Source of the DNA: Clostridiales bacterium DTU070 | Lineage (GTDB): Bacteria; Bacillota; Clostridia; DSM-8532 | DNA: 64,000 bases | Assembly (NCBI GenBank): GCA_001513105.1 | Contig: LFSH01000005.1 | Coordinates: 1 to 64,000, forward strand | Direction: 5' to 3' | Shown here: positions 1 through 64,000 of the stretch, piece by piece | How the letters are laid out: each line of letters begins with the position of its first letter | Numbering within the stretch: position 1 is the first letter of the stretch | Translations under genes and position numbers: made by a program | The notes under the pieces: generated by a model | The model's database searches: none | The model's input: only the letters and a program-made list of their open reading frames with translations | What the model was told of the DNA's origin: nothing

Positions 1-89
1 CAGCATTGTTCAGAGAAAATTTTTCAGAGGTTGTGTCACATATGTTTGACTTCTCTAGAAGAAGAATGACCCGAAAAGAAACAGATAAG

Positions 90-119
90 TTGACACATGA
101 CATTATGCTGTGTTAAAAT
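90..119 (+). promoter_or_regulatory. Sigma-A-type promoter of the rplU operon
   Basis: TTGACA lies at 90-95 and TAAAAT at 114-119, with an 18-base spacer. A TGT directly before the -10 gives an extended -10. Transcription would start near 126 and leave a leader of about 75 nt before rplU. The assignment rests on consensus match and position only. Confidence 0.75.
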
Positions 120-125
120 ATAACG

Positions 126-202
126 GTTACCGCACACAGAAAGGGCTTAAATGCGTTATCGCTCCCTTTCGTGGCGAGTCAGGGTAAGAGGAGGTGCTCA
201 TT
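126..202 (+). promoter_or_regulatory. Candidate ribosomal protein L21 leader
   Basis: The 5' UTR between the promoter and rplU carries two small hairpins: GCG/CGC around the TTAT at 154-163, and CCCT...AGGG at 165-184. Firmicutes commonly carry an autoregulatory L21 leader at this place. The position and the compact structure fit such a leader, but I cannot run a covariance search, so the family name is an inference. Confidence 0.45.
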
Positions 203-514
203 GTGTACGCAGTAATTGAAACCGGCGGAAAACAGTACAAGGTTCAGGAAGGCGATGTTCTCTTTCTTGAGAAGATTTCTTCAGAAGAAGGCGAAACTGT
301 AGTTTTTGACAAGGTTCTTGCTGTGTCCGAAGGTGAAGAGTTTACAGTAGGCACACCGACAGTTGAGGGAGCTTCTGTAACCGCCAAGGTACTCGGCCAT
401 GGGAAAGGCAGGAAAATTATTGTCTTCAAGTATAAGCCGAAGAAAAACTACAGAAGGAAGCAGGGACACAGACAGCCATACACGAAAGTACAGATTGAAA
501 AGATAAACGCATAA
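203..514 (+). CDS. rplU: 50S ribosomal protein L21
   Basis: Structural protein of the large ribosomal subunit that binds 23S rRNA. The 103-residue product begins [14 protein letters not shown] and ends in the basic [17 protein letters not shown] region typical of L21. A GTG at 194 would lengthen the protein, but it lies inside the Shine-Dalgarno AGGAGGTG (189-196). The GTG at 203 is therefore the start, with six bases of spacing and the usual family length. It is first in the rplU-prp-rpmA operon and its stop overlaps the prp start by one base (TAATG). Confidence 0.97.
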
Positions 515-843
515 TGATTAAGGCAGTTATTTTTCACGATGCCCTGGGAAGAATAAAGGGTTTTAAAGTTAAAGGACACGCAGGATACAGTGAAGCCGGA
601 AAAGATATAGTTTGCTCAGCTGTGACAGCCATAGTTTTTACAACGTTGGGCAGCCTGGAGGAACAGGTTGGCTTCAAGGATTATAAGGAGTCCGATGGCT
701 TCATAGAATGTAAAGTCCCTGAGAGTCTTGGAGAAAGTGAGAGTTATATTGCGGATATAATACTGAGGACGCTGGAGATAGGATTGAGGCAAATCGAGCT
801 TGATTACAGTGAATATATCCAGGTTTATTACGAGGAGGTGTAG
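514..843 (+). CDS. prp: Ribosomal-processing cysteine protease Prp
   Basis: Small (109 aa) cysteine protease of the YsxB/Prp family. It removes the N-terminal extension of L27 in Firmicutes and related phyla, a step essential for ribosome function in Staphylococcus aureus. The catalytic dyad is visible: His22 in [14 protein letters not shown] and Cys34 at its end. It sits between rplU and rpmA, the invariant location in these bacteria, and overlaps rplU by one base. Its substrate is encoded immediately downstream. A second protein in this window, FlhB, carries the same recognition-like motif (see findings). Confidence 0.95.
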
Positions 844-845
844 AC

Positions 846-1124
846 ATGATAAGGGTAAATTTGCAGTTCTTCGCACAGAAAAAGGGTGTGGGCAGCACCA
901 AAAACGGTCGTGACAGTGAGTCTAAACGACTTGGTGTTAAAAGAGCAGACGGCCAGTTTGTAAAAGCCGGAAATATCCTCGTTAGGCAGAGAGGTACAAA
1001 AATTCATCCCGGTGATAATGTAGGAAAAGGTTCGGACGATACATTGTATGCAAAGGCAGACGGAATTGTCAAGTTTGAACGGTTAGGAAAGACAAGGAAA
1101 AAGGTTAGTATTATTGTCGGATAG
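846..1124 (+). CDS. rpmA: 50S ribosomal protein L27 with cleavable N-terminal extension
   Basis: L27 reaches towards the peptidyl transferase centre through its N terminus. This 92-residue protein starts [16 protein letters not shown]. The first nine residues form the Firmicute-type extension ending LQFF, followed by Ala10, which would become the mature N terminus after Prp cleavage. The rest ([20 protein letters not shown]) is canonical L27. The start is two bases after the prp stop, with GAGGAGG as ribosome binding site. Confidence 0.97.
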
Positions 1125-1141
1125 AAAAAAGATCATTTAAT

Positions 1142-2487
<1,346 letters not shown>

Positions 2488-2525
2488 AAATCAGGTATTT
2501 TTAATATACCGGGAGTTGATAGGAA

Positions 2526-2816
2526 ATGCTTACAGGAAAGCAGAGAAGTTATCTGAGAAGTCTTGCAAATGTTATTCCCGCCATATTCCAAGTAGGGAAG
2601 GGCGGAATTTCAGACAATGTAATAAAACAGTTTGATGAAGCTCTTGAGGCAAGAGAGCTTGTAAAAGGCACAGTGCTGAAAAACTCGGAGTACAGTGCAA
2701 GGGAAGTTTGCGAAGAACTGGCAGAAGCGCTTGGGGCGGAAATTGTACAGGTTATCGGAAACCGTTTCGTACTGTACAGGGAATCGAAGGAAAGCAAGGT
2801 AATCCAGCTGCCGTAA
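2526..2816 (+). CDS. yhbY: YhbY-family CRM-domain RNA-binding protein
   Basis: Small (96 aa) single-domain RNA-binding protein of the CRM/YhbY family, which associates with pre-50S particles. It opens MLTGKQRSYLRSLAN and has the conserved GKGG loop near residues 23-26, in the position of the family's GxxG RNA-contact motif. It follows obgE by 38 bases, as in many Firmicutes. The nadD-yqeK-rsfS genes that often come next are absent here, and a minus-strand block begins instead. Confidence 0.93.
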   Translation: MLTGKQRSYLRSLANVIPAIFQVGKGGISDNVIKQFDEALEARELVKGTVLKNSEYSAREVCEELAEALGAEIVQVIGNRFVLYRESKESKVIQLP

Positions 2817-2872
2817 CCGGCAGCATTGTTCCATGTATGACTTACGTGCCTTCAAAAACTCCCTGTACACAG

Positions 2873-2903
2873 GATTCGGATAGGGGACATCCGAATCTTT
2901 ATC
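2873..2903 (+). terminator. Hairpin between convergent yhbY and the minus-strand genes
   Basis: GATTCGGAT (2873-2881) pairs perfectly with ATCCGAATC (2889-2897) around a seven-base loop. A T-rich tail (TTTATCCTTT) follows on the + strand. It lies between two convergent genes and abuts the stop of the minus-strand pseudogene, so it may serve either direction. Confidence 0.55.
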
Positions 2904-3173
2904 CTTTATGTTTCTGTTTTTTGGCCATATATTCAAGTTTATCAAGTTTATTCTCAATTTCCTTAATCTTTTGTTCTATCATGTCATACCGGGTTATTGC
3001 ATAGCCCTCTGTCAGCCTTTCTGTCTCCTTCTGCAGGACAAACAGATTTCTGTCCATAACGGTCCTGTCGTTTTCACGCCCACAGAACCGGGATACTTGC
3101 CCTGGGCTTGGTACCGGGCATTGAACAGAACGGGATCGTTGAGGTAATATCTCTTCAATTCTTCCCTGTTCAT
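2899..3173 (-). pseudogene. Small unknown gene interrupted by a one-base frameshift
   Basis: Reading starts at an ATG (3173-3171), one base after the stop of the upstream minus-strand gene and with GGAGGA as ribosome binding site. It begins MNREELKRYYLNDPVLFNARY, then leaves frame after KYPG. The next frame continues as convincing coding sequence (RENDRTVMDRNLFVLQKETE..., then a lysine-rich, probably coiled-coil C terminus) to a TAA at 2899-2901. Adding one base to the CCGGG run at 3088-3092 restores a single frame of about 91 residues through KYPGFCGREN. The total of 275 bases is one short of a whole number of codons. It may be a real lesion or a sequencing error. I do not recognise the family. 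Confidence 0.75.
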
Positions 3174-3174
3174 A

Positions 3175-3651
3175 TTAATCCTCCGGGTATCTATAGAATA
3201 TGTTTAAATCAGGAGCCTGCATAATTTTCGCAGTAAATATTCCGCCATTTACATCTGAAAAGTTTATTAAACCGTCAAACCAATAATCCGCCTTTCCTGT
3301 TATCTTCCGGACATAATCGGCATACCCGTCTTCTATATCCATGTATTCCAATACACCCACTCCTCTTGCTATCCAAGCGGTGGCATTGTCAAGTTTCATT
3401 ACAATATCGGTTATTCTTGCATCTTCCGGATTTTCATCTTTAAATTCAAAACCCACTGTCATAAAGACAGAATGTCCGCGGTCCTCAAAGGTGTGCATCA
3501 TGGCATTTACACGATCATACACTGCATTATCATAGAACAGCTTTTCAATACCTTCCTGAGCCAGCAGTTCCTTCCTCGTCATGCCATGCCGTATCACATA
3601 TTTGTCCCCGATATGCAAATCTCCAGTTTTAATGTCCAAATGCAGTTCCAT
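3175..3651 (-). CDS. Hypothetical protein (158 aa), unknown function
   Basis: Soluble acidic protein with no signal peptide or membrane segment. It begins MELHLDIKTGDLHIGDKYV, a region of alternating charge that looks beta-rich, and ends NIFYRYPED. I see no catalytic motif. Codon use looks normal and an in-frame stop follows. It is translationally coupled, one base apart, to the small frameshifted gene downstream, so the two are probably an operon and may act together. Size and pairing would fit an accessory cassette such as an immunity-type protein, but no sequence feature supports that and I assign no function. Confidence 0.7.
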   Translation of the reverse strand: MELHLDIKTGDLHIGDKYVIRHGMTRKELLAQEGIEKLFYDNAVYDRVNAMMHTFEDRGHSVFMTVGFEFKDENPEDARITDIVMKLDNATAWIARGVGVLEYMDIEDGYADYVRKITGKADYWFDGLINFSDVNGGIFTAKIMQAPDLNIFYRYPED

Positions 3652-3929
3652 AATGAATTCCTCCCGGCATACTCGCTGTGTTTTAACTGATTTATAGTTA
3701 GCTTTATAGTATATGGAAAAAGAACTGTTTTATATTTCTATTATTTACCATTATAGAATAGTGCCAATCGTTGTCAATATTACTTTATTTTCAATTTCGA
3801 AGTCTTGATTATATAAAATCATGGCAAATATCTTTTCCTAATCGGATAAGCCCTCCGGAGGCTGTATAACCATTAGTACTGTTGGTTTGGAAATGACTGT
3901 CATGAGAAATTGAAGAAAAAACGGAAATA

Positions 3930-5216
3930 CTACAATTTCAATATAATCAGCTCTTGAAAAAACATGTTATCGATTACAGAGGTTTTTAAATGGGCATGGG
4001 GGTAGAGGGACAGTATTCTGTTCAGGTTATACAGTCCAAACCCCCTGTTTTTGCCTTTTGTTGAATATCCTCGTTTGCCGATAAGGGTCATGTCCGGTAA
4101 CTGGCAGTAAGTGTTCCCGATTAGTATGGAAATATGGGTTTTGTCTGATTCCATTCCCAGGTGCAGTTCATTCCGGGTTGAGTTTTCACACGCTTCGATG
4201 GCATTGTCAAGCAGAATTCCTATTATTCTTGCGAGATCGGAAGGAGCAATATTGCAAATATAAATATCGTTAAATATACTTACAAACATCTTTATGTTTT
4301 TCCTTGAAGCCTGATCCAGTTTTGAGAATATAATGCCCTTCAATGCCGGGTTTTGAATATGCCTCAGCGAGAGTGCAAAGCTGCTTTGAGTATTCCTGCA
4401 ATAGTCTTTCAGCACATATTTGCCGAGGTATTCCCGTAACTCGCTGATGCGGTTGTCATCCAGGTATCCGTTGATGGATAAAAGAATATTTGAAAAATCG
4501 TGTTTCAAACTTATTAAATTATCGCACAATTCCTCGATTGTCCGGGTATACCTGCTAAGCTGCTTGTATTTCCGGTTCCTGTACTCCAACCGCATTTTAC
4601 TGCCCAGGGAAAGGATGAATAATAACAGGATGAAGACAGTTGCCTTATACCCTAAATTCCACAGGTAAACCTTTTCGAAATCAGTACCTGATATAATGTA
4701 AATGTTTAGGGCAATATTAACCGATGCAAGGAGCAAAACGTAAATAACTGTGCTTTTCGTGACGGTTCTGCCTGTTGCTCTTTTCCTGGTGAAACTGGTA
4801 AACGCAATTAACACAGCAACTATAAAAAGAAAGAACAGAATTCTTAAAACAGTTTGCATAAAACCGCCAAAGGATGCAAAATCACCAGTATGATATTTAT
4901 TCATAACTGTACGAACAGCCAGTTCTCCAAAAAGAATAATAAAATCGCTTACCACAGACAATGCAAATGCCTCTGCAATACTGAGCCTGTAAACATAAAA
5001 GGTACACAGCGGCAATAAAAACAGAACTACCGGGTAGTAAAGGCAGGAATCCTGTATTAAAATCCCGGATGAAAGAATAATCAGGAACGATATGGCAAAC
5101 AGTTTTAAGCAAACCGGTTTTGAGCGCCTTGCATTTTTGGAATTCAGGTATATTACTGTGAGAACATGGACCAGGGAAAAAGTCAAAGCTGCAGTCAGAC
5201 TGTCAAAGTCTGACAT
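3930..5216 (-). CDS. AgrC-like sensor histidine kinase (GHKL family)
   Basis: Membrane sensor kinase of 428 residues. About six hydrophobic segments fill residues 5-210, as in peptide-sensing AgrC/ComD/BlpH kinases. A cytoplasmic domain follows with phosphoacceptor His239 in LKHDFSNILLSINGYLDD, an N box (GILLDNAIEAC) and a short G box (STKGKNRGFGLYNL). The reading frame overlaps the end of the response regulator gene by 14 bases and has AAGGAG upstream of its ATG. No agrB or agrD lies next to it, so its ligand is unknown. A non-peptide signal is possible. Confidence 0.85.
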   Translation of the reverse strand: MSDFDSLTAALTFSLVHVLTVIYLNSKNARRSKPVCLKLFAISFLIILSSGILIQDSCLYYPVVLFLLPLCTFYVYRLSIAEAFALSVVSDFIILFGELAVRTVMNKYHTGDFASFGGFMQTVLRILFFLFIVAVLIAFTSFTRKRATGRTVTKSTVIYVLLLASVNIALNIYIISGTDFEKVYLWNLGYKATVFILLLFILSLGSKMRLEYRNRKYKQLSRYTRTIEELCDNLISLKHDFSNILLSINGYLDDNRISELREYLGKYVLKDYCRNTQSSFALSLRHIQNPALKGIIFSKLDQASRKNIKMFVSIFNDIYICNIAPSDLARIIGILLDNAIEACENSTRNELHLGMESDKTHISILIGNTYCQLPDMTLIGKRGYSTKGKNRGFGLYNLNRILSLYPHAHLKTSVIDNMFFQELIILKL

Positions 5217-5955
5217 GGGACATCAGCTCCTTCCATCTTGGCCTTGATACATCACAGATTTTACTGTCCGCCATTATAACCGAATAGGTCTGCCTGTTTA
5301 TGCAGAACTTCTTAATATGCTTGGTGTTTATTATGTACGAGCGGTGGCATTGGAAAAAACGGCTGTCAAGCTCTTTAATCAGATCTTTCATTGAATAGCG
5401 AAATTCAATACAGGTATGATCAATCAATATGCAGTAAATGAACCTGCAGCCCGGCCTTGTTTCAAAATACAGGATATCGCTTAAATTAACCGTGTGAATA
5501 CCGCTCGTGCTTCTTAGCGTTATCTGGTTCCGTACTTTCAGACTGTCTATTCTTACAGACTCTGAGACAATGGTATCAAGGCATTCACGGATACGTTTTT
5601 CTAAATCCTCTTCCTGTTTGAATATGCAGTCCAGCGCCTTGATTTTATACCTGAAAACCTTAAGACTTAATTCAGGGTGGGATGTTATTATTATAAAATA
5701 TGCCATGACATCAACTTTCCGGATTTGTTTTGCAAGAGTAAGCCCGGTTCTGTTCCCTTCGTTAAGGATAATATCGATTAAGAATACGTTAACATGACCG
5801 GTATTGGCTTCTGCAAATTCAATGGCCTCATCAAAATTCTCCGATAAGAGTTTTATGCTGTAATCCAGCTTTTTTTCACCGGCATACTCTGATATTATTT
5901 TCTGAATCATAATCCCTGTCGTGATATTATCTTCACAGATCACAAAATTGTACAT
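5203..5955 (-). CDS. AgrA/LytTR-type response regulator
   Basis: Two-component response regulator of 250 residues. The N-terminal receiver has Glu8, Asp9 and the phospho-accepting Asp61 in FLIDIILNE. The C-terminal LytTR DNA-binding domain lies at about 140-245, with FQCHRSYIINTKHIKKF typical of this fold. An ATG nine bases upstream (5964) sits against the AAAGGAT ribosome binding site. The ATG at 5955 is better spaced and matches AgrA-type N termini (MYNFVICEDN). It is the first gene of a two-gene minus-strand operon with the AgrC-like kinase. Target promoters are not identifiable here. Confidence 0.88.
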   Translation of the reverse strand: MYNFVICEDNITTGIMIQKIISEYAGEKKLDYSIKLLSENFDEAIEFAEANTGHVNVFLIDIILNEGNRTGLTLAKQIRKVDVMAYFIIITSHPELSLKVFRYKIKALDCIFKQEEDLEKRIRECLDTIVSESVRIDSLKVRNQITLRSTSGIHTVNLSDILYFETRPGCRFIYCILIDHTCIEFRYSMKDLIKELDSRFFQCHRSYIINTKHIKKFCINRQTYSVIMADSKICDVSRPRWKELMSHVRL

Positions 5956-6279
5956 TTTTATCATCCTTTTATGAAATAGTAATTTTCATAAAAGTTTCAG
6001 CGTACAAATTATGTATAATGATTAGTAAGTATGTAAAAAAATTAAAAGATATTGGGATATTTTAAATTATACTCATAAATAATAAAAGATCAACTAAAAA
6101 ATGGTTGACAATATTAATTATGGTAAAGCTATTTGCGGTTATTTCGCTTGACAACTCCCGGATATTATAATAAACATGCGGAAATGTAATGTATTCGTAT
6201 TTACTTATTTTGTTATATTATTTAGTAACCGGAACTTGGTTCGAATGCAGGAGTACATTTTCGGAAGGTTGGTTTACAA
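5956..6279. other. AT-rich divergent intergenic region
   Basis: This 324-base gap lies between the minus-strand regulator and the + strand hydrolase gene. It is very AT-rich and carries no convincing ORF; I looked for an agrD-like peptide on both strands and saw none. It must hold the promoters of both flanking genes. One + strand candidate is listed separately. Confidence 0.6.
6148..6176 (+). promoter_or_regulatory. Candidate promoter of the hydrolase gene
   Basis: TTGACA (6148-6153) and TAAACA (6171-6176) are 17 bases apart, about 100 bases upstream of the start at 6280. The -35 is perfect and the -10 is weak. A second TTGACA at 6105-6110 lacks a good -10. Confidence 0.4.
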
Positions 6280-7359
6280 ATGAGAAGACGCAGAAACCTT
6301 AAAAAGAAAAGCGCAAACATTCTGGCAGCATTGATATTGCTGTTTTTGCTGTTATGTACTGCCTATGTCCTGAAAAACTTAAACAGTTCGAATAATACAG
6401 GAGGTTCGGGAAATTATTTTCAGGGCCCGACGGCAGCACCTTCATTAACTGCAATTCAATCACCAACGCCCGTTACAACGCAGGATCCCTGGATTCCATC
6501 AACTCTGACACCTGAACCGGATGTAACTTCCATACCAACCGCAGTACCAACACCGCTTCCGACAGCAGGGCCGGGTTCTGAGCCTGAAGCTGTTCCCCGA
6601 ACCATCGAAGAGTTGAAAAAAGATCTTGAGGAGTATATTTCCCGGCAGGAAGGAAGGTACGGTTTATATTTCATAAACCTTTCAACGGGTGAGGAATTCG
6701 GTATCAACGATAAGGAACGGTTTATAGCTGCAAGCACTACGAAGCTGCCCCTGAACCTTTTGCTGTATAAAAAAATAGCCGCCGGTGAAATAGACTTTAA
6801 TGACAAACTTGTTTATTTTGAAGAGGATTTCGAACCCGGAGCTGGAATTATTCAGAATTCTCCCTACGGAACCGAGTATACCGTCCGGGAGACGGCAAGG
6901 CTGTCGATTGTATACAGCGACAATTGCGGCATTAATATGATTATCCGCCTTCTTGGCATTGATAATATAAGGAAATTCATGCAGGATGTCGGCGGGGCAA
7001 TTAACTACGGTAACGATCACCGTTCCTGCCCGTATGATTTGGCTGTATACGCAAGGGAACTCTATCGCTTTTACCATGAAGAGCCTGAAATAGCGGGAAT
7101 CTTAATGGAGGATCTTCAGAATACGATGTGGAATGACAGGATTAACGCATTGCTTCCGAAAGATGTGAAAGTAGCCCATAAAATAGGCAATTTTCAAGGC
7201 GTCTGCAATGACGTTGGAATTGTTTTTGCAGAAGAACCCTATATTCTTGCAGTAATGAGCGAGGATGTAAATGAGTCCGCTGCTCTTAATGTTATTGCAC
7301 AAATGTCGAAAAAAATATATGATTATGTAGTTACCTCTCATAAATCGAAAGGGAACTAA
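6280..7359 (+). CDS. Membrane-anchored serine hydrolase, class A beta-lactamase-like fold
   Basis: A 359-residue surface protein. A basic N terminus and one hydrophobic segment (13-31) anchor it, followed by a Pro/Thr-rich linker (about 50-105). The extracellular penicillin-binding/beta-lactamase fold has the serine motif Ser152-Thr-Thr-Lys155, Ser213-Asp-Asn215 and Lys301-Ile-Gly303 in place of KTG. These define an active serine acyl-enzyme site, but substrate could be peptidoglycan peptides rather than antibiotics; many Clostridia carry such proteins without resistance. The next gene downstream has a similar anchor and linker, suggesting a common envelope role. Confidence 0.82.
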   Translation: MRRRRNLKKKSANILAALILLFLLLCTAYVLKNLNSSNNTGGSGNYFQGPTAAPSLTAIQSPTPVTTQDPWIPSTLTPEPDVTSIPTAVPTPLPTAGPGSEPEAVPRTIEELKKDLEEYISRQEGRYGLYFINLSTGEEFGINDKERFIAASTTKLPLNLLLYKKIAAGEIDFNDKLVYFEEDFEPGAGIIQNSPYGTEYTVRETARLSIVYSDNCGINMIIRLLGIDNIRKFMQDVGGAINYGNDHRSCPYDLAVYARELYRFYHEEPEIAGILMEDLQNTMWNDRINALLPKDVKVAHKIGNFQGVCNDVGIVFAEEPYILAVMSEDVNESAALNVIAQMSKKIYDYVVTSHKSKGN

Positions 7360-7387
7360 AGCATATGATTAATGGAGGATGTTCATA

Positions 7388-9124
7388 ATGAAAAGCAGAA
7401 AAGGAAAGGCTGTAATGCTGATAGTACCGGTAATATTACTGGTTGTATTAATTTTTGTTTACAGGCAGTTTAATATAAATAACGGCGGTGATGGAAACAA
7501 TAATGTACCATCTGCAACACCGACTTCAGAACCTACGCCGTTGATTTCACCAACACCTGAGGCGACGCCGACGCCTTCTCCCACACCCACACCCACGCCT
7601 ACACCCACACCAACCCCGGAGCCTACTCCTTCACCGGTAAGCGATCAGGCCGGCAATACAAGCGGGGATAAAATCAAGTACCAGGTTTTTTTGGGTACAA
7701 CCGCAGTATCAAATTACAAAAGTGCCGATCAGATTGTATTCGGTTCCGCTGAATCTTACAGTAAGATTGAAGGCATTACGACTTTCCGGGGAAATAATTA
7801 CAGGAATGGCGCGGCTTACGGGACCCGGAAAGTGGTTGAGAAAAAACTTGAAATAGTATGGACCTCTGATGAAATTCCGCTTCTGCATCCTCAATGGCCG
7901 GGTGTCGGCTGGACAGGCCAGCCCCTGATAGTGCATTGGCCGGAAAATGTTCGTAAAGTAATGAACCTGTACCCGGAATACAAGGACAGGGATTTTGTCG
8001 AAGTTATCCAGGGTACCCTTGGCGGGATTATATATTTCCTTGACCTTGAAACCGGAAAACCGACAAGACCCTCAATCAATATAGGCTTTCCCATTAAAGG
8101 CACGCCTACGGTTGACCCGCGCGGCTACCCTATTCTGTATACCGGAATGGGTGTTAACGATCTTGGAGGAGGCAGGACAAGTCCATGGAAATACAGGATT
8201 TTCAGCCTTATTGACAACAGCGAGATTTTTCATATACCGGGAAGGGATCCGAATACTTCAAGAACGTGGGGAGCTTTTGATTCAAGCGGCCTGGTGCATG
8301 CAGAAACCGATTCCCTTTTCGAATGCGGGGAAAACGGGCTGTTGTATAAGGTTAAGCTGAACACAAACTTTGATATTGAAACCGGGCAGTTATCCATGGA
8401 CCCTGAGGTGGTAAAATATCGGTACAGTAATATTTACAGGGACAGGCTCGGCATTGAGAATTCGCCGGTTATTTACAGGGACCTGATGTATTTCGCAGAC
8501 AACGGGGGAATGCTGCAGTGCCTTGATATTAACACCCTTAAGCCGAAATGGGCGTTCAACCTTGGCGATGATACCGATGCTTCCCTTGTGCTTGAAGAAA
8601 CTCCCGACGGTGTTTTCCTTTATACCGGAAACCAGGTGGACCGCCAGGGCAGAACAGGAGACTCTACCGTCCGTAAAATAAATGCATTGACCGGGGAACA
8701 GGTATGGTCCAGATCCTATAAATGCTATAATGACATTGAAAATGAGCTTAACGGCGGCGTGTTTGCAACACCTGTTGTCGGTACCGGGGATATTTCCAAT
8801 CTCGTTATCTTCAGCATTACGAAAACCGGAACGGAATGGGGCGGAAGGCTTGTTGCCCTTGACAAAGACACCGGGGAGGAAGTCTGGGCCAAGGTAATGA
8901 GCTACGGATGGTCAACCCCCGTGGTATTCCAGTCTGATGACGGGACAAGCTATATGATTTACTGTGATTCGGGCGGAAGAATGTACCTGATGGATCCTAA
9001 GACGGGTGAAACCCTTGATACAGTATCGGTCGAAAGGAATGTGGAGGCATCTCCCGCCATCTACAACGATATGGTAGTGGTGGGTTCCTACGCAAGAAAG
9101 ATATTCGGCATAAGAATTAAATGA
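7388..9124 (+). CDS. Membrane-anchored PQQ-like beta-propeller protein
   Basis: A 578-residue protein with an N-terminal hydrophobic anchor (about 8-24), a long alternating Thr-Pro linker (about 45-85) and an extracellular domain with repeated PQQ/BamB-like blades. Examples are GTLGGIIYFLDLETGKPT, GMLQCLDINTLKPKWAF and GRMYLMDPKTGETLDT. Such propellers usually act as binding scaffolds at the cell surface; no cofactor or enzyme site is evident. An ATG at 7379 lies against the GGAGG (7374-7378), so the ATG at 7388 is preferred. The stop overlaps the next gene (ATGA). Confidence 0.8.
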   Translation: MKSRKGKAVMLIVPVILLVVLIFVYRQFNINNGGDGNNNVPSATPTSEPTPLISPTPEATPTPSPTPTPTPTPTPTPEPTPSPVSDQAGNTSGDKIKYQVFLGTTAVSNYKSADQIVFGSAESYSKIEGITTFRGNNYRNGAAYGTRKVVEKKLEIVWTSDEIPLLHPQWPGVGWTGQPLIVHWPENVRKVMNLYPEYKDRDFVEVIQGTLGGIIYFLDLETGKPTRPSINIGFPIKGTPTVDPRGYPILYTGMGVNDLGGGRTSPWKYRIFSLIDNSEIFHIPGRDPNTSRTWGAFDSSGLVHAETDSLFECGENGLLYKVKLNTNFDIETGQLSMDPEVVKYRYSNIYRDRLGIENSPVIYRDLMYFADNGGMLQCLDINTLKPKWAFNLGDDTDASLVLEETPDGVFLYTGNQVDRQGRTGDSTVRKINALTGEQVWSRSYKCYNDIENELNGGVFATPVVGTGDISNLVIFSITKTGTEWGGRLVALDKDTGEEVWAKVMSYGWSTPVVFQSDDGTSYMIYCDSGGRMYLMDPKTGETLDTVSVERNVEASPAIYNDMVVVGSYARKIFGIRIK

Positions 9125-10002
9125 TTGGGGAAACAGGCATGATATGGTTTGGACCTTCAGGGAACTCTGAGAAGTTTTACGAAGACGGGAACAGGCATTC
9201 GTACCAGATGCCCGAATGGCTTAAGAACATGGGGCTTAATGCCTACGAGTACCAGTGCAACAAGGGTACAAACATAAAAAAGGAAACAGCGGAGAAAATA
9301 GGAGATGAAGCTAAGAAAGCAGGAATACGGCTGAGCATACACGCGCCGTACTATATAAACCTGTCAAGTGCGGAAGAATTAAAAAGGGAAAACTCGATCC
9401 AGTATATTTTGAACACCTGCCGGATAGCGAAATGGATGGGCGCCGACCGGATAATCATACACCCGGGGTCGGTCGGAAAACTGACAAGGGAAAAGGCAAT
9501 GATGACAGCCCTTCCCGTGCTCGCAGAGACAATAAGGAGGGCTGACAGCCAGGGATTTTCGGGTATAACATTATGCCCCGAGGTTTTGGATAAGATCAAT
9601 AATCTTGGTTCTCTTGATGAAGTTATAACCATGTGCGGTCTCGATGAACGGATGATCCCCTGCGTTGATTTCGGTCATATCCACGCAAGGACACTTGGTT
9701 CTCTTAAGGGGACTGATGACTACAATGCGATTTTTGATAAGATAGAAAACTCCCTTGGCACTGAAAGGGCAAGAAAACTTCATATTCATTTCAGCAGGAT
9801 TGAGTTTACCCAGGCAGGCGAGAAAAAGCATCATACACTGAAGGATACCGAATACGGCCCCGAGTTTGAAGATTTGGCAAGGGTGCTTGCAGAAAGAAAA
9901 GCAGAGCCAGTAATAATCTGCGAATCGAGGAACAGAATGGCCGAGGATGCAGTAATTATGAAAGAGATATACGAAAAAGTGAAAAATGAAATGAGTATTT
10001 AA
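9121..10002 (+). CDS. Endonuclease IV-like TIM-barrel protein
   Basis: AP-endonuclease family 2 (Nfo) protein, 293 residues, which would cut the backbone at abasic sites using a trinuclear zinc centre. The barrel motifs are in order: SIHAPYYINL, IIHPGSVG, CPEVLDK, VDFGHIHAR, HIHFSRIEF and ICESRN. They supply the His, Glu and Asp metal ligands. The ATG overlaps the previous stop by four bases. A second ATG at 9139 (MIWFGPSG) resembles family N termini more closely, so the true start could be there. Sugar-isomerase relatives share the fold, but the HPG and CPE motifs favour Nfo. Confidence 0.85.
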   Translation: MIGETGMIWFGPSGNSEKFYEDGNRHSYQMPEWLKNMGLNAYEYQCNKGTNIKKETAEKIGDEAKKAGIRLSIHAPYYINLSSAEELKRENSIQYILNTCRIAKWMGADRIIIHPGSVGKLTREKAMMTALPVLAETIRRADSQGFSGITLCPEVLDKINNLGSLDEVITMCGLDERMIPCVDFGHIHARTLGSLKGTDDYNAIFDKIENSLGTERARKLHIHFSRIEFTQAGEKKHHTLKDTEYGPEFEDLARVLAERKAEPVIICESRNRMAEDAVIMKEIYEKVKNEMSI

Positions 10003-10209
10003 ACTGCACCTGCTGATAAAGCAAATATATCCATACCTGTTACGGCTGCAGATGCTGTAATGTTTGTCTGATTTGTCAATTGAATGATAAGGTGATTTGG
10101 ATTATTATATTTTATGGCCCGCAGAATCCGGGGCCGTGATTTGCTGCTGATTTATACGAAAAATTTTGCGGTTGGTTTTATATAAATACTCTTACAAGGA
10201 GGAGCAATT

Positions 10210-12442
<2,233 letters not shown>

Positions 12443-12458
12443 TTAAACCAATTATTTG

Positions 12459-12489
12459 CCCGGTCTTTCCATGGACCGGGTTTTGTTGT
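12459..12489 (+). terminator. Intrinsic terminator after nfnAB
   Basis: CCCGGTC (12459-12465) pairs with GACCGGG (12474-12480) around an eight-base loop, followed by TTTTGTTGT. It ends the nfnAB operon. Confidence 0.85.
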
Positions 12490-12557
12490 ATACGGCATAT
12501 GTCCGGGAATAACTTCTGCCCTGTTATGGAATATTGTTGATTACATTATTAGAATAA

Positions 12558-12583
12558 TATAATATACAAATATAATATACAAA
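12558..12583. repeat. Tandem 13-bp direct repeat
   Basis: TATAATATACAAA occurs twice head to tail (12558-12570 and 12571-12583) in the 298-base gap between nfnB and aroQ. Each copy contains a TATAAT, so the pair could offer alternative -10 elements, but no clear -35 is visible. Confidence 0.5.
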
Positions 12584-12740
12584 TGTAGCCCCGTTGCTAT
12601 TGCTTTTTGTCAAAGTGCCCCGGGGACAGCTGATATTGAATAAACCGGGAATGCCTGTTAAATTTTAAACAGCGGGTTCAGCGGTTACCGGGCGGGTGCC
12701 TGGCAAACAGACTGTTATTATGCTTTTCGGAGGGATTGAT

Positions 12741-13169
12741 ATGAAGGTATTGGTAATAAACGGACCGAACATGAACCTGTTGGGGAAGCGGGAGCCGGCC
12801 ATATACGGATCTGAAACCCTTCAGGACCTGGAAAAGTATATAACCAGGGAAGCTGAGACCTTAAATATAGAGGTTGAGTTTTTTCAGTCAAATCATGAGG
12901 GTGAGATTATCGACAGGATCCATGAGGCGATGGAGGAGAAAAAAGACGGCATTATACTGAATGCCGGAGCGTTCACACATTACAGCTATGCAATCCGGGA
13001 TGCAATTAAGGGAACGGGTATTAAGACCATAGAGGTCCATATGTCGAATATATATACCCGGGAGGATTTCCGTGCAACGTCGGTTATTGCGCCTGTTTGC
13101 ACGGGGCAGATAACCGGTTTCGGATTTAACAGCTATATAGCTGCACTTCATTTGTTGAAGAGGGGATAA
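12741..13169 (+). CDS. aroQ: Type II 3-dehydroquinate dehydratase
   Basis: Catalyses dehydration of 3-dehydroquinate to 3-dehydroshikimate in the shikimate pathway, as a dodecameric flavodoxin-like enzyme. The 142-residue product has the start LVINGPNMNLLGKREPAIYG with Arg17 and the catalytic Tyr22, Asn75, the NAGAFTHYS loop with His80, and His100 in IEVHMSN. The longer frame from 12696 lacks family support. The ATG at 12741 follows GGAGGG. Its neighbours match the Bacillus yqhS-yqhT-efp-spoIIIA order. Confidence 0.95.
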   Translation: MKVLVINGPNMNLLGKREPAIYGSETLQDLEKYITREAETLNIEVEFFQSNHEGEIIDRIHEAMEEKKDGIILNAGAFTHYSYAIRDAIKGTGIKTIEVHMSNIYTREDFRATSVIAPVCTGQITGFGFNSYIAALHLLKRG

Positions 13170-13172
13170 GCC

Positions 13173-14246
13173 ATGACTCAGAGATTGAACAATTTAAGAA
13201 AAGCCATGAGGGATGAAGGCCTCGAAGGCTTTTTAATTACAAGCAGGCAAAACACTTTTTATTTCACTGGTTTCACCGGAAGCACATCAAAATGCCTTGT
13301 AACCATGGAAAAAGCATATCTTGTGGTGGATTTCCGCTATGCCATACAGGCAAGGCAGCAGGTATTTCAGGGGATAGAAGTTATTGAGTATGAAAAAAGT
13401 TTCAACGATACATTAAATGCTTTATGCCTGGACGAAAAAATATCCGGCCTTGGCATAGAGGGCGATGATATTACATTTTCGGGGTATAAGAGCCTGAAGG
13501 AGAGTCTTACAGGAGTCAGCTCCTTCCGTGATTTACAAAACAGGCTGAATGAGATACGAATGATAAAAGATGAAACCGAAATCGAAAAGATTCAAAAAGC
13601 CGTTGATATCGCGGACAGGGTTTTCGAGTATATACTGCCGTTTTTAAAGCCCGGTGTTAAGGAGATTGATATCGCCAGTGAGATGGAGTATGAAATGAAG
13701 AAGCTGGGGGCTAAGGGCCCGTCCTTTGAAACGATAGTGGCATCGGGGCCGCGTTCAGCACTGCCTCACGGTGTTGCAGGATTGCGCGAACTTAAAAGCG
13801 GCGATGCCGTTGTTCTTGATTTTGGCGCCATTTACGAAGGTTACTGCTCAGATATCACCAGGACGGTTTTCATCGGAAAACCATCCGAAGAACTTTTTAA
13901 AATATACAATATTGTGCTTAAAGCCCAGCTCGAGGCAATAAACAATGCCAGGACAGGCATGACCGGAAGGGAACTGGACAACCATGCAAGAAACATTATA
14001 TACGGTGCCGGTTATGAGAAGTGTTTCGGCCATGGTTTGGGGCACGGCGTGGGCGTGGAGATTCATGAGAAACCCTCAGTATCGCCAAGAGGTGATGATA
14101 TACTGAAAAGCGGCATGGTATTTTCGATAGAACCCGGAATCTATATTGAAGGTACCGGAGGCGTCCGAATTGAGGACCTGGTTCTGCTGACTGATGAAGG
14201 GGTGAAGGTGCTTACCGCAGCGAAAAAGGATTTGATTGTATTGTAG
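13173..14246 (+). CDS. M24-family Xaa-Pro aminopeptidase/dipeptidase
   Basis: Cytoplasmic metallopeptidase (357 aa, YqhT-like) expected to release an N-terminal residue preceding proline. An N-terminal creatinase domain (1-125) precedes the pita-bread catalytic domain. Metal ligands are visible: Asp216 (VVLDFGAIYEG), Asp227 (CSDITR), His287 (FGHGLGHGVG), Glu320 (FSIEPG) and Glu334 (VRIEDLV). It follows aroQ by three bases and so is in one operon with it. Whether it acts on tripeptides or dipeptides cannot be told from sequence. Confidence 0.92.
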   Translation: MTQRLNNLRKAMRDEGLEGFLITSRQNTFYFTGFTGSTSKCLVTMEKAYLVVDFRYAIQARQQVFQGIEVIEYEKSFNDTLNALCLDEKISGLGIEGDDITFSGYKSLKESLTGVSSFRDLQNRLNEIRMIKDETEIEKIQKAVDIADRVFEYILPFLKPGVKEIDIASEMEYEMKKLGAKGPSFETIVASGPRSALPHGVAGLRELKSGDAVVLDFGAIYEGYCSDITRTVFIGKPSEELFKIYNIVLKAQLEAINNARTGMTGRELDNHARNIIYGAGYEKCFGHGLGHGVGVEIHEKPSVSPRGDDILKSGMVFSIEPGIYIEGTGGVRIEDLVLLTDEGVKVLTAAKKDLIVL

Positions 14247-14265
14247 TGTATTACGCCTAAAGTTT

Positions 14266-14297
14266 CCTTGCATTGCACAACATATGCAAGGACTTTT
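14266..14297 (+). terminator. Probable terminator after the M24 peptidase gene
   Basis: CCTTGCAT (14266-14273) pairs with ATGCAAGG (14284-14291) around a ten-base loop. The stem can extend with AAAGT/ACTTT across a small bulge. The T tract is short (ACTTTT), so efficiency is uncertain. Confidence 0.55.
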
Positions 14298-14421
14298 AAA
14301 GGCAGGCAATGCCGGAAACAGCTGCTTTGTTTCGGGGCTGATAAACTTCAGCCATTAATATGTTCTTGCCAAAGGCTGTGTTTTCATTTATTATATCAAT
14401 GGAAGCTTTTGCTTGAAATGC

Positions 14422-14473
14422 TTATGTTAAACGCAGCATAACATAAATACAGTTAACCATAAGTATACTGTAT
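14422..14473. promoter_or_regulatory. Two abutting inverted repeats upstream of efp
   Basis: TTATGTTA (14422-14429) is matched by TAACATAA (14439-14446). Directly next to it ATACAGT (14447-14453) is matched by ACTGTAT (14467-14473). The pair lies about 110-160 bases before efp. They could be operators or leader hairpins; nothing in the sequence identifies a regulator. Confidence 0.4.
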
Positions 14474-14581
14474 GGGCGCATAAACAGCGGTATTGCATTT
14501 ATATGGCGGGTAACCGGCCCAGTTTCTTTGTAATTTTGTAATATGGTATTTTCTAATACGGATTGAGAGGGATGATAAAAA

Positions 14582-15139
14582 ATGATAAGTGCAGGAGAAT
14601 TCAAAAACGGCGTTACTTTTGAAATGGAGGACCAGGTTTACCAGGTAATTGAATTCCAGCATGTCAAACCGGGTAAGGGTGCTGCCTTTGTACGCACAAA
14701 GCTGAAAAACGTTATTTCCGGGGCTACAATTGAGCGTTCGTTCAGCCCCACCGACAAGTTCCCGCGTGCATCCATAAACAGAAGGGATATGCAGTACCTT
14801 TACAATGACGGCGGTTTATATTATTTCATGGATGAGGAAACCTTTGAACAGACTCCATTGGATGCAAACAGCATCGGTGATGCACTGAAGTTTGTTAAGG
14901 AAAACACCACATGTAAAGTGCTCTTTTACAAGGAACAGGTTATTGGTGTTGAGCCTCCTATGTTTGTTGAGCTCGAGGTAACACATACCGAACCGGGTTT
15001 CAAGGGTGATACCGCAACCGGAGCCACAAAGCCGGCAACAGTTGAAACAGGAGCACAGATTAAAGTACCCCTGTTTATCAACCAGGGTGATATTATCCGC
15101 ATCGACACCCGCACAGGGGAATACATGGAAAGAGTATAA
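14582..15139 (+). CDS. efp: Elongation factor P
   Basis: Translation factor (185 aa) that rescues ribosomes stalled at polyproline stretches by binding between the P and E sites. It has the three beta-barrel domains of EF-P, the loop [10 protein letters not shown] with Lys32 at the tip (the residue modified in many bacteria) and the C-terminal [16 protein letters not shown] signature. GAGAGGGAT precedes the ATG. Several proteins in this window contain long Pro-Thr linkers (6.3, 7.4 and 22.5 kb) that may depend on it. Confidence 0.97.
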
Positions 15140-15158
15140 CCGGGATATAAGTCCACAG

Positions 15159-15191
15159 AACCATCTCAGGAAAAACTGAGGTGGTTTTTTT
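15159..15191 (+). terminator. Intrinsic terminator after efp
   Basis: CCATCTCAG (about 15161-15169) pairs with CTGAGGTGG (15176-15184), with one U-G pair. AA/TT extends the stem and seven T residues follow. It isolates efp from the spoIIIA operon. Confidence 0.85.
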
Positions 15192-15222
15192 ATTGCTTTT
15201 TTCCTTTGAGCTAATCCTTAAG

Positions 15223-15251
15223 TAATATTCGAAACTGACCGTGCATAGAAT
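15223..15251 (+). promoter_or_regulatory. Sigma-E-type sporulation promoter of the spoIIIA operon
   Basis: TAATATT (15223-15229) fits the sigma-E -35 consensus KMATATT exactly. After 14 bases CATAGAAT (15244-15251) matches the -10 CATACANT at all but one defined position. It lies 66 bases before spoIIIAA, the operon known to be under mother-cell sigma-E control in Bacillus. Confidence 0.75.
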
Positions 15252-15316
15252 TTAATCAAAACAGGACAACCTTGTTATAACCCGTATTACCACAGAAAAA
15301 GCAAAGGAGGTACGCC

Positions 15317-16429
15317 ATGCAGTCGAAAAACAAGGCAGTAAACCGCATAATTACCGATATAGTTCCCTATCTTCCGGGAAAGGTCAGAAATGCGGTTCTG
15401 AACCTGGACACATCCATACTCCAGGAAACTGAAGAAATACGTCTGCGTGCAGGCAAACCCGTAATGCTGACATTATTCAGAAGGGATCTGTTCCTGGCTG
15501 GGACAGGTTCTGTACCGGGTAACGCCGGCAATTTTTTAACCCCGACAATGGACGAGCTTTGCGAGATGGTTTTCAGGATATGCGAAAACTCCTATTATGC
15601 CTATCAGGAAGATATAAACAAGGGTTTTATTACAATACGCGGAGGGCACCGTATCGGCCTTGTCGGTACCCCGGTTGTGGAGAATGGCAGGATAATTAAC
15701 ATACGAGACATATCATCACTTAATGTGCGTATTGCACGTGAGATCACAGGTTTTGGCGACGGAATTGTAAGAAACATAATCAAAAACAGCAGGGATATTT
15801 TCAATACATTAATAATTTCACCGCCGGGCATGGGTAAAACAACGCTTCTCAGGGATATCATACGCACTGTAAGCAGCGGTATTGAAAAAAACTTTGCCGG
15901 GCTGAAAGTGGGCGTGGTTGACGAACGCGGTGAGATTGCCGCGTGCTACAGGGGGATTCCGCAGAACGACCTGGGATGCCGTACTGATGTTATTAACGGG
16001 ATTAATAAGAAAGAAGGAATGGAAATGCTTTTAAGAAGTATGAGCCCGTATGTAATAGCACTGGACGAGCTGGGAAACCCGGATGATGTTTCAACGGTTC
16101 TGCAGGTAATAAATGCAGGAGTCCGACTTCTGGCTACCGCCCATGGCTATGATGTTCAGGGATTGAAGGAAAGGCGCGGGTTCCGGGAATTGTTCAACGG
16201 GAACTTTTTCGAGCGTTTCGTTGTGATATCTGAAAAGAATGATTCCCAGTATGAAATGAAAGTTACGGATGGTGAAGGAAATGTCCTTGGCGTGGATTGC
16301 AAAAGTCGCAGGCAGCCTTTTGGTTTTAGGGAGCTCAGCGATGGCAGGCTTTACCTTTTCCCGAAGTCTTACCGAGAGGATAGAGTATATCCGGGAAATT
16401 CAGTCGTTCCTGATGGAACTGGAAAATGA
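15317..16429 (+). CDS. spoIIIAA: Stage III sporulation protein AA (ATPase)
   Basis: Secretion-type ATPase of the SpoIIIA-SpoIIQ channel that links mother cell and forespore after engulfment. Walker A SPPGMGKTTLL lies near residues 168-178, and VGVVDERGE supplies acidic catalytic residues near 200-207. The frame encodes 370 residues. The family is usually about 310-340, and the last 53 or so residues here are encoded inside the spoIIIAB gene in another frame. That tail (arginine-rich, low complexity) probably results from loss of the original stop. GGAGGT precedes the ATG. Confidence 0.92.
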   Translation: MQSKNKAVNRIITDIVPYLPGKVRNAVLNLDTSILQETEEIRLRAGKPVMLTLFRRDLFLAGTGSVPGNAGNFLTPTMDELCEMVFRICENSYYAYQEDINKGFITIRGGHRIGLVGTPVVENGRIINIRDISSLNVRIAREITGFGDGIVRNIIKNSRDIFNTLIISPPGMGKTTLLRDIIRTVSSGIEKNFAGLKVGVVDERGEIAACYRGIPQNDLGCRTDVINGINKKEGMEMLLRSMSPYVIALDELGNPDDVSTVLQVINAGVRLLATAHGYDVQGLKERRGFRELFNGNFFERFVVISEKNDSQYEMKVTDGEGNVLGVDCKSRRQPFGFRELSDGRLYLFPKSYREDRVYPGNSVVPDGTGK

Positions 16430-16811
16430 GATCCATTTCATGGGCCGACCGCTGAGACAGGCTTTGCTGCAATATTCCCGGAACAGGAATACACCAATGG
16501 CCGGATTCTCGGAACGGGTATATGAAATAAGCGGGACCGGAGACGGTGGAATTGATTCGGCATGGCAGAAAAGTATTGAGGAGTATAAAAACCTCTGGCC
16601 TATAGACCGGGAGGAATGGAGCCTTTTATCCCAGATTGGCGAGGTTTTGGGGAAAACAGACAGGGCAAGCCAGAGTTCATTCATGAAAATGATGCGAGAA
16701 AAATTCATCGTACAGGAAAGAAAAGCAGAAGAGGACAGAAAGCAAAAGGAAAAACTGTATAAATATTTAGGCATACTCGGAGGGCTTGCAATTGTACTTG
16801 TATTGATATGA
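16269..16811 (+). CDS. spoIIIAB: Stage III sporulation protein AB
   Basis: Membrane component of the SpoIIIA complex, resembling GspF/type IV pilus platform proteins. The 180-residue frame has an N-terminal hydrophobic segment (about 8-28), a soluble helical region with ERIEYIREIQSFLMELENEI, and a C-terminal hydrophobic segment. Two starts are possible, 16269 and 16281 (MSLAWIAKVAG). The second is better placed for an AAGGA, but its spacing is very short. Either way it overlaps the spoIIIAA frame by about 150-160 bases. Confidence 0.9.
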   Translation: MVKEMSLAWIAKVAGSLLVLGSSAMAGFTFSRSLTERIEYIREIQSFLMELENEIHFMGRPLRQALLQYSRNRNTPMAGFSERVYEISGTGDGGIDSAWQKSIEEYKNLWPIDREEWSLLSQIGEVLGKTDRASQSSFMKMMREKFIVQERKAEEDRKQKEKLYKYLGILGGLAIVLVLI

Positions 16812-16821
16812 GGGGATGAAT

Positions 16822-17016
16822 ATGAATATAGATTTGATTTTCAAAATAGCGGCAGTCGGAATACTTGTAGCGGTTTTAAACTCTCTGCTTACAAAATCGG
16901 GCAGGGAGGAACAGGCGATGATGACCACCCTTGCAGGACTGGTTGTTGTTCTTTTAATGGTTGTAAAAGAGATAGCAAACCTGTTTGATACGGTTAAGGC
17001 TCTTTTTGATTTTTAG
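16822..17016 (+). CDS. spoIIIAC: Stage III sporulation protein AC
   Basis: Small (64 aa) membrane protein of the SpoIIIA complex with two hydrophobic segments (MNIDLIFKIAAVGILVAVLN and GLVVVLLMVVKEIANLF). An ATG at 16816 touches the AGGGG ribosome binding site, so the ATG at 16822, six bases after it, is the likelier start. It lies between spoIIIAB and spoIIIAD in the standard order. Confidence 0.92.
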   Translation: MNIDLIFKIAAVGILVAVLNSLLTKSGREEQAMMTTLAGLVVVLLMVVKEIANLFDTVKALFDF

Positions 17017-17036
17017 TTCAAAGGGAGTAATTGAAA

Positions 17037-17420
17037 ATGGAACTGATTAAAATCGGAGTACTGGGAATTACTTCAGTAATCCTGATACTGGTTATAAAAA
17101 ACCACAGACCCGAAACAGGGATTCAGATATCCCTTGCTTTTGGTGCCATGGTAATGATTTTTCTGGCATCAAGAATAAGAGCGGTTCTGGATTTGATTGG
17201 GGTTTATGTTGAAAGGGCTAACATAAGCGGAGTTTATATCACAACACTGCTGAAAATAATCGGCATGGCATATATAACCGAGTTTGCGGCCGAAAGCTGC
17301 AGGGACGCGTCACAAAATGCCATTGCTGCCAAAATTGAGCTTGCAGGCAAGATATTAATAATAATAACCGCAATGCCGGTTATTACATCGGTGATGAATG
17401 TTATTCTTGATTTGCTTTAA
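17037..17420 (+). CDS. spoIIIAD: Stage III sporulation protein AD
   Basis: Polytopic membrane protein (127 aa) paralogous to SpoIIIAC, with four hydrophobic stretches and no soluble domain. MELIKIGVLGITSVILILV opens the protein, and the central YVERANISGVYITTLLKIIG is typical. A TTG at 17031 is in frame, but the ATG at 17037 is preferred; AAAGGGAG precedes both. With SpoIIIAE it probably forms the inner part of the forespore-directed channel. Confidence 0.92.
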   Translation: MELIKIGVLGITSVILILVIKNHRPETGIQISLAFGAMVMIFLASRIRAVLDLIGVYVERANISGVYITTLLKIIGMAYITEFAAESCRDASQNAIAAKIELAGKILIIITAMPVITSVMNVILDLL

Positions 17421-17452
17421 GTGCCGCTATAACGGCCGGAGGGTTATGGGAT

Positions 17453-18667
17453 ATGAAAACTTGTTTCCGGATTCTGAAAAAAAAATCATGCAGGGTTGTA
17501 TTCTGCATCCTGTCTGCCTTAATGCTCCTTACGGTTCCAAATGTATCGAAGGCTGAGGACAGGCCTTCAGTAATGGAGGATATTCTTAAGAACCAGCTTG
17601 AAAGCGGCGAAATCAGGAACTTACAGAAAAACCTTGAAAAGAGCATGTCCGGCAAGGCCAGGGAGCTTTTTCCCTATTATTCAACCAGGCAGCTGATGCA
17701 GGAACTCATCTCGGGCAATCTCCAGGACAGTATGGAAACCTTGCCCGAAAAAATTTTAAATATTTTCATTGCCGAGATCAAAGGCAATTTAAACCTTGTA
17801 ATAAAGCTGGTACTGATAGTCTTTTTATCCGCATTTGTTAAAAATCTGCAGGGCTCTTTCAGGGAAAGCTCGGTTGGTGAACTGGCCTATTTTGCATGCT
17901 ATACCGCGGTGGTTACGATGCTTGCATTGGGTTTTCACAGTGTGCTGGGTTATGCAGAGGAGGTCCTGGATACCATTGACAATATAACGGGTTTTGCAAT
18001 CCCGTCACTGCTTGCCCTGCTGATATCCAGCGGCAGTATTGTATCGGGAAGCATGCTTCAGCCGCTTTTAATGTTTTCGATCCAGGCTTCTGTCAAAGTG
18101 TTCCGGAACGTATTCCTGCCATTGTGCCTTATGTCCGGCATCCTGCATATAGTCAGCGGTCTTTCCGACAGGATAAAAATTTCAGGCATGGCTTCGCTGC
18201 TGCGGCAGGTTGTAACGTGGGGCCTGTGCGGAATACTGGCACTTTTTGGTTCGATGGTCGCAATACAGGGAGTATCAGGAGCGGTAATAGACGGAGCCAC
18301 TGTAAAAACCGCAAAAACCGCAATAAATACTTTAATTCCCGTTGCAGGCAAATATATGGCTGACGCGGCTGATACGATTATAAACTGTGCTCTTGTCATA
18401 AAGAATGCCGCAGGTGTTGTTACAATGATTGTTACGCTGGTAATCTGCTGCATTCCCATTGTTAAAATATTCGTTATTGCTTTGATGTACAGGCTTACTG
18501 CCGCTGTTATTGAACCATTTGCCGAGGAGCGTTTTTTTGACTGTATTTCAGACATTTCAGACTGCATGAAGGTTGTTCTCGGCATTGTTGGGGCTTCGGT
18601 TTTCATGTTTCTGCTTTCGGTCGGGGCACTGCTCGGAGCCGGAGGAATTAGCGGAATGATGCAGTAA
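17453..18667 (+). CDS. spoIIIAE: Stage III sporulation protein AE
   Basis: Large membrane protein (404 aa) of the SpoIIIA channel. It has a signal peptide (positively charged start, hydrophobic 14-30, VSKAEDRP cleavage region), an extracytoplasmic N-terminal part and about seven to eight membrane segments from residue 115 on. Motifs such as SGSIVSGSMLQPLLMF and PLCLMSGILHIVSGLSDR are family-like. GGAGGG precedes the ATG, which is 32 bases after spoIIIAD. Confidence 0.93.
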   Translation: MKTCFRILKKKSCRVVFCILSALMLLTVPNVSKAEDRPSVMEDILKNQLESGEIRNLQKNLEKSMSGKARELFPYYSTRQLMQELISGNLQDSMETLPEKILNIFIAEIKGNLNLVIKLVLIVFLSAFVKNLQGSFRESSVGELAYFACYTAVVTMLALGFHSVLGYAEEVLDTIDNITGFAIPSLLALLISSGSIVSGSMLQPLLMFSIQASVKVFRNVFLPLCLMSGILHIVSGLSDRIKISGMASLLRQVVTWGLCGILALFGSMVAIQGVSGAVIDGATVKTAKTAINTLIPVAGKYMADAADTIINCALVIKNAAGVVTMIVTLVICCIPIVKIFVIALMYRLTAAVIEPFAEERFFDCISDISDCMKVVLGIVGASVFMFLLSVGALLGAGGISGMMQ

Positions 18668-18685
18668 CGCAGGAAGAGGGATATT

Positions 18686-19240
18686 ATGGCTGAAGTAAAA
18701 AGCTGGATACTGAATATTGCGGCTGTCGCGGTCCTGGTGATAGTTCTTGACTTGCTGATGCCGGAGGGGAAAGTCAGAAACTTTACGCAGCTGGTAGCCG
18801 GGTTTGTAATTATGTTTGCCATGATAAACCCGGTTTTTAAGCTGATAGACAAGGATATACCGGCGTCCTTTGCCGGATGGCGGGATGAGGTTTATCTTCT
18901 GAATAAACGGTTTGAATACTCAAACCATTCCCTTAAGGAGGAACAATCCAGGCAGGTGCTGGAGCTATACCGGAGCATGCTTGTTTCGGACATAAAAAAC
19001 AGGCTTGAAAATAGCAACAGGATTAAGGAAGCAGAGGTGGATGCCGTGCTGAATGAGAATACTTCCTCGGAAAAATTCGGCGAAATACGCAAGCTCTATA
19101 TAAATCTCCTGATTGACGGGTCAGCCGGGGCCGGTGGACAAAACCCGGAACAGCTCCGGGAAGCAATACGAAATGAGCTAAAACAGGCGCTTTCTATTGA
19201 TGAGGATAAAATAGTCATTAATGTCAGTGAAAAGGATTGA
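18686..19240 (+). CDS. spoIIIAF: Stage III sporulation protein AF
   Basis: SpoIIIA component (184 aa) with two N-terminal membrane segments (about 6-25 and 33-52) and a soluble domain that resembles the ring-building fold of SpoIIIAG/AH. Segment VLVIVLDLLMPEGKVRNFTQLVAGFVIMF is the hallmark and spans both membrane parts around LMPEGKVRN. The soluble domain ends DEDKIVINVSEKD. It sits 18 bases after spoIIIAE. Confidence 0.92.
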   Translation: MAEVKSWILNIAAVAVLVIVLDLLMPEGKVRNFTQLVAGFVIMFAMINPVFKLIDKDIPASFAGWRDEVYLLNKRFEYSNHSLKEEQSRQVLELYRSMLVSDIKNRLENSNRIKEAEVDAVLNENTSSEKFGEIRKLYINLLIDGSAGAGGQNPEQLREAIRNELKQALSIDEDKIVINVSEKD

Positions 19241-19249
19241 GGGGATATT

Positions 19250-19843
19250 ATGTCAAACTGGTTTGAAAAACTGAAAGTTTTTATTCAGGACAAAAAAGGC
19301 AGGCGGGGAATTGAAAATTTAGTCATAATCTTAATCCTTGGCGTAATAATTATCATAGTAGCCGGTTCGTTTTTTGAAGATGACGATAAGGCGAAGAAGA
19401 AAAATGATGAAGCTGTTGAAGCAATTGCCCTGGTGCAGAATAAGGCTGAAGACGAAATAAGGGAGCTTGAAAAAAGACTTGAACAAATCCTGTCCGAAAT
19501 AAAGGGTGCAGGAAACGTAAAAGTGATGGTAACGGGGAATTCTGACGGAGAGGTGGTGCATGCGTATAACCATACCGAGGAAAGCGTCCTCAGGGAAGAA
19601 CAGGACGGAACCCGGGCTCTGGGCAGGGCAGAGGAAATAAGGGTGCAGAAAGAACTGGTCTTTATGGACAGCGGTTCAGGACGTGTTCCTGTTGTAATCC
19701 AGAAGAACAAACCTGAAATCAGGGGAGTCCTTGTAGTTGCCGACGGTGCAGACAGCATCAGCGTACGCGGGGATATTTTAAATGCTGTTGAAGCTTTGCT
19801 GGGAATACCCAGGCACAGGATCCAGGTTTTAAAGAGAAAATAA
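19250..19843 (+). CDS. spoIIIAG: Stage III sporulation protein AG
   Basis: Ring-forming protein (197 aa) of the SpoIIIA channel in the space between the two membranes. One membrane helix (about 24-42) is followed by a charged linker and a ring-building domain with IKGAGNVKVMVT and EIRGVLVVADGADS, as in the EscJ/PrgK-like family. It starts nine bases after spoIIIAF with GAGGGG before the ATG. Confidence 0.93.
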   Translation: MSNWFEKLKVFIQDKKGRRGIENLVIILILGVIIIIVAGSFFEDDDKAKKKNDEAVEAIALVQNKAEDEIRELEKRLEQILSEIKGAGNVKVMVTGNSDGEVVHAYNHTEESVLREEQDGTRALGRAEEIRVQKELVFMDSGSGRVPVVIQKNKPEIRGVLVVADGADSISVRGDILNAVEALLGIPRHRIQVLKRK

Positions 19844-19893
19844 ATATGCAAAGAAGTGTAGTTGCCTACCGGGTGAAATAAATCAGCATTATG

Positions 19894-19929
19894 TTAATCA
19901 GAAGGACAGTGGTAAAATCCACTGATTAA
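19894..19929 (+). other. Hairpin between spoIIIAG and spoIIIAH
   Basis: CAGTGG (19907-19912) pairs with CCACTG (19919-19924). TTAATCA (19894-19900) and TGATTAA (19923-19929) offer an overlapping alternative stem. No T tract follows, so it may affect mRNA processing or relative expression of spoIIIAH rather than stop transcription. Confidence 0.45.
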
Positions 19930-19962
19930 ATAATTAACCAAATAATACAGGGTGGTGTTTGA

Positions 19963-20538
19963 ATGAACAGAAAGCAAGTGATGGTAATTGCCTTGGTTCT
20001 TGTAATAATAGCTGCGGGAGTCATTCAGTATATGTATGGCGAAAAAGGTTATTCATCGAGGGAAGACGGTGAAGAACGCCTTGGTGAAGCTGTTTACGTG
20101 GATAACATTACAGGCCGGACCGTTAATCTGACCGATGGCACAAACCCGGATGACACCGTAGGTGAAAGCACTGTTGCCGGTACCGGGAATGACTTTTTTA
20201 CGCAGGCAAGAATTGACAGGGAAACAATAAGGAGCAGGCAGAAGGAGGAGCTGAAAGAACTTACGGGCAGTGGAAACGCCGGGGATGAAGTAAGCTCACA
20301 GGCTCAGCAGGAATACCTGGATTTGATAAGGAGGGCTGAAATAGAAGCCACAATCGAGTCACTGATAAAACAGCGCGGTATCGAGGATGTGGTTGTAATT
20401 TTCAGTTCCACGGGAACGGTTGACCTGGTTGTAAAAGCAGACAGCCTGTCGCAGAGCGAAACAGCGCAGATTTCCGATATTGTGATGAGGCACGCAGGAG
20501 TGGAAATGAAGGATATACATATTAAGAACATGAAATGA
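19963..20538 (+). CDS. spoIIIAH: Stage III sporulation protein AH
   Basis: Mother-cell partner of forespore SpoIIQ in the feeding-tube channel. The 191-residue protein has an N-terminal membrane helix (about 5-22), a disordered acidic linker, then a coiled-coil/ring-building domain ending VVVIFSSTGTVDLVVKAD and MKDIHIKNMK. Clostridia often lack a Bacillus-like SpoIIQ sequence, so the forespore partner cannot be predicted here. It is the last gene of the operon, separated from spoIIIAG by 119 bases with a hairpin. Confidence 0.93.
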   Translation: MNRKQVMVIALVLVIIAAGVIQYMYGEKGYSSREDGEERLGEAVYVDNITGRTVNLTDGTNPDDTVGESTVAGTGNDFFTQARIDRETIRSRQKEELKELTGSGNAGDEVSSQAQQEYLDLIRRAEIEATIESLIKQRGIEDVVVIFSSTGTVDLVVKADSLSQSETAQISDIVMRHAGVEMKDIHIKNMK

Positions 20539-20563
20539 AAAATAAACCGGATAAATGCCGAAC

Positions 20564-20640
20564 GGGCAGGTTAAAAACCTGCCCTGAAAACGTATCAAAC
20601 GCATTCGAAACACAATAAAGCGGTATGCTTTAAACATACC
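20564..20640. terminator. Two hairpins between convergent spoIIIAH and rpsT
   Basis: GGGCAGG (20564-20570) pairs with CCTGCCC (20578-20584), extendable by TT/AA. GGTATG (20622-20627) pairs with CATACC (20635-20640). T tracts are poor on both strands. Their place between converging genes suggests bidirectional termination, but this is not certain. Confidence 0.5.
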
Positions 20641-20647
20641 TTTGTAA

Positions 20648-20917
20648 TTACTTTGCAGCCTGAACGGCGTTAAGAGCTTTCATAAGCTGTGACTTTTTTC
20701 TGGAGGCTTTGTTCTTATGAATGATATTCTTTGAAGCCGCTTTGTCCAATTTCTTAATTGCCTGTTTCAGAAGCTCTTCCTTGTTATCGCTGTTGGCAGC
20801 AAGTGCTTCATAATAACGGCGGATACAGGTTTTCAGTTCAGAACGCTTTGATTTATTGCGCAAGGTTCTGATTCTTCTAATCTTATCCCTTTTTATAGCG
20901 GACTTTGTGTTAGCCAT
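20648..20917 (-). CDS. rpsT: 30S ribosomal protein S20
   Basis: Small-subunit protein that binds 16S rRNA helices early in assembly. The 89-residue helical, lysine-rich product starts MANTKSAIKRDKIRRIRTLR and ends KSQLMKALNAVQAAK. The frame extends upstream to 20986, but the ATG at 20917 follows a strong GGAGGTG and gives the family length. It is monocistronic on the minus strand, converging on the spoIIIA operon. Confidence 0.97.
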   Translation of the reverse strand: MANTKSAIKRDKIRRIRTLRNKSKRSELKTCIRRYYEALAANSDNKEELLKQAIKKLDKAASKNIIHKNKASRKKSQLMKALNAVQAAK

Positions 20918-21316
20918 TGTTTCACCTCCCAGCAACAACTCAATATAACGGGACCTGTGATACTCATCGTTTGCATGGGCCCCCAAGCCTTATTACAGTT
21001 TATATTCACCAACTGTTAACGAAACCTTCATTATCGCAGATTCAAGGCTTCAAAACAGATTAATGGCACAAACAAACCAGTCACATTGTAGTGACACTTA
21101 GTTATAATAGCATGAAGATTTATATTTGGCAAGGATTTTTTATGTTAAAAAATATCCGGTGATTCGTATTTGAAAATAATACAGGTACCGGAACTGAATA
21201 GTAAATACCAAACTGCAGAGAATATTACTGCAGAGAGTATAAATACCCGGTGCTTCAATAAGCCTTTATCAGAATGCAATTCAGCAAAAAACTGAAACGG
21301 AGGTAGCAAAACAAGT
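20918..21316. other. Divergent intergenic region rpsT/gpr
   Basis: The 399-base gap contains the rpsT leader and the gpr promoter region, with no supportable ORF. A TATAAT at 21103-21108 (+) has a weak GTCACA 17 bases upstream, which overlaps the dyad GTCAC-N6-GTGAC (21080-21095). On the minus strand TTAACA with an 18-base spacer to TAATAA is a candidate for rpsT. Neither is strong. Confidence 0.45.
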
Positions 21317-22339
21317 ATGGAAGAACTATTCATAGAGCAGTTTAACGGAGTCCGTACCGACCTTGCCTTGGAGGTCCATGAGAAAAACCAGGAAAACGTA
21401 CGCCGCTCCGGAACGGCAGCAACGTACCCGTATGCCGAGGGAGTGGAGGTTACCGAGAACGGTAACGAGGATATCCATGTCACAAGAGTAAGAATTACAT
21501 CTCCCGCCGGTGAAAAGAATATCGGAAAACCTATGGGAAATTACGTTACACTTGATGTACCGCGGCTGAAAGAGAACGACCGTGACTTATACGAAACCAC
21601 CTGCCGTGCGGTGGCGTTTGAACTTCAGCAGTTGCTGAAACTCAAGGAAAACGATACTGTCCTTGTGGTCGGCCTCGGAAACTGGAACATTACCCCGGAT
21701 GCGTTAGGTCCGAAAGTTTCTTCGTACCTGATGGTTACAAGACATTTGCATGAGTATCTTCCAGAGCAGGTAGATGACGGGGTAAGGCCGGTATGTGCAA
21801 TTGCGCCTGGTGTTCTGGGCTTAACCGGTATTGAAACAAGTGACATTGTGAAAGGGGTGGTGAATGAAGTAAAACCCGCCCTCGTTATTGCAATTGATTC
21901 TCTCGCCTCAAGAAAAATGAACCGTATAAATACCACGATACAGATTGCCGATACCGGAATATCACCCGGCTCGGGTGTGGGAAACAAAAGGGCCGAACTT
22001 TCGGAAAAAACTCTCGGTGTGCCCGTTATAGCCATAGGCGTTCCTACGGTGGTGGATGCCGCTACAATGGCCAATGACACAATTGAACTTGTCATAGATA
22101 ATCTCATGGCCCATTCCAAAACAGGGACGGAATTTTACAAAATGCTGAAGGAACTGGATGAAAACGACAAGTATAACCTGATTCGTGAAGTGCTTGAGCC
22201 ATACGGCGGAAACCTTGTTGTAACGCCAAAAGAGATGGATGAAGTGATAGAACGTGTTTCAAAGGTGGTTGCAAACGGGATAAATCTTGCCCTTCATAAG
22301 AATATAGGTTTCAATGATATCGACAGGTATCTGCAGTAG
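21317..22339 (+). CDS. gpr: Germination protease GPR
   Basis: Endopeptidase (340 aa) that starts degradation of small acid-soluble spore proteins when spores germinate. It is made as a zymogen in the forespore and self-processed near its N terminus; the segment VRTDLALE at about 12-19 is the usual autoprocessing region. Typical motifs are VLVVGLGNWNITPDALGP and VIAIDSLASRK. It lies divergently from rpsT. A probable substrate, an alpha/beta SASP, is encoded at 37.8 kb. Confidence 0.95.
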   Translation: MEELFIEQFNGVRTDLALEVHEKNQENVRRSGTAATYPYAEGVEVTENGNEDIHVTRVRITSPAGEKNIGKPMGNYVTLDVPRLKENDRDLYETTCRAVAFELQQLLKLKENDTVLVVGLGNWNITPDALGPKVSSYLMVTRHLHEYLPEQVDDGVRPVCAIAPGVLGLTGIETSDIVKGVVNEVKPALVIAIDSLASRKMNRINTTIQIADTGISPGSGVGNKRAELSEKTLGVPVIAIGVPTVVDAATMANDTIELVIDNLMAHSKTGTEFYKMLKELDENDKYNLIREVLEPYGGNLVVTPKEMDEVIERVSKVVANGINLALHKNIGFNDIDRYLQ

Positions 22340-22472
22340 ATAAATAATCGGGGCAAATCGCCGATTAGGGCTTTCGTAAATCCAATTTTTATAGTACCAT
22401 ATAGTATTATATCGAATAGCAGCAGCATATTTGATATAGAGATTTTTATACTTAGCTTATGGGGGTCAAATC

Positions 22473-23417
22473 GTGAACACAAACTTTAATGGAAAAAGGA
22501 GCCGCAAGTCAAAGTATATGAACATTAATTCCGGAAATAAAAGATTCCGCATAAAGAACACACCAAGGTTTATTGCCGTAATTCTCGTGGCTCTTTTATG
22601 TATTATAGCCGTTTATACCATTCTGGGAGGCGAGTTTCAGGTTGTTAAGGCAGTAATGAATGCAATTGCCCCAACACCTTCTCCCACACCGGTGCCTTCT
22701 CCTACGCCGGTACCTGCTACGCCGACGCCGACTCCGTCTCCTACGCCTGCTCCAACACCGCTGCCTGCAGGAAAAGTGCTGAAGGAAGTACTGGTATGCA
22801 TAGATCCCGGGCACGGAGGGCGTGATCCCGGAACGACATCACCTTATGAAACTACCTTTTATGAAAAGGATATAGTTCTTGATATGAGCTTCAGGCTGAA
22901 AGAAAAGCTTGAGGAAGCCGGCGTCAGGGTAATAATGACCCGGGAGGAGGATAAGGAACTTCACAGCTACTGGAAAGAGGATGTATGGGCAAGGCCGAGG
23001 ATTGCAAATGAAGCAGGAGCAACCTTCTTTATAAGCATACATATCAATGCCTTTGATACGAAACAGAAAAACTGGGATGTTTATAACGGAACCGAAGTCT
23101 ACCATTACGGGAAAAAGCACGGGGAGTTTACCAGCAAACAGTTTGCCCAGATTATGGGCGAGGAGATAGATGCGGTTACTGATACGAAATATAACGGCAC
23201 AGTCGTTGCAGATCTGGGTGTGCTGCGCCTGTCCGAAATGCCGGCATTGCTTGTTGAAACAGCATATATTACAAACAAGGAGGACCATGAAAGGCTGAAA
23301 TCCGATGAATTCAGGGAAAACATGGCCCAGGGCATATTCAACGGTACAATGCGTATCCTTGAAACCATGGGTGCGTACATGGAAGACGGGGTATACAAAA
23401 TACTGCTGGACGAGTAA
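22473..23417 (+). CDS. Membrane-anchored N-acetylmuramoyl-L-alanine amidase (Amidase_3)
   Basis: Zinc amidase (314 aa) that cleaves the amide bond between muramic acid and the stem peptide. A basic N terminus and hydrophobic anchor (about 33-51) precede a Pro/Thr/Ser linker (67-98). In the catalytic domain, IDPGHGGRDPG supplies zinc ligand His114. Glu131, ISIHINAFD and LVETAYITN follow. The start is GTG with GGGGGT upstream. Its place after gpr and its anchored architecture resemble CwlD-type cortex amidases that work with PdaA (28 kb) to form muramic delta-lactam. A vegetative cell-separation role is an alternative. Confidence 0.87.
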   Translation: MNTNFNGKRSRKSKYMNINSGNKRFRIKNTPRFIAVILVALLCIIAVYTILGGEFQVVKAVMNAIAPTPSPTPVPSPTPVPATPTPTPSPTPAPTPLPAGKVLKEVLVCIDPGHGGRDPGTTSPYETTFYEKDIVLDMSFRLKEKLEEAGVRVIMTREEDKELHSYWKEDVWARPRIANEAGATFFISIHINAFDTKQKNWDVYNGTEVYHYGKKHGEFTSKQFAQIMGEEIDAVTDTKYNGTVVADLGVLRLSEMPALLVETAYITNKEDHERLKSDEFRENMAQGIFNGTMRILETMGAYMEDGVYKILLDE

Positions 23418-23479
23418 ATTCTGCGCTTCCTTATAGTTATCGCTTCAGTTTATTTGATTATTAGCAGAAGGGGATATGT

Positions 23480-25456
23480 ATGGATAAAAAAGTTGAAAGG
23501 ATAAGGGAGCTTGTTGATAAGCTGAATGAAGCAGCCAAAGCATATTACCAGGAAAACCGCGAGATAATGTCCAACTACGAATACGATAAACTGTACGACG
23601 AGCTTGAGGCACTCGAAAAGGAAACGGGTATAGTCCTTTCAAACAGCCCTACCATAAAGGTGGGATATGAGCTGCTCAGCAGCCTGCCGAAGGAAGCCCA
23701 TGAGCAGCCCATGCTTTCCCTGGACAAGACCAAGGAGATACATGTTCTTAAGGAATGGCTGGGCGATAAAAAAGGAATACTTTCGTGGAAACTGGACGGC
23801 CTCACCATTGTGCTTACATATGCTGACGGGGAACTTGTAAAGGCGGTAACCCGCGGCAACGGTGAAGTCGGCGAAGTGGTTACGAATAATGCAAGGGTTT
23901 TCAGGAACCTGCCCCTTAAAATCTCCCATAAGGGAAATCTTGTACTCAGGGGGGAGGCCGTTATCCGGTACTCCGACTTTGAAAGAATCAACAGGGAGAT
24001 TGAGGATGTAGATGCAAAATACAAGAACCCGAGGAATTTGTGCAGCGGGTCTGTAAGGCAGCTTAATAACAGGATTACTGCCGAGAGAAATGTTTACTTT
24101 TTTGCATTCAGTATTGTAAGGGTTGATGATCCTGGCCTGGACAATTTCAGAAGCGCGCATCTCAAATGGCTTAAAGGCCAGGGGTTTGATGTGGTGGAAT
24201 ATAAAGAAGTGGATTCGGCAAATCTTGAGGATACCGTCAAATGGTTTTCGGAACAGGCAGTCAATACGGATTACCCTGCCGATGGCCTTGTACTGGCATT
24301 TGATGATATCGAGTACGGGCGTTCCCTTGGAACCACTGCAAAGTTCCCGAAGGATTCCATTGCCTTCAAGTGGCAGGATGAGGTAAGGGAAACGAAGCTG
24401 CTGAAGATTGAATGGAGTGCTTCAAGAACAGGCCTGATAAACCCGATTGCGGTTTTTGAACCAGTTGAACTTGAGGGAACCACGGTGAAAAGAGCCAGTG
24501 TCCACAATATCAGCGTCATGGAATCTCTTGGACTCGGAATTGGTGATACAGTGGGCGTCTACAAGGCTAATATGATAATACCGCAGATATCATACAACCT
24601 GACCAGGAGCAGGAATGTAAAAATACCTGAAAACTGCCCTGTATGCGGCGGTGAAACCAAAATCCGCCAGGAGAACGGAATAAAATTTCTTTACTGTGTG
24701 AACAGTGACTGTCTTGCTAAACAGATAAAATCCCTTACCCATTTTGTAAGCAGGGATGCCATGGGTATTGACGGCTTTTCCGAAGCCACAATTGTTAAAT
24801 TTGTTGAGAAGGGGTTTATTAAGGATTATGCCGATATCTTCAGGCTGGAGCGGTTCAGGGATGAAATAGTTGAAATGGAAGGGTTCGGAGAAAAGTCCTA
24901 TAATAATTTGATAGACTCAATTAATAAAGCCCGGAAAACAACTGCAGTACGCCTTCTTTACAGCATGGGCATACCGAATATAGGTCTTTCGAATGCCAAG
25001 CGCATCTGCAATTATTTCGGCCATGACTGGGATCTTATCGAGAACGCTACAGCCGAACAGTTAACGAATATTGCCGGTATCGGGGAAATAATGGCAAACG
25101 AGTATGTTGCCTTCTTCAGCGTCGAAAAAAACAGGAGACGAATCCAGGAGCTGCTCGGTGAAATAGAGCTTGTGAAGGAGAATATTACGAACGAGGAGAA
25201 GATTTTTGAGAATATCCGCTTCGTGGTTACCGGGTCTGTAAATCATTTCAAAAACCGTGCCGAACTGAAAAACGCAATCGAGGAAAGGGGAGGAAAAGTA
25301 ACAGACTCAGTTACGTCAAGCACCGATTACCTGATAAACAATGACATAAGTTCCACTTCGACAAAAAATAAAAAGGCAAAGGAACTGGGAGTTCCAATAA
25401 TAACCGAAGAGCAGCTGCTGCAGTGGATTAGCGAAGGTATAAGGCCCGGGAAATAA
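23480..25456 (+). CDS. ligA: NAD-dependent DNA ligase
   Basis: Seals nicks in DNA during replication and repair using NAD+. The 658-residue protein has, in order, the Ia NAD-binding domain, the adenylation domain with Lys104 in SWKLDGL, an OB fold, a four-Cys zinc finger (CPVCGG and YCVNSDC), helix-hairpin-helix repeats (GIPNIGLSNAKRI, NIAGIGEIMANEY) and a C-terminal BRCT domain (NIRFVVTGSVNHFKNRAELK). Length is normal. AGGGGAT precedes the ATG. Confidence 0.96.
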   Translation: MDKKVERIRELVDKLNEAAKAYYQENREIMSNYEYDKLYDELEALEKETGIVLSNSPTIKVGYELLSSLPKEAHEQPMLSLDKTKEIHVLKEWLGDKKGILSWKLDGLTIVLTYADGELVKAVTRGNGEVGEVVTNNARVFRNLPLKISHKGNLVLRGEAVIRYSDFERINREIEDVDAKYKNPRNLCSGSVRQLNNRITAERNVYFFAFSIVRVDDPGLDNFRSAHLKWLKGQGFDVVEYKEVDSANLEDTVKWFSEQAVNTDYPADGLVLAFDDIEYGRSLGTTAKFPKDSIAFKWQDEVRETKLLKIEWSASRTGLINPIAVFEPVELEGTTVKRASVHNISVMESLGLGIGDTVGVYKANMIIPQISYNLTRSRNVKIPENCPVCGGETKIRQENGIKFLYCVNSDCLAKQIKSLTHFVSRDAMGIDGFSEATIVKFVEKGFIKDYADIFRLERFRDEIVEMEGFGEKSYNNLIDSINKARKTTAVRLLYSMGIPNIGLSNAKRICNYFGHDWDLIENATAEQLTNIAGIGEIMANEYVAFFSVEKNRRRIQELLGEIELVKENITNEEKIFENIRFVVTGSVNHFKNRAELKNAIEERGGKVTDSVTSSTDYLINNDISSTSTKNKKAKELGVPIITEEQLLQWISEGIRPGK

Positions 25457-25506
25457 TTTTGTGCAATTTCCACCATTGGCTGGGAAAATTCTCTCTATAT
25501 ATTACA

Positions 25507-25536
25507 TTGTTTAAAAACCGCCCTGTTTTATATAAT
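25507..25536 (+). promoter_or_regulatory. Candidate promoter of the 91-aa gene
   Basis: TTGTTT (25507-25512) and TATAAT (25531-25536) are separated by 18 bases, about 90 bases before the next start. The perfect -10 and a plausible -35 support it. Confidence 0.5.
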
Positions 25537-25625
25537 ATACTTGGTCATTCTGTAAAAAGCGTCATATATTATAAATAAAAAAGTTTTTGTGCGGTTATAA
25601 ACAATATAAAGAGAGAGGAAAAAGT

Positions 25626-25901
25626 ATGAAAAACAGGTACAGTGACTTCGCATTTGACAACAAGGCCGAACGCCTGAGTTTGATGTATACGATACATGCA
25701 ATTTCCAATCTTTCAAAGGATGAAATAGAGCTGTTGAAAGCATTGAGACAGGATATTTCCCTGCTCGAGAGATACCAGGATGATAAAGTTGAGATCTTCC
25801 CGAAAATCAACAGGATACTTGCGAAGTTTAATTTAAGCTCAATACAGGAAGTAATAGATATAGTTGATAATTATAATTTGTTTGAATTATATAATTTTTA
25901 G
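25626..25901 (+). CDS. Hypothetical 91-aa protein
   Basis: Small, probably all-helical, soluble protein beginning MKNRYSDFAFDNKAERLSLM and ending FELYNF. No motif or family recognised. It has its own candidate promoter, a GAGAGGAAAAA ribosome binding site at good spacing, and a strong terminator behind it, so it is likely a real monocistronic gene. A start at 25587 would add 13 residues without a ribosome binding site. It sits between ligA and repeat copy A. Helix-rich composition would suit a regulator or a protein-protein adaptor, but this is only a guess. Confidence 0.7.
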   Translation: MKNRYSDFAFDNKAERLSLMYTIHAISNLSKDEIELLKALRQDISLLERYQDDKVEIFPKINRILAKFNLSSIQEVIDIVDNYNLFELYNF

Positions 25902-25948
25902 GACAGTTTCTCTCTTTTCTGGTTTCTTTGTTTAGTTTATATCCCATG

Positions 25949-25974
25949 CCGGACCTGAACGGTCCGGTTTTTTA
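25949..25974 (+). terminator. Intrinsic terminator after the 91-aa gene
   Basis: CCGGACC (25949-25955) pairs with GGTCCGG (25961-25967) around TGAAC, followed by six T residues. Strong Rho-independent terminator. Confidence 0.9.
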
Positions 25975-25990
25975 TGTGCTCTGCCGTTAC

Positions 25991-26227
25991 GTTTGCAAGA
26001 GCTGCGCAGTTCAGCTCGGGCAAGCCGAAACTCGCAAAAATGCTTATAAAAAATATAGTATGAAGCATTTTTGCTCAAACAGTTGGCTTACTGGTCCTCG
26101 CTTCTTTTCGCCCATCTCTAAGCTGCACTACGCTAAAAGTTTCTTCGCATTTGCACGATATCTCCAAACAGTTGACCTGTATAGCTAAGATATCGTGCGA
26201 ATGCCCGGAAACAGTCGCTGAGATGGG
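25991..26227. repeat. Structured intergenic repeat, copy A
   Basis: Block 1 (25991-26164) is closely similar over its length to 57298-57468. Block 2 (26191-26219) matches 57267-57295 with one difference. Internal hairpins are evident: GAGCTG/CAGCTC (25999-26015), an AAAAATGCTT/AAGCATTTTT stem (26036-26070), and a long inverted repeat in which 26147-26162 pairs with 26189-26204. That last arm is framed by CCCATCTC (26111) and GAGATGGG (26220). No transposase or credible ORF is present. It occupies most of a 534-base gene-free gap; the remainder (26228-26435) shows nothing I can name. It may be a MITE-like element or an RNA. Confidence 0.8.
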
Positions 26228-26435
26228 AGATAATGCCAGCTTTTCTACAACGGAATAAACAGGAACTGTCCTTGCCAAGGAAAAGTATTGTATATTAAGC
26301 CAAAAATCTTTACAATATAATCATGACATTGTGTCCGCTAAAGTGGTACAGTTCATAATAGTGGTTATGATTCTGAAGTTAAGAGCAAACCGGAATGTAC
26401 CTGCACATATTATTCATGAAGGGGAGGTTGATGGA

Positions 26436-27158
26436 ATGAAAAAAGCAAAGGGTGTTCTTTTTGTTGTATTCCTCCTTTTCGGCATGATTATTACCATGCA
26501 GTTCAGAACGGTTTTATTGGCCCAGCAGCAGAGTACGGGCGGCGAATCCCAGGTGCAGTCGCTGACGGTTGAACTTGAACAGGCCAAAAATGAAGGCATT
26601 AAGCTGCTGGAAGAACTTCAGAGGCTGGAAAAGGAAAAGGATGAAATAATGAGGCAGCTCAGTAATGACGGAAACCCGGTGATTAATGAGCTTTTGAACA
26701 AAAAAGACGAGCTTCTGCTGGTTAGCGGGCTTACCGATGTTAAGGGCAGCGGCGTGGTTATTACGCTGAATGACGCACCTGCAAGGACAGAAATAGATCC
26801 AAGGCAGCTGATTATACATGATATGGATATAGTGCAGATATTGAATATTCTAAGAGCGGCGGGAGCACAGGCAATATCAATAAATGACGAGCGCATTATA
26901 ACCACAAGCAAGCATTTCTGCGCCGGACCTACAATATTGATTAACCAGAAAAGGTATCCCGTCCCGTATGTTATTAAGGCCATCGGTGATCCTGATGAGC
27001 TGTATAATGCGGTTGAACAGAACGAAGCGGTTGTTATTCTGAGAATATATGATATACAGGTGGATATACGCAAGGAATCCGAGATTGTAATACCCGGTTA
27101 CAAAACATACGGAAGCATTGAAAATATGATATCGGGTTTGGAGGTAGTGGAAAAATGA
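26436..27158 (+). CDS. DUF881 family protein (first of a pair)
   Basis: Membrane-anchored protein (240 aa) with a hydrophobic N-terminal segment (about 5-23), a coiled-coil region (about 35-80) and a C-terminal DUF881 domain with GSGVVITLNDAP and INDERIITTSKHFCAGPTIL. Family members (YlxW/YlxX) are often near cell-division genes, but their function is not established. Upstream in-frame starts from 26331 lack a ribosome binding site, while GGGAGG precedes 26436. It overlaps the second DUF881 gene by four bases. Confidence 0.85.
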   Translation: MKKAKGVLFVVFLLFGMIITMQFRTVLLAQQQSTGGESQVQSLTVELEQAKNEGIKLLEELQRLEKEKDEIMRQLSNDGNPVINELLNKKDELLLVSGLTDVKGSGVVITLNDAPARTEIDPRQLIIHDMDIVQILNILRAAGAQAISINDERIITTSKHFCAGPTILINQKRYPVPYVIKAIGDPDELYNAVEQNEAVVILRIYDIQVDIRKESEIVIPGYKTYGSIENMISGLEVVEK

Positions 27159-27850
27159 AGTTTTTTAGGGAAGCAGCCCTTACTGTTGTCTGTCTTGTAT
27201 TGGGGATAATCATTGCAATGCAGTATAGAAGTGTAAAGGCTAATACTACACTGGCCGTGTATGAACAGCAGCGTGTCAGTGATTTGATAACCGACCTGCT
27301 GCGCGAACAGGAGAACAACAAGCAGCTGCAGAAGAGAATAGATGAACTTCAAAAGGATCTTGAAAACCTTCGTACCGGTACCAACACCGAGAATGAGACC
27401 ATACAGGGTCTGAGAAAAGAGATAGAAAAGCTGGAGATCCTTGCCGGGCTGAAAACCGTAAAGGGTGAGGGCATTATTGTAACGCTTGAAGGAATCGGGA
27501 ATACCCATGTTGAAGACAGTAATATCCTTGCCGTTCTAAATGAGCTGAAGGCCGCTGATGTACAGGCCCTTGCGGTAAACGACGAAAGAATCATTGCTAC
27601 AAGCGAGATCAGGCAGGTAGGAAGCTACATGATAGTTAACGGCAGGAAGCTGCTGCCGCCGTTTGCTATAAAAGCCATTGCCGATCCCGAGCAGCTGGAA
27701 AAATCTCTTACCGTAATGGCCGGTGTTGTTGACGTACTGAAGTATTATAATATAAAAGTGGACATCAAGAAGGATGACAATATCATAATACCGGCGGTGC
27801 GTGATGACGGGACAACTCTGCGCTATGATCTTCTCACCCCGGTTGACTGA
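27155..27850 (+). CDS. DUF881 family protein (second of a pair)
   Basis: A 231-residue paralogue of the preceding protein, with the same plan: N-terminal membrane helix (about 8-23), coiled coil (about 30-90), and DUF881 domain with GEGIIVTLEGIG and AVNDERIIATSEIRQVGSYMIVNG. The ATGA overlap shows translational coupling and suggests the two form a complex at the membrane. Unlike the first copy it lacks the Cys in the HFCAGP position. Function unknown; possibly envelope or division related. Confidence 0.85.
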   Translation: MKFFREAALTVVCLVLGIIIAMQYRSVKANTTLAVYEQQRVSDLITDLLREQENNKQLQKRIDELQKDLENLRTGTNTENETIQGLRKEIEKLEILAGLKTVKGEGIIVTLEGIGNTHVEDSNILAVLNELKAADVQALAVNDERIIATSEIRQVGSYMIVNGRKLLPPFAIKAIADPEQLEKSLTVMAGVVDVLKYYNIKVDIKKDDNIIIPAVRDDGTTLRYDLLTPVD

Positions 27851-27907
27851 CGAATAAGCCTGTAATTATTTAATAAAAAAAACTATATATATAGTATTAG
27901 GAATTTT

Positions 27908-27998
27908 AAAGAGCTGTTGAAAGGATGGTTGTTTAAAAACAATAATCCGTTCAGTCTCTTAAGTGCTCTGAATGCGGCTTAAGAGGGGCTCTTTTTTT
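27908..27998 (+). ncRNA. Candidate structured RNA/attenuator upstream of pdaA
   Basis: A closing stem AAAGAGC (27908-27914) with GCTCTTT (27988-27994) encloses two hairpins. P2 is GGAT...ATCC with TTGTT/AACAA (27923-27948). P3 is CTCTTAAG (27956-27963) with CTTAAGAG (27978-27985). Seven T residues follow directly, so the whole forms a compact three-way junction ending as a terminator. It stops only about 15 bases before the pdaA start. It could be a separate small RNA or a conditional leader. A sporulation RNA such as CsfG is one possibility that I cannot test. Confidence 0.55.
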
Positions 27999-28013
27999 GT
28001 TGGGTAAAAGGGT

Positions 28014-28937
28014 ATGAAGAGAAAGGTTGTTGCAATTCCTTTTATTCTTTCAGTCATTGCGGCGGTTATTCTGTATCATGTCGGTCCGGTTTCGGTTCGG
28101 GAGTCCGGGAATAAAACACTTTTTGAGCTCAGCTTCAGCGACCTTGATTTTGAAAATGAAATAGCATCTCTCAGCGAAACAAGTTCCCCTGCAGCTTATA
28201 TCCATACTTCGGCAAACAGCAGTGATCCGAACCGTATACGGGGCTGGGGCATTGTCCGTGCGAAGGATAACAAAACACCGCAGGCAGATCCTGGAGCGCC
28301 CGAGCTTCTGAAAAAGTATAACGGTATTTATATTGCCGACACGGATAAGCCGGTAATCTACCTTACCTTTGACGAGGGGTACGAAGCCGGGTATACCGCG
28401 GGGATACTTGACTGCCTGAAAAAACATAATGTCAATGCAATCTTTTTTATCACGGGGCCGTATCTGAACCGGCATGAGGACCTGGTGCGCAGAATGGTTG
28501 AGGAAGGCCATGCGGTGGGAAACCATACCGTGGGGCATTTCAGCCTGCCCACCCTCAGTGATGAAAAGATGAAGGAGGAAGTTTCGGAACTGGACAGGGT
28601 GTTTTATGAAAAATTCAAAAAGCATATGGTTTTTCTAAGACCGCCGCGGGGCGAATACAGCGAACGTTCCCTGAAAATTACGTCGGAAATGGGTTATATT
28701 AACGTATTCTGGAGTTTTGCCTACAAGGACTGGGACAGGAACAGCCAGAAGGGTTGGGAGCATGCCTATAACAATGTAATGCCGAATCTTCACAACGGGG
28801 CAATTCTTTTGCTGCATGCAGTCTCCAGTGATAATGCCCAGGCCCTTGATCGCATTATTGGCGATGCAAGGAAAAAGGGGTATGAGTTCGGGGATGTGTT
28901 TGACCTTATAAAGATTGCACGGGGTGAAGCTGAATGA
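28014..28937 (+). CDS. pdaA: Polysaccharide deacetylase PdaA (delta-lactam biosynthesis)
   Basis: Exported deacetylase (307 aa) needed to make muramic delta-lactam in spore cortex. An N-terminal membrane/signal segment (about 4-22) precedes a NodB-type domain. It has TFDEGYEAGYT (motif 1; Bacillus PdaA has a closely similar TFDNGYE), GNHTVGHFSLP (His-x3-His metal site), FLRPPRGEYS and LLLHAVSSDN. Co-occurrence with yqfC/yqfD directly downstream (four-base ATGA overlap) and a CwlD-like amidase at 22.5 kb supports the cortex role. Confidence 0.92.
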   Translation: MKRKVVAIPFILSVIAAVILYHVGPVSVRESGNKTLFELSFSDLDFENEIASLSETSSPAAYIHTSANSSDPNRIRGWGIVRAKDNKTPQADPGAPELLKKYNGIYIADTDKPVIYLTFDEGYEAGYTAGILDCLKKHNVNAIFFITGPYLNRHEDLVRRMVEEGHAVGNHTVGHFSLPTLSDEKMKEEVSELDRVFYEKFKKHMVFLRPPRGEYSERSLKITSEMGYINVFWSFAYKDWDRNSQKGWEHAYNNVMPNLHNGAILLLHAVSSDNAQALDRIIGDARKKGYEFGDVFDLIKIARGEAE

Positions 28938-29242
28938 GAAGGAGAAAACCGGCTGAAAAGGTCAGAAGGAAAGAGGCTGCAACTGTCAGGGAAAAGGTGG
29001 CGAAGATGCTTGAAATACCTGAAGAAGTTGTGTCCGATCGTCCTAAAATTACCACTGTCGGCAGAAAGGAAGTATTTGTTGAAAACTATCGGGGAATTAT
29101 CGAGTTCACAAACGAAATTGTCAGAATCAATTCCAATTACGGGATAATAACAATAACCGGAAAAAACATGAAAATAAGGGAGATAACGAATGAGGACATT
29201 ATCATAACAGGGGATATAGATAACATTGATTACGTTGTATGA
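28934..29242 (+). CDS. yqfC: Sporulation protein YqfC
   Basis: Small (102 aa) protein of the YabP/YqfC family, expressed in the mother cell in Bacillus. An Arg/Lys-rich N terminus is followed by MLEIPEEVVSDRPKITTVGR and a beta-rich domain with ENYRGIIEFTNEIVRI. It overlaps pdaA by four bases and is followed by yqfD, its usual partner. The molecular role is not known. Confidence 0.93.
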   Translation: MRRRKPAEKVRRKEAATVREKVAKMLEIPEEVVSDRPKITTVGRKEVFVENYRGIIEFTNEIVRINSNYGIITITGKNMKIREITNEDIIITGDIDNIDYVV

Positions 29243-29295
29243 GCACAGGTAAATCTGATGGCATGCAAAATACTACGCTTTTTTATGGAGGTTTT

Positions 29296-30504
29296 ATGTT
29301 CCTTATTCGGTTATGGCATTATTTCAAAGGGTATGTTATTATTATTGTAAGCGGGCTGTCGGTGGAGAGGTTCATCAACATCTGCACCAGAAGGCAGATC
29401 CTGCTTTGGGACATTGAAAGGCTGAATGACGCCGCGGTCCTTATGAAAATGAGTATCCGAGGCTTTAGGAATGCCCGTTCGGCTGCAAGAAAATCCAGGT
29501 GCAGGGTACGGATTAAAGCCAAAAAAGGTTTGCCATTTCTCATCTGGAAATACAGGAAGAGAAAAGGTTTCATAATCGGCCTGATTGCGTTTGCAGCCCT
29601 GATATACCTGATGACATCAATTATCTGGTCCATTGAAATCACCGGTAATTATAACGTGGAAACAGGTCTGCTGATGAAGCAGATTAATGAAATGGGTATA
29701 TTCAGGGGATCGGCGAAAAGGTCGATAAACCCGAAATATGTAGCCGATATGTTAATGCTGAAAAACAGGGAGCTGTCGTGGGCAGGGGTTGAAATAAAGG
29801 GCACGAAACTCCTTATATCGGTCAGGGAGGGGATACAGCCTCCGGCCATGATACCCATGGAACAACCCTGTGATGTGATTGCGTCAAAGGATGGAATAGT
29901 TATATCGGTAATGGCCAAAAACGGTTTGGCACTTGTTAAGGAAGGGGATACTGTAAAGAAGGGACAGGTACTTATTTCAGGAGTACTGGAAAGCATACAT
30001 CCCGAGTTCGGCTCAAAATACGTGCATGCGATGGGAGAGGTCATGGCCCGTACCTGGTATGAAGTGAAAGAAGAGGTGCCCGAAAAGAGAATTATCAGGA
30101 TAAGAACGGGGCTTGAGTGGAACAGGTACAGTGTTTATTTCCTCGATTTCAGGCTCAGGCTTCCTTCAGGGAGAAATCCGTTCGCGTTGTATGAAACAAG
30201 TGTGCTTGACAAGTCCCCTGTAATTATGAACCGCTTCAAGTTCCCATTCGGCCTGATTGTTGAAAAACACCACGAGCTGAAGGAAGAGGAGCAGGCACTT
30301 GAAAAGGAGCAGGCAAGGGAATTTGCATATATGATTGCAATGAATAAAATCTCTGAAAAGATGCCCAGGGAAGCTGAAATAGTTGACCGGCAGATGCAGG
30401 TTGTTGCTTCGGAGGGCAGGGAATACTTACTGGTTACTGTTGAATGTACCGAAAATATTGCAATACAGCAGGAATTGGAGGGAATTGATGGAATCAGTCA
30501 TTGA
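29296..30504 (+). CDS. yqfD: Sporulation protein YqfD
   Basis: Membrane protein of 402 residues linked to sporulation. A cytoplasmic N-terminal part (FINICTRRQILLWDIERL) precedes one membrane helix (about 92-112) and a large extracytoplasmic domain with GVEIKGTKLLISVREG and KEGDTVKKGQVLISG. The frame is open upstream to 29239, but GGAGG before 29296 and family N termini support the shorter start. It overlaps phoH by 17 bases. Confidence 0.92.
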   Translation: MFLIRLWHYFKGYVIIIVSGLSVERFINICTRRQILLWDIERLNDAAVLMKMSIRGFRNARSAARKSRCRVRIKAKKGLPFLIWKYRKRKGFIIGLIAFAALIYLMTSIIWSIEITGNYNVETGLLMKQINEMGIFRGSAKRSINPKYVADMLMLKNRELSWAGVEIKGTKLLISVREGIQPPAMIPMEQPCDVIASKDGIVISVMAKNGLALVKEGDTVKKGQVLISGVLESIHPEFGSKYVHAMGEVMARTWYEVKEEVPEKRIIRIRTGLEWNRYSVYFLDFRLRLPSGRNPFALYETSVLDKSPVIMNRFKFPFGLIVEKHHELKEEEQALEKEQAREFAYMIAMNKISEKMPREAEIVDRQMQVVASEGREYLLVTVECTENIAIQQELEGIDGISH

Positions 30505-31468
30505 AAAAAACGTAGAGATACCTGATATTGAAACCGAGATGAACCTGTTCGGGCAGTATGATAAAAACATCCGGATTATAGAAGACGCACTGGATGTAAA
30601 AATAATAAACAGGGAAAATGAGGTGAAGATATCCGGGTTTGAATCCAGGGTTGAACAGGCCCTGGAAGTAATACACAAACTGTTGGGGCTGATAAAACAG
30701 GGAGAAACCATTACGGCGCAGAATGTGAAATACCTTATATCGGTTAACGGGGAACATACGGAGGAAGAAGACGGCCTGCCCCTGGATCTTGTTTGCATTA
30801 CCCACAGGGGTAAACCAATAAAGTCCAAAACTTACGGCCAGAAGAAGTATATTGAGGCAATAAAAAAGAATACAGTGGTTTTCAGCATTGGACCGGCGGG
30901 TACCGGGAAAACCTTTCTTGCAGTTGCCATGGCTGTGAAAGCCTTTCGTGAAAAAACTGTCAGCAGGATAATACTGACGCGTCCTGCGGTGGAAGCAGGC
31001 GAAAGACTTGGTTTTCTGCCGGGAGATTTACAGAACAAGGTTGATCCGTATCTCAGGCCCCTGTACGACGCCCTGTACCAGATAATGGGCCCCGAAGCCT
31101 ACATGACCAATATGGAGAAAGGTATTATTGAGGTAGCGCCTCTGGCTTATATGCGCGGACGTACCCTTGATGATTCTTTTATTATTCTTGACGAGGCCCA
31201 GAACACAACACCTGAGCAGATGAAGATGTTTTTAACCAGGATTGGTATAGGCTCTAAGGCCATTATTACAGGAGACATTACCCAGATAGATCTCCCCGGC
31301 GACAAGAAGTCGGGACTTATAGAGGTCCAGAAAATACTGAGAGACGTGGAAGGCATCGAGTTTGTTTACCTGAGCGGTCACGATGTTGTCCGCCATGAGC
31401 TTGTTCAGCGTATTATCAATGCGTATGAACAGTATGAAAACCGTATGAAATCAAAAGCAAAGAAATGA
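30488..31468 (+). CDS. phoH: PhoH-like ATPase
   Basis: Cytoplasmic P-loop ATPase (326 aa) of the PhoH family, associated with RNA metabolism. A KH-like N-terminal region (about 1-100) precedes the ATPase with Walker A GPAGTGKTFLAVAMA and Walker B/DEAQ in SFIILDEAQNT, then LTRIGIGSKAIITGDITQ. The frame opens at 30383, but GGAGGG before the ATG at 30488 and family length decide the start. It belongs to the conserved yqfC-yqfD-phoH-yqfF-ybeY order. Confidence 0.94.
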   Translation: MESVIEKNVEIPDIETEMNLFGQYDKNIRIIEDALDVKIINRENEVKISGFESRVEQALEVIHKLLGLIKQGETITAQNVKYLISVNGEHTEEEDGLPLDLVCITHRGKPIKSKTYGQKKYIEAIKKNTVVFSIGPAGTGKTFLAVAMAVKAFREKTVSRIILTRPAVEAGERLGFLPGDLQNKVDPYLRPLYDALYQIMGPEAYMTNMEKGIIEVAPLAYMRGRTLDDSFIILDEAQNTTPEQMKMFLTRIGIGSKAIITGDITQIDLPGDKKSGLIEVQKILRDVEGIEFVYLSGHDVVRHELVQRIINAYEQYENRMKSKAKK

Positions 31469-31557
31469 TATACCGGTTTGGTGACGCATGCATGGAAACC
31501 ATAAAGCTCATGGCAAGGCAAGCCTGTTGATTTACGAAGTGAAAGGCAGGGAGCGAT

Positions 31558-33801
31558 GTGGCGGAGAAAAAAGAAAAAAAGGATAAAAAAAGATTTCAGA
31601 AAATCGGGCAAGTCATAAGGAACACCACTTTTCAGCGTATTCTGATAGGCATTGTTTCATTGATCCTGGTCTTTATCATGATTTCGAACGGGGCGGCTCC
31701 AAGAAAATACAAGCTGACGCTGGGCATGGCTTCGGGTTTTGACATACGCGCCCCGAGGGACATAGAAAACACGATGAAAACCGAGGAACTTGCCCTTGAG
31801 CGGGTAAAGGAGATCCCACCGGTTATAAGGGAACTGGAACAAGCAAACACCCAAATGCTTGGGAATATATATGATTTCTTTGATACTCTCGACAATCTGC
31901 GTGCAAGGATAATACCGGTGATTGAAGCCGATACCGGGATGAGTGTTGCCGAGCTTCTGAAGCAGGAAAACGTTAATACGACAATTCCCATCCTGGCAAA
32001 AATGCCTGAAGAGCTGCAGAATTATTTGCTGAAGCGGGATTCACAGTCAGATATCAAGCAGCTTAAGGAGCTTCTGATCAAGCAGATTATGCCAAAGCTG
32101 TCTTCCACCGTAATTACAGAGGACAACCTGTCTGAGGTTCTTGAGGATTTTATAGGGAAAATCGAAGAAAAAACTCCTTCGGTTGAAATGCAGCAGGTTG
32201 CAAGGTATATTCTTTCAGGCGTGCTCATTCCGAACAGTATGGTCGATGAACTGGCAACCCAGGAGCGTATGAACGATTTTATCGAAGCATATAAACTTGA
32301 GAATCCTGTAATGATTTATAAGAACGAAAGGTTTATCCGCAAGGAGGACATTATAACCGCCGACAAACTTGACGTTCTGAGAAGACTTGGCATGCTTGAC
32401 GAGCAGACGGGGCCGGATTACCTGTTTCTTGTTTCGGTATTTTCGGTTCTGCTGATGCTGTGGATTATACTGGCATTATTCCTGAGGCAGTTTTCGAGGA
32501 AAACCTTTGAAAGCAGGAACGAACTGCTGCTTATTGCAAGCATTATTGTTCTTACGGTATTTTTAGCCTTTATGACGAAGGAAATAATGCCCGAATACTC
32601 TCCGTATATTACGCTCGGGTTCATTGCTCCCGTGCTTATAGCCATATTCCTGAATATTCAGATTGCAGTTGCTGTAAACTTGGTAATAACATTGTCGGTA
32701 TCGCTGATTTTCAGGGACAACCTGATTTTCATAGTCATGTTTGTAATAAGCGGTACAATAGCTTCATTTCTGTCCGCAAATGCTGATCAGAGAAGGAAAA
32801 TATCGCTGTCGGGAGTTATCATCGGTGCGGTAAACATCCTTATGGTAGCCTGCATCGGTATTATAGAAAAGAAAGACTGGATTACGATCCTTTACGAAGG
32901 AGGGCTTGCTTTTTTAAGCGGCATCCTTTCGGTAATACTTGCAATCGGTATCCTGCCGTTCTTTGAGGGTATCTTTAACATGATAACGCCGCTGAAACTC
33001 CTGGAGCTGGCTGATCCAAACCATCCGCTTCTGAAACGGCTGCTGATGGAAGCACCGGGAACATATCACCACAGCCTGATGGTAGGGAACCTGGCAGAAG
33101 TAGCGGCAAGGGAGATAGGCGGCAATGCACTGCTGGCAAGGGTTGGTGCATATTTTCATGACGTGGGCAAACTTAAACGGCCGAACTTTTTCAAGGAAAA
33201 CCAGATGTCCGAGAATCCGCACGACAGGATTACGCCGAATTTAAGCACCCTTGTTATAACATCCCACACAAAGGACGGAGAGCAGCTTGCATTGAAATAT
33301 AAACTACCGAGGGCCATTCGTGACATTATTGTTCAGCACCACGGTACAACCCTGGTTGCGTATTTTTACCATAAGGCCAAACAGGGTGAAAAAGGGGTCG
33401 AGGTTAAGGAAAGCAATTTCAGGTACGAAGGTCCGAAACCACAGTCAAAGGAAGCAGCAGTTGTTCTTCTGGCCGATTCGGTGGAGGCGGCGGTGCGTTC
33501 ATTGCCCGATAAAACAAAGGGGAAAATAGAGGGCTTGATCAGAAAGATAATTAAGGATAAACTTGATGACGGGCAGCTGGATAACTGTGATTTGACCCTT
33601 AATGACATGAATGAGATCGCAAATGCGTTTATGACGGTATTGAGCGGATTTTTCCATGAAAGGACCGAATATCCCGAGCTTGAGAAGAAGACCAGGTTGA
33701 GTGAACTTGATAAATATTATGCCGCTGCCGATGAAAACGGGGATAAGGAAAGTGAAAACCGAAATGAAAACGAAAACGGTAATTCAAAACAAACTGAATA
33801 G
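31558..33801 (+). CDS. pgpH: 7TM-HD cyclic-di-AMP phosphodiesterase (PgpH/YqfF)
   Basis: Membrane HD-domain phosphodiesterase (747 aa) that degrades c-di-AMP in PgpH relatives. One N-terminal helix (about 23-43), a large extracytoplasmic 7TM-7TMR_HD domain, seven membrane helices (about 285-480) and a cytoplasmic HD domain follow in order. The HD domain has GTYHHSLMVGNLAE, GAYFHDVGKLKRP and IVQHHGTTL. The start is GTG with AGGGAG upstream. The extreme C terminus is asparagine/glutamate-rich and overlaps ybeY by 38 bases. Confidence 0.92.
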   Translation: MAEKKEKKDKKRFQKIGQVIRNTTFQRILIGIVSLILVFIMISNGAAPRKYKLTLGMASGFDIRAPRDIENTMKTEELALERVKEIPPVIRELEQANTQMLGNIYDFFDTLDNLRARIIPVIEADTGMSVAELLKQENVNTTIPILAKMPEELQNYLLKRDSQSDIKQLKELLIKQIMPKLSSTVITEDNLSEVLEDFIGKIEEKTPSVEMQQVARYILSGVLIPNSMVDELATQERMNDFIEAYKLENPVMIYKNERFIRKEDIITADKLDVLRRLGMLDEQTGPDYLFLVSVFSVLLMLWIILALFLRQFSRKTFESRNELLLIASIIVLTVFLAFMTKEIMPEYSPYITLGFIAPVLIAIFLNIQIAVAVNLVITLSVSLIFRDNLIFIVMFVISGTIASFLSANADQRRKISLSGVIIGAVNILMVACIGIIEKKDWITILYEGGLAFLSGILSVILAIGILPFFEGIFNMITPLKLLELADPNHPLLKRLLMEAPGTYHHSLMVGNLAEVAAREIGGNALLARVGAYFHDVGKLKRPNFFKENQMSENPHDRITPNLSTLVITSHTKDGEQLALKYKLPRAIRDIIVQHHGTTLVAYFYHKAKQGEKGVEVKESNFRYEGPKPQSKEAAVVLLADSVEAAVRSLPDKTKGKIEGLIRKIIKDKLDDGQLDNCDLTLNDMNEIANAFMTVLSGFFHERTEYPELEKKTRLSELDKYYAAADENGDKESENRNENENGNSKQTE

Positions 33802-34258
33802 GAGATATCTGCCGGTTAAGGATATAAAGGCGATTATTAATGCGGCTGTCAACGCCGCGATGGAAACCGAGCAGATAGAATATCCTGTGCTTGTGTCGAT
33901 ACTTCTTGCCGAGAATGACGAGATCAGGAGAATAAATTCACAGTACAGGAATAAAGATAGTGTTACCGATGTCCTTTCATTCCCTATGCTGGAAATGGAA
34001 GACGGAGTGTTTATTACCGAACCCTGTGAGGCGGCTATGGACCAGGGAAGACTTTTTCTTGGCGATATTGTTATTTCTGTTCCAAGGGCCATTGAGCAGG
34101 CCGAAACTTATGGCCATTCAGCCGAAAGGGAACTTGCGTTTCTGGCGGTACACGGTTTGTTGCATTTATTGGGGTACGATCATAATATACCTGAAAAGGA
34201 ACAGAAAATGATAAAAAGGCAGGAGGAGGTTCTTTCGTCAATAGGCCTGCCCCGCTGA
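33764..34258 (+). CDS. ybeY: Endoribonuclease YbeY (rRNA maturation factor)
   Basis: Zinc-dependent endoribonuclease involved in 16S rRNA 3' processing and ribosome quality control, 164 aa from this start. The metal-binding motif HGLLHLLGYDH is complete and VTDVLSFPM is characteristic. In-frame starts exist at 33701 and 33731 within pgpH. The ATG at 33764 follows AAGGAAAGTGA and gives a typical length, but an earlier start is possible. Confidence 0.92.
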   Translation: MKTKTVIQNKLNRRYLPVKDIKAIINAAVNAAMETEQIEYPVLVSILLAENDEIRRINSQYRNKDSVTDVLSFPMLEMEDGVFITEPCEAAMDQGRLFLGDIVISVPRAIEQAETYGHSAERELAFLAVHGLLHLLGYDHNIPEKEQKMIKRQEEVLSSIGLPR

Positions 34259-34279
34259 AGTCTGTGATTGGAGATTATT

Positions 34280-34654
34280 ATGAAGAATAAATCACTGAAA
34301 GACAGTTTTAAACATGCCGGCCAGGGTATCAGGGAAGCGTTTGCCAATGAAAAGAATTTTAGAATACACTGTTTTGCAGCGCTGTTGGTTGTCATATCAG
34401 GAATTGTCTTTAAACTGCCCATACAAAAATGGGTTCTTTTATTCCTGGTAATCGGCTTTGTATTTGTATGCGAACTGGTAAACACCGCGGGCGAAATCCT
34501 CGTAGATATGGTTACGAGGGAATATTCGGCAGAAGCAAAGAAAGTCAAGGATATGCTTGCCGGTGCTGTGTTAATATCTGCCGCTGTTGCCTTAATTACA
34601 GGCGTCCTGGTGTTTATCGGGCCTGTAATTGATCTTGTCAGGCGTATTTTTTAA
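34280..34654 (+). CDS. dgkA: Diacylglycerol/undecaprenol kinase
   Basis: Small membrane kinase (124 aa) that, in Gram-positives, mainly phosphorylates undecaprenol for cell-wall lipid carrier recycling. Three membrane helices follow an amphipathic N terminus (SFKHAGQGIREAFANEKNFRIH). The active-site signature CELVNTAGEILVD is present. A TTG at 34268 is in frame but overlaps the GGAGA ribosome binding site, so the ATG at 34280 is used. It follows ybeY as in Bacillus. Confidence 0.94.
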   Translation: MKNKSLKDSFKHAGQGIREAFANEKNFRIHCFAALLVVISGIVFKLPIQKWVLLFLVIGFVFVCELVNTAGEILVDMVTREYSAEAKKVKDMLAGAVLISAAVALITGVLVFIGPVIDLVRRIF

Positions 34655-34674
34655 TTTCGCTGAAGGGGAATGCA

Positions 34675-35319
34675 ATGTTAGATATAAGTTTGGAAGAGAT
34701 TCTGATAAGGATACCTGTTTTGCTTATAACCGTTACTGTCCATGAGTTGTCCCATGGCTATGCGGCCTGGCTGCTTGGGGATCCTACTGCAAAAAACGAA
34801 GGAAGGCTCTCCCTGAATCCTTTGAAACATCTTGATCCTGTGGGCACCATAATGATTATTTTTTCAAGGATTGGCTGGGCAAAGCCGGTGCCTGTCAACC
34901 CGGCCTATTTCAAAAACAGAAAAAGGGGCACCATACTTGTGAGCATCGCCGGCCCGCTGTCAAACCTGGTGATGGCATTTGCAGGGGTTTTGCTGTATCT
35001 GGTTCTGTTCAGGATTGGGCTTATGGAAGAAAGCATTTTTATGAAATTCCTGCTGTCGTTTTTCATTACGAACATTAGCCTGGCTGTATTCAACCTGCTG
35101 CCTGTCCCGCCGCTGGACGGTTCAAGGATACTTTCGGGGGTTTTGCCGGATAAAAGGTATTTTGGTATCATGAAGTATGAAAGATATATAGGCATGGTTT
35201 TCTTGCTTGTAGTATTGGTTTTTCCCGATGTTTTAGGCGAGGTTCTGAATTACCTGATTATGCCTGTTTTAAGAGGTATGATCCGGTGTGCTGAATTTGT
35301 AATCGGAGTTTTTCTGTGA
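34675..35319 (+). CDS. Site-2 protease family membrane metallopeptidase (M50)
   Basis: Polytopic zinc protease (214 aa) that cleaves substrates within the membrane. HELSHG near residues 23-28 gives the zinc site, and NLLPVPPLDGSRIL provides the third ligand (Asp). NPLKHLDPVGTI and GPLSNLVMAF are typical of the YwhC/FtsH-associated subgroup without a PDZ domain. Substrate unknown. It precedes scpA by 10 bases and is likely co-transcribed. Confidence 0.9.
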   Translation: MLDISLEEILIRIPVLLITVTVHELSHGYAAWLLGDPTAKNEGRLSLNPLKHLDPVGTIMIIFSRIGWAKPVPVNPAYFKNRKRGTILVSIAGPLSNLVMAFAGVLLYLVLFRIGLMEESIFMKFLLSFFITNISLAVFNLLPVPPLDGSRILSGVLPDKRYFGIMKYERYIGMVFLLVVLVFPDVLGEVLNYLIMPVLRGMIRCAEFVIGVFL

Positions 35320-35329
35320 GGGATGGAAT

Positions 35330-36097
35330 ATGGGAAGTGAACTTAAAAGTTCACTGCATGATGCATGCACTATTAAACTGAATAATTTTGAAGGCCCCTT
35401 TGACCTGCTTTTCTACCTGATAGAAAAGAACCAGATTGATATTTATGATATTCCGATTGTTGAAATAACCGATCAGTACATGGAATATCTTTTTGCAATG
35501 CAGCAGATGGATCTGGAAATAGCCAGTGAATTCCTCGTCATGGCCTCAACATTGCTGCATATCAAGTCCAGGCTTCTTCTGCCCGCAAGAAAGGAAGAGG
35601 AACAGGAAGAGGCCGATCCTCGCGAGGAACTGATTATGAAGCTGGTGGAATATAAAAGGGTAAGAGAGCTTGCAGACATTCTGCGGGAAAGGGAGCAAAC
35701 CTGGAGCAGGGTTTATTACAAGCTCCCGGAGGCTTTGCCGGAATCTGCTTTTGAAGTGATCCTGGATGTATCCCCGCCGCTTCTGAAAGAGTGCTACCAG
35801 AGATGCATGCAGAATTATTACGACAGGCAGAATGATGTTACGCAGAAGATGAACAGGATATTGAGGCAGGAGAAGGTTTCGTTAAGGCTTAAAATCAAGG
35901 AACTGCTGTCCAGGCTGAAGCGGGGCGTAAGGCTGTGTTTTTCACAAATTTACAATCTGAAGAAAATGTCCCGCATTGAAGTGGCGACAGGGTTCCTCGC
36001 TGCGCTCGAAATAGCCAGGATGGGCAGGGCTGCTATTCATCAGAAGGAAGAATTCGGAGAAATATATATAGATCCGAAAATCAAAAGGAAGGGATAG
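35330..36097 (+). CDS. scpA: Segregation and condensation protein A
   Basis: Kleisin subunit of the SMC-ScpAB condensin, bridging SMC heads during chromosome organisation and segregation. 255 residues. The N-terminal FEGPFDLLFYLIEKNQIDIYD signature binds the SMC neck. A winged-helix C terminus has VATGFLAALEIARMGRAAIHQ. Next to scpB, five bases apart, as usual. Confidence 0.95.
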   Translation: MGSELKSSLHDACTIKLNNFEGPFDLLFYLIEKNQIDIYDIPIVEITDQYMEYLFAMQQMDLEIASEFLVMASTLLHIKSRLLLPARKEEEQEEADPREELIMKLVEYKRVRELADILREREQTWSRVYYKLPEALPESAFEVILDVSPPLLKECYQRCMQNYYDRQNDVTQKMNRILRQEKVSLRLKIKELLSRLKRGVRLCFSQIYNLKKMSRIEVATGFLAALEIARMGRAAIHQKEEFGEIYIDPKIKRKG

Positions 36098-36102
36098 GGC
36101 AA

Positions 36103-36654
36103 ATGGATGACCTGAGAGAGATTGAAAGCGTACTCGAAGCGGTTTTGTTTGCAGCGGGAGATTCTGTTTCGCTGGACAAGCTGTCCGAAATTATAGGCCA
36201 GGATAAAAAGACAACCGCGAGTATATTGTCGGGGCTGGAAATGAAGTATAAGAACTCAAACAGGGGAATAATGCTCAGGCAGCTGGGAGGCAATTACCAG
36301 TTGTGCACAAAACCCGAGTATGATGAATACATAGCATATCTCGGAACAGGAAGGAGAAAGCAGGGACTGTCCCAGGCTGCGTACGAGGTCCTTGCAATCA
36401 TTGCCTATCACCAGCCTGTAACGAAAGCCCATGTAGAGCATATACGGGGTGTGAATTCCGATAACGTGATTTCAACCCTTATGGAGAAAAATCTTATCTG
36501 TGAGGTCGGCAGGCAGGAAGCGCCGGGAAGGCCCAAACTGTACGGTACGACCGAAGAATTCTTGCGGGTGTTCGGATTCAGCTCAATTAATGATTTGCCT
36601 CAGCTGGGTATGAATGATATCCAGGTGGTAATGAACGATATGCCTGTCGATTAA
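36103..36654 (+). CDS. scpB: Segregation and condensation protein B
   Basis: Dimeric winged-helix partner of ScpA in the SMC complex, 183 aa. ESVLEAVLFAAGDSVSLDKL opens the first domain. LSQAAYEVLAIIAYHQPVT is the family hallmark, and TEEFLRVFGFSSINDLPQ lies near the end. It follows scpA directly. Confidence 0.95.
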   Translation: MDDLREIESVLEAVLFAAGDSVSLDKLSEIIGQDKKTTASILSGLEMKYKNSNRGIMLRQLGGNYQLCTKPEYDEYIAYLGTGRRKQGLSQAAYEVLAIIAYHQPVTKAHVEHIRGVNSDNVISTLMEKNLICEVGRQEAPGRPKLYGTTEEFLRVFGFSSINDLPQLGMNDIQVVMNDMPVD

Positions 36655-36712
36655 CATTAAAGGAAGAATATAACATGCAATGGCTGGATAAAATAACCGG
36701 GAGGTGAAAAGA

Positions 36713-37255
36713 ATGTACCTTCCGGTTATTTTGGTTCTTGCTGCGATACTTGCGGCAATGCTTTTTATGAGCCTTAGAATATCGGTTGAGTTTACGGCGA
36801 AAAGTTCGGGTGTTACTTATACCATCAAGGGAAGCATATTCAAATATATTAGTATAATGGAGGTAAAAAGCGGAACCGGGAGGAAAAGGAGGCATGAAGA
36901 AAAATCCGGGAAAAGGCGTGAGAAAATTCTCGATTTGGTAAGAGTTGCAATAGACAGAAAAAACGGAAAGATATTTCACATAGAAAAACTCTCCCTGTCA
37001 GGAACCTTTACAACGATGGATGCAGCGGCCGATTCAATTCTTTACGGTACGTTTCTTATATTATGGCAGTTTATATTAATTCTGCTTTCGGCAAACTTTA
37101 AGCTCGAGCATCAGAATTACAGCTTTTATCCCGATTTTCACAATAACAGGAACGAACTGATATTCCGGCTGATTCTGCGCGTTGTTATATTTAAGGCTTT
37201 ATTGCTGATAATAAAATATTATCTGGATTCAAAAACTAAAATTAATAATAGCTGA
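36713..37255 (+). CDS. DUF2953 domain protein (YtfI-like)
   Basis: Membrane protein (180 aa) with an N-terminal hydrophobic segment (1-20) and further hydrophobic stretches around 115-130 and 155-172. The middle is strongly basic (GRKRRHEEKSGKRREK). Family members are annotated DUF2953 and commonly precede ytfJ in spore formers. Function not known. A GTG at 36704 lies within the GGGAGGTGA ribosome binding site, so the ATG at 36713 is preferred. Confidence 0.8.
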   Translation: MYLPVILVLAAILAAMLFMSLRISVEFTAKSSGVTYTIKGSIFKYISIMEVKSGTGRKRRHEEKSGKRREKILDLVRVAIDRKNGKIFHIEKLSLSGTFTTMDAAADSILYGTFLILWQFILILLSANFKLEHQNYSFYPDFHNNRNELIFRLILRVVIFKALLLIIKYYLDSKTKINNS

Positions 37256-37315
37256 ATAGAATTATCCATTATTGTAAAGGATAAACAAGGATTCAGTTAT
37301 TAAGGAGGTAACAAT

Positions 37316-37765
37316 ATGGGAGCACATCCTATAGATGAACTCATGAAAACTGCCATGGAAAGCATTCGTGATATGGTGGATGTAAATACTATTGTCGGTG
37401 ATGCAGTCCAGACCGCCGATGATACCGTCATTATTCCGGTTTCACGTGTTGCCTTTGGGTTCGCGGCAGGAGGAGGAGATTACCAGGGACAAACCGATTC
37501 AAGATCGGGTTCGGAAAACAGCGGCTTTCCTTTTGCAGGCGGCAGCGGGGCAGGTGTCACAATACATCCGGTAGCCTTCCTGGTTGTAGGCAGGAACAGT
37601 ACAATCAAGCTGCTTCCGGTAGAACATAATACAACCCTTGATCGAATAATGGATTTCATACCATCGATGATAGATAAAATTTCCCCGCTGATGGCAAACA
37701 AGAAGGAGGTTGAGGAAAAAAGCAAAAACGGCAGGGAGGAAAAGAAACAGCAGGAACCTTTTTAA
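37316..37765 (+). CDS. ytfJ: Sporulation protein YtfJ (GerW family)
   Basis: Forespore protein (149 aa) of the GerW/YtfJ family, required in Bacillus for normal germination via SleB. It has HPIDELMKTAMESIRDMVD, the ISR-type VIIPVSRVAFGFAAGGG motif and a Gly/Ser-rich middle, followed by a charged tail. AAGGAGGT precedes the ATG. It is adjacent to a DUF2953 gene, as in other Firmicutes, and its stop is inside the following terminator stem. Confidence 0.93.
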   Translation: MGAHPIDELMKTAMESIRDMVDVNTIVGDAVQTADDTVIIPVSRVAFGFAAGGGDYQGQTDSRSGSENSGFPFAGGSGAGVTIHPVAFLVVGRNSTIKLLPVEHNTTLDRIMDFIPSMIDKISPLMANKKEVEEKSKNGREEKKQQEPF

Positions 37766-37795
37766 GTTCCTGCTGCTTCCGGTAATATTTTATTA
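37748..37795 (+). terminator. Terminator overlapping the end of ytfJ
   Basis: CAGCAGGAAC (37748-37757) pairs perfectly with GTTCCTGCTG (37766-37775). The loop contains the ytfJ stop. A delayed T-rich stretch (ATATTTTATTAT) follows rather than an immediate T tract. Confidence 0.65.
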
Positions 37796-37842
37796 TAGAT
37801 TAATCAGGTTTAGTACACTGAAAGGTGATAAAAACCTACCGA

Positions 37843-38052
37843 TTACTGCTTGTTGTTTACGTCGTACTGAGGATACTGGTTTCCTGTATAGCTTTCAAAA
37901 ACTTTTTTAACTATATTTCCGCCGATTGTTCCAGCTTCCCTTGAAGTCAAGTCACCGTTGTAACCCTGTTTCAGGTTGATACCTAACTGGCTGGCAATTT
38001 CAAATTTCATATTTTCAAAATTGGTTCTGCTTCTGTTATTGCTTCTTGCCAT
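37843..38052 (-). CDS. Alpha/beta-type small acid-soluble spore protein
   Basis: DNA-protecting spore coat-chromatin protein (69 aa) made in the forespore. It shows the two SASP motifs: KFEIASQLGINLKQGYNGDLTSREAG and GTIGGNIVKKVFE, the first split at the GPR cleavage region FEIAS. GPR (21.3 kb) is the expected protease. The residue after IAS is Gln where most family members have Glu. GGAGGTG precedes the ATG. It is monocistronic and divergent from flgB. Confidence 0.95.
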   Translation of the reverse strand: MARSNNRSRTNFENMKFEIASQLGINLKQGYNGDLTSREAGTIGGNIVKKVFESYTGNQYPQYDVNNKQ

Positions 38053-38240
38053 CTTTTTTTCACCTCCTCATTAACTATTATGGCTGAAAGACCGATTTAT
38101 ATGAGTAGTAAGTTATGGTGCAAATGGTTTGAAAAATACAGAATATTCCACAAAACTATTTTATATACTAAAATATATATTCAATTTTTCACAAATATTA
38201 AAAAATAACTTATATTTTGCAAGTTTATTTGTCTACTTTG

Positions 38241-38269
38241 TTGTATTTCAAATTTCAGTGTGATAATAT
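38241..38269 (+). promoter_or_regulatory. Sigma-A-type promoter upstream of the fla operon
   Basis: TTGTAT (38241-38246) and TAATAT (38264-38269) have a 17-base spacer, and TGA just before the -10 gives an extended element. It lies about 60 bases before flgB. No sigma-D element is visible here. Confidence 0.6.
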
Positions 38270-38330
38270 AACATATAGATAATTTTACGTATATTTTTGA
38301 CATAAGATAAAACTGTAAGGGGTGAGAGTG

Positions 38331-38708
38331 GTGGTAGGAAAGCTGCTTTTTTCTGGCGAAGGCATTGAAAAAGCGCTTGATGTTGCATGGAAACGTAATG
38401 AAGTCATCTCTGAGAACATCGCCAATGTCGATACACCCGGATATAAAAGAAAAGATATACAGTTTGAAGATTATCTCAATTCTGAACTGAAATCAGGCCG
38501 TATCAAAAGCAAGTTAAAACTGTCCGGCGGCGGAACCATCAGAGTAGTTACCGACAATGCCAACTACAGCTATCGCCTTGACGGCAACAATGTGGACATT
38601 GAAAGAGAAATGGCTGTTATGGCGGAAAACACAATAAGATACTACACTCTTATCAATCGTATTAATGGTCAGTTTAACAAGATAAGGACCATTATAAGGG
38701 GGGGCTGA
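38331..38708 (+). CDS. flgB: Flagellar basal-body rod protein FlgB
   Basis: Proximal rod subunit, exported by the flagellar type III system. 125 aa from the GTG at 38331, with the rod signature NEVISENIANVDTPGYKRKDI in the N-terminal coiled-coil region and a helical C terminus. Three GTG codons (38322, 38328, 38331) are in frame. AAGGGGTGA overlaps the first and best serves the third. First gene of the fla operon. Confidence 0.95.
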   Translation: MVGKLLFSGEGIEKALDVAWKRNEVISENIANVDTPGYKRKDIQFEDYLNSELKSGRIKSKLKLSGGGTIRVVTDNANYSYRLDGNNVDIEREMAVMAENTIRYYTLINRINGQFNKIRTIIRGG

Positions 38709-38712
38709 TTAA

Positions 38713-39162
38713 ATGGGTTATTTCACAGCGTTGCATGCCAGTGCATCTGCGCTGACTGCACAAAGGCTTAGAATGGATATAATTTCCGAGAATATAGCAA
38801 ATGTAAATACAACACGTACAGAGGCCGGAACCCCATACCGGAGAAAAACCGTTATATTCGAAGCCCGGAACGGGAATGTTCCGTTTTCTTCCTATTTGAC
38901 CAGTGCAAGCAAAAAACTAATCGGCAATACAAGCGGTGGTGTCCGTGTATCAGCTATTGTTGAAGACCAGACACCGTTCAGGAGCGTATATGATCCCGGC
39001 CATCCCGATGCAGACGAAAACGGGATGGTTCAGATGCCGAATGTCGATATAGTTACCGAGATGATAAATCTGATATCAGCGTCAAGGGCCTATGAAGCAA
39101 ACATTACATCTATTGACACGACCAAATCCATGGCATTGAAAGCATTGGAAATAGGCGGTTGA
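38713..39162 (+). CDS. flgC: Flagellar basal-body rod protein FlgC
   Basis: Rod subunit (149 aa) placed after FlgB. The N terminus ALTAQRLRMDIISENIANVN and C terminus MINLISASRAYEANITSID are the paired helices shared by axial proteins. Starts four bases after flgB with GGGGG upstream. Confidence 0.96.
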   Translation: MGYFTALHASASALTAQRLRMDIISENIANVNTTRTEAGTPYRRKTVIFEARNGNVPFSSYLTSASKKLIGNTSGGVRVSAIVEDQTPFRSVYDPGHPDADENGMVQMPNVDIVTEMINLISASRAYEANITSIDTTKSMALKALEIGG

Positions 39163-39208
39163 GAAAGAACGGCCTGTTAAGATGTTAATGCAAAGGAGAG
39201 ATTGAAGG

Positions 39209-39508
39209 ATGAGTGTTGCGAGAATATCGCCGGTTATGGATAACATTTCTGTACAGGGCGCGTTAAACAAGGTGCAGGAGAAAGAAAACATCAGCTTTAA
39301 GGATGTGCTTTTAAGGGAGTTATACAATGTAAGTGAACTTGAAAAGACAGCCGATGCCATTACCACAGATTTTATCTCAGGCAAAACCGATAATATTCAC
39401 TCGGTTCTGATCGCGGCCGAGAAGGCTTCTATCGCATTACAGTTACTGGTAGAAATAAGAGACAAGGTAATTGATGCGTATAATGAAATAATGAGAATGC
39501 AGGTTTAA
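39209..39508 (+). CDS. fliE: Flagellar hook-basal body protein FliE
   Basis: Adapter between the MS ring and the rod, 99 aa. The C-terminal family motif SVLIAAEKASIALQLLVEIR is intact, and the N-terminal NISFKDVLLRELYNVSELEK precedes it. AAAGGAGAG precedes the ATG. Confidence 0.95.
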   Translation: MSVARISPVMDNISVQGALNKVQEKENISFKDVLLRELYNVSELEKTADAITTDFISGKTDNIHSVLIAAEKASIALQLLVEIRDKVIDAYNEIMRMQV

Positions 39509-39563
39509 TATCATAAATTCATGGTATTAACAAAAGAAGAAGCCGCTCTGGGGGGAAAGGGAA

Positions 39564-41141
39564 ATGCCGGAAGGGTTAATGAAACTGTGGAATAAGATTA
39601 AGGATTACTGGAATGATCTGGAGAAAAGTCAAAAAACCCGTTTGTACATAACAGCAGGAGTAATACTTGCAGCAATAGTCACAACACTGTTTTTCGTATT
39701 AAGAACCACTTACGTGCCGCTCCTTGAAAGCGGAAACGAGTACGATGTAAAAGCCATCGTGGAGTATCTTGATTCAAAAGGGATAAGATACAGGAAGAGC
39801 AGCAGCCAGATATATGTTGACAGCAGAAAGAAGCAGGACATTGAGTTTGATCTTGCAAGCGAGGTCGGGCTTATAAGTCCTGATGTTATTTTCGACCAGA
39901 GCTGGTCAAAGCTGTCCCTTACGGTTACCGAGGAAGACAAGGAAAAGCTGTGGAGGCAGTTCGAACAGAACAACCTCGTTTACAAGCTGAAAAAATTCGA
40001 GAATGTAATCGATGCATCAGTTCAGTTTACAAAACCCGAAAAGACATACTGGGCATACAGGAATGAGTCTGAAAACAAAGGCTCAGCTTTTGTGGCACTG
40101 AAAACAAAAGCACCGCTGACACCCGAACAGGCCGATGCAGCTGCCCGGGTAGTAGCTGCTTCAATCGGTATTCCAAAAGAAAACATAACCCTTGTTGACG
40201 AATTCTTAAATCCTATAATTCTCACGCAGAACGATTCATCGGTAAGCCTTGCAAACACGCAGGAAGAAATGAGGCGTAACCGTGAGCTCGAGCTGGAGCA
40301 GAAGGTTTACAGGCACTTCAAAGTTGGTATTGCCCAAAATGCCCATTTTGATACAATGAGTGTTACCGTCAGTGCCAAGCTTGACTTTGATACATTGAAC
40401 AGCACCGAAATACAGTATTCAGCCCCTGACAGCGAAGGAGAGGGATTTATCAGATCCCAGGAAACCTTGGAGGAAAAAATGGAAGGCCGCCAAAGCGGAA
40501 ATGCCCCCGGGCTGGATACAAATCCGGGAACAGCAACCTACCAGGTAGGTTCGGGAGGCGATTCGTCCTATAAAAAGGAACATAATCTTGAAGAACGCCT
40601 GTTTAATGAAAAACAGATTGAAAGCAGGAAGGCTTTGGGGAAACTGATTCCGGAAGAGACAAGAGCTTCAATCACGCTTTGGTATGGACACAGGGTTGAA
40701 ACCGCCGATGCGCTTACAAGCGAGTATATAGAGCAGATTAAGCAGGATGCCGGGTATGCAATGGGAATACCCACCGCCAATATTTCTGTAAGCATACAGA
40801 AACTTGCTCCCGAAGTAGTTGCTGATATTGGACCATCCAGGTTCAGCAGTTTTCTTGAAAGATACGGTCTTTACATATTGATGGCAGTTCTCCTTGGAGT
40901 TATGGTTGTTCTTATGATACCGAGAGGAAGAAAACTTGAGGAGGAACTTCCCGAGGCTCTTGGCGAGGCTGCACTGGCCGGAACACAGTTAACCGTATCC
41001 GATGCTGCTAAGCAGAAACTGCCGGATATAGAGCTTGAAGAAAAGGATGAGTTTAAACTGCAAATCAAGAAGTTTGTGGAGAAAAGACCTGATGCAGTTG
41101 CTCAGCTGCTGAGAAACTGGCTTGCTGAAGATTGGGAATAG
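39564..41141 (+). CDS. fliF: Flagellar MS-ring protein FliF
   Basis: Builds the membrane MS ring, the base of the flagellum. 525 aa: first helix about 27-47, ring-building domains with EVGLISPDVIFDQSWSKL and ASIGIPKENITLVD, second helix near 433-453, and a cytoplasmic C terminus ending in the FliG-binding stretch VAQLLRNWLAEDWE. Ribosome binding site GGGGGGAAAGGG-like, 55 bases after fliE. Confidence 0.96.
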   Translation: MPEGLMKLWNKIKDYWNDLEKSQKTRLYITAGVILAAIVTTLFFVLRTTYVPLLESGNEYDVKAIVEYLDSKGIRYRKSSSQIYVDSRKKQDIEFDLASEVGLISPDVIFDQSWSKLSLTVTEEDKEKLWRQFEQNNLVYKLKKFENVIDASVQFTKPEKTYWAYRNESENKGSAFVALKTKAPLTPEQADAAARVVAASIGIPKENITLVDEFLNPIILTQNDSSVSLANTQEEMRRNRELELEQKVYRHFKVGIAQNAHFDTMSVTVSAKLDFDTLNSTEIQYSAPDSEGEGFIRSQETLEEKMEGRQSGNAPGLDTNPGTATYQVGSGGDSSYKKEHNLEERLFNEKQIESRKALGKLIPEETRASITLWYGHRVETADALTSEYIEQIKQDAGYAMGIPTANISVSIQKLAPEVVADIGPSRFSSFLERYGLYILMAVLLGVMVVLMIPRGRKLEEELPEALGEAALAGTQLTVSDAAKQKLPDIELEEKDEFKLQIKKFVEKRPDAVAQLLRNWLAEDWE

Positions 41142-41156
41142 TAAGAGGTGAAATTA

Positions 41157-42176
41157 ATGGCGGTTGGAACTGGTACCAGGGACTACTCAGGACGGGAAAA
41201 GGCTGCTATGCTGCTGATAACCTTGGGCCCGGAGTTGTCCTCGAAGATTTTCAAGCATCTTAAAGAGGATGAGATTGAGCAGTTGACCCTGGAAATTGCA
41301 AATATACGAAGTGTTTCCCCGCAGGATAAGGAGAAGGTACTTGAAGAGTTTTACCAGATTTGCCTTGCCCAGGAGTATATTGCTGAAGGCGGCATAGGGT
41401 ATGCAAAGGATATTCTTGAAAAAGCCCTGGGAACCGAAAAGGCAATGGAGATTATTAACAAACTTACCGTTTCATTGCAGGTAAGGCCTTTTGATTTTGT
41501 AAGAAAAGCCGATCCTTCCCAGGTTCTTAACTTTATTCAAAGCGAACATCCCCAGACAATTGCCCTGATACTGGCATATTTGAAGCCACAGCAGGCAGCT
41601 GCGGTACTTTCTGCGCTGCCGCAGGAAAAACAGGCTGATGTGGCAAAGCGTATTGCACAGATGGACAGAACGTCGCCCGAGATAATCAAGGAAGTGGAAA
41701 GGATACTTGAAAAGAAGCTGTCATCACTGGTAACCGAAGACTATACTGCAACGGGCGGCCTGCAGGCAATTGTTGACATACTGAACTCCGTGGATCGCGG
41801 TACCGAAAAATACATTTTAGAGACACTGGAAATTGAAGATTCCGATCTTGCAGAAGAAATACGGAAAAGAATGTTTGTATTCGACGACATACTGCAGCTT
41901 GACAACCGCTCGATACAGCGCTTCCTGCGTGAGGTGGACAACTACCAGCTGGCTGTTGCACTGAAGGGAGCAACCGAGGAAGTTCAGAACGTTATTTTCA
42001 GCAATATGTCGAAGCGTTTGGCTGAAATGATCAGGGAAGACATAGAATTTATGGGACCTGTGCGGCTTAAGGACGTTGAAGAGGCACAGCAGAAGATTGT
42101 AAACGTAATACGTAAACTTGAAGATGCCGGTGAAATCATTATTTCAAGAGGCGGAGGAGACGAAATAATTGTTTAA
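41157..42176 (+). CDS. fliG: Flagellar motor switch protein FliG
   Basis: Rotor protein (339 aa) that interacts with stator MotA and sets rotation direction. GREKAAMLLITLGPELS opens it, EHPQTIALILAYLKPQQAA marks the middle domain, and IEFMGPVRLKDVEEAQQKIV the charged torque helix region. The frame opens at GTG 41148, which lies in the AAGAGGTGA ribosome binding site, so ATG 41157 is used. Confidence 0.96.
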   Translation: MAVGTGTRDYSGREKAAMLLITLGPELSSKIFKHLKEDEIEQLTLEIANIRSVSPQDKEKVLEEFYQICLAQEYIAEGGIGYAKDILEKALGTEKAMEIINKLTVSLQVRPFDFVRKADPSQVLNFIQSEHPQTIALILAYLKPQQAAAVLSALPQEKQADVAKRIAQMDRTSPEIIKEVERILEKKLSSLVTEDYTATGGLQAIVDILNSVDRGTEKYILETLEIEDSDLAEEIRKRMFVFDDILQLDNRSIQRFLREVDNYQLAVALKGATEEVQNVIFSNMSKRLAEMIREDIEFMGPVRLKDVEEAQQKIVNVIRKLEDAGEIIISRGGGDEIIV

Positions 42177-42963
42177 CGGATACGGCAGTAATGTGTTAAA
42201 AAATTACCAGGTTAATATGGGAAGACCCTACCAGGTGAAAATAAAACCAAGGCAGGAGGGTGTACCTGCCGAAAACGAAAAAAAGGAAGCTGCGCCGGAG
42301 AAAAAGGAGACGGCTGACGATATCCTGGAAAATGCCCGGAAGGAAGCGGAAAGAATAATTAATGAAGCCAGGATTAATGCCGAGGCAATACTTGAGTCTG
42401 CACATGAAAAGGTGGCTGAACAGGCCAGGGAGGCAGAGCGGGCTGCTAAGGAAGAGGGTTATAGACACGGAGAGGCTCTTGCGAGACAGCACTACCAGAA
42501 TTTGATAGCAGAAGCAGAGGAATTGAGGCAGAAGGCCAAAGAGATATATGACAATACTATTTCCGGGCTCGAAAGTGAAATTGTTGAGCTAATAATCCAA
42601 ATAGCGAAAAAGGTTGTCGGAACCGAGCTTTCTCAGAACAGGGATGTAATACTCGGTTTAATCCGTACCGCGCTGTCAGCGGTATCATCCGCCGAGAAAA
42701 TAACAATTTGCGTATGTGCCGACGATTACGATTATGTCATTGAGAATAAGGACAGGGTTCTCGAAGGAGTCAAGGGCATACGCGATTTTGAGATTAAAAA
42801 GGACAACTCGTTAAAAAAAGGCGAATGCATCATAGACACTGGTTTCGGAACTGTGGACAGCAGCCTGGAAACCCAGCTTCAGGCAGTGGAAAATACACTG
42901 AGGGAACTGCTTGGAGGTTTTGACACCGAGGACACAGCCATTACAACAGAAGAAAAGGAATAA
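42169..42963 (+). CDS. fliH: Flagellar assembly protein FliH
   Basis: Negative regulator/stator-like partner of the export ATPase FliI, 264 aa. A long charged helix with repeated Ala/Glu (NARKEAERIINEARINAEAI) precedes the C-terminal V-ATPase E-subunit-like domain. The start is TTG, overlapping the fliG stop by eight bases, with GGAGGAG nine bases upstream. GTG 42193 is an alternative. Confidence 0.9.
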   Translation: MFNGYGSNVLKNYQVNMGRPYQVKIKPRQEGVPAENEKKEAAPEKKETADDILENARKEAERIINEARINAEAILESAHEKVAEQAREAERAAKEEGYRHGEALARQHYQNLIAEAEELRQKAKEIYDNTISGLESEIVELIIQIAKKVVGTELSQNRDVILGLIRTALSAVSSAEKITICVCADDYDYVIENKDRVLEGVKGIRDFEIKKDNSLKKGECIIDTGFGTVDSSLETQLQAVENTLRELLGGFDTEDTAITTEEKE

Positions 42964-42982
42964 ATAAAAACCGGAGATACAT

Positions 42983-44308
42983 ATGAGAGTTGAAATAAAC
43001 CTGGATAAATACAGGAAGGCAATTTCGGACAAAAACTTTGTATGTCTTAAAGGCCAGGTCACAAAGGTTGTAGGATTAACAATTGAATCCTCAGGTCCCG
43101 AAACACGGGTCGGCGAACTGTGCCGCATTGTTAATCAGAGAACAGATCGGGAAGTCCTTGCGGAAGTGGTTGGATTCCGCGATAAACACGTTCTTTTGAT
43201 GCCCCTCGGGGAAATGACCGGAATAGGCCCGGGTAATCTTGTAATTGCAACGGGTACCGAGTTCAGGGTCAGGGTGGGTCCGGGCCTTCTTGGAAGAGTA
43301 TTGGACGGTCTTGGAAATCCAATTGACGGAAAAGGGAATATTCAGGCAGACGGTTTTTATCCCGTTGAAAATGTACCTCCCCATCCGCTGAAGCGGCCAA
43401 GGATTAACCAGGTGCTGCCTCTCGGAGTAAAGTGCATAGACAGCATGCTGACACTGGGCAGGGGTCAAAGGCTTGGTATCTTTGCAGGCAGCGGCGTCGG
43501 GAAGAGCACATTGATCGGAATGATAGCAAGAAACACCAAGGCAGATATTATTGTTATAGGACTGATTGGCGAACGCGGCCGCGAGGTAAGGGACTTCCTC
43601 GAAAGAGATCTTACCGATGAGGGGTTGAAGCGCTCTGTCGTTGTTGTTGCAACATCGGACCAGCCCGCATTAATAAGAAAAAAAGGTGCGATGGTGGCAA
43701 CAGCCATTGCGGAGTACTTCCGCGACTGCGGCAAGGATGTCCTTTTGCTTATGGACTCATTAACCCGTTTCTCAATGGCTCAGCGTGAAATAGGCCTTTC
43801 TATCGGCGAGCCGCCCGTTTCGAGAGGATATACCCCTTCTGTTTTTTCGGTGATGCCCAAACTGCTGGAACGTTCAGGAACTTCCGACAAAGGTTCAATA
43901 ACGGGTCTTTATACAGTTCTTGTTGACGGTGATGATATGACCGAACCGGTAACCGATACGGCAAGAAGCATTCTTGACGGGCACGTAGTTCTATCCAGGC
44001 AGATGGCGCATAAAAATCACTATCCTGCCATTGATGTACTGGAGAGCATCAGCCGTGTCATGACCGACATTGTAACCGATGAGCATAAGATGATAGCGGC
44101 GGAGATCCGGAAAAACCTTGCCGTGTACAGGGAGGCTGAGGACCTTATAAACGTGGGCGCATATGTGAAAGGGAGCAATCCTGACATAGACAGGGCAATT
44201 TCGGTTATCGGAAGCATCAACGAATTTCTGACACAGGATATATACGAGAAGTTCGATTTTGAAGAAACCCTTGAGCTTATGAAAAAAGCACTGGAGGGTA
44301 AAGGCTGA
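42983..44308 (+). CDS. fliI: Flagellum-specific ATPase FliI
   Basis: Hexameric ATPase that energises flagellar protein export, related to F1-beta. 441 aa with Walker A GSGVGKSTLIG, LIGERGREVRDFLE, Walker B LLLMDSLTRFSMAQREI and GEPPVSRGYTPSVF. It ends sharing one base with fliJ. Confidence 0.96.
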   Translation: MRVEINLDKYRKAISDKNFVCLKGQVTKVVGLTIESSGPETRVGELCRIVNQRTDREVLAEVVGFRDKHVLLMPLGEMTGIGPGNLVIATGTEFRVRVGPGLLGRVLDGLGNPIDGKGNIQADGFYPVENVPPHPLKRPRINQVLPLGVKCIDSMLTLGRGQRLGIFAGSGVGKSTLIGMIARNTKADIIVIGLIGERGREVRDFLERDLTDEGLKRSVVVVATSDQPALIRKKGAMVATAIAEYFRDCGKDVLLLMDSLTRFSMAQREIGLSIGEPPVSRGYTPSVFSVMPKLLERSGTSDKGSITGLYTVLVDGDDMTEPVTDTARSILDGHVVLSRQMAHKNHYPAIDVLESISRVMTDIVTDEHKMIAAEIRKNLAVYREAEDLINVGAYVKGSNPDIDRAISVIGSINEFLTQDIYEKFDFEETLELMKKALEGKG

Positions 44309-44763
44309 TGGCCCGGTTTAAGTTTCAGCTTCAATCATTCCTGAACCTGAAAAAACAGCTGGAAAAGAACATAAAAAATGAGCTTGGTATTGCAATTCAG
44401 AGGTATCAGCACGAGCTTACAGTGCTGTCGGAGATCAGGCAGGAAAAGGAGAGCCAGCACGAGGAGTTCAGAAAAGAGGGAATGACGGCAACCACGGCAT
44501 TTAGACTGAAGGAGAGACTGCAATATATAAAAGTCATGGAAAATAAGGAAAGAGTGCAGGTTGACAGGGTTAATGAAGAAAAAGAAAATGTCGATAAAAT
44601 TAGAAAAAGATTGATTGAAATAATGAAGGAGAAAAAGATTCTTGAAAAACTTAGAGAAAGAAAGCTGACCGAGTTCAGAAAAGAACAGGAGAAGAAACAG
44701 CAGCTGATTGTTGACGAAATTGTTTGCTTTAATGAAACAGTAACACCGCAAAATAAACCATAG
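44308..44763 (+). CDS. fliJ: Flagellar export protein FliJ
   Basis: Small coiled-coil protein (151 aa) of the export apparatus, similar in role to the F1 gamma stalk. Almost the whole sequence is charged helix (MARFKFQLQSFLNLKKQLEK start). TGATG overlap with fliI indicates translational coupling. Confidence 0.92.
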   Translation: MARFKFQLQSFLNLKKQLEKNIKNELGIAIQRYQHELTVLSEIRQEKESQHEEFRKEGMTATTAFRLKERLQYIKVMENKERVQVDRVNEEKENVDKIRKRLIEIMKEKKILEKLRERKLTEFRKEQEKKQQLIVDEIVCFNETVTPQNKP

Positions 44764-44773
44764 GAGATTCATA

Positions 44774-45598
44774 ATGGCTCAGAACGTTAGATCAATAGCA
44801 CCCAAATTGAAAGAAAAGAGTAAAAAGGAAATTAAGTCCGGGATACTGGACAGTCTTCTGACCATCCTGGTGTCAATACTTATCGTTCTTGTTATTTTCG
44901 GAGGTGCTTTTTATTATCTTCTGAAAAATGATATAGGCGGGCTCGGAGAATACTTCAGGCCAAGCATTGAAAGAATACCTGTATTGAAACTCGCTCTGCC
45001 GCCGCTTCCCGAAACCGAAGATCCCTATGATCCAAAGCACCTTACCCAGAAAGAGCTTCTTACAAAATATAATGAGCTGCGAGCAATAAACAGGGAACTG
45101 ACTGAACAGCTCGAGGATGCCAATAAACGCATTGCCGACCTGGAAGCCGAAAAAAGCAGGTGGAGTTCCATGGCGGGGGAAGGCCAGGTAATACTTGAGA
45201 AAAATGAAGAAACGCTGAAACAGGTTATTGAGAAGATGGAGCAGCTCGACAATGACAGGAAGGAATTTGACAGGCTCGTAGCAATGGGAGATGAAGGAGC
45301 CTTTGCAAGGTATTATGAAAAAGTCGATCCCGAAAATGCAAAGGAACTGTACAGTGAAATCGTTCAGAAAGAAGCCGTAAAGGAAAACTACAAGGATCTT
45401 GCCAAGTCCTATACCGAAATGGAACCTGCCAATGCTGCAGCTATCCTGACAGAGCTTGGAAGGGAAGACATGGAGCTCGTGGTTAACCTGATAGAAGCGA
45501 TGAAAAATAATGAAAAGGCAGAGATCATTGAAAACATGGATCCCAGGTTTGCAGCCGAACTGATGAAAAGTATAGCCGACAGGAAGTTTGCAGAATAA
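44774..45598 (+). CDS. MotE-like/YlxF protein with MgtE-N domain
   Basis: Membrane-anchored protein (274 aa): one helix (about 28-50), a long coiled coil (about 95-175) and a C-terminal MgtE N-domain-like helical repeat with YTEMEPANAAAILTELGRED and NMDPRFAAELMKSIADRKF. In Bacillus the equivalent YlxF lies between fliJ and fliK. MotE proteins act as chaperones for the stator MotC in some bacteria, but the exact role here is unknown. Confidence 0.85.
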   Translation: MAQNVRSIAPKLKEKSKKEIKSGILDSLLTILVSILIVLVIFGGAFYYLLKNDIGGLGEYFRPSIERIPVLKLALPPLPETEDPYDPKHLTQKELLTKYNELRAINRELTEQLEDANKRIADLEAEKSRWSSMAGEGQVILEKNEETLKQVIEKMEQLDNDRKEFDRLVAMGDEGAFARYYEKVDPENAKELYSEIVQKEAVKENYKDLAKSYTEMEPANAAAILTELGREDMELVVNLIEAMKNNEKAEIIENMDPRFAAELMKSIADRKFAE

Positions 45599-45620
45599 CC
45601 ACCTTATAATGGCCTTCATT

Positions 45621-45640
45621 AGCGCCGATTCGGCGTTTTT
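45621..45640 (+). terminator. Short intrinsic terminator inside the fla operon
   Basis: CGCCG (45623-45627) pairs with CGGCG (45631-45635) around ATT, with G-T and A-T extensions, followed directly by five T residues. It lies between the MotE-like gene and fliK. It probably gives partial termination, since no strong promoter follows before fliK. Confidence 0.6.
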
Positions 45641-45680
45641 ATGGAGAATACGGAATTTCACTGAAAGGAGGTGGTGAGGT

Positions 45681-47108
45681 ATGGCGGTGAGCGTAAACGG
45701 TCTTTTCTTGTCCGCGAACTACACTCAGAATGAGGCAAGGTCAACCCGTGAAAAAACAGATCCAGGCATCGGTTTTGAAGGTTACCTGAAAAAGAGCCTC
45801 AGCCTTGGGGAAATGATCCATGACAGGAAGGAGAATGTTGCACCTGTGAAATTACAGAGGAACAGGCGCAGCATGAATATTGCAAAAACCGTTCCTGGTA
45901 ACGTCAGGGCAAACAGCGCAGCCATGAAGGATAATCCGAAGCGGTTGGAGGAGCTTTCTGCATCCGATGCCGTGCATGACAGAAAGCGGCCCAAAAATGC
46001 TTTATACCTGATTGATGAAGTTATCGCAGCCCTTCAAAAACTGGGCGTACTGCTTGAAAGCGCTGAACCTGCCGGAGAAAATGCAGCCGGTATTGCATTT
46101 TCTGATGAGATTGAATCAGTTATTTCACAGTCGGTCAGCATGCTGCTTGAAATAGCCGGTTGCACCGACGGGAAGGTCAGCGAGCTTGCCGGTGAGCTTG
46201 CCATGAAACTGAACCAGATGCTTGAAAACGGTCTGCCAGGAGTGATTCCTGGAGAACTCATTTCCGAAAGCACCGCAGGTTTTTCAGAACTTGTCGGCAG
46301 GATGCTGCGTGAAGCCGAAAGTATTAAGTCTGAACTCGGTCTTGAAAACGCCGGAGAAGGTATTGAGCCCGAAACCTTTGCCGGGAATGAATCTCCGGAC
46401 GAAATCGGCACGCAGGACTTGCAGCAGAAGGAAACCGGCGGAACAGGCCAGAATGGCCGTCAAAGGCTGAGAGCCGAAGACCGGCCGAAGGACGATGGCA
46501 AAGGCAGCACAACGGCAGATGAAATGGTCAGTGTTTTGGGCAGGCGGAATATCGGCAATGCAAATCTGCGAGGCGATATTGACCGGTTTATGCAGGACTA
46601 TACGGTCGAAAGCACGCAGGCAGGCGGGACTGATTATTCGGGACCCGTAAGAACAGCAATTATTGCAAAGACCGACATATTGGCCCAGGTTGCGGAAAAG
46701 GTCCGGGTACTTGCCGGTTCCGACCGTTCTGAAATGATAATCCAGTTGAAACCCGAAAGTCTTGGCAGGATTCAGCTGCAGGTTATACACGAACGGGGCG
46801 AAATAGTAGCTAAGTTCCTGGCAGAGAACGAACAGGTTAAGGCAATTCTTGAAAGCAATATGCAGTATCTGAGGGATTCGCTGGAACAGAGCGGTGTTGA
46901 CATCCAAAGCCTGTCGGTATCGGTAGGGCAGCACGGTCACAGCGATGACACGGAAAGTTACGAGAGCAGGTTTATGCAGTCCCGACCGCAGGGATTATAC
47001 ATTGAAGACCTGCCGGAAGCGGACGGTATAAGCAGCACTTACAGTTACACCGGACTTGAAGGTGATTTGTACTCGTTCATGGGAACTGAAATCAACCTTA
47101 TTGCGTAA
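45681..47108 (+). CDS. fliK: Flagellar hook-length control protein FliK
   Basis: Secreted molecular ruler (475 aa) that switches export from hook to filament. The N-terminal two thirds are low-complexity and acidic, with QQKETGGTGQNGRQRL-type stretches. The C-terminal Flg_hook domain is conserved: MIIQLKPESLGRIQLQVIHE, VAKFLAENEQVKAILESN and LRDSLEQSGVDIQSLSVSV. GGAGGTGGTGAGG precedes the ATG. Confidence 0.9.
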   Translation: MAVSVNGLFLSANYTQNEARSTREKTDPGIGFEGYLKKSLSLGEMIHDRKENVAPVKLQRNRRSMNIAKTVPGNVRANSAAMKDNPKRLEELSASDAVHDRKRPKNALYLIDEVIAALQKLGVLLESAEPAGENAAGIAFSDEIESVISQSVSMLLEIAGCTDGKVSELAGELAMKLNQMLENGLPGVIPGELISESTAGFSELVGRMLREAESIKSELGLENAGEGIEPETFAGNESPDEIGTQDLQQKETGGTGQNGRQRLRAEDRPKDDGKGSTTADEMVSVLGRRNIGNANLRGDIDRFMQDYTVESTQAGGTDYSGPVRTAIIAKTDILAQVAEKVRVLAGSDRSEMIIQLKPESLGRIQLQVIHERGEIVAKFLAENEQVKAILESNMQYLRDSLEQSGVDIQSLSVSVGQHGHSDDTESYESRFMQSRPQGLYIEDLPEADGISSTYSYTGLEGDLYSFMGTEINLIA

Positions 47109-47119
47109 GGAGGGATACT

Positions 47120-48187
47120 ATGCCTGAAGTGAGCCCGGTAAAGCAGATGACAATTGAAGAAATAATCAACTCCAAGGACACCGGGAGGAATGTGTCTAAT
47201 GAATTGGGCAAGGATGAGTTTTTCAAGCTCCTTATCACGCAGCTTCGGTACCAGAATCCGCTGGAACCCATGGACGACAGGGATTTTATAGCGCAAATAG
47301 CCCAGTTCAGTGCGCTTGAACAGATGCAGAATCTGAATCACTCTTTTTCATATTCCATGGGCTTTTCGCTGCTGGGGAAATATATTACTGCTGCAATTAC
47401 GGATGATAAGACCGGGGAAACCCGTTATATATCCGGCGAGGTTTCATCGGTGCATTCCCAGTCGGGTAAGGTATACCTTGTGGTGAATGATTTTGATGTG
47501 CCTTTGGACAACATTGCTTACGTATCCGAAAAATCAGCTGATTATAAGAGCGCCGACCTCGAGAAATACAACAGCCTGATAGGTTTGCTCAGCACTGTGG
47601 AGACAACCCTGGCTGAAGATGAGTCCCTATACAAAATAGAAGGGATAGTCGCAAGAATCGAGAAGAGACAGGACGGCATTTATGCTACTCTTGACGAGGT
47701 AATACTCAGCGTGAACGATATTGACAGGGGAGCATTTGAAAGTGTTGAAGCATTCATTGAAGGTATGAGAGGCATGCAGATCACATTTACCGCGAAGGAT
47801 GCATTCACCGGGCAGAAAATAAGGCTTGAAGGTGTGCTCAGGGACGGCGTGAAGGATGAAGAACGGGATTGCTACCATGTAATATTGGATAACGTACAGG
47901 TTCCAGTTGGAGACATTGTTTCAACCCAGAAGGTGGACCTCGTCTCTACCGAACAGCAGTTGTTGAGGCAGATTCTTGAGACATTGAAATCGCTTGAGAC
48001 GAAACTTCCGGGCGAAACAGCCGGGATAGGGGAGAATACCGAAACACCTGAAACCGAAGAGCCGGAAACACCGGATAGCGAAGCAACTGATATCGAAGCC
48101 GGTGCAGAAGAACCCGACGGAACCGACACCGAAACAGGTGACGGTGAACCTGGCGAAGCAGCAGAAACAGGAGGGACCGGTTCATGA
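47120..48187 (+). CDS. flgD: Flagellar hook capping protein FlgD, long form
   Basis: Scaffold for hook polymerisation. The N-terminal FlgD region has ELGKDEFFKLLITQLRYQNP and MDDRDFIAQIAQFSALEQMQ. At 355 aa it is longer than many homologues. Residues 75-285 hold two similar folds (IARIEKRQDGIYATLDEV and related). The last 50 or so residues are an acidic Glu/Thr/Pro/Gly tail. ATGA overlap with the next gene. Confidence 0.9.
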   Translation: MPEVSPVKQMTIEEIINSKDTGRNVSNELGKDEFFKLLITQLRYQNPLEPMDDRDFIAQIAQFSALEQMQNLNHSFSYSMGFSLLGKYITAAITDDKTGETRYISGEVSSVHSQSGKVYLVVNDFDVPLDNIAYVSEKSADYKSADLEKYNSLIGLLSTVETTLAEDESLYKIEGIVARIEKRQDGIYATLDEVILSVNDIDRGAFESVEAFIEGMRGMQITFTAKDAFTGQKIRLEGVLRDGVKDEERDCYHVILDNVQVPVGDIVSTQKVDLVSTEQQLLRQILETLKSLETKLPGETAGIGENTETPETEEPETPDSEATDIEAGAEEPDGTDTETGDGEPGEAAETGGTGS

Positions 48188-48564
48188 TTTATAACAACAG
48201 ACCTATTCAGTCCATACCTTCCCTTACACCCACCAGTGAAGTTCAGAAAAGACCAAACGTGCAGGGTGCCGGTACTTTCCAGGATATTCTGAACGAGAAG
48301 CTGAAAGGTGATATCAAAATTTCAAAGCATGCACAAATGCGCATGCAAATGAGAAATGTAACCCTCACCGAAGCGCAGCGTGAGAAACTTGCCAGGGCAG
48401 TGGATAAAGCCGATGCCAAAGGTGTCAGGGATACGCTGGTTGTTATGGACAGAATGGCCTTTGTTGTAAACGTGAAGAACAGAACTGTTATAACAGCCCT
48501 AAACAGCAGCGAAATGAAGGAAAATGTATTCACAAACATTGACGGAGCTGTATTTGCCGACTGA
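48184..48564 (+). CDS. TIGR02530-family flagellar operon protein
   Basis: Conserved 126-aa protein found between flgD and flgE in Firmicutes, named only as a flagellar operon protein. KISKHAQMRMQMRNVTLTEAQ and DTLVVMDRMAFVVNVKNRTVIT are the family's conserved parts. Overlap with flgD by four bases. The role in hook assembly is not established. Confidence 0.9.
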   Translation: MIYNNRPIQSIPSLTPTSEVQKRPNVQGAGTFQDILNEKLKGDIKISKHAQMRMQMRNVTLTEAQREKLARAVDKADAKGVRDTLVVMDRMAFVVNVKNRTVITALNSSEMKENVFTNIDGAVFAD

Positions 48565-48583
48565 AAAGGCAGCCTGCAATGAT

Positions 48584-48611
48584 TAACTTTATACAGTCAA
48601 AAAACCGATAT
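48584..48611 (+). promoter_or_regulatory. Candidate sigma-D (FliA) promoter upstream of flgE
   Basis: TAAC (48584-48587), 16 bases, then ACCGATAT (48604-48611) matches the sigma-D consensus TAAA-N14-16-GCCGATAT at 3 of 4 and 7 of 8 positions. It lies about 90 bases before flgE in the only sizeable gap of the hook region. Confidence 0.5.
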
Positions 48612-48614
48612 ATT

Positions 48615-48680
48615 GAATAAGGGTTTATTCAGCCGGACCCGCCAGGGAGGCTGACCGTTTCGGAACGATTGAAGAAACGG
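48615..48680 (+). other. Two hairpins in the flgE leader
   Basis: GAATAA/TTATTC (48615-48630) and CCGTTTC/GAAACGG (48655-48661 with 48674-48680) lie between the candidate sigma-D promoter and the flgE ribosome binding site. Neither has a T tract, so they more likely protect or regulate the mRNA than terminate it. Confidence 0.5.
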
Positions 48681-48701
48681 AAACCTTAGGAGGGGATTTA
48701 T

Positions 48702-50096
48702 ATGATGCGTTCGATGTTTTCAAGCGTTTCAGGCTTGAGATCTCATCAGACCAAGATGGACGTAATCGGCAATAACATTGCCAACGTAAATACAATTGGA
48801 TTTAAGGCCAGCAGGACCACTTTTGCCGAGATATTCGCGCAGACAGTGTCCGGAGCAGGCGCTCCCGACCCAAATACCGGACGTGGAGGAACCAACCCCG
48901 TTCAGATTGGTCTTGGTATGAATGTAAATTCGGTAGATACCCTGATGACACGCGGCAGCCTGCAGCGTACGGACAATCCTACCGATTTGTCAATTGAAGG
49001 CGAAGGCTTCTTTATTGTGCGAAATGGAAATGAAGGTATAAACATGTTTACCCGTGCAGGGAATTTTGCCATCGACAGGATGGGGAACCTGGTTACGGCA
49101 CAGGGACTGAACCTGCTGGGTTGGCAGAAATACAGCGTAGACAACAGCGGAAACTATATATTTGACACACAGGAGGAGCTTAGGCCGTTGAACCTTTACG
49201 AGGACGAATACAACCTGAACAAGCGTGTACTGGCAGCCCAGTCCACGAGCAAGGCGGTTCTGGCCGGAAACCTGGACGCCACAAAGATACCTGTCGGTGA
49301 AAACCTTAACCAAATCAGGGACTCTGTGGGTTCGGACGGTATTCCCGATGTCGATGACAGCAATGTCGATCCTCACTTCATAGTTCCGTTGACCGTTTAT
49401 GACGCCCTGGGAAATGAATACAAGCTGAATATCAGCTTCTGGAAAAACTATGTCGGCGAGGTGGACGGTTCAACGGTAACAACATGGTATTATGCCGTAA
49501 GTGCCGGAGATTCGCAAACCTCATTGAATGATGCGGCAACGGGATTCATAATGTTTGACAGCAAGGGAAGAATATTGACGAACGACGATGAATACAATGT
49601 AAGGCCGATGATCGAACTTACACCCGGTTCTGAAGTGGGGTCAGATGCATTTACCTTCGAACTGAACTTTGAAAAACTTACAATGTATGCCAGCGACAGC
49701 TCGGTGAAACCAACCCAGGTGGACGGCTATCCTCCGGGAACACTGGAATATTTCAGCATAGGTTCCGACGGTGTTATTACCGGTGTTTACAGCAACGGCA
49801 GGCAGCAGCCTCTTGGCATGGTGGCGCTGGCGGTTTTTGACAACCCTGCCGGCCTGCAGAAATCAGGAAACAACCTGTTTGTTCCTACCACGAACTCAGG
49901 TGATTTTGCCAGGGCGTACAAACCCGGTACCGAGGGTGCGGGTAGCCTGAACCCGGGAACACTGGAGATGTCGAATGTGGACCTTGCCCAGCAGTTTACC
50001 GAAATGATTGTAACCCAGCGCGGCTTCCAGGCAAACAGCAGGGTAATAACAGCCTCAGATGAAATACTTCAGGAACTGGCTAATATGAAGAGATAA
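48702..50096 (+). CDS. flgE: Flagellar hook protein FlgE
   Basis: Structural subunit of the hook, 464 aa, exported by the type III system. N-terminal SGLRSHQTKMDVIGNNIANVNT and C-terminal LAQQFTEMIVTQRGFQANSR form the axial coiled coil, flanking hook domains with GLGMNVNSVDTLMTRGSLQ. AGGAGGGG precedes the paired ATGs (48702/48705). Confidence 0.95.
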   Translation: MMRSMFSSVSGLRSHQTKMDVIGNNIANVNTIGFKASRTTFAEIFAQTVSGAGAPDPNTGRGGTNPVQIGLGMNVNSVDTLMTRGSLQRTDNPTDLSIEGEGFFIVRNGNEGINMFTRAGNFAIDRMGNLVTAQGLNLLGWQKYSVDNSGNYIFDTQEELRPLNLYEDEYNLNKRVLAAQSTSKAVLAGNLDATKIPVGENLNQIRDSVGSDGIPDVDDSNVDPHFIVPLTVYDALGNEYKLNISFWKNYVGEVDGSTVTTWYYAVSAGDSQTSLNDAATGFIMFDSKGRILTNDDEYNVRPMIELTPGSEVGSDAFTFELNFEKLTMYASDSSVKPTQVDGYPPGTLEYFSIGSDGVITGVYSNGRQQPLGMVALAVFDNPAGLQKSGNNLFVPTTNSGDFARAYKPGTEGAGSLNPGTLEMSNVDLAQQFTEMIVTQRGFQANSRVITASDEILQELANMKR

Positions 50097-50113
50097 TTTT
50101 ACTTAAACGGGAT

Positions 50114-50149
50114 GGCGGAAGCCGGTAAATGCAATTTCCGGTTTCCGCC
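50114..50149 (+). other. Very strong hairpin between flgE and flbD
   Basis: GGCGGAAGCCGG (50114-50125) pairs over 12 positions (one G-U) with CCGGTTTCCGCC (50138-50149). The loop can extend the stem by AAAT/ATTT. There is no T tract, so it is better suited to shielding the flgE 3' end from nucleases than to termination. Confidence 0.75.
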
Positions 50150-50185
50150 GGGGCCCAATCGGTTTATACGGGGCTGGTGGTTGAT

Positions 50186-50380
50186 ATGATAGAAGTAACA
50201 AGGCTGAACAATAAACTATTTGTGCTTAACTGCGAGCTGATAGAGACTGTTGAGGCAACTCCCGATACCATTATTACGTTAACCAACGGAAAGAAATACG
50301 TTGTTGCTGAAAAGGTTGAAGATATTGTCGAAAAAGTGATAGAATATAAGAGAAAAATACTCTGTCGTATCGAAGAGTAA
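50186..50380 (+). CDS. flbD: FlbD/SwrD family flagellar protein
   Basis: Small protein (64 aa) that in Bacillus (SwrD) raises swarming motor torque. MIEVTRLNNKLFVLNCELIE and ATPDTIITLTNGKKYVV are typical. The frame opens at 50129, but the ATG at 50186 gives the family length; its ribosome binding site (GGTGGTTGAT) is weak. It sits directly after the flgE hairpin. Confidence 0.9.
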   Translation: MIEVTRLNNKLFVLNCELIETVEATPDTIITLTNGKKYVVAEKVEDIVEKVIEYKRKILCRIEE

Positions 50381-50401
50381 TTCTATAAGGGGTGTAACAG
50401 A

Positions 50402-50923
50402 TTGGAAAGAAAAGGAACATACACAATTCTGTTGTCAATAATCGCTGTGTTATCCCTGGCATTGGCAGTGCTCGTGGTATTTCTTTTTATCTCGTACCCG
50501 AGCAGGGAAAAGGATAACAGGCTTATCCAGACCGATAACCCTATCACAGAGCGGGTTGTTCCCGATGAAGAAATGGGAGAGTTCAAGCTGTTCGACGGCC
50601 AGGAAAAGCTGTTTGCTCTGAAGGATGAACCCGACCGCGCCGATTCAATCGTACTGGTGTCGGTTTCAATAAAGTATGATACCGGAGTGAAACGCAGGGA
50701 TGAGGAAAAAATAGTCAATCTGATTACACTATACAAGAGCGAACTTGAGCAGGCTGTTGGAGATTATTTCGCAAATATGACCTACACCGAGGCAAAGGAC
50801 ATCGAGACCCGCTATAAGGCAAGAGACGACCTTTTGCAAATCTTTAACAGCATACTCAACGAGAATAAAGAGTCAAAGCAGAAGATAGTTTACAGGGTCA
50901 CTTTGAATATGCTTCCGCAATAG
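50402..50923 (+). CDS. fliL: Flagellar basal-body associated protein FliL
   Basis: Single-pass membrane protein (173 aa) that forms rings around stator units. Membrane helix about 11-32, periplasmic SPFH-like domain with SIVLVSVSIKYDTGVKRRDEE and a short C terminus. The start is TTG with AAGGGGTGTAA upstream. Confidence 0.88.
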   Translation: MERKGTYTILLSIIAVLSLALAVLVVFLFISYPSREKDNRLIQTDNPITERVVPDEEMGEFKLFDGQEKLFALKDEPDRADSIVLVSVSIKYDTGVKRRDEEKIVNLITLYKSELEQAVGDYFANMTYTEAKDIETRYKARDDLLQIFNSILNENKESKQKIVYRVTLNMLPQ

Positions 50924-50947
50924 CGGTGATGCAAGGGGGGTAATGAT

Positions 50948-51937
50948 TTGGGAGACATACTGTCCCAAACCGAAATTGATGATTTGCTTGCCCAGTTGAG
51001 TGCGGGGGAATTGAATGCCAATGAACTTAAATCCAGCACGAGCGAAAAGAAGATAAAGAACCACGATTTCAAAAGGCCGAGCAAGTTTGCAAAGGATCAC
51101 CTGCGCACATTGCAGATTATCCAGGAAAACTATGCAAGGCTGGTAACCAACTTCCTCTCGGGCTATTTAAGGACATTGGTTCAGATAGATTTAATATCGA
51201 TGGAAGCCGTTCAGTATTCTGAATTTTCAAATTCCATAGCCAACCCGGCGGTCCTGGCGATTGTAAACTTTAATCCGCTGCCGGGCAGTGTTATATTTGA
51301 TTTATCCCCTTCCATTGCCTATGCATTGATAGAAAGGATGCTTGGCGGAAAAGGCGGGGGAAGAATGAAAAAAGTCCGGGGATTTACAGAGATTGAAATT
51401 GCGATACTTATGCGTACGATATCGCAGATGCTCACATATATGCGAGAGCCTTGGGAAAACGTGGTGGAGGTAAAACCTTCACTGAATGCAATTGAAACCA
51501 ATGCACAGTTTGTTCAGATAGTGAACCCGACAGAAATGGTTGCACTTGCAACGTTCCAGGCAAAAATCGGGGAAGTTGAAGGCCTTATGAATTTCTGCAT
51601 ACCGCACATGGTACTTGAGCCTGTAATGGACAAGCTGAGCACGAAGATATGGTTTTCAATGATCGAAAAAGGTGCAGATGAAGAGACCCAGAAGGCCATC
51701 GAGAGTAAGGTGGCTGAAACCGAGGTTCCGTTAATTGCAGTTCTCGGAAAGGCAACCCTTTTGGTATCGGAATTTCTGGAATTGCAGGCGGGTGATGTAC
51801 TGCAGCTGGATACAGCAGTGGACGGAGATATTCAGGTTATGGTTGGTTCTTTGCATAAATTTAACGGAAAACCCGGAGTCAGAAATAAAAAAGCTGCAAT
51901 TAAGGTGACCGAGGTTATCAGAAGGGAGGATGAATAA
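50948..51937 (+). CDS. fliM: Flagellar motor switch protein FliM
   Basis: C-ring component (329 aa) that binds CheY-P at its N terminus (GDILSQTEIDDLLAQLSAGE) and FliG through its CheC-like middle (SPSIAYALIERMLGGKGG). A SpoA/FliN-like domain ends the protein. TTG start with AAGGGGGG upstream. The stop is directly followed by the fliY ATG. Confidence 0.95.
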   Translation: MGDILSQTEIDDLLAQLSAGELNANELKSSTSEKKIKNHDFKRPSKFAKDHLRTLQIIQENYARLVTNFLSGYLRTLVQIDLISMEAVQYSEFSNSIANPAVLAIVNFNPLPGSVIFDLSPSIAYALIERMLGGKGGGRMKKVRGFTEIEIAILMRTISQMLTYMREPWENVVEVKPSLNAIETNAQFVQIVNPTEMVALATFQAKIGEVEGLMNFCIPHMVLEPVMDKLSTKIWFSMIEKGADEETQKAIESKVAETEVPLIAVLGKATLLVSEFLELQAGDVLQLDTAVDGDIQVMVGSLHKFNGKPGVRNKKAAIKVTEVIRREDE

Positions 51938-53107
51938 ATGGATGATATGCTTTCTCAGGCTGAAATTGACGCTCTGTTAAGCGGCAGCTTTAACCCGGAT
52001 GATGGAAACAATGACGACAGTCAGGAAATTGTTGTGACCGATGTTCTTACGGCAGAGGAAATTGATGCTTTGGGCGAAATCGGAAATATCAGCATGGGTA
52101 CTTCTGCAACTACCCTTTATATGCTGCTGGGACATAAGGTAACAATAACAACTCCCAAAGTATCTGTTATGAAATGGGAGGATCTTTCAAAGCAATATCC
52201 CGAACCATATGTTGCTGTTAAGATAAAGTTTACAAACGGTATTATGGGGGATAACCTCCTGATAATAAGAGAACCTGATGTAAAAATTATAACTGATTTG
52301 ATGATGGGTGGTTCCGGAACGATTGATGAAAAAACAGAGATAACGGAATTGCACCTCAGTGCAATCAGTGAGGCCATGAATCAGATGGTAGGATCGGCAG
52401 CCACATCATTGTCATCAATGTTTCATAAGAGAGTGGAGATCTCGCCGCCTGAATCACTGCTTGTTCATTTTGCCGAAGATATCGACAAGATAAGGTTTGA
52501 CAGGAAGAAGGAAGTTGTGGTTGTAGGTTTCACGCTGAAGGTGGGAAAATTGATTGACAGTTCGATGATGCAGCTGCTTCCTATTGACTTTGCAAAGGAA
52601 ATGGTTTACAACCTGATTGATACACAGATAAAACCTGAAACCCGTGAGAAACCGGAAGCAGAACCTGAACCCAAACCTTCGGCCGAGTCCCGGGTTCAAC
52701 AGGAAAAACAGGCTGTAAGTCAGCAGAATATTCCGCAGCAGGAAGTGTACGATTATTCATATACACCGAATACGCGACCGCCTGCACATCATGAACCTCC
52801 GGTTAATGTAAGGCCTGCGGAGTTTCAGTCCTTTGATTCGGGTTCGAATGTATTGGGCTCACAAAATATAAACCTGTTAATGGATGTGCCCCTTCAGATT
52901 ACCGTTGAACTGGGAAGGACATCAAAGAAAATAAAGGAAATACTCGAGTTCGGACAAGGATCCATTATTGAACTTGACAAACTTTCAGGCGAGCCGGTGG
53001 ATATACTGGTAAACGGAAAAAATATTGCAAAAGGTGAAGTAGTTGTAATCGATGAAAGTTTTGGTGTACGGATTACCGATATCATTCATCCGTCAAAAAG
53101 GCTATAA
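51938..53107 (+). CDS. fliY: Flagellar motor switch phosphatase FliY (FliN-type)
   Basis: C-ring protein (389 aa) combining a CheY-P phosphatase (CheC-like) domain with a FliN domain. The N-terminal peptide MDDMLSQAEIDALLSG binds CheY-P. TAEEIDALGEIGNISMGTSA and LHLSAISEAMNQMVGSAATS carry the phosphatase Glu-x2-Asn motifs. A Pro/Glu/Gln linker (about 235-305) leads to the FliN domain with LDVPLQITVELGRTSKKIKE-type sequence (residues near 318-337). Confidence 0.93.
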   Translation: MDDMLSQAEIDALLSGSFNPDDGNNDDSQEIVVTDVLTAEEIDALGEIGNISMGTSATTLYMLLGHKVTITTPKVSVMKWEDLSKQYPEPYVAVKIKFTNGIMGDNLLIIREPDVKIITDLMMGGSGTIDEKTEITELHLSAISEAMNQMVGSAATSLSSMFHKRVEISPPESLLVHFAEDIDKIRFDRKKEVVVVGFTLKVGKLIDSSMMQLLPIDFAKEMVYNLIDTQIKPETREKPEAEPEPKPSAESRVQQEKQAVSQQNIPQQEVYDYSYTPNTRPPAHHEPPVNVRPAEFQSFDSGSNVLGSQNINLLMDVPLQITVELGRTSKKIKEILEFGQGSIIELDKLSGEPVDILVNGKNIAKGEVVVIDESFGVRITDIIHPSKRL

Positions 53108-53123
53108 TAATAAATAATCCTTT

Positions 53124-53154
53124 AATAAAACTTAAACTTATGTTTAGGTTTATT
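53124..53154 (+). other. Long AT-rich hairpin between fliY and cheY
   Basis: AATAAAACTTAAAC (53124-53137) pairs with GTTTAGGTTTATT (53142-53154) with one bulge and one U-G pair around TTAT. It could be a processing or partial termination site between the C-ring genes and cheY. Confidence 0.55.
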
Positions 53155-53201
53155 GAATAAAAACTGACTGTTTATATGATTGCAAGGAGAGGATTAATGA
53201 T

Positions 53202-53561
53202 ATGGCGAATATACTGATCGTAGATGATGCAGCATTTATGAGAATGATGATTAAGGATATTCTTGTGAAGAATGGCTATACAGTAGTTGGGGAAGCTGAG
53301 AACGGTCTTAAGGCTGTGGAAAAATTCAAGGAGCTTAATCCCGATTTGGTGATAATGGATATAACAATGCCTGAAATGGACGGGATTCAAGCCGTCAGGC
53401 AGATTAAGGAAGTAAAATCCGATGCCAAGATTATCATGTGTTCGGCTATGGGCCAGCAGGCAATGGTTATTGAATCAATACAGGCAGGTGCCCGCGATTT
53501 CATCGTTAAACCATTTCAGGCCGACAGGGTCCTGGAGGCCGTTAAAAAAGTGGTTGGATAG
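53202..53561 (+). CDS. cheY: Chemotaxis response regulator CheY
   Basis: Single-domain receiver (119 aa) that, when phosphorylated by CheA, binds the switch. Asp8/Asp9 region VDDAAFMRMMI, phospho-acceptor in LVIMDITMPEMDGIQ, Ser/Thr site CSAMGQQ and Lys in FIVKPFQ are present. Lies between fliY and fliO as in Bacillus. Confidence 0.95.
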   Translation: MANILIVDDAAFMRMMIKDILVKNGYTVVGEAENGLKAVEKFKELNPDLVIMDITMPEMDGIQAVRQIKEVKSDAKIIMCSAMGQQAMVIESIQAGARDFIVKPFQADRVLEAVKKVVG

Positions 53562-53572
53562 GATAAGTTGAA

Positions 53573-54112
53573 ATGACAGGTTTGTTGAAATGGTCATCAA
53601 TACTTTTGACATCAGGAAACCTTCTTGAAAATTCGGACAGAACAAATCCGGTGCTTGAATTGCTGGGTATTTTCCTTATCTTCTGCTGTGTACTTTATCT
53701 TGCTTATGTTGCATCACGTTTTATAGGCAAAAAGTTTGCAGCAGCAGGCCGTTCCAGGTATATAAACGTGGTTGAACGGGTAAGCCTTGGTCTTGACAAG
53801 CATTTATTCCTTGTAAAGGTCGGGGCGGAACACTATTTGTTTATGTCCGGCAGGAAGGATTTCAGGCTGGTGGCAAAAGTTGCAGTCGACAAAGAAGTTG
53901 CTGAAGAGCAGGGGCAGGATGATCAGCCAAACGAATCTGTTTTTGATTTTCGCGAGATATTCGACAAGTATGTGAACAAAAACATAGTAAAGCTGAAAAA
54001 GAAGAAAAAGAAAAGTGACAGTGCCGCTCCTGAGGAAAAAGGAGAAACGCTCAGGGAAAACATTGACAGGCTGAAAAAAATGCAGGATAAAAGCTACGAT
54101 AAGGAAGTTTAA
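53573..54112 (+). CDS. fliO: Flagellar biosynthesis protein FliO (FliZ)
   Basis: Single-pass membrane protein (179 aa) that helps assemble the FliPQR export gate. Hydrophobic helix about 28-50, then a soluble part with INVVERVSLGLDKHLFLVKVG and a Lys-rich tail (KLKKKKKKSD). Diverges widely, so the call rests on pattern and on position before fliP. Confidence 0.82.
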   Translation: MTGLLKWSSILLTSGNLLENSDRTNPVLELLGIFLIFCCVLYLAYVASRFIGKKFAAAGRSRYINVVERVSLGLDKHLFLVKVGAEHYLFMSGRKDFRLVAKVAVDKEVAEEQGQDDQPNESVFDFREIFDKYVNKNIVKLKKKKKKSDSAAPEEKGETLRENIDRLKKMQDKSYDKEV

Positions 54113-54114
54113 AT

Positions 54115-54891
54115 ATGGTTGGAAAAAAATCAAAACTGATAGCCTCGATACTTGTAATTCTGCTTCTGACAGTAGCTTCAGGTATTATTGCATATGCACA
54201 GACAGGCATAACCATATCGGATGAAGGTATTACGATAAATACTTCAGATGATCCGGAAGATGTAACAAACAGTATAAAGCTGCTGCTTTATCTGACAGTC
54301 CTTTCGATACTCCCGTCAATCATTATTATGATGACTTCCTTTACAAGGATTATTGTCATACTTTCATTTTTAAGAAATGCCATGGGAACACAGCAAATGC
54401 CGCCAAACCAGGTACTTATCGGTTTGGCTTTGTTTCTGACATTTTTTATCATGTCACCGGTATTGACCGACCTTAACGAACAGGCATTAAAACCGTTTTC
54501 AGAGAATGAAATCACGCTGGAAGAGGCCATTGACAATGCGTCGGACATTATGAAGGATTTCATGCTGAACAAGGCAAAGGTCCGGGAGAAGGATCTGGCC
54601 TTGTTCGCCAATATTGCGGGAGTGGAGCAGCCTGATGATATTAATGATCTGCCGATGAAAGTAGTAATTCCCGCATTCATGATCAGCGAACTGACGATAG
54701 CATTCAAGGTAGGTTTCATGTTGTACATACCTTTCCTGATAATAGACATGGTAGTTGCCAGTACATTAATGTCAATGGGAATGATGATGCTTCCCCCGGT
54801 GATGATATCACTGCCTTTCAAAATACTACTGTTTTTGCTCGTCGATGGCTGGAATCTTGTAGTAGGAACCATTATACAATCCTTTGGGTAA
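54115..54891 (+). CDS. fliP: Flagellar export gate protein FliP
   Basis: Core of the type III export gate, 258 aa. Cleavable signal sequence (about 1-28) and four membrane helices with MMTSFTRIIVILSFLRNAMG, NQVLIGLALFLTFFIMSP and the C-terminal VDGWNLVVGTII signature. Starts two bases after fliO. Confidence 0.96.
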   Translation: MVGKKSKLIASILVILLLTVASGIIAYAQTGITISDEGITINTSDDPEDVTNSIKLLLYLTVLSILPSIIIMMTSFTRIIVILSFLRNAMGTQQMPPNQVLIGLALFLTFFIMSPVLTDLNEQALKPFSENEITLEEAIDNASDIMKDFMLNKAKVREKDLALFANIAGVEQPDDINDLPMKVVIPAFMISELTIAFKVGFMLYIPFLIIDMVVASTLMSMGMMMLPPVMISLPFKILLFLLVDGWNLVVGTIIQSFG

Positions 54892-54938
54892 ATCCGTTCT
54901 GCTGCTTTGAGAATTAGCCAAGGGGAGGGAGAGTAATC

Positions 54939-55208
54939 ATGGAACAGCAGGTGCTGGATATTGCAAGAAATGCGGTTCTGGTTATTATCAAACTGTCGGC
55001 ACCGCTTTTAGGTGTAGCGCTGATAGTGGGGCTGGCAATAAGTATATTCCAGGCCACAACACAGATCCAGGAACAGACCCTTTCGTTCGTGCCGAAGATT
55101 CTTGCGGTTTTTCTTTCGCTGTATATTTTTGGAGCATGGATAATGACAACATTGAAGGAATTCACTTTGAACCTTTACGATAATATTCTAAGGTTTATCA
55201 GCTATTAG
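54939..55208 (+). CDS. fliQ: Flagellar export gate protein FliQ
   Basis: Small two-helix membrane protein (89 aa) of the export gate. LLGVALIVGLAISIFQATTQ and EQTLSFVPKILAVF are canonical. AGGGGAGGGAG precedes the ATG. Confidence 0.95.
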   Translation: MEQQVLDIARNAVLVIIKLSAPLLGVALIVGLAISIFQATTQIQEQTLSFVPKILAVFLSLYIFGAWIMTTLKEFTLNLYDNILRFISY

Positions 55209-55260
55209 ACCGATAGCAAATTAAGATTGAAAAAAGTTGCGGCTGTACAGGGAGACCGGT

Positions 55261-56046
55261 ATGGATTTTGATATATTTCTTGATTTCTGGGATATCTTTT
55301 TACTGGTATTTGTTCGCGTTACTGGTTTATTCGTAGTATCGCCCATTTTTGGAAGGAGAAACATACCCGTATATTACAAGGTAGGTTTTTCTTTTTTGCT
55401 TGCCGTTATTCTTTCCTTAACGATACCGGTGCCCGATCTGCGGGAATATACTACCCTGCTGTCGTTTATTCTTCTGGCTGCCAAGGAATTTGTCATAGGT
55501 CTTACCCTGGGATTCATATCTTACCTTATTACAACTTCCATATACCTTGCCGGGCAAATGATTGACATGCATATAGGCTTTGGCATGGTAAATGTTTTTG
55601 ACCCGCTGACCAATATCCAGATACCTATTACAGCAAACTTCTATTTCATTGTTGCGTCACTGATGCTGCTGATCATGGACGGGCACCACCTTCTTATTTA
55701 CACGCTGTGCGACAGTTTTACGCTGTTCCCGATAGGGAGCAGAATAGTTATTGAACAGTCCCTGGTGGATTTTATCGTGAATATGATTACATCCATTTTT
55801 GTGATAAGTTTTAAAATCGCAGCACCGATAACCTGCGCCATCCTTATAACCGATGTTGCGCTCGGGATTATCGCCAGGGCTGTTCCGCAGGTTCATGTAT
55901 TCATCGTCGGTCTGCCTTTGAAAATCCTGGTCGGTTTTATTGTCATGGCGATAACAATAACAGCTTTCAGAGGCATAATTCATGTGCTGATGGACGGCAT
56001 GAACAGGGAATTTATAGACTTTCTGAGAATAATAAGGGGTGAATGA
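55261..56046 (+). CDS. fliR: Flagellar export gate protein FliR
   Basis: Polytopic export gate subunit (261 aa, about six helices) with VRVTGLFVVSPIFGRRNIP and DVALGIIARAVPQVHVFIVG. The frame opens at TTG 55237, but ATG 55261 with GGGAG upstream matches family N termini. Its last codons overlap the annotated start of flhB by eight bases. Confidence 0.94.
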   Translation: MDFDIFLDFWDIFLLVFVRVTGLFVVSPIFGRRNIPVYYKVGFSFLLAVILSLTIPVPDLREYTTLLSFILLAAKEFVIGLTLGFISYLITTSIYLAGQMIDMHIGFGMVNVFDPLTNIQIPITANFYFIVASLMLLIMDGHHLLIYTLCDSFTLFPIGSRIVIEQSLVDFIVNMITSIFVISFKIAAPITCAILITDVALGIIARAVPQVHVFIVGLPLKILVGFIVMAITITAFRGIIHVLMDGMNREFIDFLRIIRGE

Positions 56047-57205
56047 AATTATTGCAGGTTCACCTGATTACAGAAAACAAGCAATACAATTTCAAGTAAG
56101 GAGAAGTACTGTCCGGGTAAACCTGCAGTTTTTTGCAGACGGACAGAAAACCGAAAAGGCTACCCCGAAAAGAAGGCAGGATGCAAGAGAGAAAGGGCAG
56201 GTACTTCACAGCAGGGAGATTTCCTCTGCGCTTATACTCCTGTTTGTATTTCTTGCATTAAAAGCCCTGGGGGGTTATATCTACAGCGAGATAGCAGCCC
56301 TTTTCAGGCTATGCACAACTTCCCTTGCTACAGGCTTTAACGCCGATTCAATGAATGAGATTAATGGCCTTTTGGGGCTGGTTTTAATCCAGTTGCTGAA
56401 AATTACTGGGCCGTTGTTTGCGATTGCGCTGTTTATCGGTGTTGGGGCAACCTATGCCCAGGTTGGTTCGCTGTTTACAGTTGAACCGCTTAAACCCAAG
56501 CTCAACAGGCTCAACCCGATAAACGGGATAAAGAGAATCTTTTCACTCAGGGGTTTGACAGAACTTATCAAATCCATCCTGAAAATAGTTGTAATAGGTG
56601 TTGTGGGCTGGAAAAGCATAGAGGCCGAAGCAGTCAACATTGCAAAACTTATGAATCTGGATGTGCTGTCCATTGTAGGATACATAGCATCCACGGCAAT
56701 AAATGTTGCGATAAAAATCTGCATGTGTATGGTCGCGATAGCGGTTCTGGATTTCCTGTACCAATGGTGGCAGTATGAGATGGATTTGAGGATGACCAAG
56801 CAGGAAGTGAAGGAAGAATACAAGGAGACAGAAGGAAATCCCGAAACAAAGCAGAGAATCCGCAGCAAACAGCGCGAGATTTCTACGCGCAGAATGCTGA
56901 GCGAAGTGCCGAAAGCTGACGTGGTCATTACAAACCCTACCCATTACGCAGTTGCAATTGTTTATGATTCAGACAAGGCACCGGCGCCTGTTGTTGTCGC
57001 AAAAGGGCAGGATTACCTTGCACAGCGCATAAAAGAGGTTGCGAAGGAAAACGGTGTGGAACTGGTGGAAAACAGGGAAGTTGCACAGGCCCTGTACAAA
57101 AGCGTTGATATTGGACAGCAGGTGCCGCCGGAGTTGTACCAGGCTGTTGCTGAAATTCTTGCCTTTGTTTACAGGTTGAAAGGAAAGGTTCCTGCAGAAG
57201 CATAA
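56039..57205 (+). CDS. flhB: Flagellar export switch protein FlhB
   Basis: Export apparatus protein that switches substrate class by autocleavage at NPTH, present as VVITNPTHYAVAIVYD. Four membrane helices lie at about 60-230, then the cytoplasmic domain with QRIKEVAKENGVELVENREV. The only ordinary in-frame start is GTG 56039, within fliR and with a weak ribosome binding site. It adds some 24 residues before [19 protein letters not shown], where Bacillus FlhB is believed to begin. A good AAGGAG (56098-56103) sits just before that point with no usual start codon after it. The N terminus is thus uncertain; the product is not. Confidence 0.93.
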   Translation: MNEIIAGSPDYRKQAIQFQVRRSTVRVNLQFFADGQKTEKATPKRRQDAREKGQVLHSREISSALILLFVFLALKALGGYIYSEIAALFRLCTTSLATGFNADSMNEINGLLGLVLIQLLKITGPLFAIALFIGVGATYAQVGSLFTVEPLKPKLNRLNPINGIKRIFSLRGLTELIKSILKIVVIGVVGWKSIEAEAVNIAKLMNLDVLSIVGYIASTAINVAIKICMCMVAIAVLDFLYQWWQYEMDLRMTKQEVKEEYKETEGNPETKQRIRSKQREISTRRMLSEVPKADVVITNPTHYAVAIVYDSDKAPAPVVVAKGQDYLAQRIKEVAKENGVELVENREVAQALYKSVDIGQQVPPELYQAVAEILAFVYRLKGKVPAEA

Positions 57206-57266
57206 ATTTCCACCTGTTTATGCCAATGATATCTTCAAACACCTGATATTTTGTGGTAAAGAAAGC

Positions 57267-57525
57267 TATCGTGCGAATGCTCGGAAACAGTCGCTTCGTT
57301 TGCAAGAGCTGTGCGGTTCAGCTCGGGCAAGCCGAAACTCGCAAATATTCTTTAGAATAAAAAAAGTATGTAGCATTTTTGCTCCGTTGGCTTGCTTGTC
57401 CTCGCTTCTTTTTGCCCATCTCTATGCTGCACTTCGCTGAAAGTTTCCTCGCATTGCGCAATATCTCCTATTACTATTACTGTCATGCCCTCGTAAATAT
57501 CGTGCAATTCAGGGAAACATTCAGC
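57267..57525. repeat. Structured intergenic repeat, copy B
   Basis: Order is block 2 (57267-57295), block 1 (57298-57468), then a degenerate block 2 (57498-57525). Block 1 is closely similar to 25991-26164, keeping GAGCTG...CAGCTC, TCGGGCAAGCCGA and the CCCATCTC arm, but has a different AT hairpin (TATTC/GAATA) in the variable middle. It fills most of the 453-base gap after flhB. The rest of the gap shows nothing else apart from a weak GATATC-type hairpin at 57228-57253. Confidence 0.8.
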
Positions 57526-57658
57526 AGAGTATAAAATATTAATCAGCACGGCAAAGAATGCGGAGCTTGCTTTTTTGCGATAAACTGTGATATATTCTAC
57601 ACGATAAGTCAGAAACCGCGTCACCTGTCATCAGCTTTTGATATAAAGGAGAATCCGG

Positions 57659-59365
57659 ATGAAAACATTGCTTGTGGCGATAAATTCACAGTTCGTTCAT
57701 ACAAATCTTGCAGTTTTGTACCTTGAGGCTGCGTGCTGTGGAGCAGGCAATGTAAAAACAGTTGAGTTCACTGTGAATGAACCGTTGAACCGCATATACT
57801 CGGGTATAGTGGCTGAAAATCCCGATGTTGTGGCATTTTCGTGCTATATCTGGAATATAGAGATTGTTTCAAAACTCTGTGATGATCTTAAAAAAGCCCT
57901 TCCAAATATTATAATAATTGCGGGCGGTCCCGAAGTCAGCTTCGAGAACGGCGGCATGCTCGCGAACAACAAAAATGTGGATTATATTATAGCTGGAGAG
58001 GGAGAGGAAAAACTGCCGCACCTGCTGAACATACTGAGAAGCAACGAAAAGCCCGATAAGAAGACAATTCAATGGTATAATACATGGTCTGAAATCCAGG
58101 ACATGGATGGCCTTCCTTCGCCATACAGGCTGATTAAGAAAGGATCCCTGGAAAATAGGATAGCGTATATCGAAGCGTCAAGAGGCTGCCCTTTCAGGTG
58201 CTCCTACTGTATATCGTCGGTGACGAGAGGCGTGCGTTACTTCAGTATTGAGAAGGTTTATGAAGCAATTGATATTCTTGCAGAAAGCGGTTCAGGCATA
58301 ATCAAGTTTGTTGACAGGACGTTCAACTGCAATGAGGAAAGAGCACTGGCGATATGGGAGCATGTTAAAAAGTTTCACAACAGGGGTCTGGTTTTTCATT
58401 TTGAAATTGATCCCGGCCTCTTAACCAATAATATGATAAAATGCCTTGAGGGCATGCCCGAGGGTTTGATCCAGGTTGAGGCGGGCATTCAGTCCATACA
58501 CGGGAAAACGCTTTCGGCCGTGCAGAGAACCGGCAACGCAGAAAAAGCGTTGGAAGGCCTTTCAAGGCTGTTATCCTTTGGAAATATTCATGTTCACGTT
58601 GATTTGATAGCCGGGCTTCCCTACGAAACGTACAATGACTTCAGGCATTCCTTCAACCGGGTGTACTCACTGTTCGCCCATCATTTTCAGTTAGGCTTCC
58701 TTAAAGTATTGAGAGGGTCTGCAATAAAGAGGGACGCAGAACAGTACCGGTATGTTTACAGGGATTATCCTCCCTACGAGGTTATAGGCAATGGCTTTCT
58801 TTCGCCCCGGGAACTTCTTAAACTGAAGGACATCGAGGCTTGCATGGAACTTTTTTATAATTCGGGCAGGTTCATGCTGACAATGAAAGTAATATACAAT
58901 TCACTTAATGACCCGTTCGGTTTTTACGAAAAACTGTCTTTGCACATGAGGCAGAAAGGTTACCTGGACAGGCCGATAGGTGCCGTTGAGCTTTACAGGA
59001 TTCTCCATGACTATATAAAAACCGGGTACCCTTTTATCATCAATGACATAACCGAAAGCCTGAGGTTTGATTATCTCAGTTCAATGAAAAACCCGTCCGT
59101 ACCTCCCTTTCTGCAAAAACACGAAGACTGCGTAAGCAGGAAGGAAAGGCGGAAACTGATCGGCGAATACAGGGAAATGCTGCAAAACCTGCTTCCCCGC
59201 CTGAAATACAAGTCGGTTGACGAAATTTGGCACCAGTTATATATTGCCCGGTTCTGTTTTGAAAGGGAGCAGGTTATTCCGCCTGGTGCAGTGATGGTTT
59301 TCGATTTCGGGGATATTTCTCCGGTAACGGGTTCGGCCAGGTCATATCCGGTAAATATCAGCTGA
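57659..59365 (+). CDS. B12-binding radical SAM protein (DUF4080)
   Basis: Radical SAM enzyme of 568 aa. An N-terminal cobalamin-binding domain (1-130, with VAFSCYIWNIEIV and IAGGPEVSFENGG) precedes the radical SAM barrel with the cluster motif GCPFRCSYC and a substrate region with FVDRTFNCNEERALAIW. A C-terminal DUF4080 domain follows (about 370-568). Substrate is unknown; relatives methylate or rearrange small molecules. GGAG precedes the ATG. It stands alone after repeat B. Confidence 0.88.
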   Translation: MKTLLVAINSQFVHTNLAVLYLEAACCGAGNVKTVEFTVNEPLNRIYSGIVAENPDVVAFSCYIWNIEIVSKLCDDLKKALPNIIIIAGGPEVSFENGGMLANNKNVDYIIAGEGEEKLPHLLNILRSNEKPDKKTIQWYNTWSEIQDMDGLPSPYRLIKKGSLENRIAYIEASRGCPFRCSYCISSVTRGVRYFSIEKVYEAIDILAESGSGIIKFVDRTFNCNEERALAIWEHVKKFHNRGLVFHFEIDPGLLTNNMIKCLEGMPEGLIQVEAGIQSIHGKTLSAVQRTGNAEKALEGLSRLLSFGNIHVHVDLIAGLPYETYNDFRHSFNRVYSLFAHHFQLGFLKVLRGSAIKRDAEQYRYVYRDYPPYEVIGNGFLSPRELLKLKDIEACMELFYNSGRFMLTMKVIYNSLNDPFGFYEKLSLHMRQKGYLDRPIGAVELYRILHDYIKTGYPFIINDITESLRFDYLSSMKNPSVPPFLQKHEDCVSRKERRKLIGEYREMLQNLLPRLKYKSVDEIWHQLYIARFCFEREQVIPPGAVMVFDFGDISPVTGSARSYPVNIS

Positions 59366-59624
59366 CTCAGGATGCGTTTCCTTTAATAATGCAAAGAAAA
59401 ATTCTGTATGGTATAATTAATAATGATATTTACAAGCAGAATCCCGAATACTATACTGGTATAGGAAAATAAACCCACAAAATTAAATATTATGGTTAAA
59501 TAATGTATCATTGCGGCATACTTATTTATTTATTTAACGTATTATATAATGCATGGCTTTTGCGATATTCAGCCTTATGTGCAGGATTGGAATCAGTCAG
59601 AATGAAAAGATGTGGAGATGAAGG

Positions 59625-60293
59625 ATGAAAACATTAAGAATTATATTATCCTCAATCATTGGACTTACGTTTATAGCTCTTTTTTATGAAGGGTTCCACA
59701 GTTCTCTTCCTGTGGCTCTCGGTGCCGGCGTTTTGTCTTTTTTTGCCGGTATGCTTATGTTTTCACCCTCAAATAAAAAGGAACCGAAAAAGACACGGCC
59801 CCACCCTGCCCCGAAGCAGAAGAAAAAACCCGTCCCGGCACCCGGTGACGATGAACTGGTTTGCGACGGTATCACAAGAGGGGAACTGAAACGGATTGTC
59901 CGTGAAGGAAAAGAACAGGTAAACAGGATAGAGGAAATTGCCCTTAAAATAATGAATCATAATGTCCGTATTGAAATACTTGAGATCTGTACCGTGGCCA
60001 ATGACATTTTTGACAATTTTGTAAAGGACCCTAAAGATATAAAAGCATCGCGCCGATTTTTAATATATTACCTTGATACCACCGAAAGGATTGTTGCTAA
60101 GTATTACGAGCTGAGCAGGTCCACATACCTGTCCGACGAAGCAAAGAAGACATTGAAGAATGTCGAAAACACGCTGGTTTTAATTAAGGACTCTTTCAGA
60201 AGCCATCTTAAGAAGCTTACCGAGAACGATGTGATGGATCTTGAAGCCGAGGTTAAAGTATTGCAAAATACTATAAAAAGAGAGGGTATTTAA
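59625..60293 (+). CDS. XpaC-like 5-bromo-4-chloroindolyl phosphate hydrolysis family protein
   Basis: Membrane protein (222 aa) with two N-terminal helices (about 5-22 and 28-46), a Pro/Lys-rich linker (KKEPKKTRPHPAPKQKKK), then a helical domain with VCDGITRGELKRIVREG and RRFLIYYLDTTERIVAKY. The family name comes from a phosphatase screen in Bacillus and does not prove enzyme activity. It precedes telA by 40 bases, the usual pairing. Confidence 0.82.
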   Translation: MKTLRIILSSIIGLTFIALFYEGFHSSLPVALGAGVLSFFAGMLMFSPSNKKEPKKTRPHPAPKQKKKPVPAPGDDELVCDGITRGELKRIVREGKEQVNRIEEIALKIMNHNVRIEILEICTVANDIFDNFVKDPKDIKASRRFLIYYLDTTERIVAKYYELSRSTYLSDEAKKTLKNVENTLVLIKDSFRSHLKKLTENDVMDLEAEVKVLQNTIKREGI

Positions 60294-60333
60294 TTTACTA
60301 TAATGATTTTATTGTTCTCAAGGAGGAGTGGAT

Positions 60334-61443
60334 ATGGAAGCAACCAATTCGTTGACCAATACCAAGACCCAGGTACGGACACAGGATTATGACGAAATGA
60401 AGGTTTGGGAATCACTAACCCCCGAACAGCAGCAGAAAGTTACCGAAATAAAGAATGCTATTGATATTACAGACTCCCAGGCAATAATACAGTACGGGGT
60501 TCAGGCACAGAGCAATATTTCAAGTTTTTCAGATACCGTGCTTTCGCAGATCCGTGCCAAGGACAGCGGACGCGTTGGCGATATTTTAACCGAACTGATG
60601 GTTAAAGTCAATGAGCTTGATGTGGACAGCCTTGGTCAGAATGAAGGGGTTTTCAGCAAAATGTTCGGCGGCGTTAAATCCAAGGCCAAAAAATTCGTCG
60701 GGCAGTATGAGAAACTGAGCGTCCACATTGACAGGATAATCAACGAGCTTGAGAAGGCAAGGATGCAGCTTCTTAAAGATATTACCCTCCTGGACGGATT
60801 GTATGAAAAGAATATAGAGTACATGCATGAACTGGATGTGTTTATTCTTGCCGGTTCTTTGAAACTCCAGGAATTACATGAGAAGATAATACCCGAACTT
60901 AAGAAAAAAGCCGAGGAAAGCAATGACCCGGTGGATGCCCAGAAGGCTAATGACATGATTAACCTTGCCAATCGTTTTGAGAAGAAGCTTCACGACCTGA
61001 AGCTGAGCAGGATGATTGCAATCCAGGCTGCACCGCAGATTCGCCTTATCCAGAGCAACGACCAGGTGCTGGTTGAAAAAATCCAGAGCTCCATCCTGAA
61101 TACAATCCCGCTCTGGAAGAACCAGCTTATCATAGCAATAACCCTGTTCCGCCAGGAAAAGGCCCTGAAGCTTCAGAACGAGGTCAACCGTACAACCAAC
61201 GAATTGCTGACGAAGAATTCAGAGCTGCTGAAGACAAGCTCTATTGAAGTGGCAAAAGAATCCGAAAGAGGAATTGTTGATATTGAGACATTGAAGAAAG
61301 TGAACAGTGACCTGATTGAGACCATTGAAGAAACAATACGGATTCAGCAGGAAGGCAGAGAAAAACGGATGCAGGCCGAAGCTGAGCTCAAGAGCATGGA
61401 AAGCGAGCTTAAGAAGAAGCTGCTGGAGATTAAAGATGCATAG
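60334..61443 (+). CDS. TelA-family toxic anion resistance protein
   Basis: Cytoplasmic, almost entirely helical protein (369 aa) of the TelA/KlaA family, linked to tellurite or cell-envelope stress. SFSDTVLSQIRAKDSGRVGD and LLDGLYEKNIEYMHELDVFI are family signatures, as is QLIIAITLFRQEKALKLQNE. GTG 60328 is in frame, but ATG 60334 after AAGGAGGAG is preferred. Together with the XpaC-like gene it forms a two-gene unit of unclear function. Confidence 0.88.
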   Translation: MEATNSLTNTKTQVRTQDYDEMKVWESLTPEQQQKVTEIKNAIDITDSQAIIQYGVQAQSNISSFSDTVLSQIRAKDSGRVGDILTELMVKVNELDVDSLGQNEGVFSKMFGGVKSKAKKFVGQYEKLSVHIDRIINELEKARMQLLKDITLLDGLYEKNIEYMHELDVFILAGSLKLQELHEKIIPELKKKAEESNDPVDAQKANDMINLANRFEKKLHDLKLSRMIAIQAAPQIRLIQSNDQVLVEKIQSSILNTIPLWKNQLIIAITLFRQEKALKLQNEVNRTTNELLTKNSELLKTSSIEVAKESERGIVDIETLKKVNSDLIETIEETIRIQQEGREKRMQAEAELKSMESELKKKLLEIKDA

Positions 61444-61445
61444 GC

Positions 61446-61475
61446 TTGACATTGGTTTGAACTGTCATGTATAAT
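61446..61475 (+). promoter_or_regulatory. Sigma-A promoter of ileS
   Basis: TTGACA (61446-61451) and TATAAT (61470-61475), both perfect, with an 18-base spacer, just before the T-box leader. Confidence 0.85.
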
Positions 61476-61496
61476 ATGGTTCAAATATAAGAAAAA

Positions 61497-61733
61497 AGCA
61501 GTGACCGGAACGAGTAGGCCGGAAGTCCCTTACAGAGAGCAAAGGTCAGGTGGAAGCTTTGCAGGTAATTCCCGCTGAAAATCCTCCGGTAGCTTCGAGC
61601 TGAAACTGCAAAGGAGTAGGTAAGACGGCAGGGGCCGTTATCCCCCGCACAAGTGACAGGCAGTTTGCCTGTAATTTGGGTGGTACCGCGTAGGTGTTAA
61701 TGCCTTTCGTCCCATTGGGATGAAAGGCTTTTT
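61497..61733 (+). promoter_or_regulatory. T-box riboswitch of ileS
   Basis: tRNA-sensing leader. The 14-base T-box TGGGTGGTACCGCG is at 61677-61690. A distal stem GCAAAG/CTTTGC encloses a loop with GGTG, and an AGAGAG bulge precedes it. The most likely specifier codon is AUC (61581-61583) after CTGAAA, which would read uncharged tRNA-Ile and agrees with the gene below. Stem III (ACGGC...GCCGT) and the antiterminator precede the terminator. Confidence 0.92.
61702..61733 (+). terminator. T-box conditional terminator
   Basis: GCCTTTCGTCCC (61702-61713) pairs with GGGATGAAAGGC (61717-61728), one G-T pair, then five T residues. It forms when tRNA-Ile is charged. Confidence 0.9.
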
Positions 61734-61874
61734 ATATATGCGGCGGCTTCCTGATTTCGGGTATGAAGCAAGGCTCAGCGGCAATACCCTGAAACCGGGA
61801 TGCGGTTATATGAAAGCAATGATTCTGCCTTTGAGTGTTATTAATAAAAACTATAAACAGATGGAGGAATGAAC

Positions 61875-64000
61875 GTGGATTACGGAAAAACATTAAACCT
61901 TCCGAAAACCGATTTTCCAATGCGGGGTAATCTTCCTCAGAAAGAACCCGACATTATGAAAAGCTGGTATGAAAATGATATCTACAGCAAACGCCTTAAA
62001 AGGAATGAAGGGCACGAGAAGTTTATTCTTCACGACGGCCCTCCCTACGCGAACGGGGATATCCACCTTGGAACGGCGCTGAATAAGGTATTGAAGGATA
62101 TAATACTGCGTTACTATGATATGAAAGGCTATTATACGCCGTATGTACCGGGTTGGGATACCCATGGCCTGCCAACGGAAAACCGGGCTATCAGTGAGCT
62201 GGGGATAAACCGCCATGAAACCGGGCCGGTTAAATTCAGAAAGGCATGTGAAAGCATAGCCAGAAAATACCTGGATATCCAGAGGGAATCATTCAAAAGG
62301 TTAGGTGTAATCGGGGACTGGGATAATCCGTATATTACGCTGCTTCCACAGTTTGAAGCGAAGCAGATAGAAGTGTTCGGTAAAATGGCTGAACGGGGAT
62401 GCATTTATAAAGGACTTCGTCCGGTTTACTGGTGTCCTTGCTGCGAAACGGCCCTTGCCGAAGCCGAGATTGAATATATGGAAGACAGAACTCAGTCCAT
62501 CTATGTCAAGTTTGCTTTAAAGGATGACATGGGCAAACTTGGTGGTATTGTTGACAGCCTTGACAATACCTATGTCGTAATCTGGACCACCACCACATGG
62601 ACCCTTCCCGGCAACGTGGCCATTTCTGTGAACCCGGAATTTGTTTATGCCATTGTAAAAGCAGGAAACGAAAACTATATAGTTGCGAAGGAACTTGCAG
62701 AAGACACAATGAAGGCTGCCGGAATCAAGGATTACCAGGTAATTGGCGAGCTTCACGGCGCAGACATGGAATACATGGTATGCCGTCACCCGTTTTTGAA
62801 CAGGGATTCACTCGTTATCACAGGCGACCACGTTACTCTTGACGCAGGTACCGGATGCGTTCATACAGCCCCTGGTCATGGTGTTGAAGACTTCGAGGTC
62901 TGCAGGAAATATGACAGCCTTGAAGTGGTAGTGCCCGTTGACGGAAAAGGTTTTCTGACCGAAGAGGCCGGGCAGTTTGCAGGCCTGAAGTACGACCAGG
63001 CAAACAAGGCAATTGCAAAGCATCTCAGGGAAACAGGCGCTTTGCTTGCGGAACAGGTTATTGAGCATCAGTACCCCCACTGCTGGAGATGCAAGGATCC
63101 TGTGCTTTTCCGTGCGACCGAGCAATGGTTTATTTCGGTGGAAAACTTCAAAAAAGAAGCATTGGAAGCAATCAAGGACGTGAAATGGATTCCCGAATGG
63201 GGTGAGGAACGCATATCAAAAATGGTGTCGGAACGGAATGACTGGTGTATTTCGCGTCAGAGAATGTGGGGTGTGCCCATTCCGATTTTCTACTGTACCG
63301 AATGCGGTAAGGAGCTTATTAACAGGGAAACAATAGAAGCAGTAAAAACCCTGTTCGAAAAAGAAGGTTCGAATGCATGGTTTGAAAAAGAGGCTTCCGA
63401 AATATTGCCTGCCCATATAAAATGTTCGTGCGGAAACGGCGCATTCCGCAAGGAGACCGATATAATGGACGTGTGGTTTGATTCGGGTTCAACCCATGCT
63501 GCCGTGCTGGAAACCAACCCGCAGCTTTCATGGCCTGCCGACGTATACCTTGAAGGCAGCGACCAGTACCGCGGATGGTTCCAGTCCTCGCTGTTAACCG
63601 CGGTTGCGACAAAGGGAAAAGCACCGTACAGGCAGGTTATAACCCACGGATATGTTGTTGACGGCCAGGGCAGGAAAATGTCAAAATCCCTTGGAAACGG
63701 AATTGACCCGATGGATGTGATCAACCAGTACGGAGCCGACATTCTGAGGCTTTGGGTTGCATCTTCCGATTATAAAACCGATATACGTATTTCATTTGAC
63801 ATCATTAAGCAGCTTACCGAAAGCTACAGGAAAATCCGGAACACCGCAAGGTTTATCCTGGGCAATATCTCGGATTTTGATCCTGAAACCATGATGGTGC
63901 CTTACAATGAAATGGAAGAGATAGACAGGTGGGCATTACTTCGCCTGAACAACCTGATTAAGAAGGTTGAAGATGCCTTTTCACGCTACGAGTTCCACAG
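61875..64000 (+). CDS. ileS: Isoleucyl-tRNA synthetase, 5' part (runs off the window)
   Basis: Class I synthetase charging tRNA-Ile, with a CP1 editing domain that removes valine. About 708 codons are visible; the anticodon-binding and C-terminal domains lie beyond the window end. The HIGH motif is in HDGPPYANGDIHLG (about residues 54-67), the editing domain has TTWTLPGNVAISVNPEFVYA, and KMSKS in GRKMSKSLGNG is near residue 600. Starts with GTG, GGAGG seven bases upstream. Controlled by the T-box upstream. Confidence 0.96.
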   Translation, partial: MDYGKTLNLPKTDFPMRGNLPQKEPDIMKSWYENDIYSKRLKRNEGHEKFILHDGPPYANGDIHLGTALNKVLKDIILRYYDMKGYYTPYVPGWDTHGLPTENRAISELGINRHETGPVKFRKACESIARKYLDIQRESFKRLGVIGDWDNPYITLLPQFEAKQIEVFGKMAERGCIYKGLRPVYWCPCCETALAEAEIEYMEDRTQSIYVKFALKDDMGKLGGIVDSLDNTYVVIWTTTTWTLPGNVAISVNPEFVYAIVKAGNENYIVAKELAEDTMKAAGIKDYQVIGELHGADMEYMVCRHPFLNRDSLVITGDHVTLDAGTGCVHTAPGHGVEDFEVCRKYDSLEVVVPVDGKGFLTEEAGQFAGLKYDQANKAIAKHLRETGALLAEQVIEHQYPHCWRCKDPVLFRATEQWFISVENFKKEALEAIKDVKWIPEWGEERISKMVSERNDWCISRQRMWGVPIPIFYCTECGKELINRETIEAVKTLFEKEGSNAWFEKEASEILPAHIKCSCGNGAFRKETDIMDVWFDSGSTHAAVLETNPQLSWPADVYLEGSDQYRGWFQSSLLTAVATKGKAPYRQVITHGYVVDGQGRKMSKSLGNGIDPMDVINQYGADILRLWVASSDYKTDIRISFDIIKQLTESYRKIRNTARFILGNISDFDPETMMVPYNEMEEIDRWALLRLNNLIKKVEDAFSRYEFH

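Follow-up and report, generated by a model that had tools for sequence, protein, structure and literature searches.

Copies in the window and their insertion sites

The window, that is the whole stretch of 64,000 nucleotides analysed here, belongs to the draft genome of Clostridiales bacterium DTU070 (G000; 2.89 Mb in 107 contigs) and carries three copies of a non-coding repeat, all described on the forward strand. Copy A (25985-26219, delimited by blastn, profile matches and fold) separates a small gene's terminator from a promoter-like sequence: the terminator-like hairpin of the upstream gene (25949-25976, +) borders it and the promoter-like GTATTGTATA...TTTACAATATAATCATGA (26285-26325, +) stands directly downstream. 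It consists of a core without left arm followed by a right arm, a linker and the next left arm, these last three forming a hairpin at 26139-26219, and an RNA model matches it at 25987-26127 with 150.9 bits. Copy B (57226-57520), between flhB and a radical-SAM gene, comprises a partial arm-linker-arm stretch (57226-57295), a full core (57296-57468) and a degenerate right arm-linker-left arm reaching 57520; it gave two profile hits (57226-57295 and 57296-57520) and an RNA model match at 57294-57431 (144.7 bits). The preliminary description had counted these two copies only, a number that is far too low, as the genome has at least 41 loci, including a third in the window (14247-14326; profile hit with E 4e-6, and sequence), a degenerate arm-linker-arm hairpin with no complete core.

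The similarity between copies A and B is as it had been described. Block 1, common to both, shows 86% identity across about 176 nt (25990-26165 against 57297-57468, blastn), and the 29-base block 2 (26191-26219 against 57267-57295) has exactly one difference; local alignment of the two intergenic regions scores 129, against a shuffle maximum of 17 (n=200).

Both sites are empty in three congeners (G001, G002 and G003). The promoter-like sequence downstream of copy A is kept in all three according to the empty-site comparison, and in G002, where the terminator-like hairpin is present without the element, only about 20 nt lead from the terminator to the promoter-like sequence. The space between a gene's 3' end or terminator and the promoter of the following gene tolerates such copies. 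No clean direct repeat that could be a target-site duplication was seen at the inspected copies, whose ends vary and are decayed. Two neighbouring features of the window deserve mention: the inverted GTATTGTATA ... TTTACAATATAATCATGA at 26285-26325 is promoter/operator-like, stands upstream of a DUF881 gene and is conserved in four congeners, and a T-box leader (RF00230, 125.9 bits) occupies 61492-61717.

Searching the whole of G000 gave 96 matches, which, within the stretches read, cluster at 41 intergenic loci and include about 44 core units. Several contigs (for example C71, C31, C25 and C89) end in or at arrays, and the real number of loci is therefore probably higher than 41.

Unit, tandem arrays and fold

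The basic unit is non-coding, about 205 nt long and made of arm, core and arm: its core, about 140 nt long and highly conserved, is enclosed by arms of 17-24 nt that are terminal inverted repeats, the right arm being complementary to the left. In G000 the order is left arm GATATCGTGCGAATGCTCGGAAAC, core, right arm GTTTCCTCGCATTGCACGATATC and a linker of about 26 nt, TCCAAACACTTGACCTGTAAAGTAAA, and profile and cyclic alignments give a repeat period of about 228. Element lengths range from 0.34 to 4.6 units, the longest arrays (about 4.6 units) being those of C102 and C36, and the ends are clustered, with a usual start at unit position 135-160 and a usual end at 227-17. A typical element is a right arm-linker-left arm followed by 0 to 4 cores, each with a right arm-linker-left arm after it, so that the complete cores (0 to 4 per element) lie between partial ends; copy B follows this pattern with one core, and copy A does so without the first part. 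This tandem make-up with partial ends explains the "permuted" order reported earlier (block 2-block 1-degenerate block 2 in copy B), and the arrays of period about 228 bear out the suggestion that copy B preserves the end of a tandem unit.

From an alignment (A2) of 50 sequences, drawn from G000 and at least five related species, RNAalifold returned a single nested main structure, unbranched, with the helices P1 (the arms), P2 (GAGCTGTGCAGT/ACTGCACATCTC), P3 (GGCAAGCCGA/TCGGCTTGCT) and P4 (GCAAAAATGC/GCATTTTTGC). Its 40 pairs have 95.5% of cells paired, a share that drops to 35-43% when the 3' partners are slid by 1-3 columns. Changes on both sides of a pair were found in 152 cells, against 55 in shuffles, and affect 16 pairs, recurrently in the arms, P2 and P3, although kinship of the copies and amplification inflate such counts; the compensated arm changes (39 observed, 7 expected) are illustrative only, as this count mixes species and takes palindromic elements on both strands. 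When two full units of different genera were folded, each formed one rod (z -8.6 and -11.3). In most units the fold of the reverse complement is as good or better, and folding therefore favours neither strand, nor RNA over DNA.

Mean arm pairing is -19.0 for arms of the same unit, -17.1 for adjacent arms of neighbouring units and -15.3 for random arms; as pairing across the core is slightly better, the adjacent-arm hairpin was rejected as the selected unit. A pseudoknot between GTACAGT, in the loop of a GAGCT hairpin, and a distal ACTGTAC was also considered and is unneeded, because RNAalifold nests the same pairs in the long helix.

The hairpin drawn earlier for copy A (26147-26162 with 26189-26204) was recovered in its fold, and the CCCATCTC/GAGATGGG frame exists there but does not extend to the family, no other copy having GAGATGGG after it; CATCTC is part of a conserved helix with GAGCTG. 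In place of the local GAGCTG/CAGCTC and TCGG/CCGA stems, co-variation favours the long-range P2 and P3. The reading as a selected, MITE-like structure is well supported, by a genome-wide family, arrays of period about 228, co-varying helices and empty congener sites, but the helices drawn for it were mostly other than the conserved ones. Instead of only two copies without conserved structure, the outcome that the preliminary description had set against its own proposal, we found at least 41 loci and helices that co-vary.

Distribution and orientation

Among 32 genomes of the family the core is clear in seven, G000, G002, G006, G007, G008, G013 and G017 (6 of the 31 relatives), and G010 gave a single marginal hit. 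The carriers belong to genera g1, g4, g5 and g6, and the other genera of this set, like two of the four g1 genomes, have no repeat. A 24-nt core pattern compared with 84,980 species genomes matched only in Clostridia assemblies of the same circle, titled Clostridiaceae, Clostridiales DTU069 and Hungateiclostridiaceae; we read the isolate names of the carrier assemblies as pointing to an anaerobic-digester origin. Viral contigs, plasmids and phages gave zero matches and, in Rfam, no family scored above its gathering threshold.

In the tree, the G000 cores fall on one side of a branch with support 99/96, the G007 cores and the G006 cores each likewise fall on one side of a branch, and those of the three g6 species are intermixed. 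This grouping by genome indicates bursts in separate lineages, and the single clade of G000 copies, taken with the window sites empty in three congeners, indicates a recent spread in the G000 lineage. The G000 and g6 consensuses are 91% identical in the core and 61% in the arms, a comparison in which the similarity search favours the core. Relatives also have internal-deletion derivatives with intact arms, the g6 arms enclosing shortened interiors of 56, 79, 80, 82, 105 and 108 bp.

Several other elements were seen beside these copies. The three copies read in G006 (L036, L042 and L047) have an extra hairpin of about 65 nt at the same position of the core, and a glycine riboswitch aptamer (L042, 1245-1345) adjoins a repeat copy. 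Another structured repeat, larger than the hairpin element and reading GTCGCCC...CACCCGAACC...ACCCGC ... GCGGGTGGTTCGGGTG...GGGCGAC, occurs at L117, L092, L098 and L133 (G008/G013), with a unit of about 471 nt in L133, and often encloses the hairpin element in g6; the copy B site of G002 has a likely remnant of it. Downstream of the core copy of L092, the larger repeat has a single palindrome, CCTATTGTACAATAGTTC, in place of arm-core-arm, which marks an empty site or else a deletion between the arms.

In G000, 36 of 40 loci are oriented with the leading strand as given by GC skew (binomial p 2e-7, the loci not being fully independent), among them 9 of the 10 copies between divergent genes, and 20 of the 22 copies between tandem genes share the direction of these genes. 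This bias is partly confounded with gene direction and could reflect either how copies insert at the fork or selection; relatives showed no consistent orientation rule or bias. The enrichment of copies between divergent genes was not significant and was not retained.

Nature and spread of the repeat

The copies form a family with a common structure and a tandem make-up, which has been amplified in particular lineages and whose sites are empty in congeners. They are multiple, dispersed, free of ORFs and polymorphic for insertion, with inverted terminal repeats and a strong secondary structure, all as in MITEs, and their end modules enclose tandem inner modules in varying number, as in BOX. We consider it likely that they are small non-coding, non-autonomous, composite fold-back DNA repeats of the BOX/bcr kind, mobile or formerly mobile. 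The fold-back unit of left arm, core and right arm would pair into one rod-like hairpin and, in G000, would travel with the linker of about 26 nt, forming head-to-tail arrays whose length would shift, probably by recombination or slippage between direct repeats, to give 0 to 4 cores. Movement would occur in trans, through a postulated recombinase recognising the folded core, and would prefer one strand at the replication fork. Between genera, conservation is higher in the core than in the arms, whereas an ordinary MITE, being recognised at its ends, would show the opposite; this conservation of the core (with the linker in G000), while the arms change together as complements, could even suggest a core that spreads itself, either because a postulated recombinase reads its folded shape or because it is copied by way of an intermediate that is circular or concatemeric, but we hold this to be quite unlikely.

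As mobilisers, a Y1 transposase (PF01797), a reverse transcriptase, a TnpB-type protein (PF07282) and DDE_Tnp_1 were each rejected for lack of a match in G000; rve-type integrase genes exist there, but also in repeat-free genomes. G000 being a draft assembly, the mobiliser gene may have been missed. No ORF-bearing version occurs among the loci read, all G000 matches belonging to elements, and the search for an autonomous element through the arm pattern recovered only core-bearing copies, the 56-108-bp deletion derivatives and fragments. An autonomous element with the same ends is usual, though not obligatory, for a MITE.

The repeat could alternatively be a non-coding RNA family, its core selected as a folded RNA (for example a small RNA, or an mRNA-stabilising 3' UTR or leader) and duplicated because it is useful. 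The conservation of the core far above that of the arms and the co-variation of the helices agree with this, as do the frequent start of copies 0-60 nt from a stop codon and, in G000, their place on the strand of their neighbours. G-U outnumbers A-C in the consensus pairs (86 to 41), and one pair remains G-U in almost every copy, whatever the species, but this excess is partly built in, since the + strand served for choosing the pairs; its reverse complement has a fold at least as good in most units, and we do not take it as proof of an RNA strand. With no Rfam match, no orientation preference in relatives and a patchy presence that leaves two congeners without the repeat, an RNA family seems unlikely.

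A Y1 (HUH) transposase that moves the repeat in single-stranded form, in the manner of IS200/IS605 or REP, would fit the hairpin structure and, through lagging-strand targeting, the leading-strand orientation in G000, also between divergent genes; this is nevertheless very improbable, as G000 (99.95% complete) has no Y1_Tnp gene, the presence of Y1 and that of the repeat are unlinked across relatives, and related species lack a consistent bias. We also consider very improbable a spread and upkeep free of transposition, by replication slippage, palindrome template switching and recombination between existing copies: arms of the same unit match even where they differ from the family, as quasi-palindrome correction would give, and there are tandem arrays and mosaics between sub-types, but new lineage loci at sites empty in three congeners are left unexplained.

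To our knowledge, the origins of small interspersed repeats of bacteria are mostly unexplained outside REP/RAYT. The conserved core of the clostridial repeat, its changing yet complementary arms, its recent bursts in several genera and the lack of a common transposase among those searched make it a clean case for finding the mobilising mechanism. It also accounts for contig breaks in the metagenome-assembled genomes that carry it.

Among known systems, the HEARO/omega RNAs of IscB/TnpB elements are likewise structured, of about 200 nt and present in many ORF-free copies; the clostridial repeat differs in that Rfam gave no HEARO match, G000 has no TnpB-type protein (PF07282) and no adjoining ORF of a constant kind was seen. 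REP, BIME and REPIN sequences with TnpA-REP (RAYT) are also palindromic, intergenic and single or arrayed, but a REP is 20-40 nt long and alternates (PMC8266576, PMC3116915, PMC2817692), whereas the clostridial unit has about 205 nt and is arranged head-to-tail; membership is unsupported, as G000 has no such Y1 transposase (TnpA-REP; PF01797). The bcr1-bcr18 repeats of the Bacillus cereus group are likewise intergenic, MITE-like, structured and restricted to one bacterial group, with many copies per genome (PMC3446304), and 40-51% of the bcr copies are reported to be transcribed (PMC3446304 and references in it); what sets the clostridial repeat apart is its tandem arrays and co-varying arms. 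BOX of Streptococcus pneumoniae and S. suis (PMC3049150) is likewise an intergenic composite with end modules around variable tandem inner modules, the pneumococcal pattern boxA-(boxB)n-boxC being comparable to clostridial elements with 0 to 4 cores. Both fold into stem-loops and are nested with other repeats, and in both the end modules that enclose one and the same inner module differ between related species (PMC3049150). BOX has a proposed IS partner (PMC3049150), in contrast to the clostridial repeat, for which none was found in G000, and the likeness is one of organisation only, the inner module of the clostridial repeat being itself the conserved hairpin. By this analogy, we regard the clostridial hairpin repeat as a previously undescribed relative, in kind, of the BOX-like repeats.
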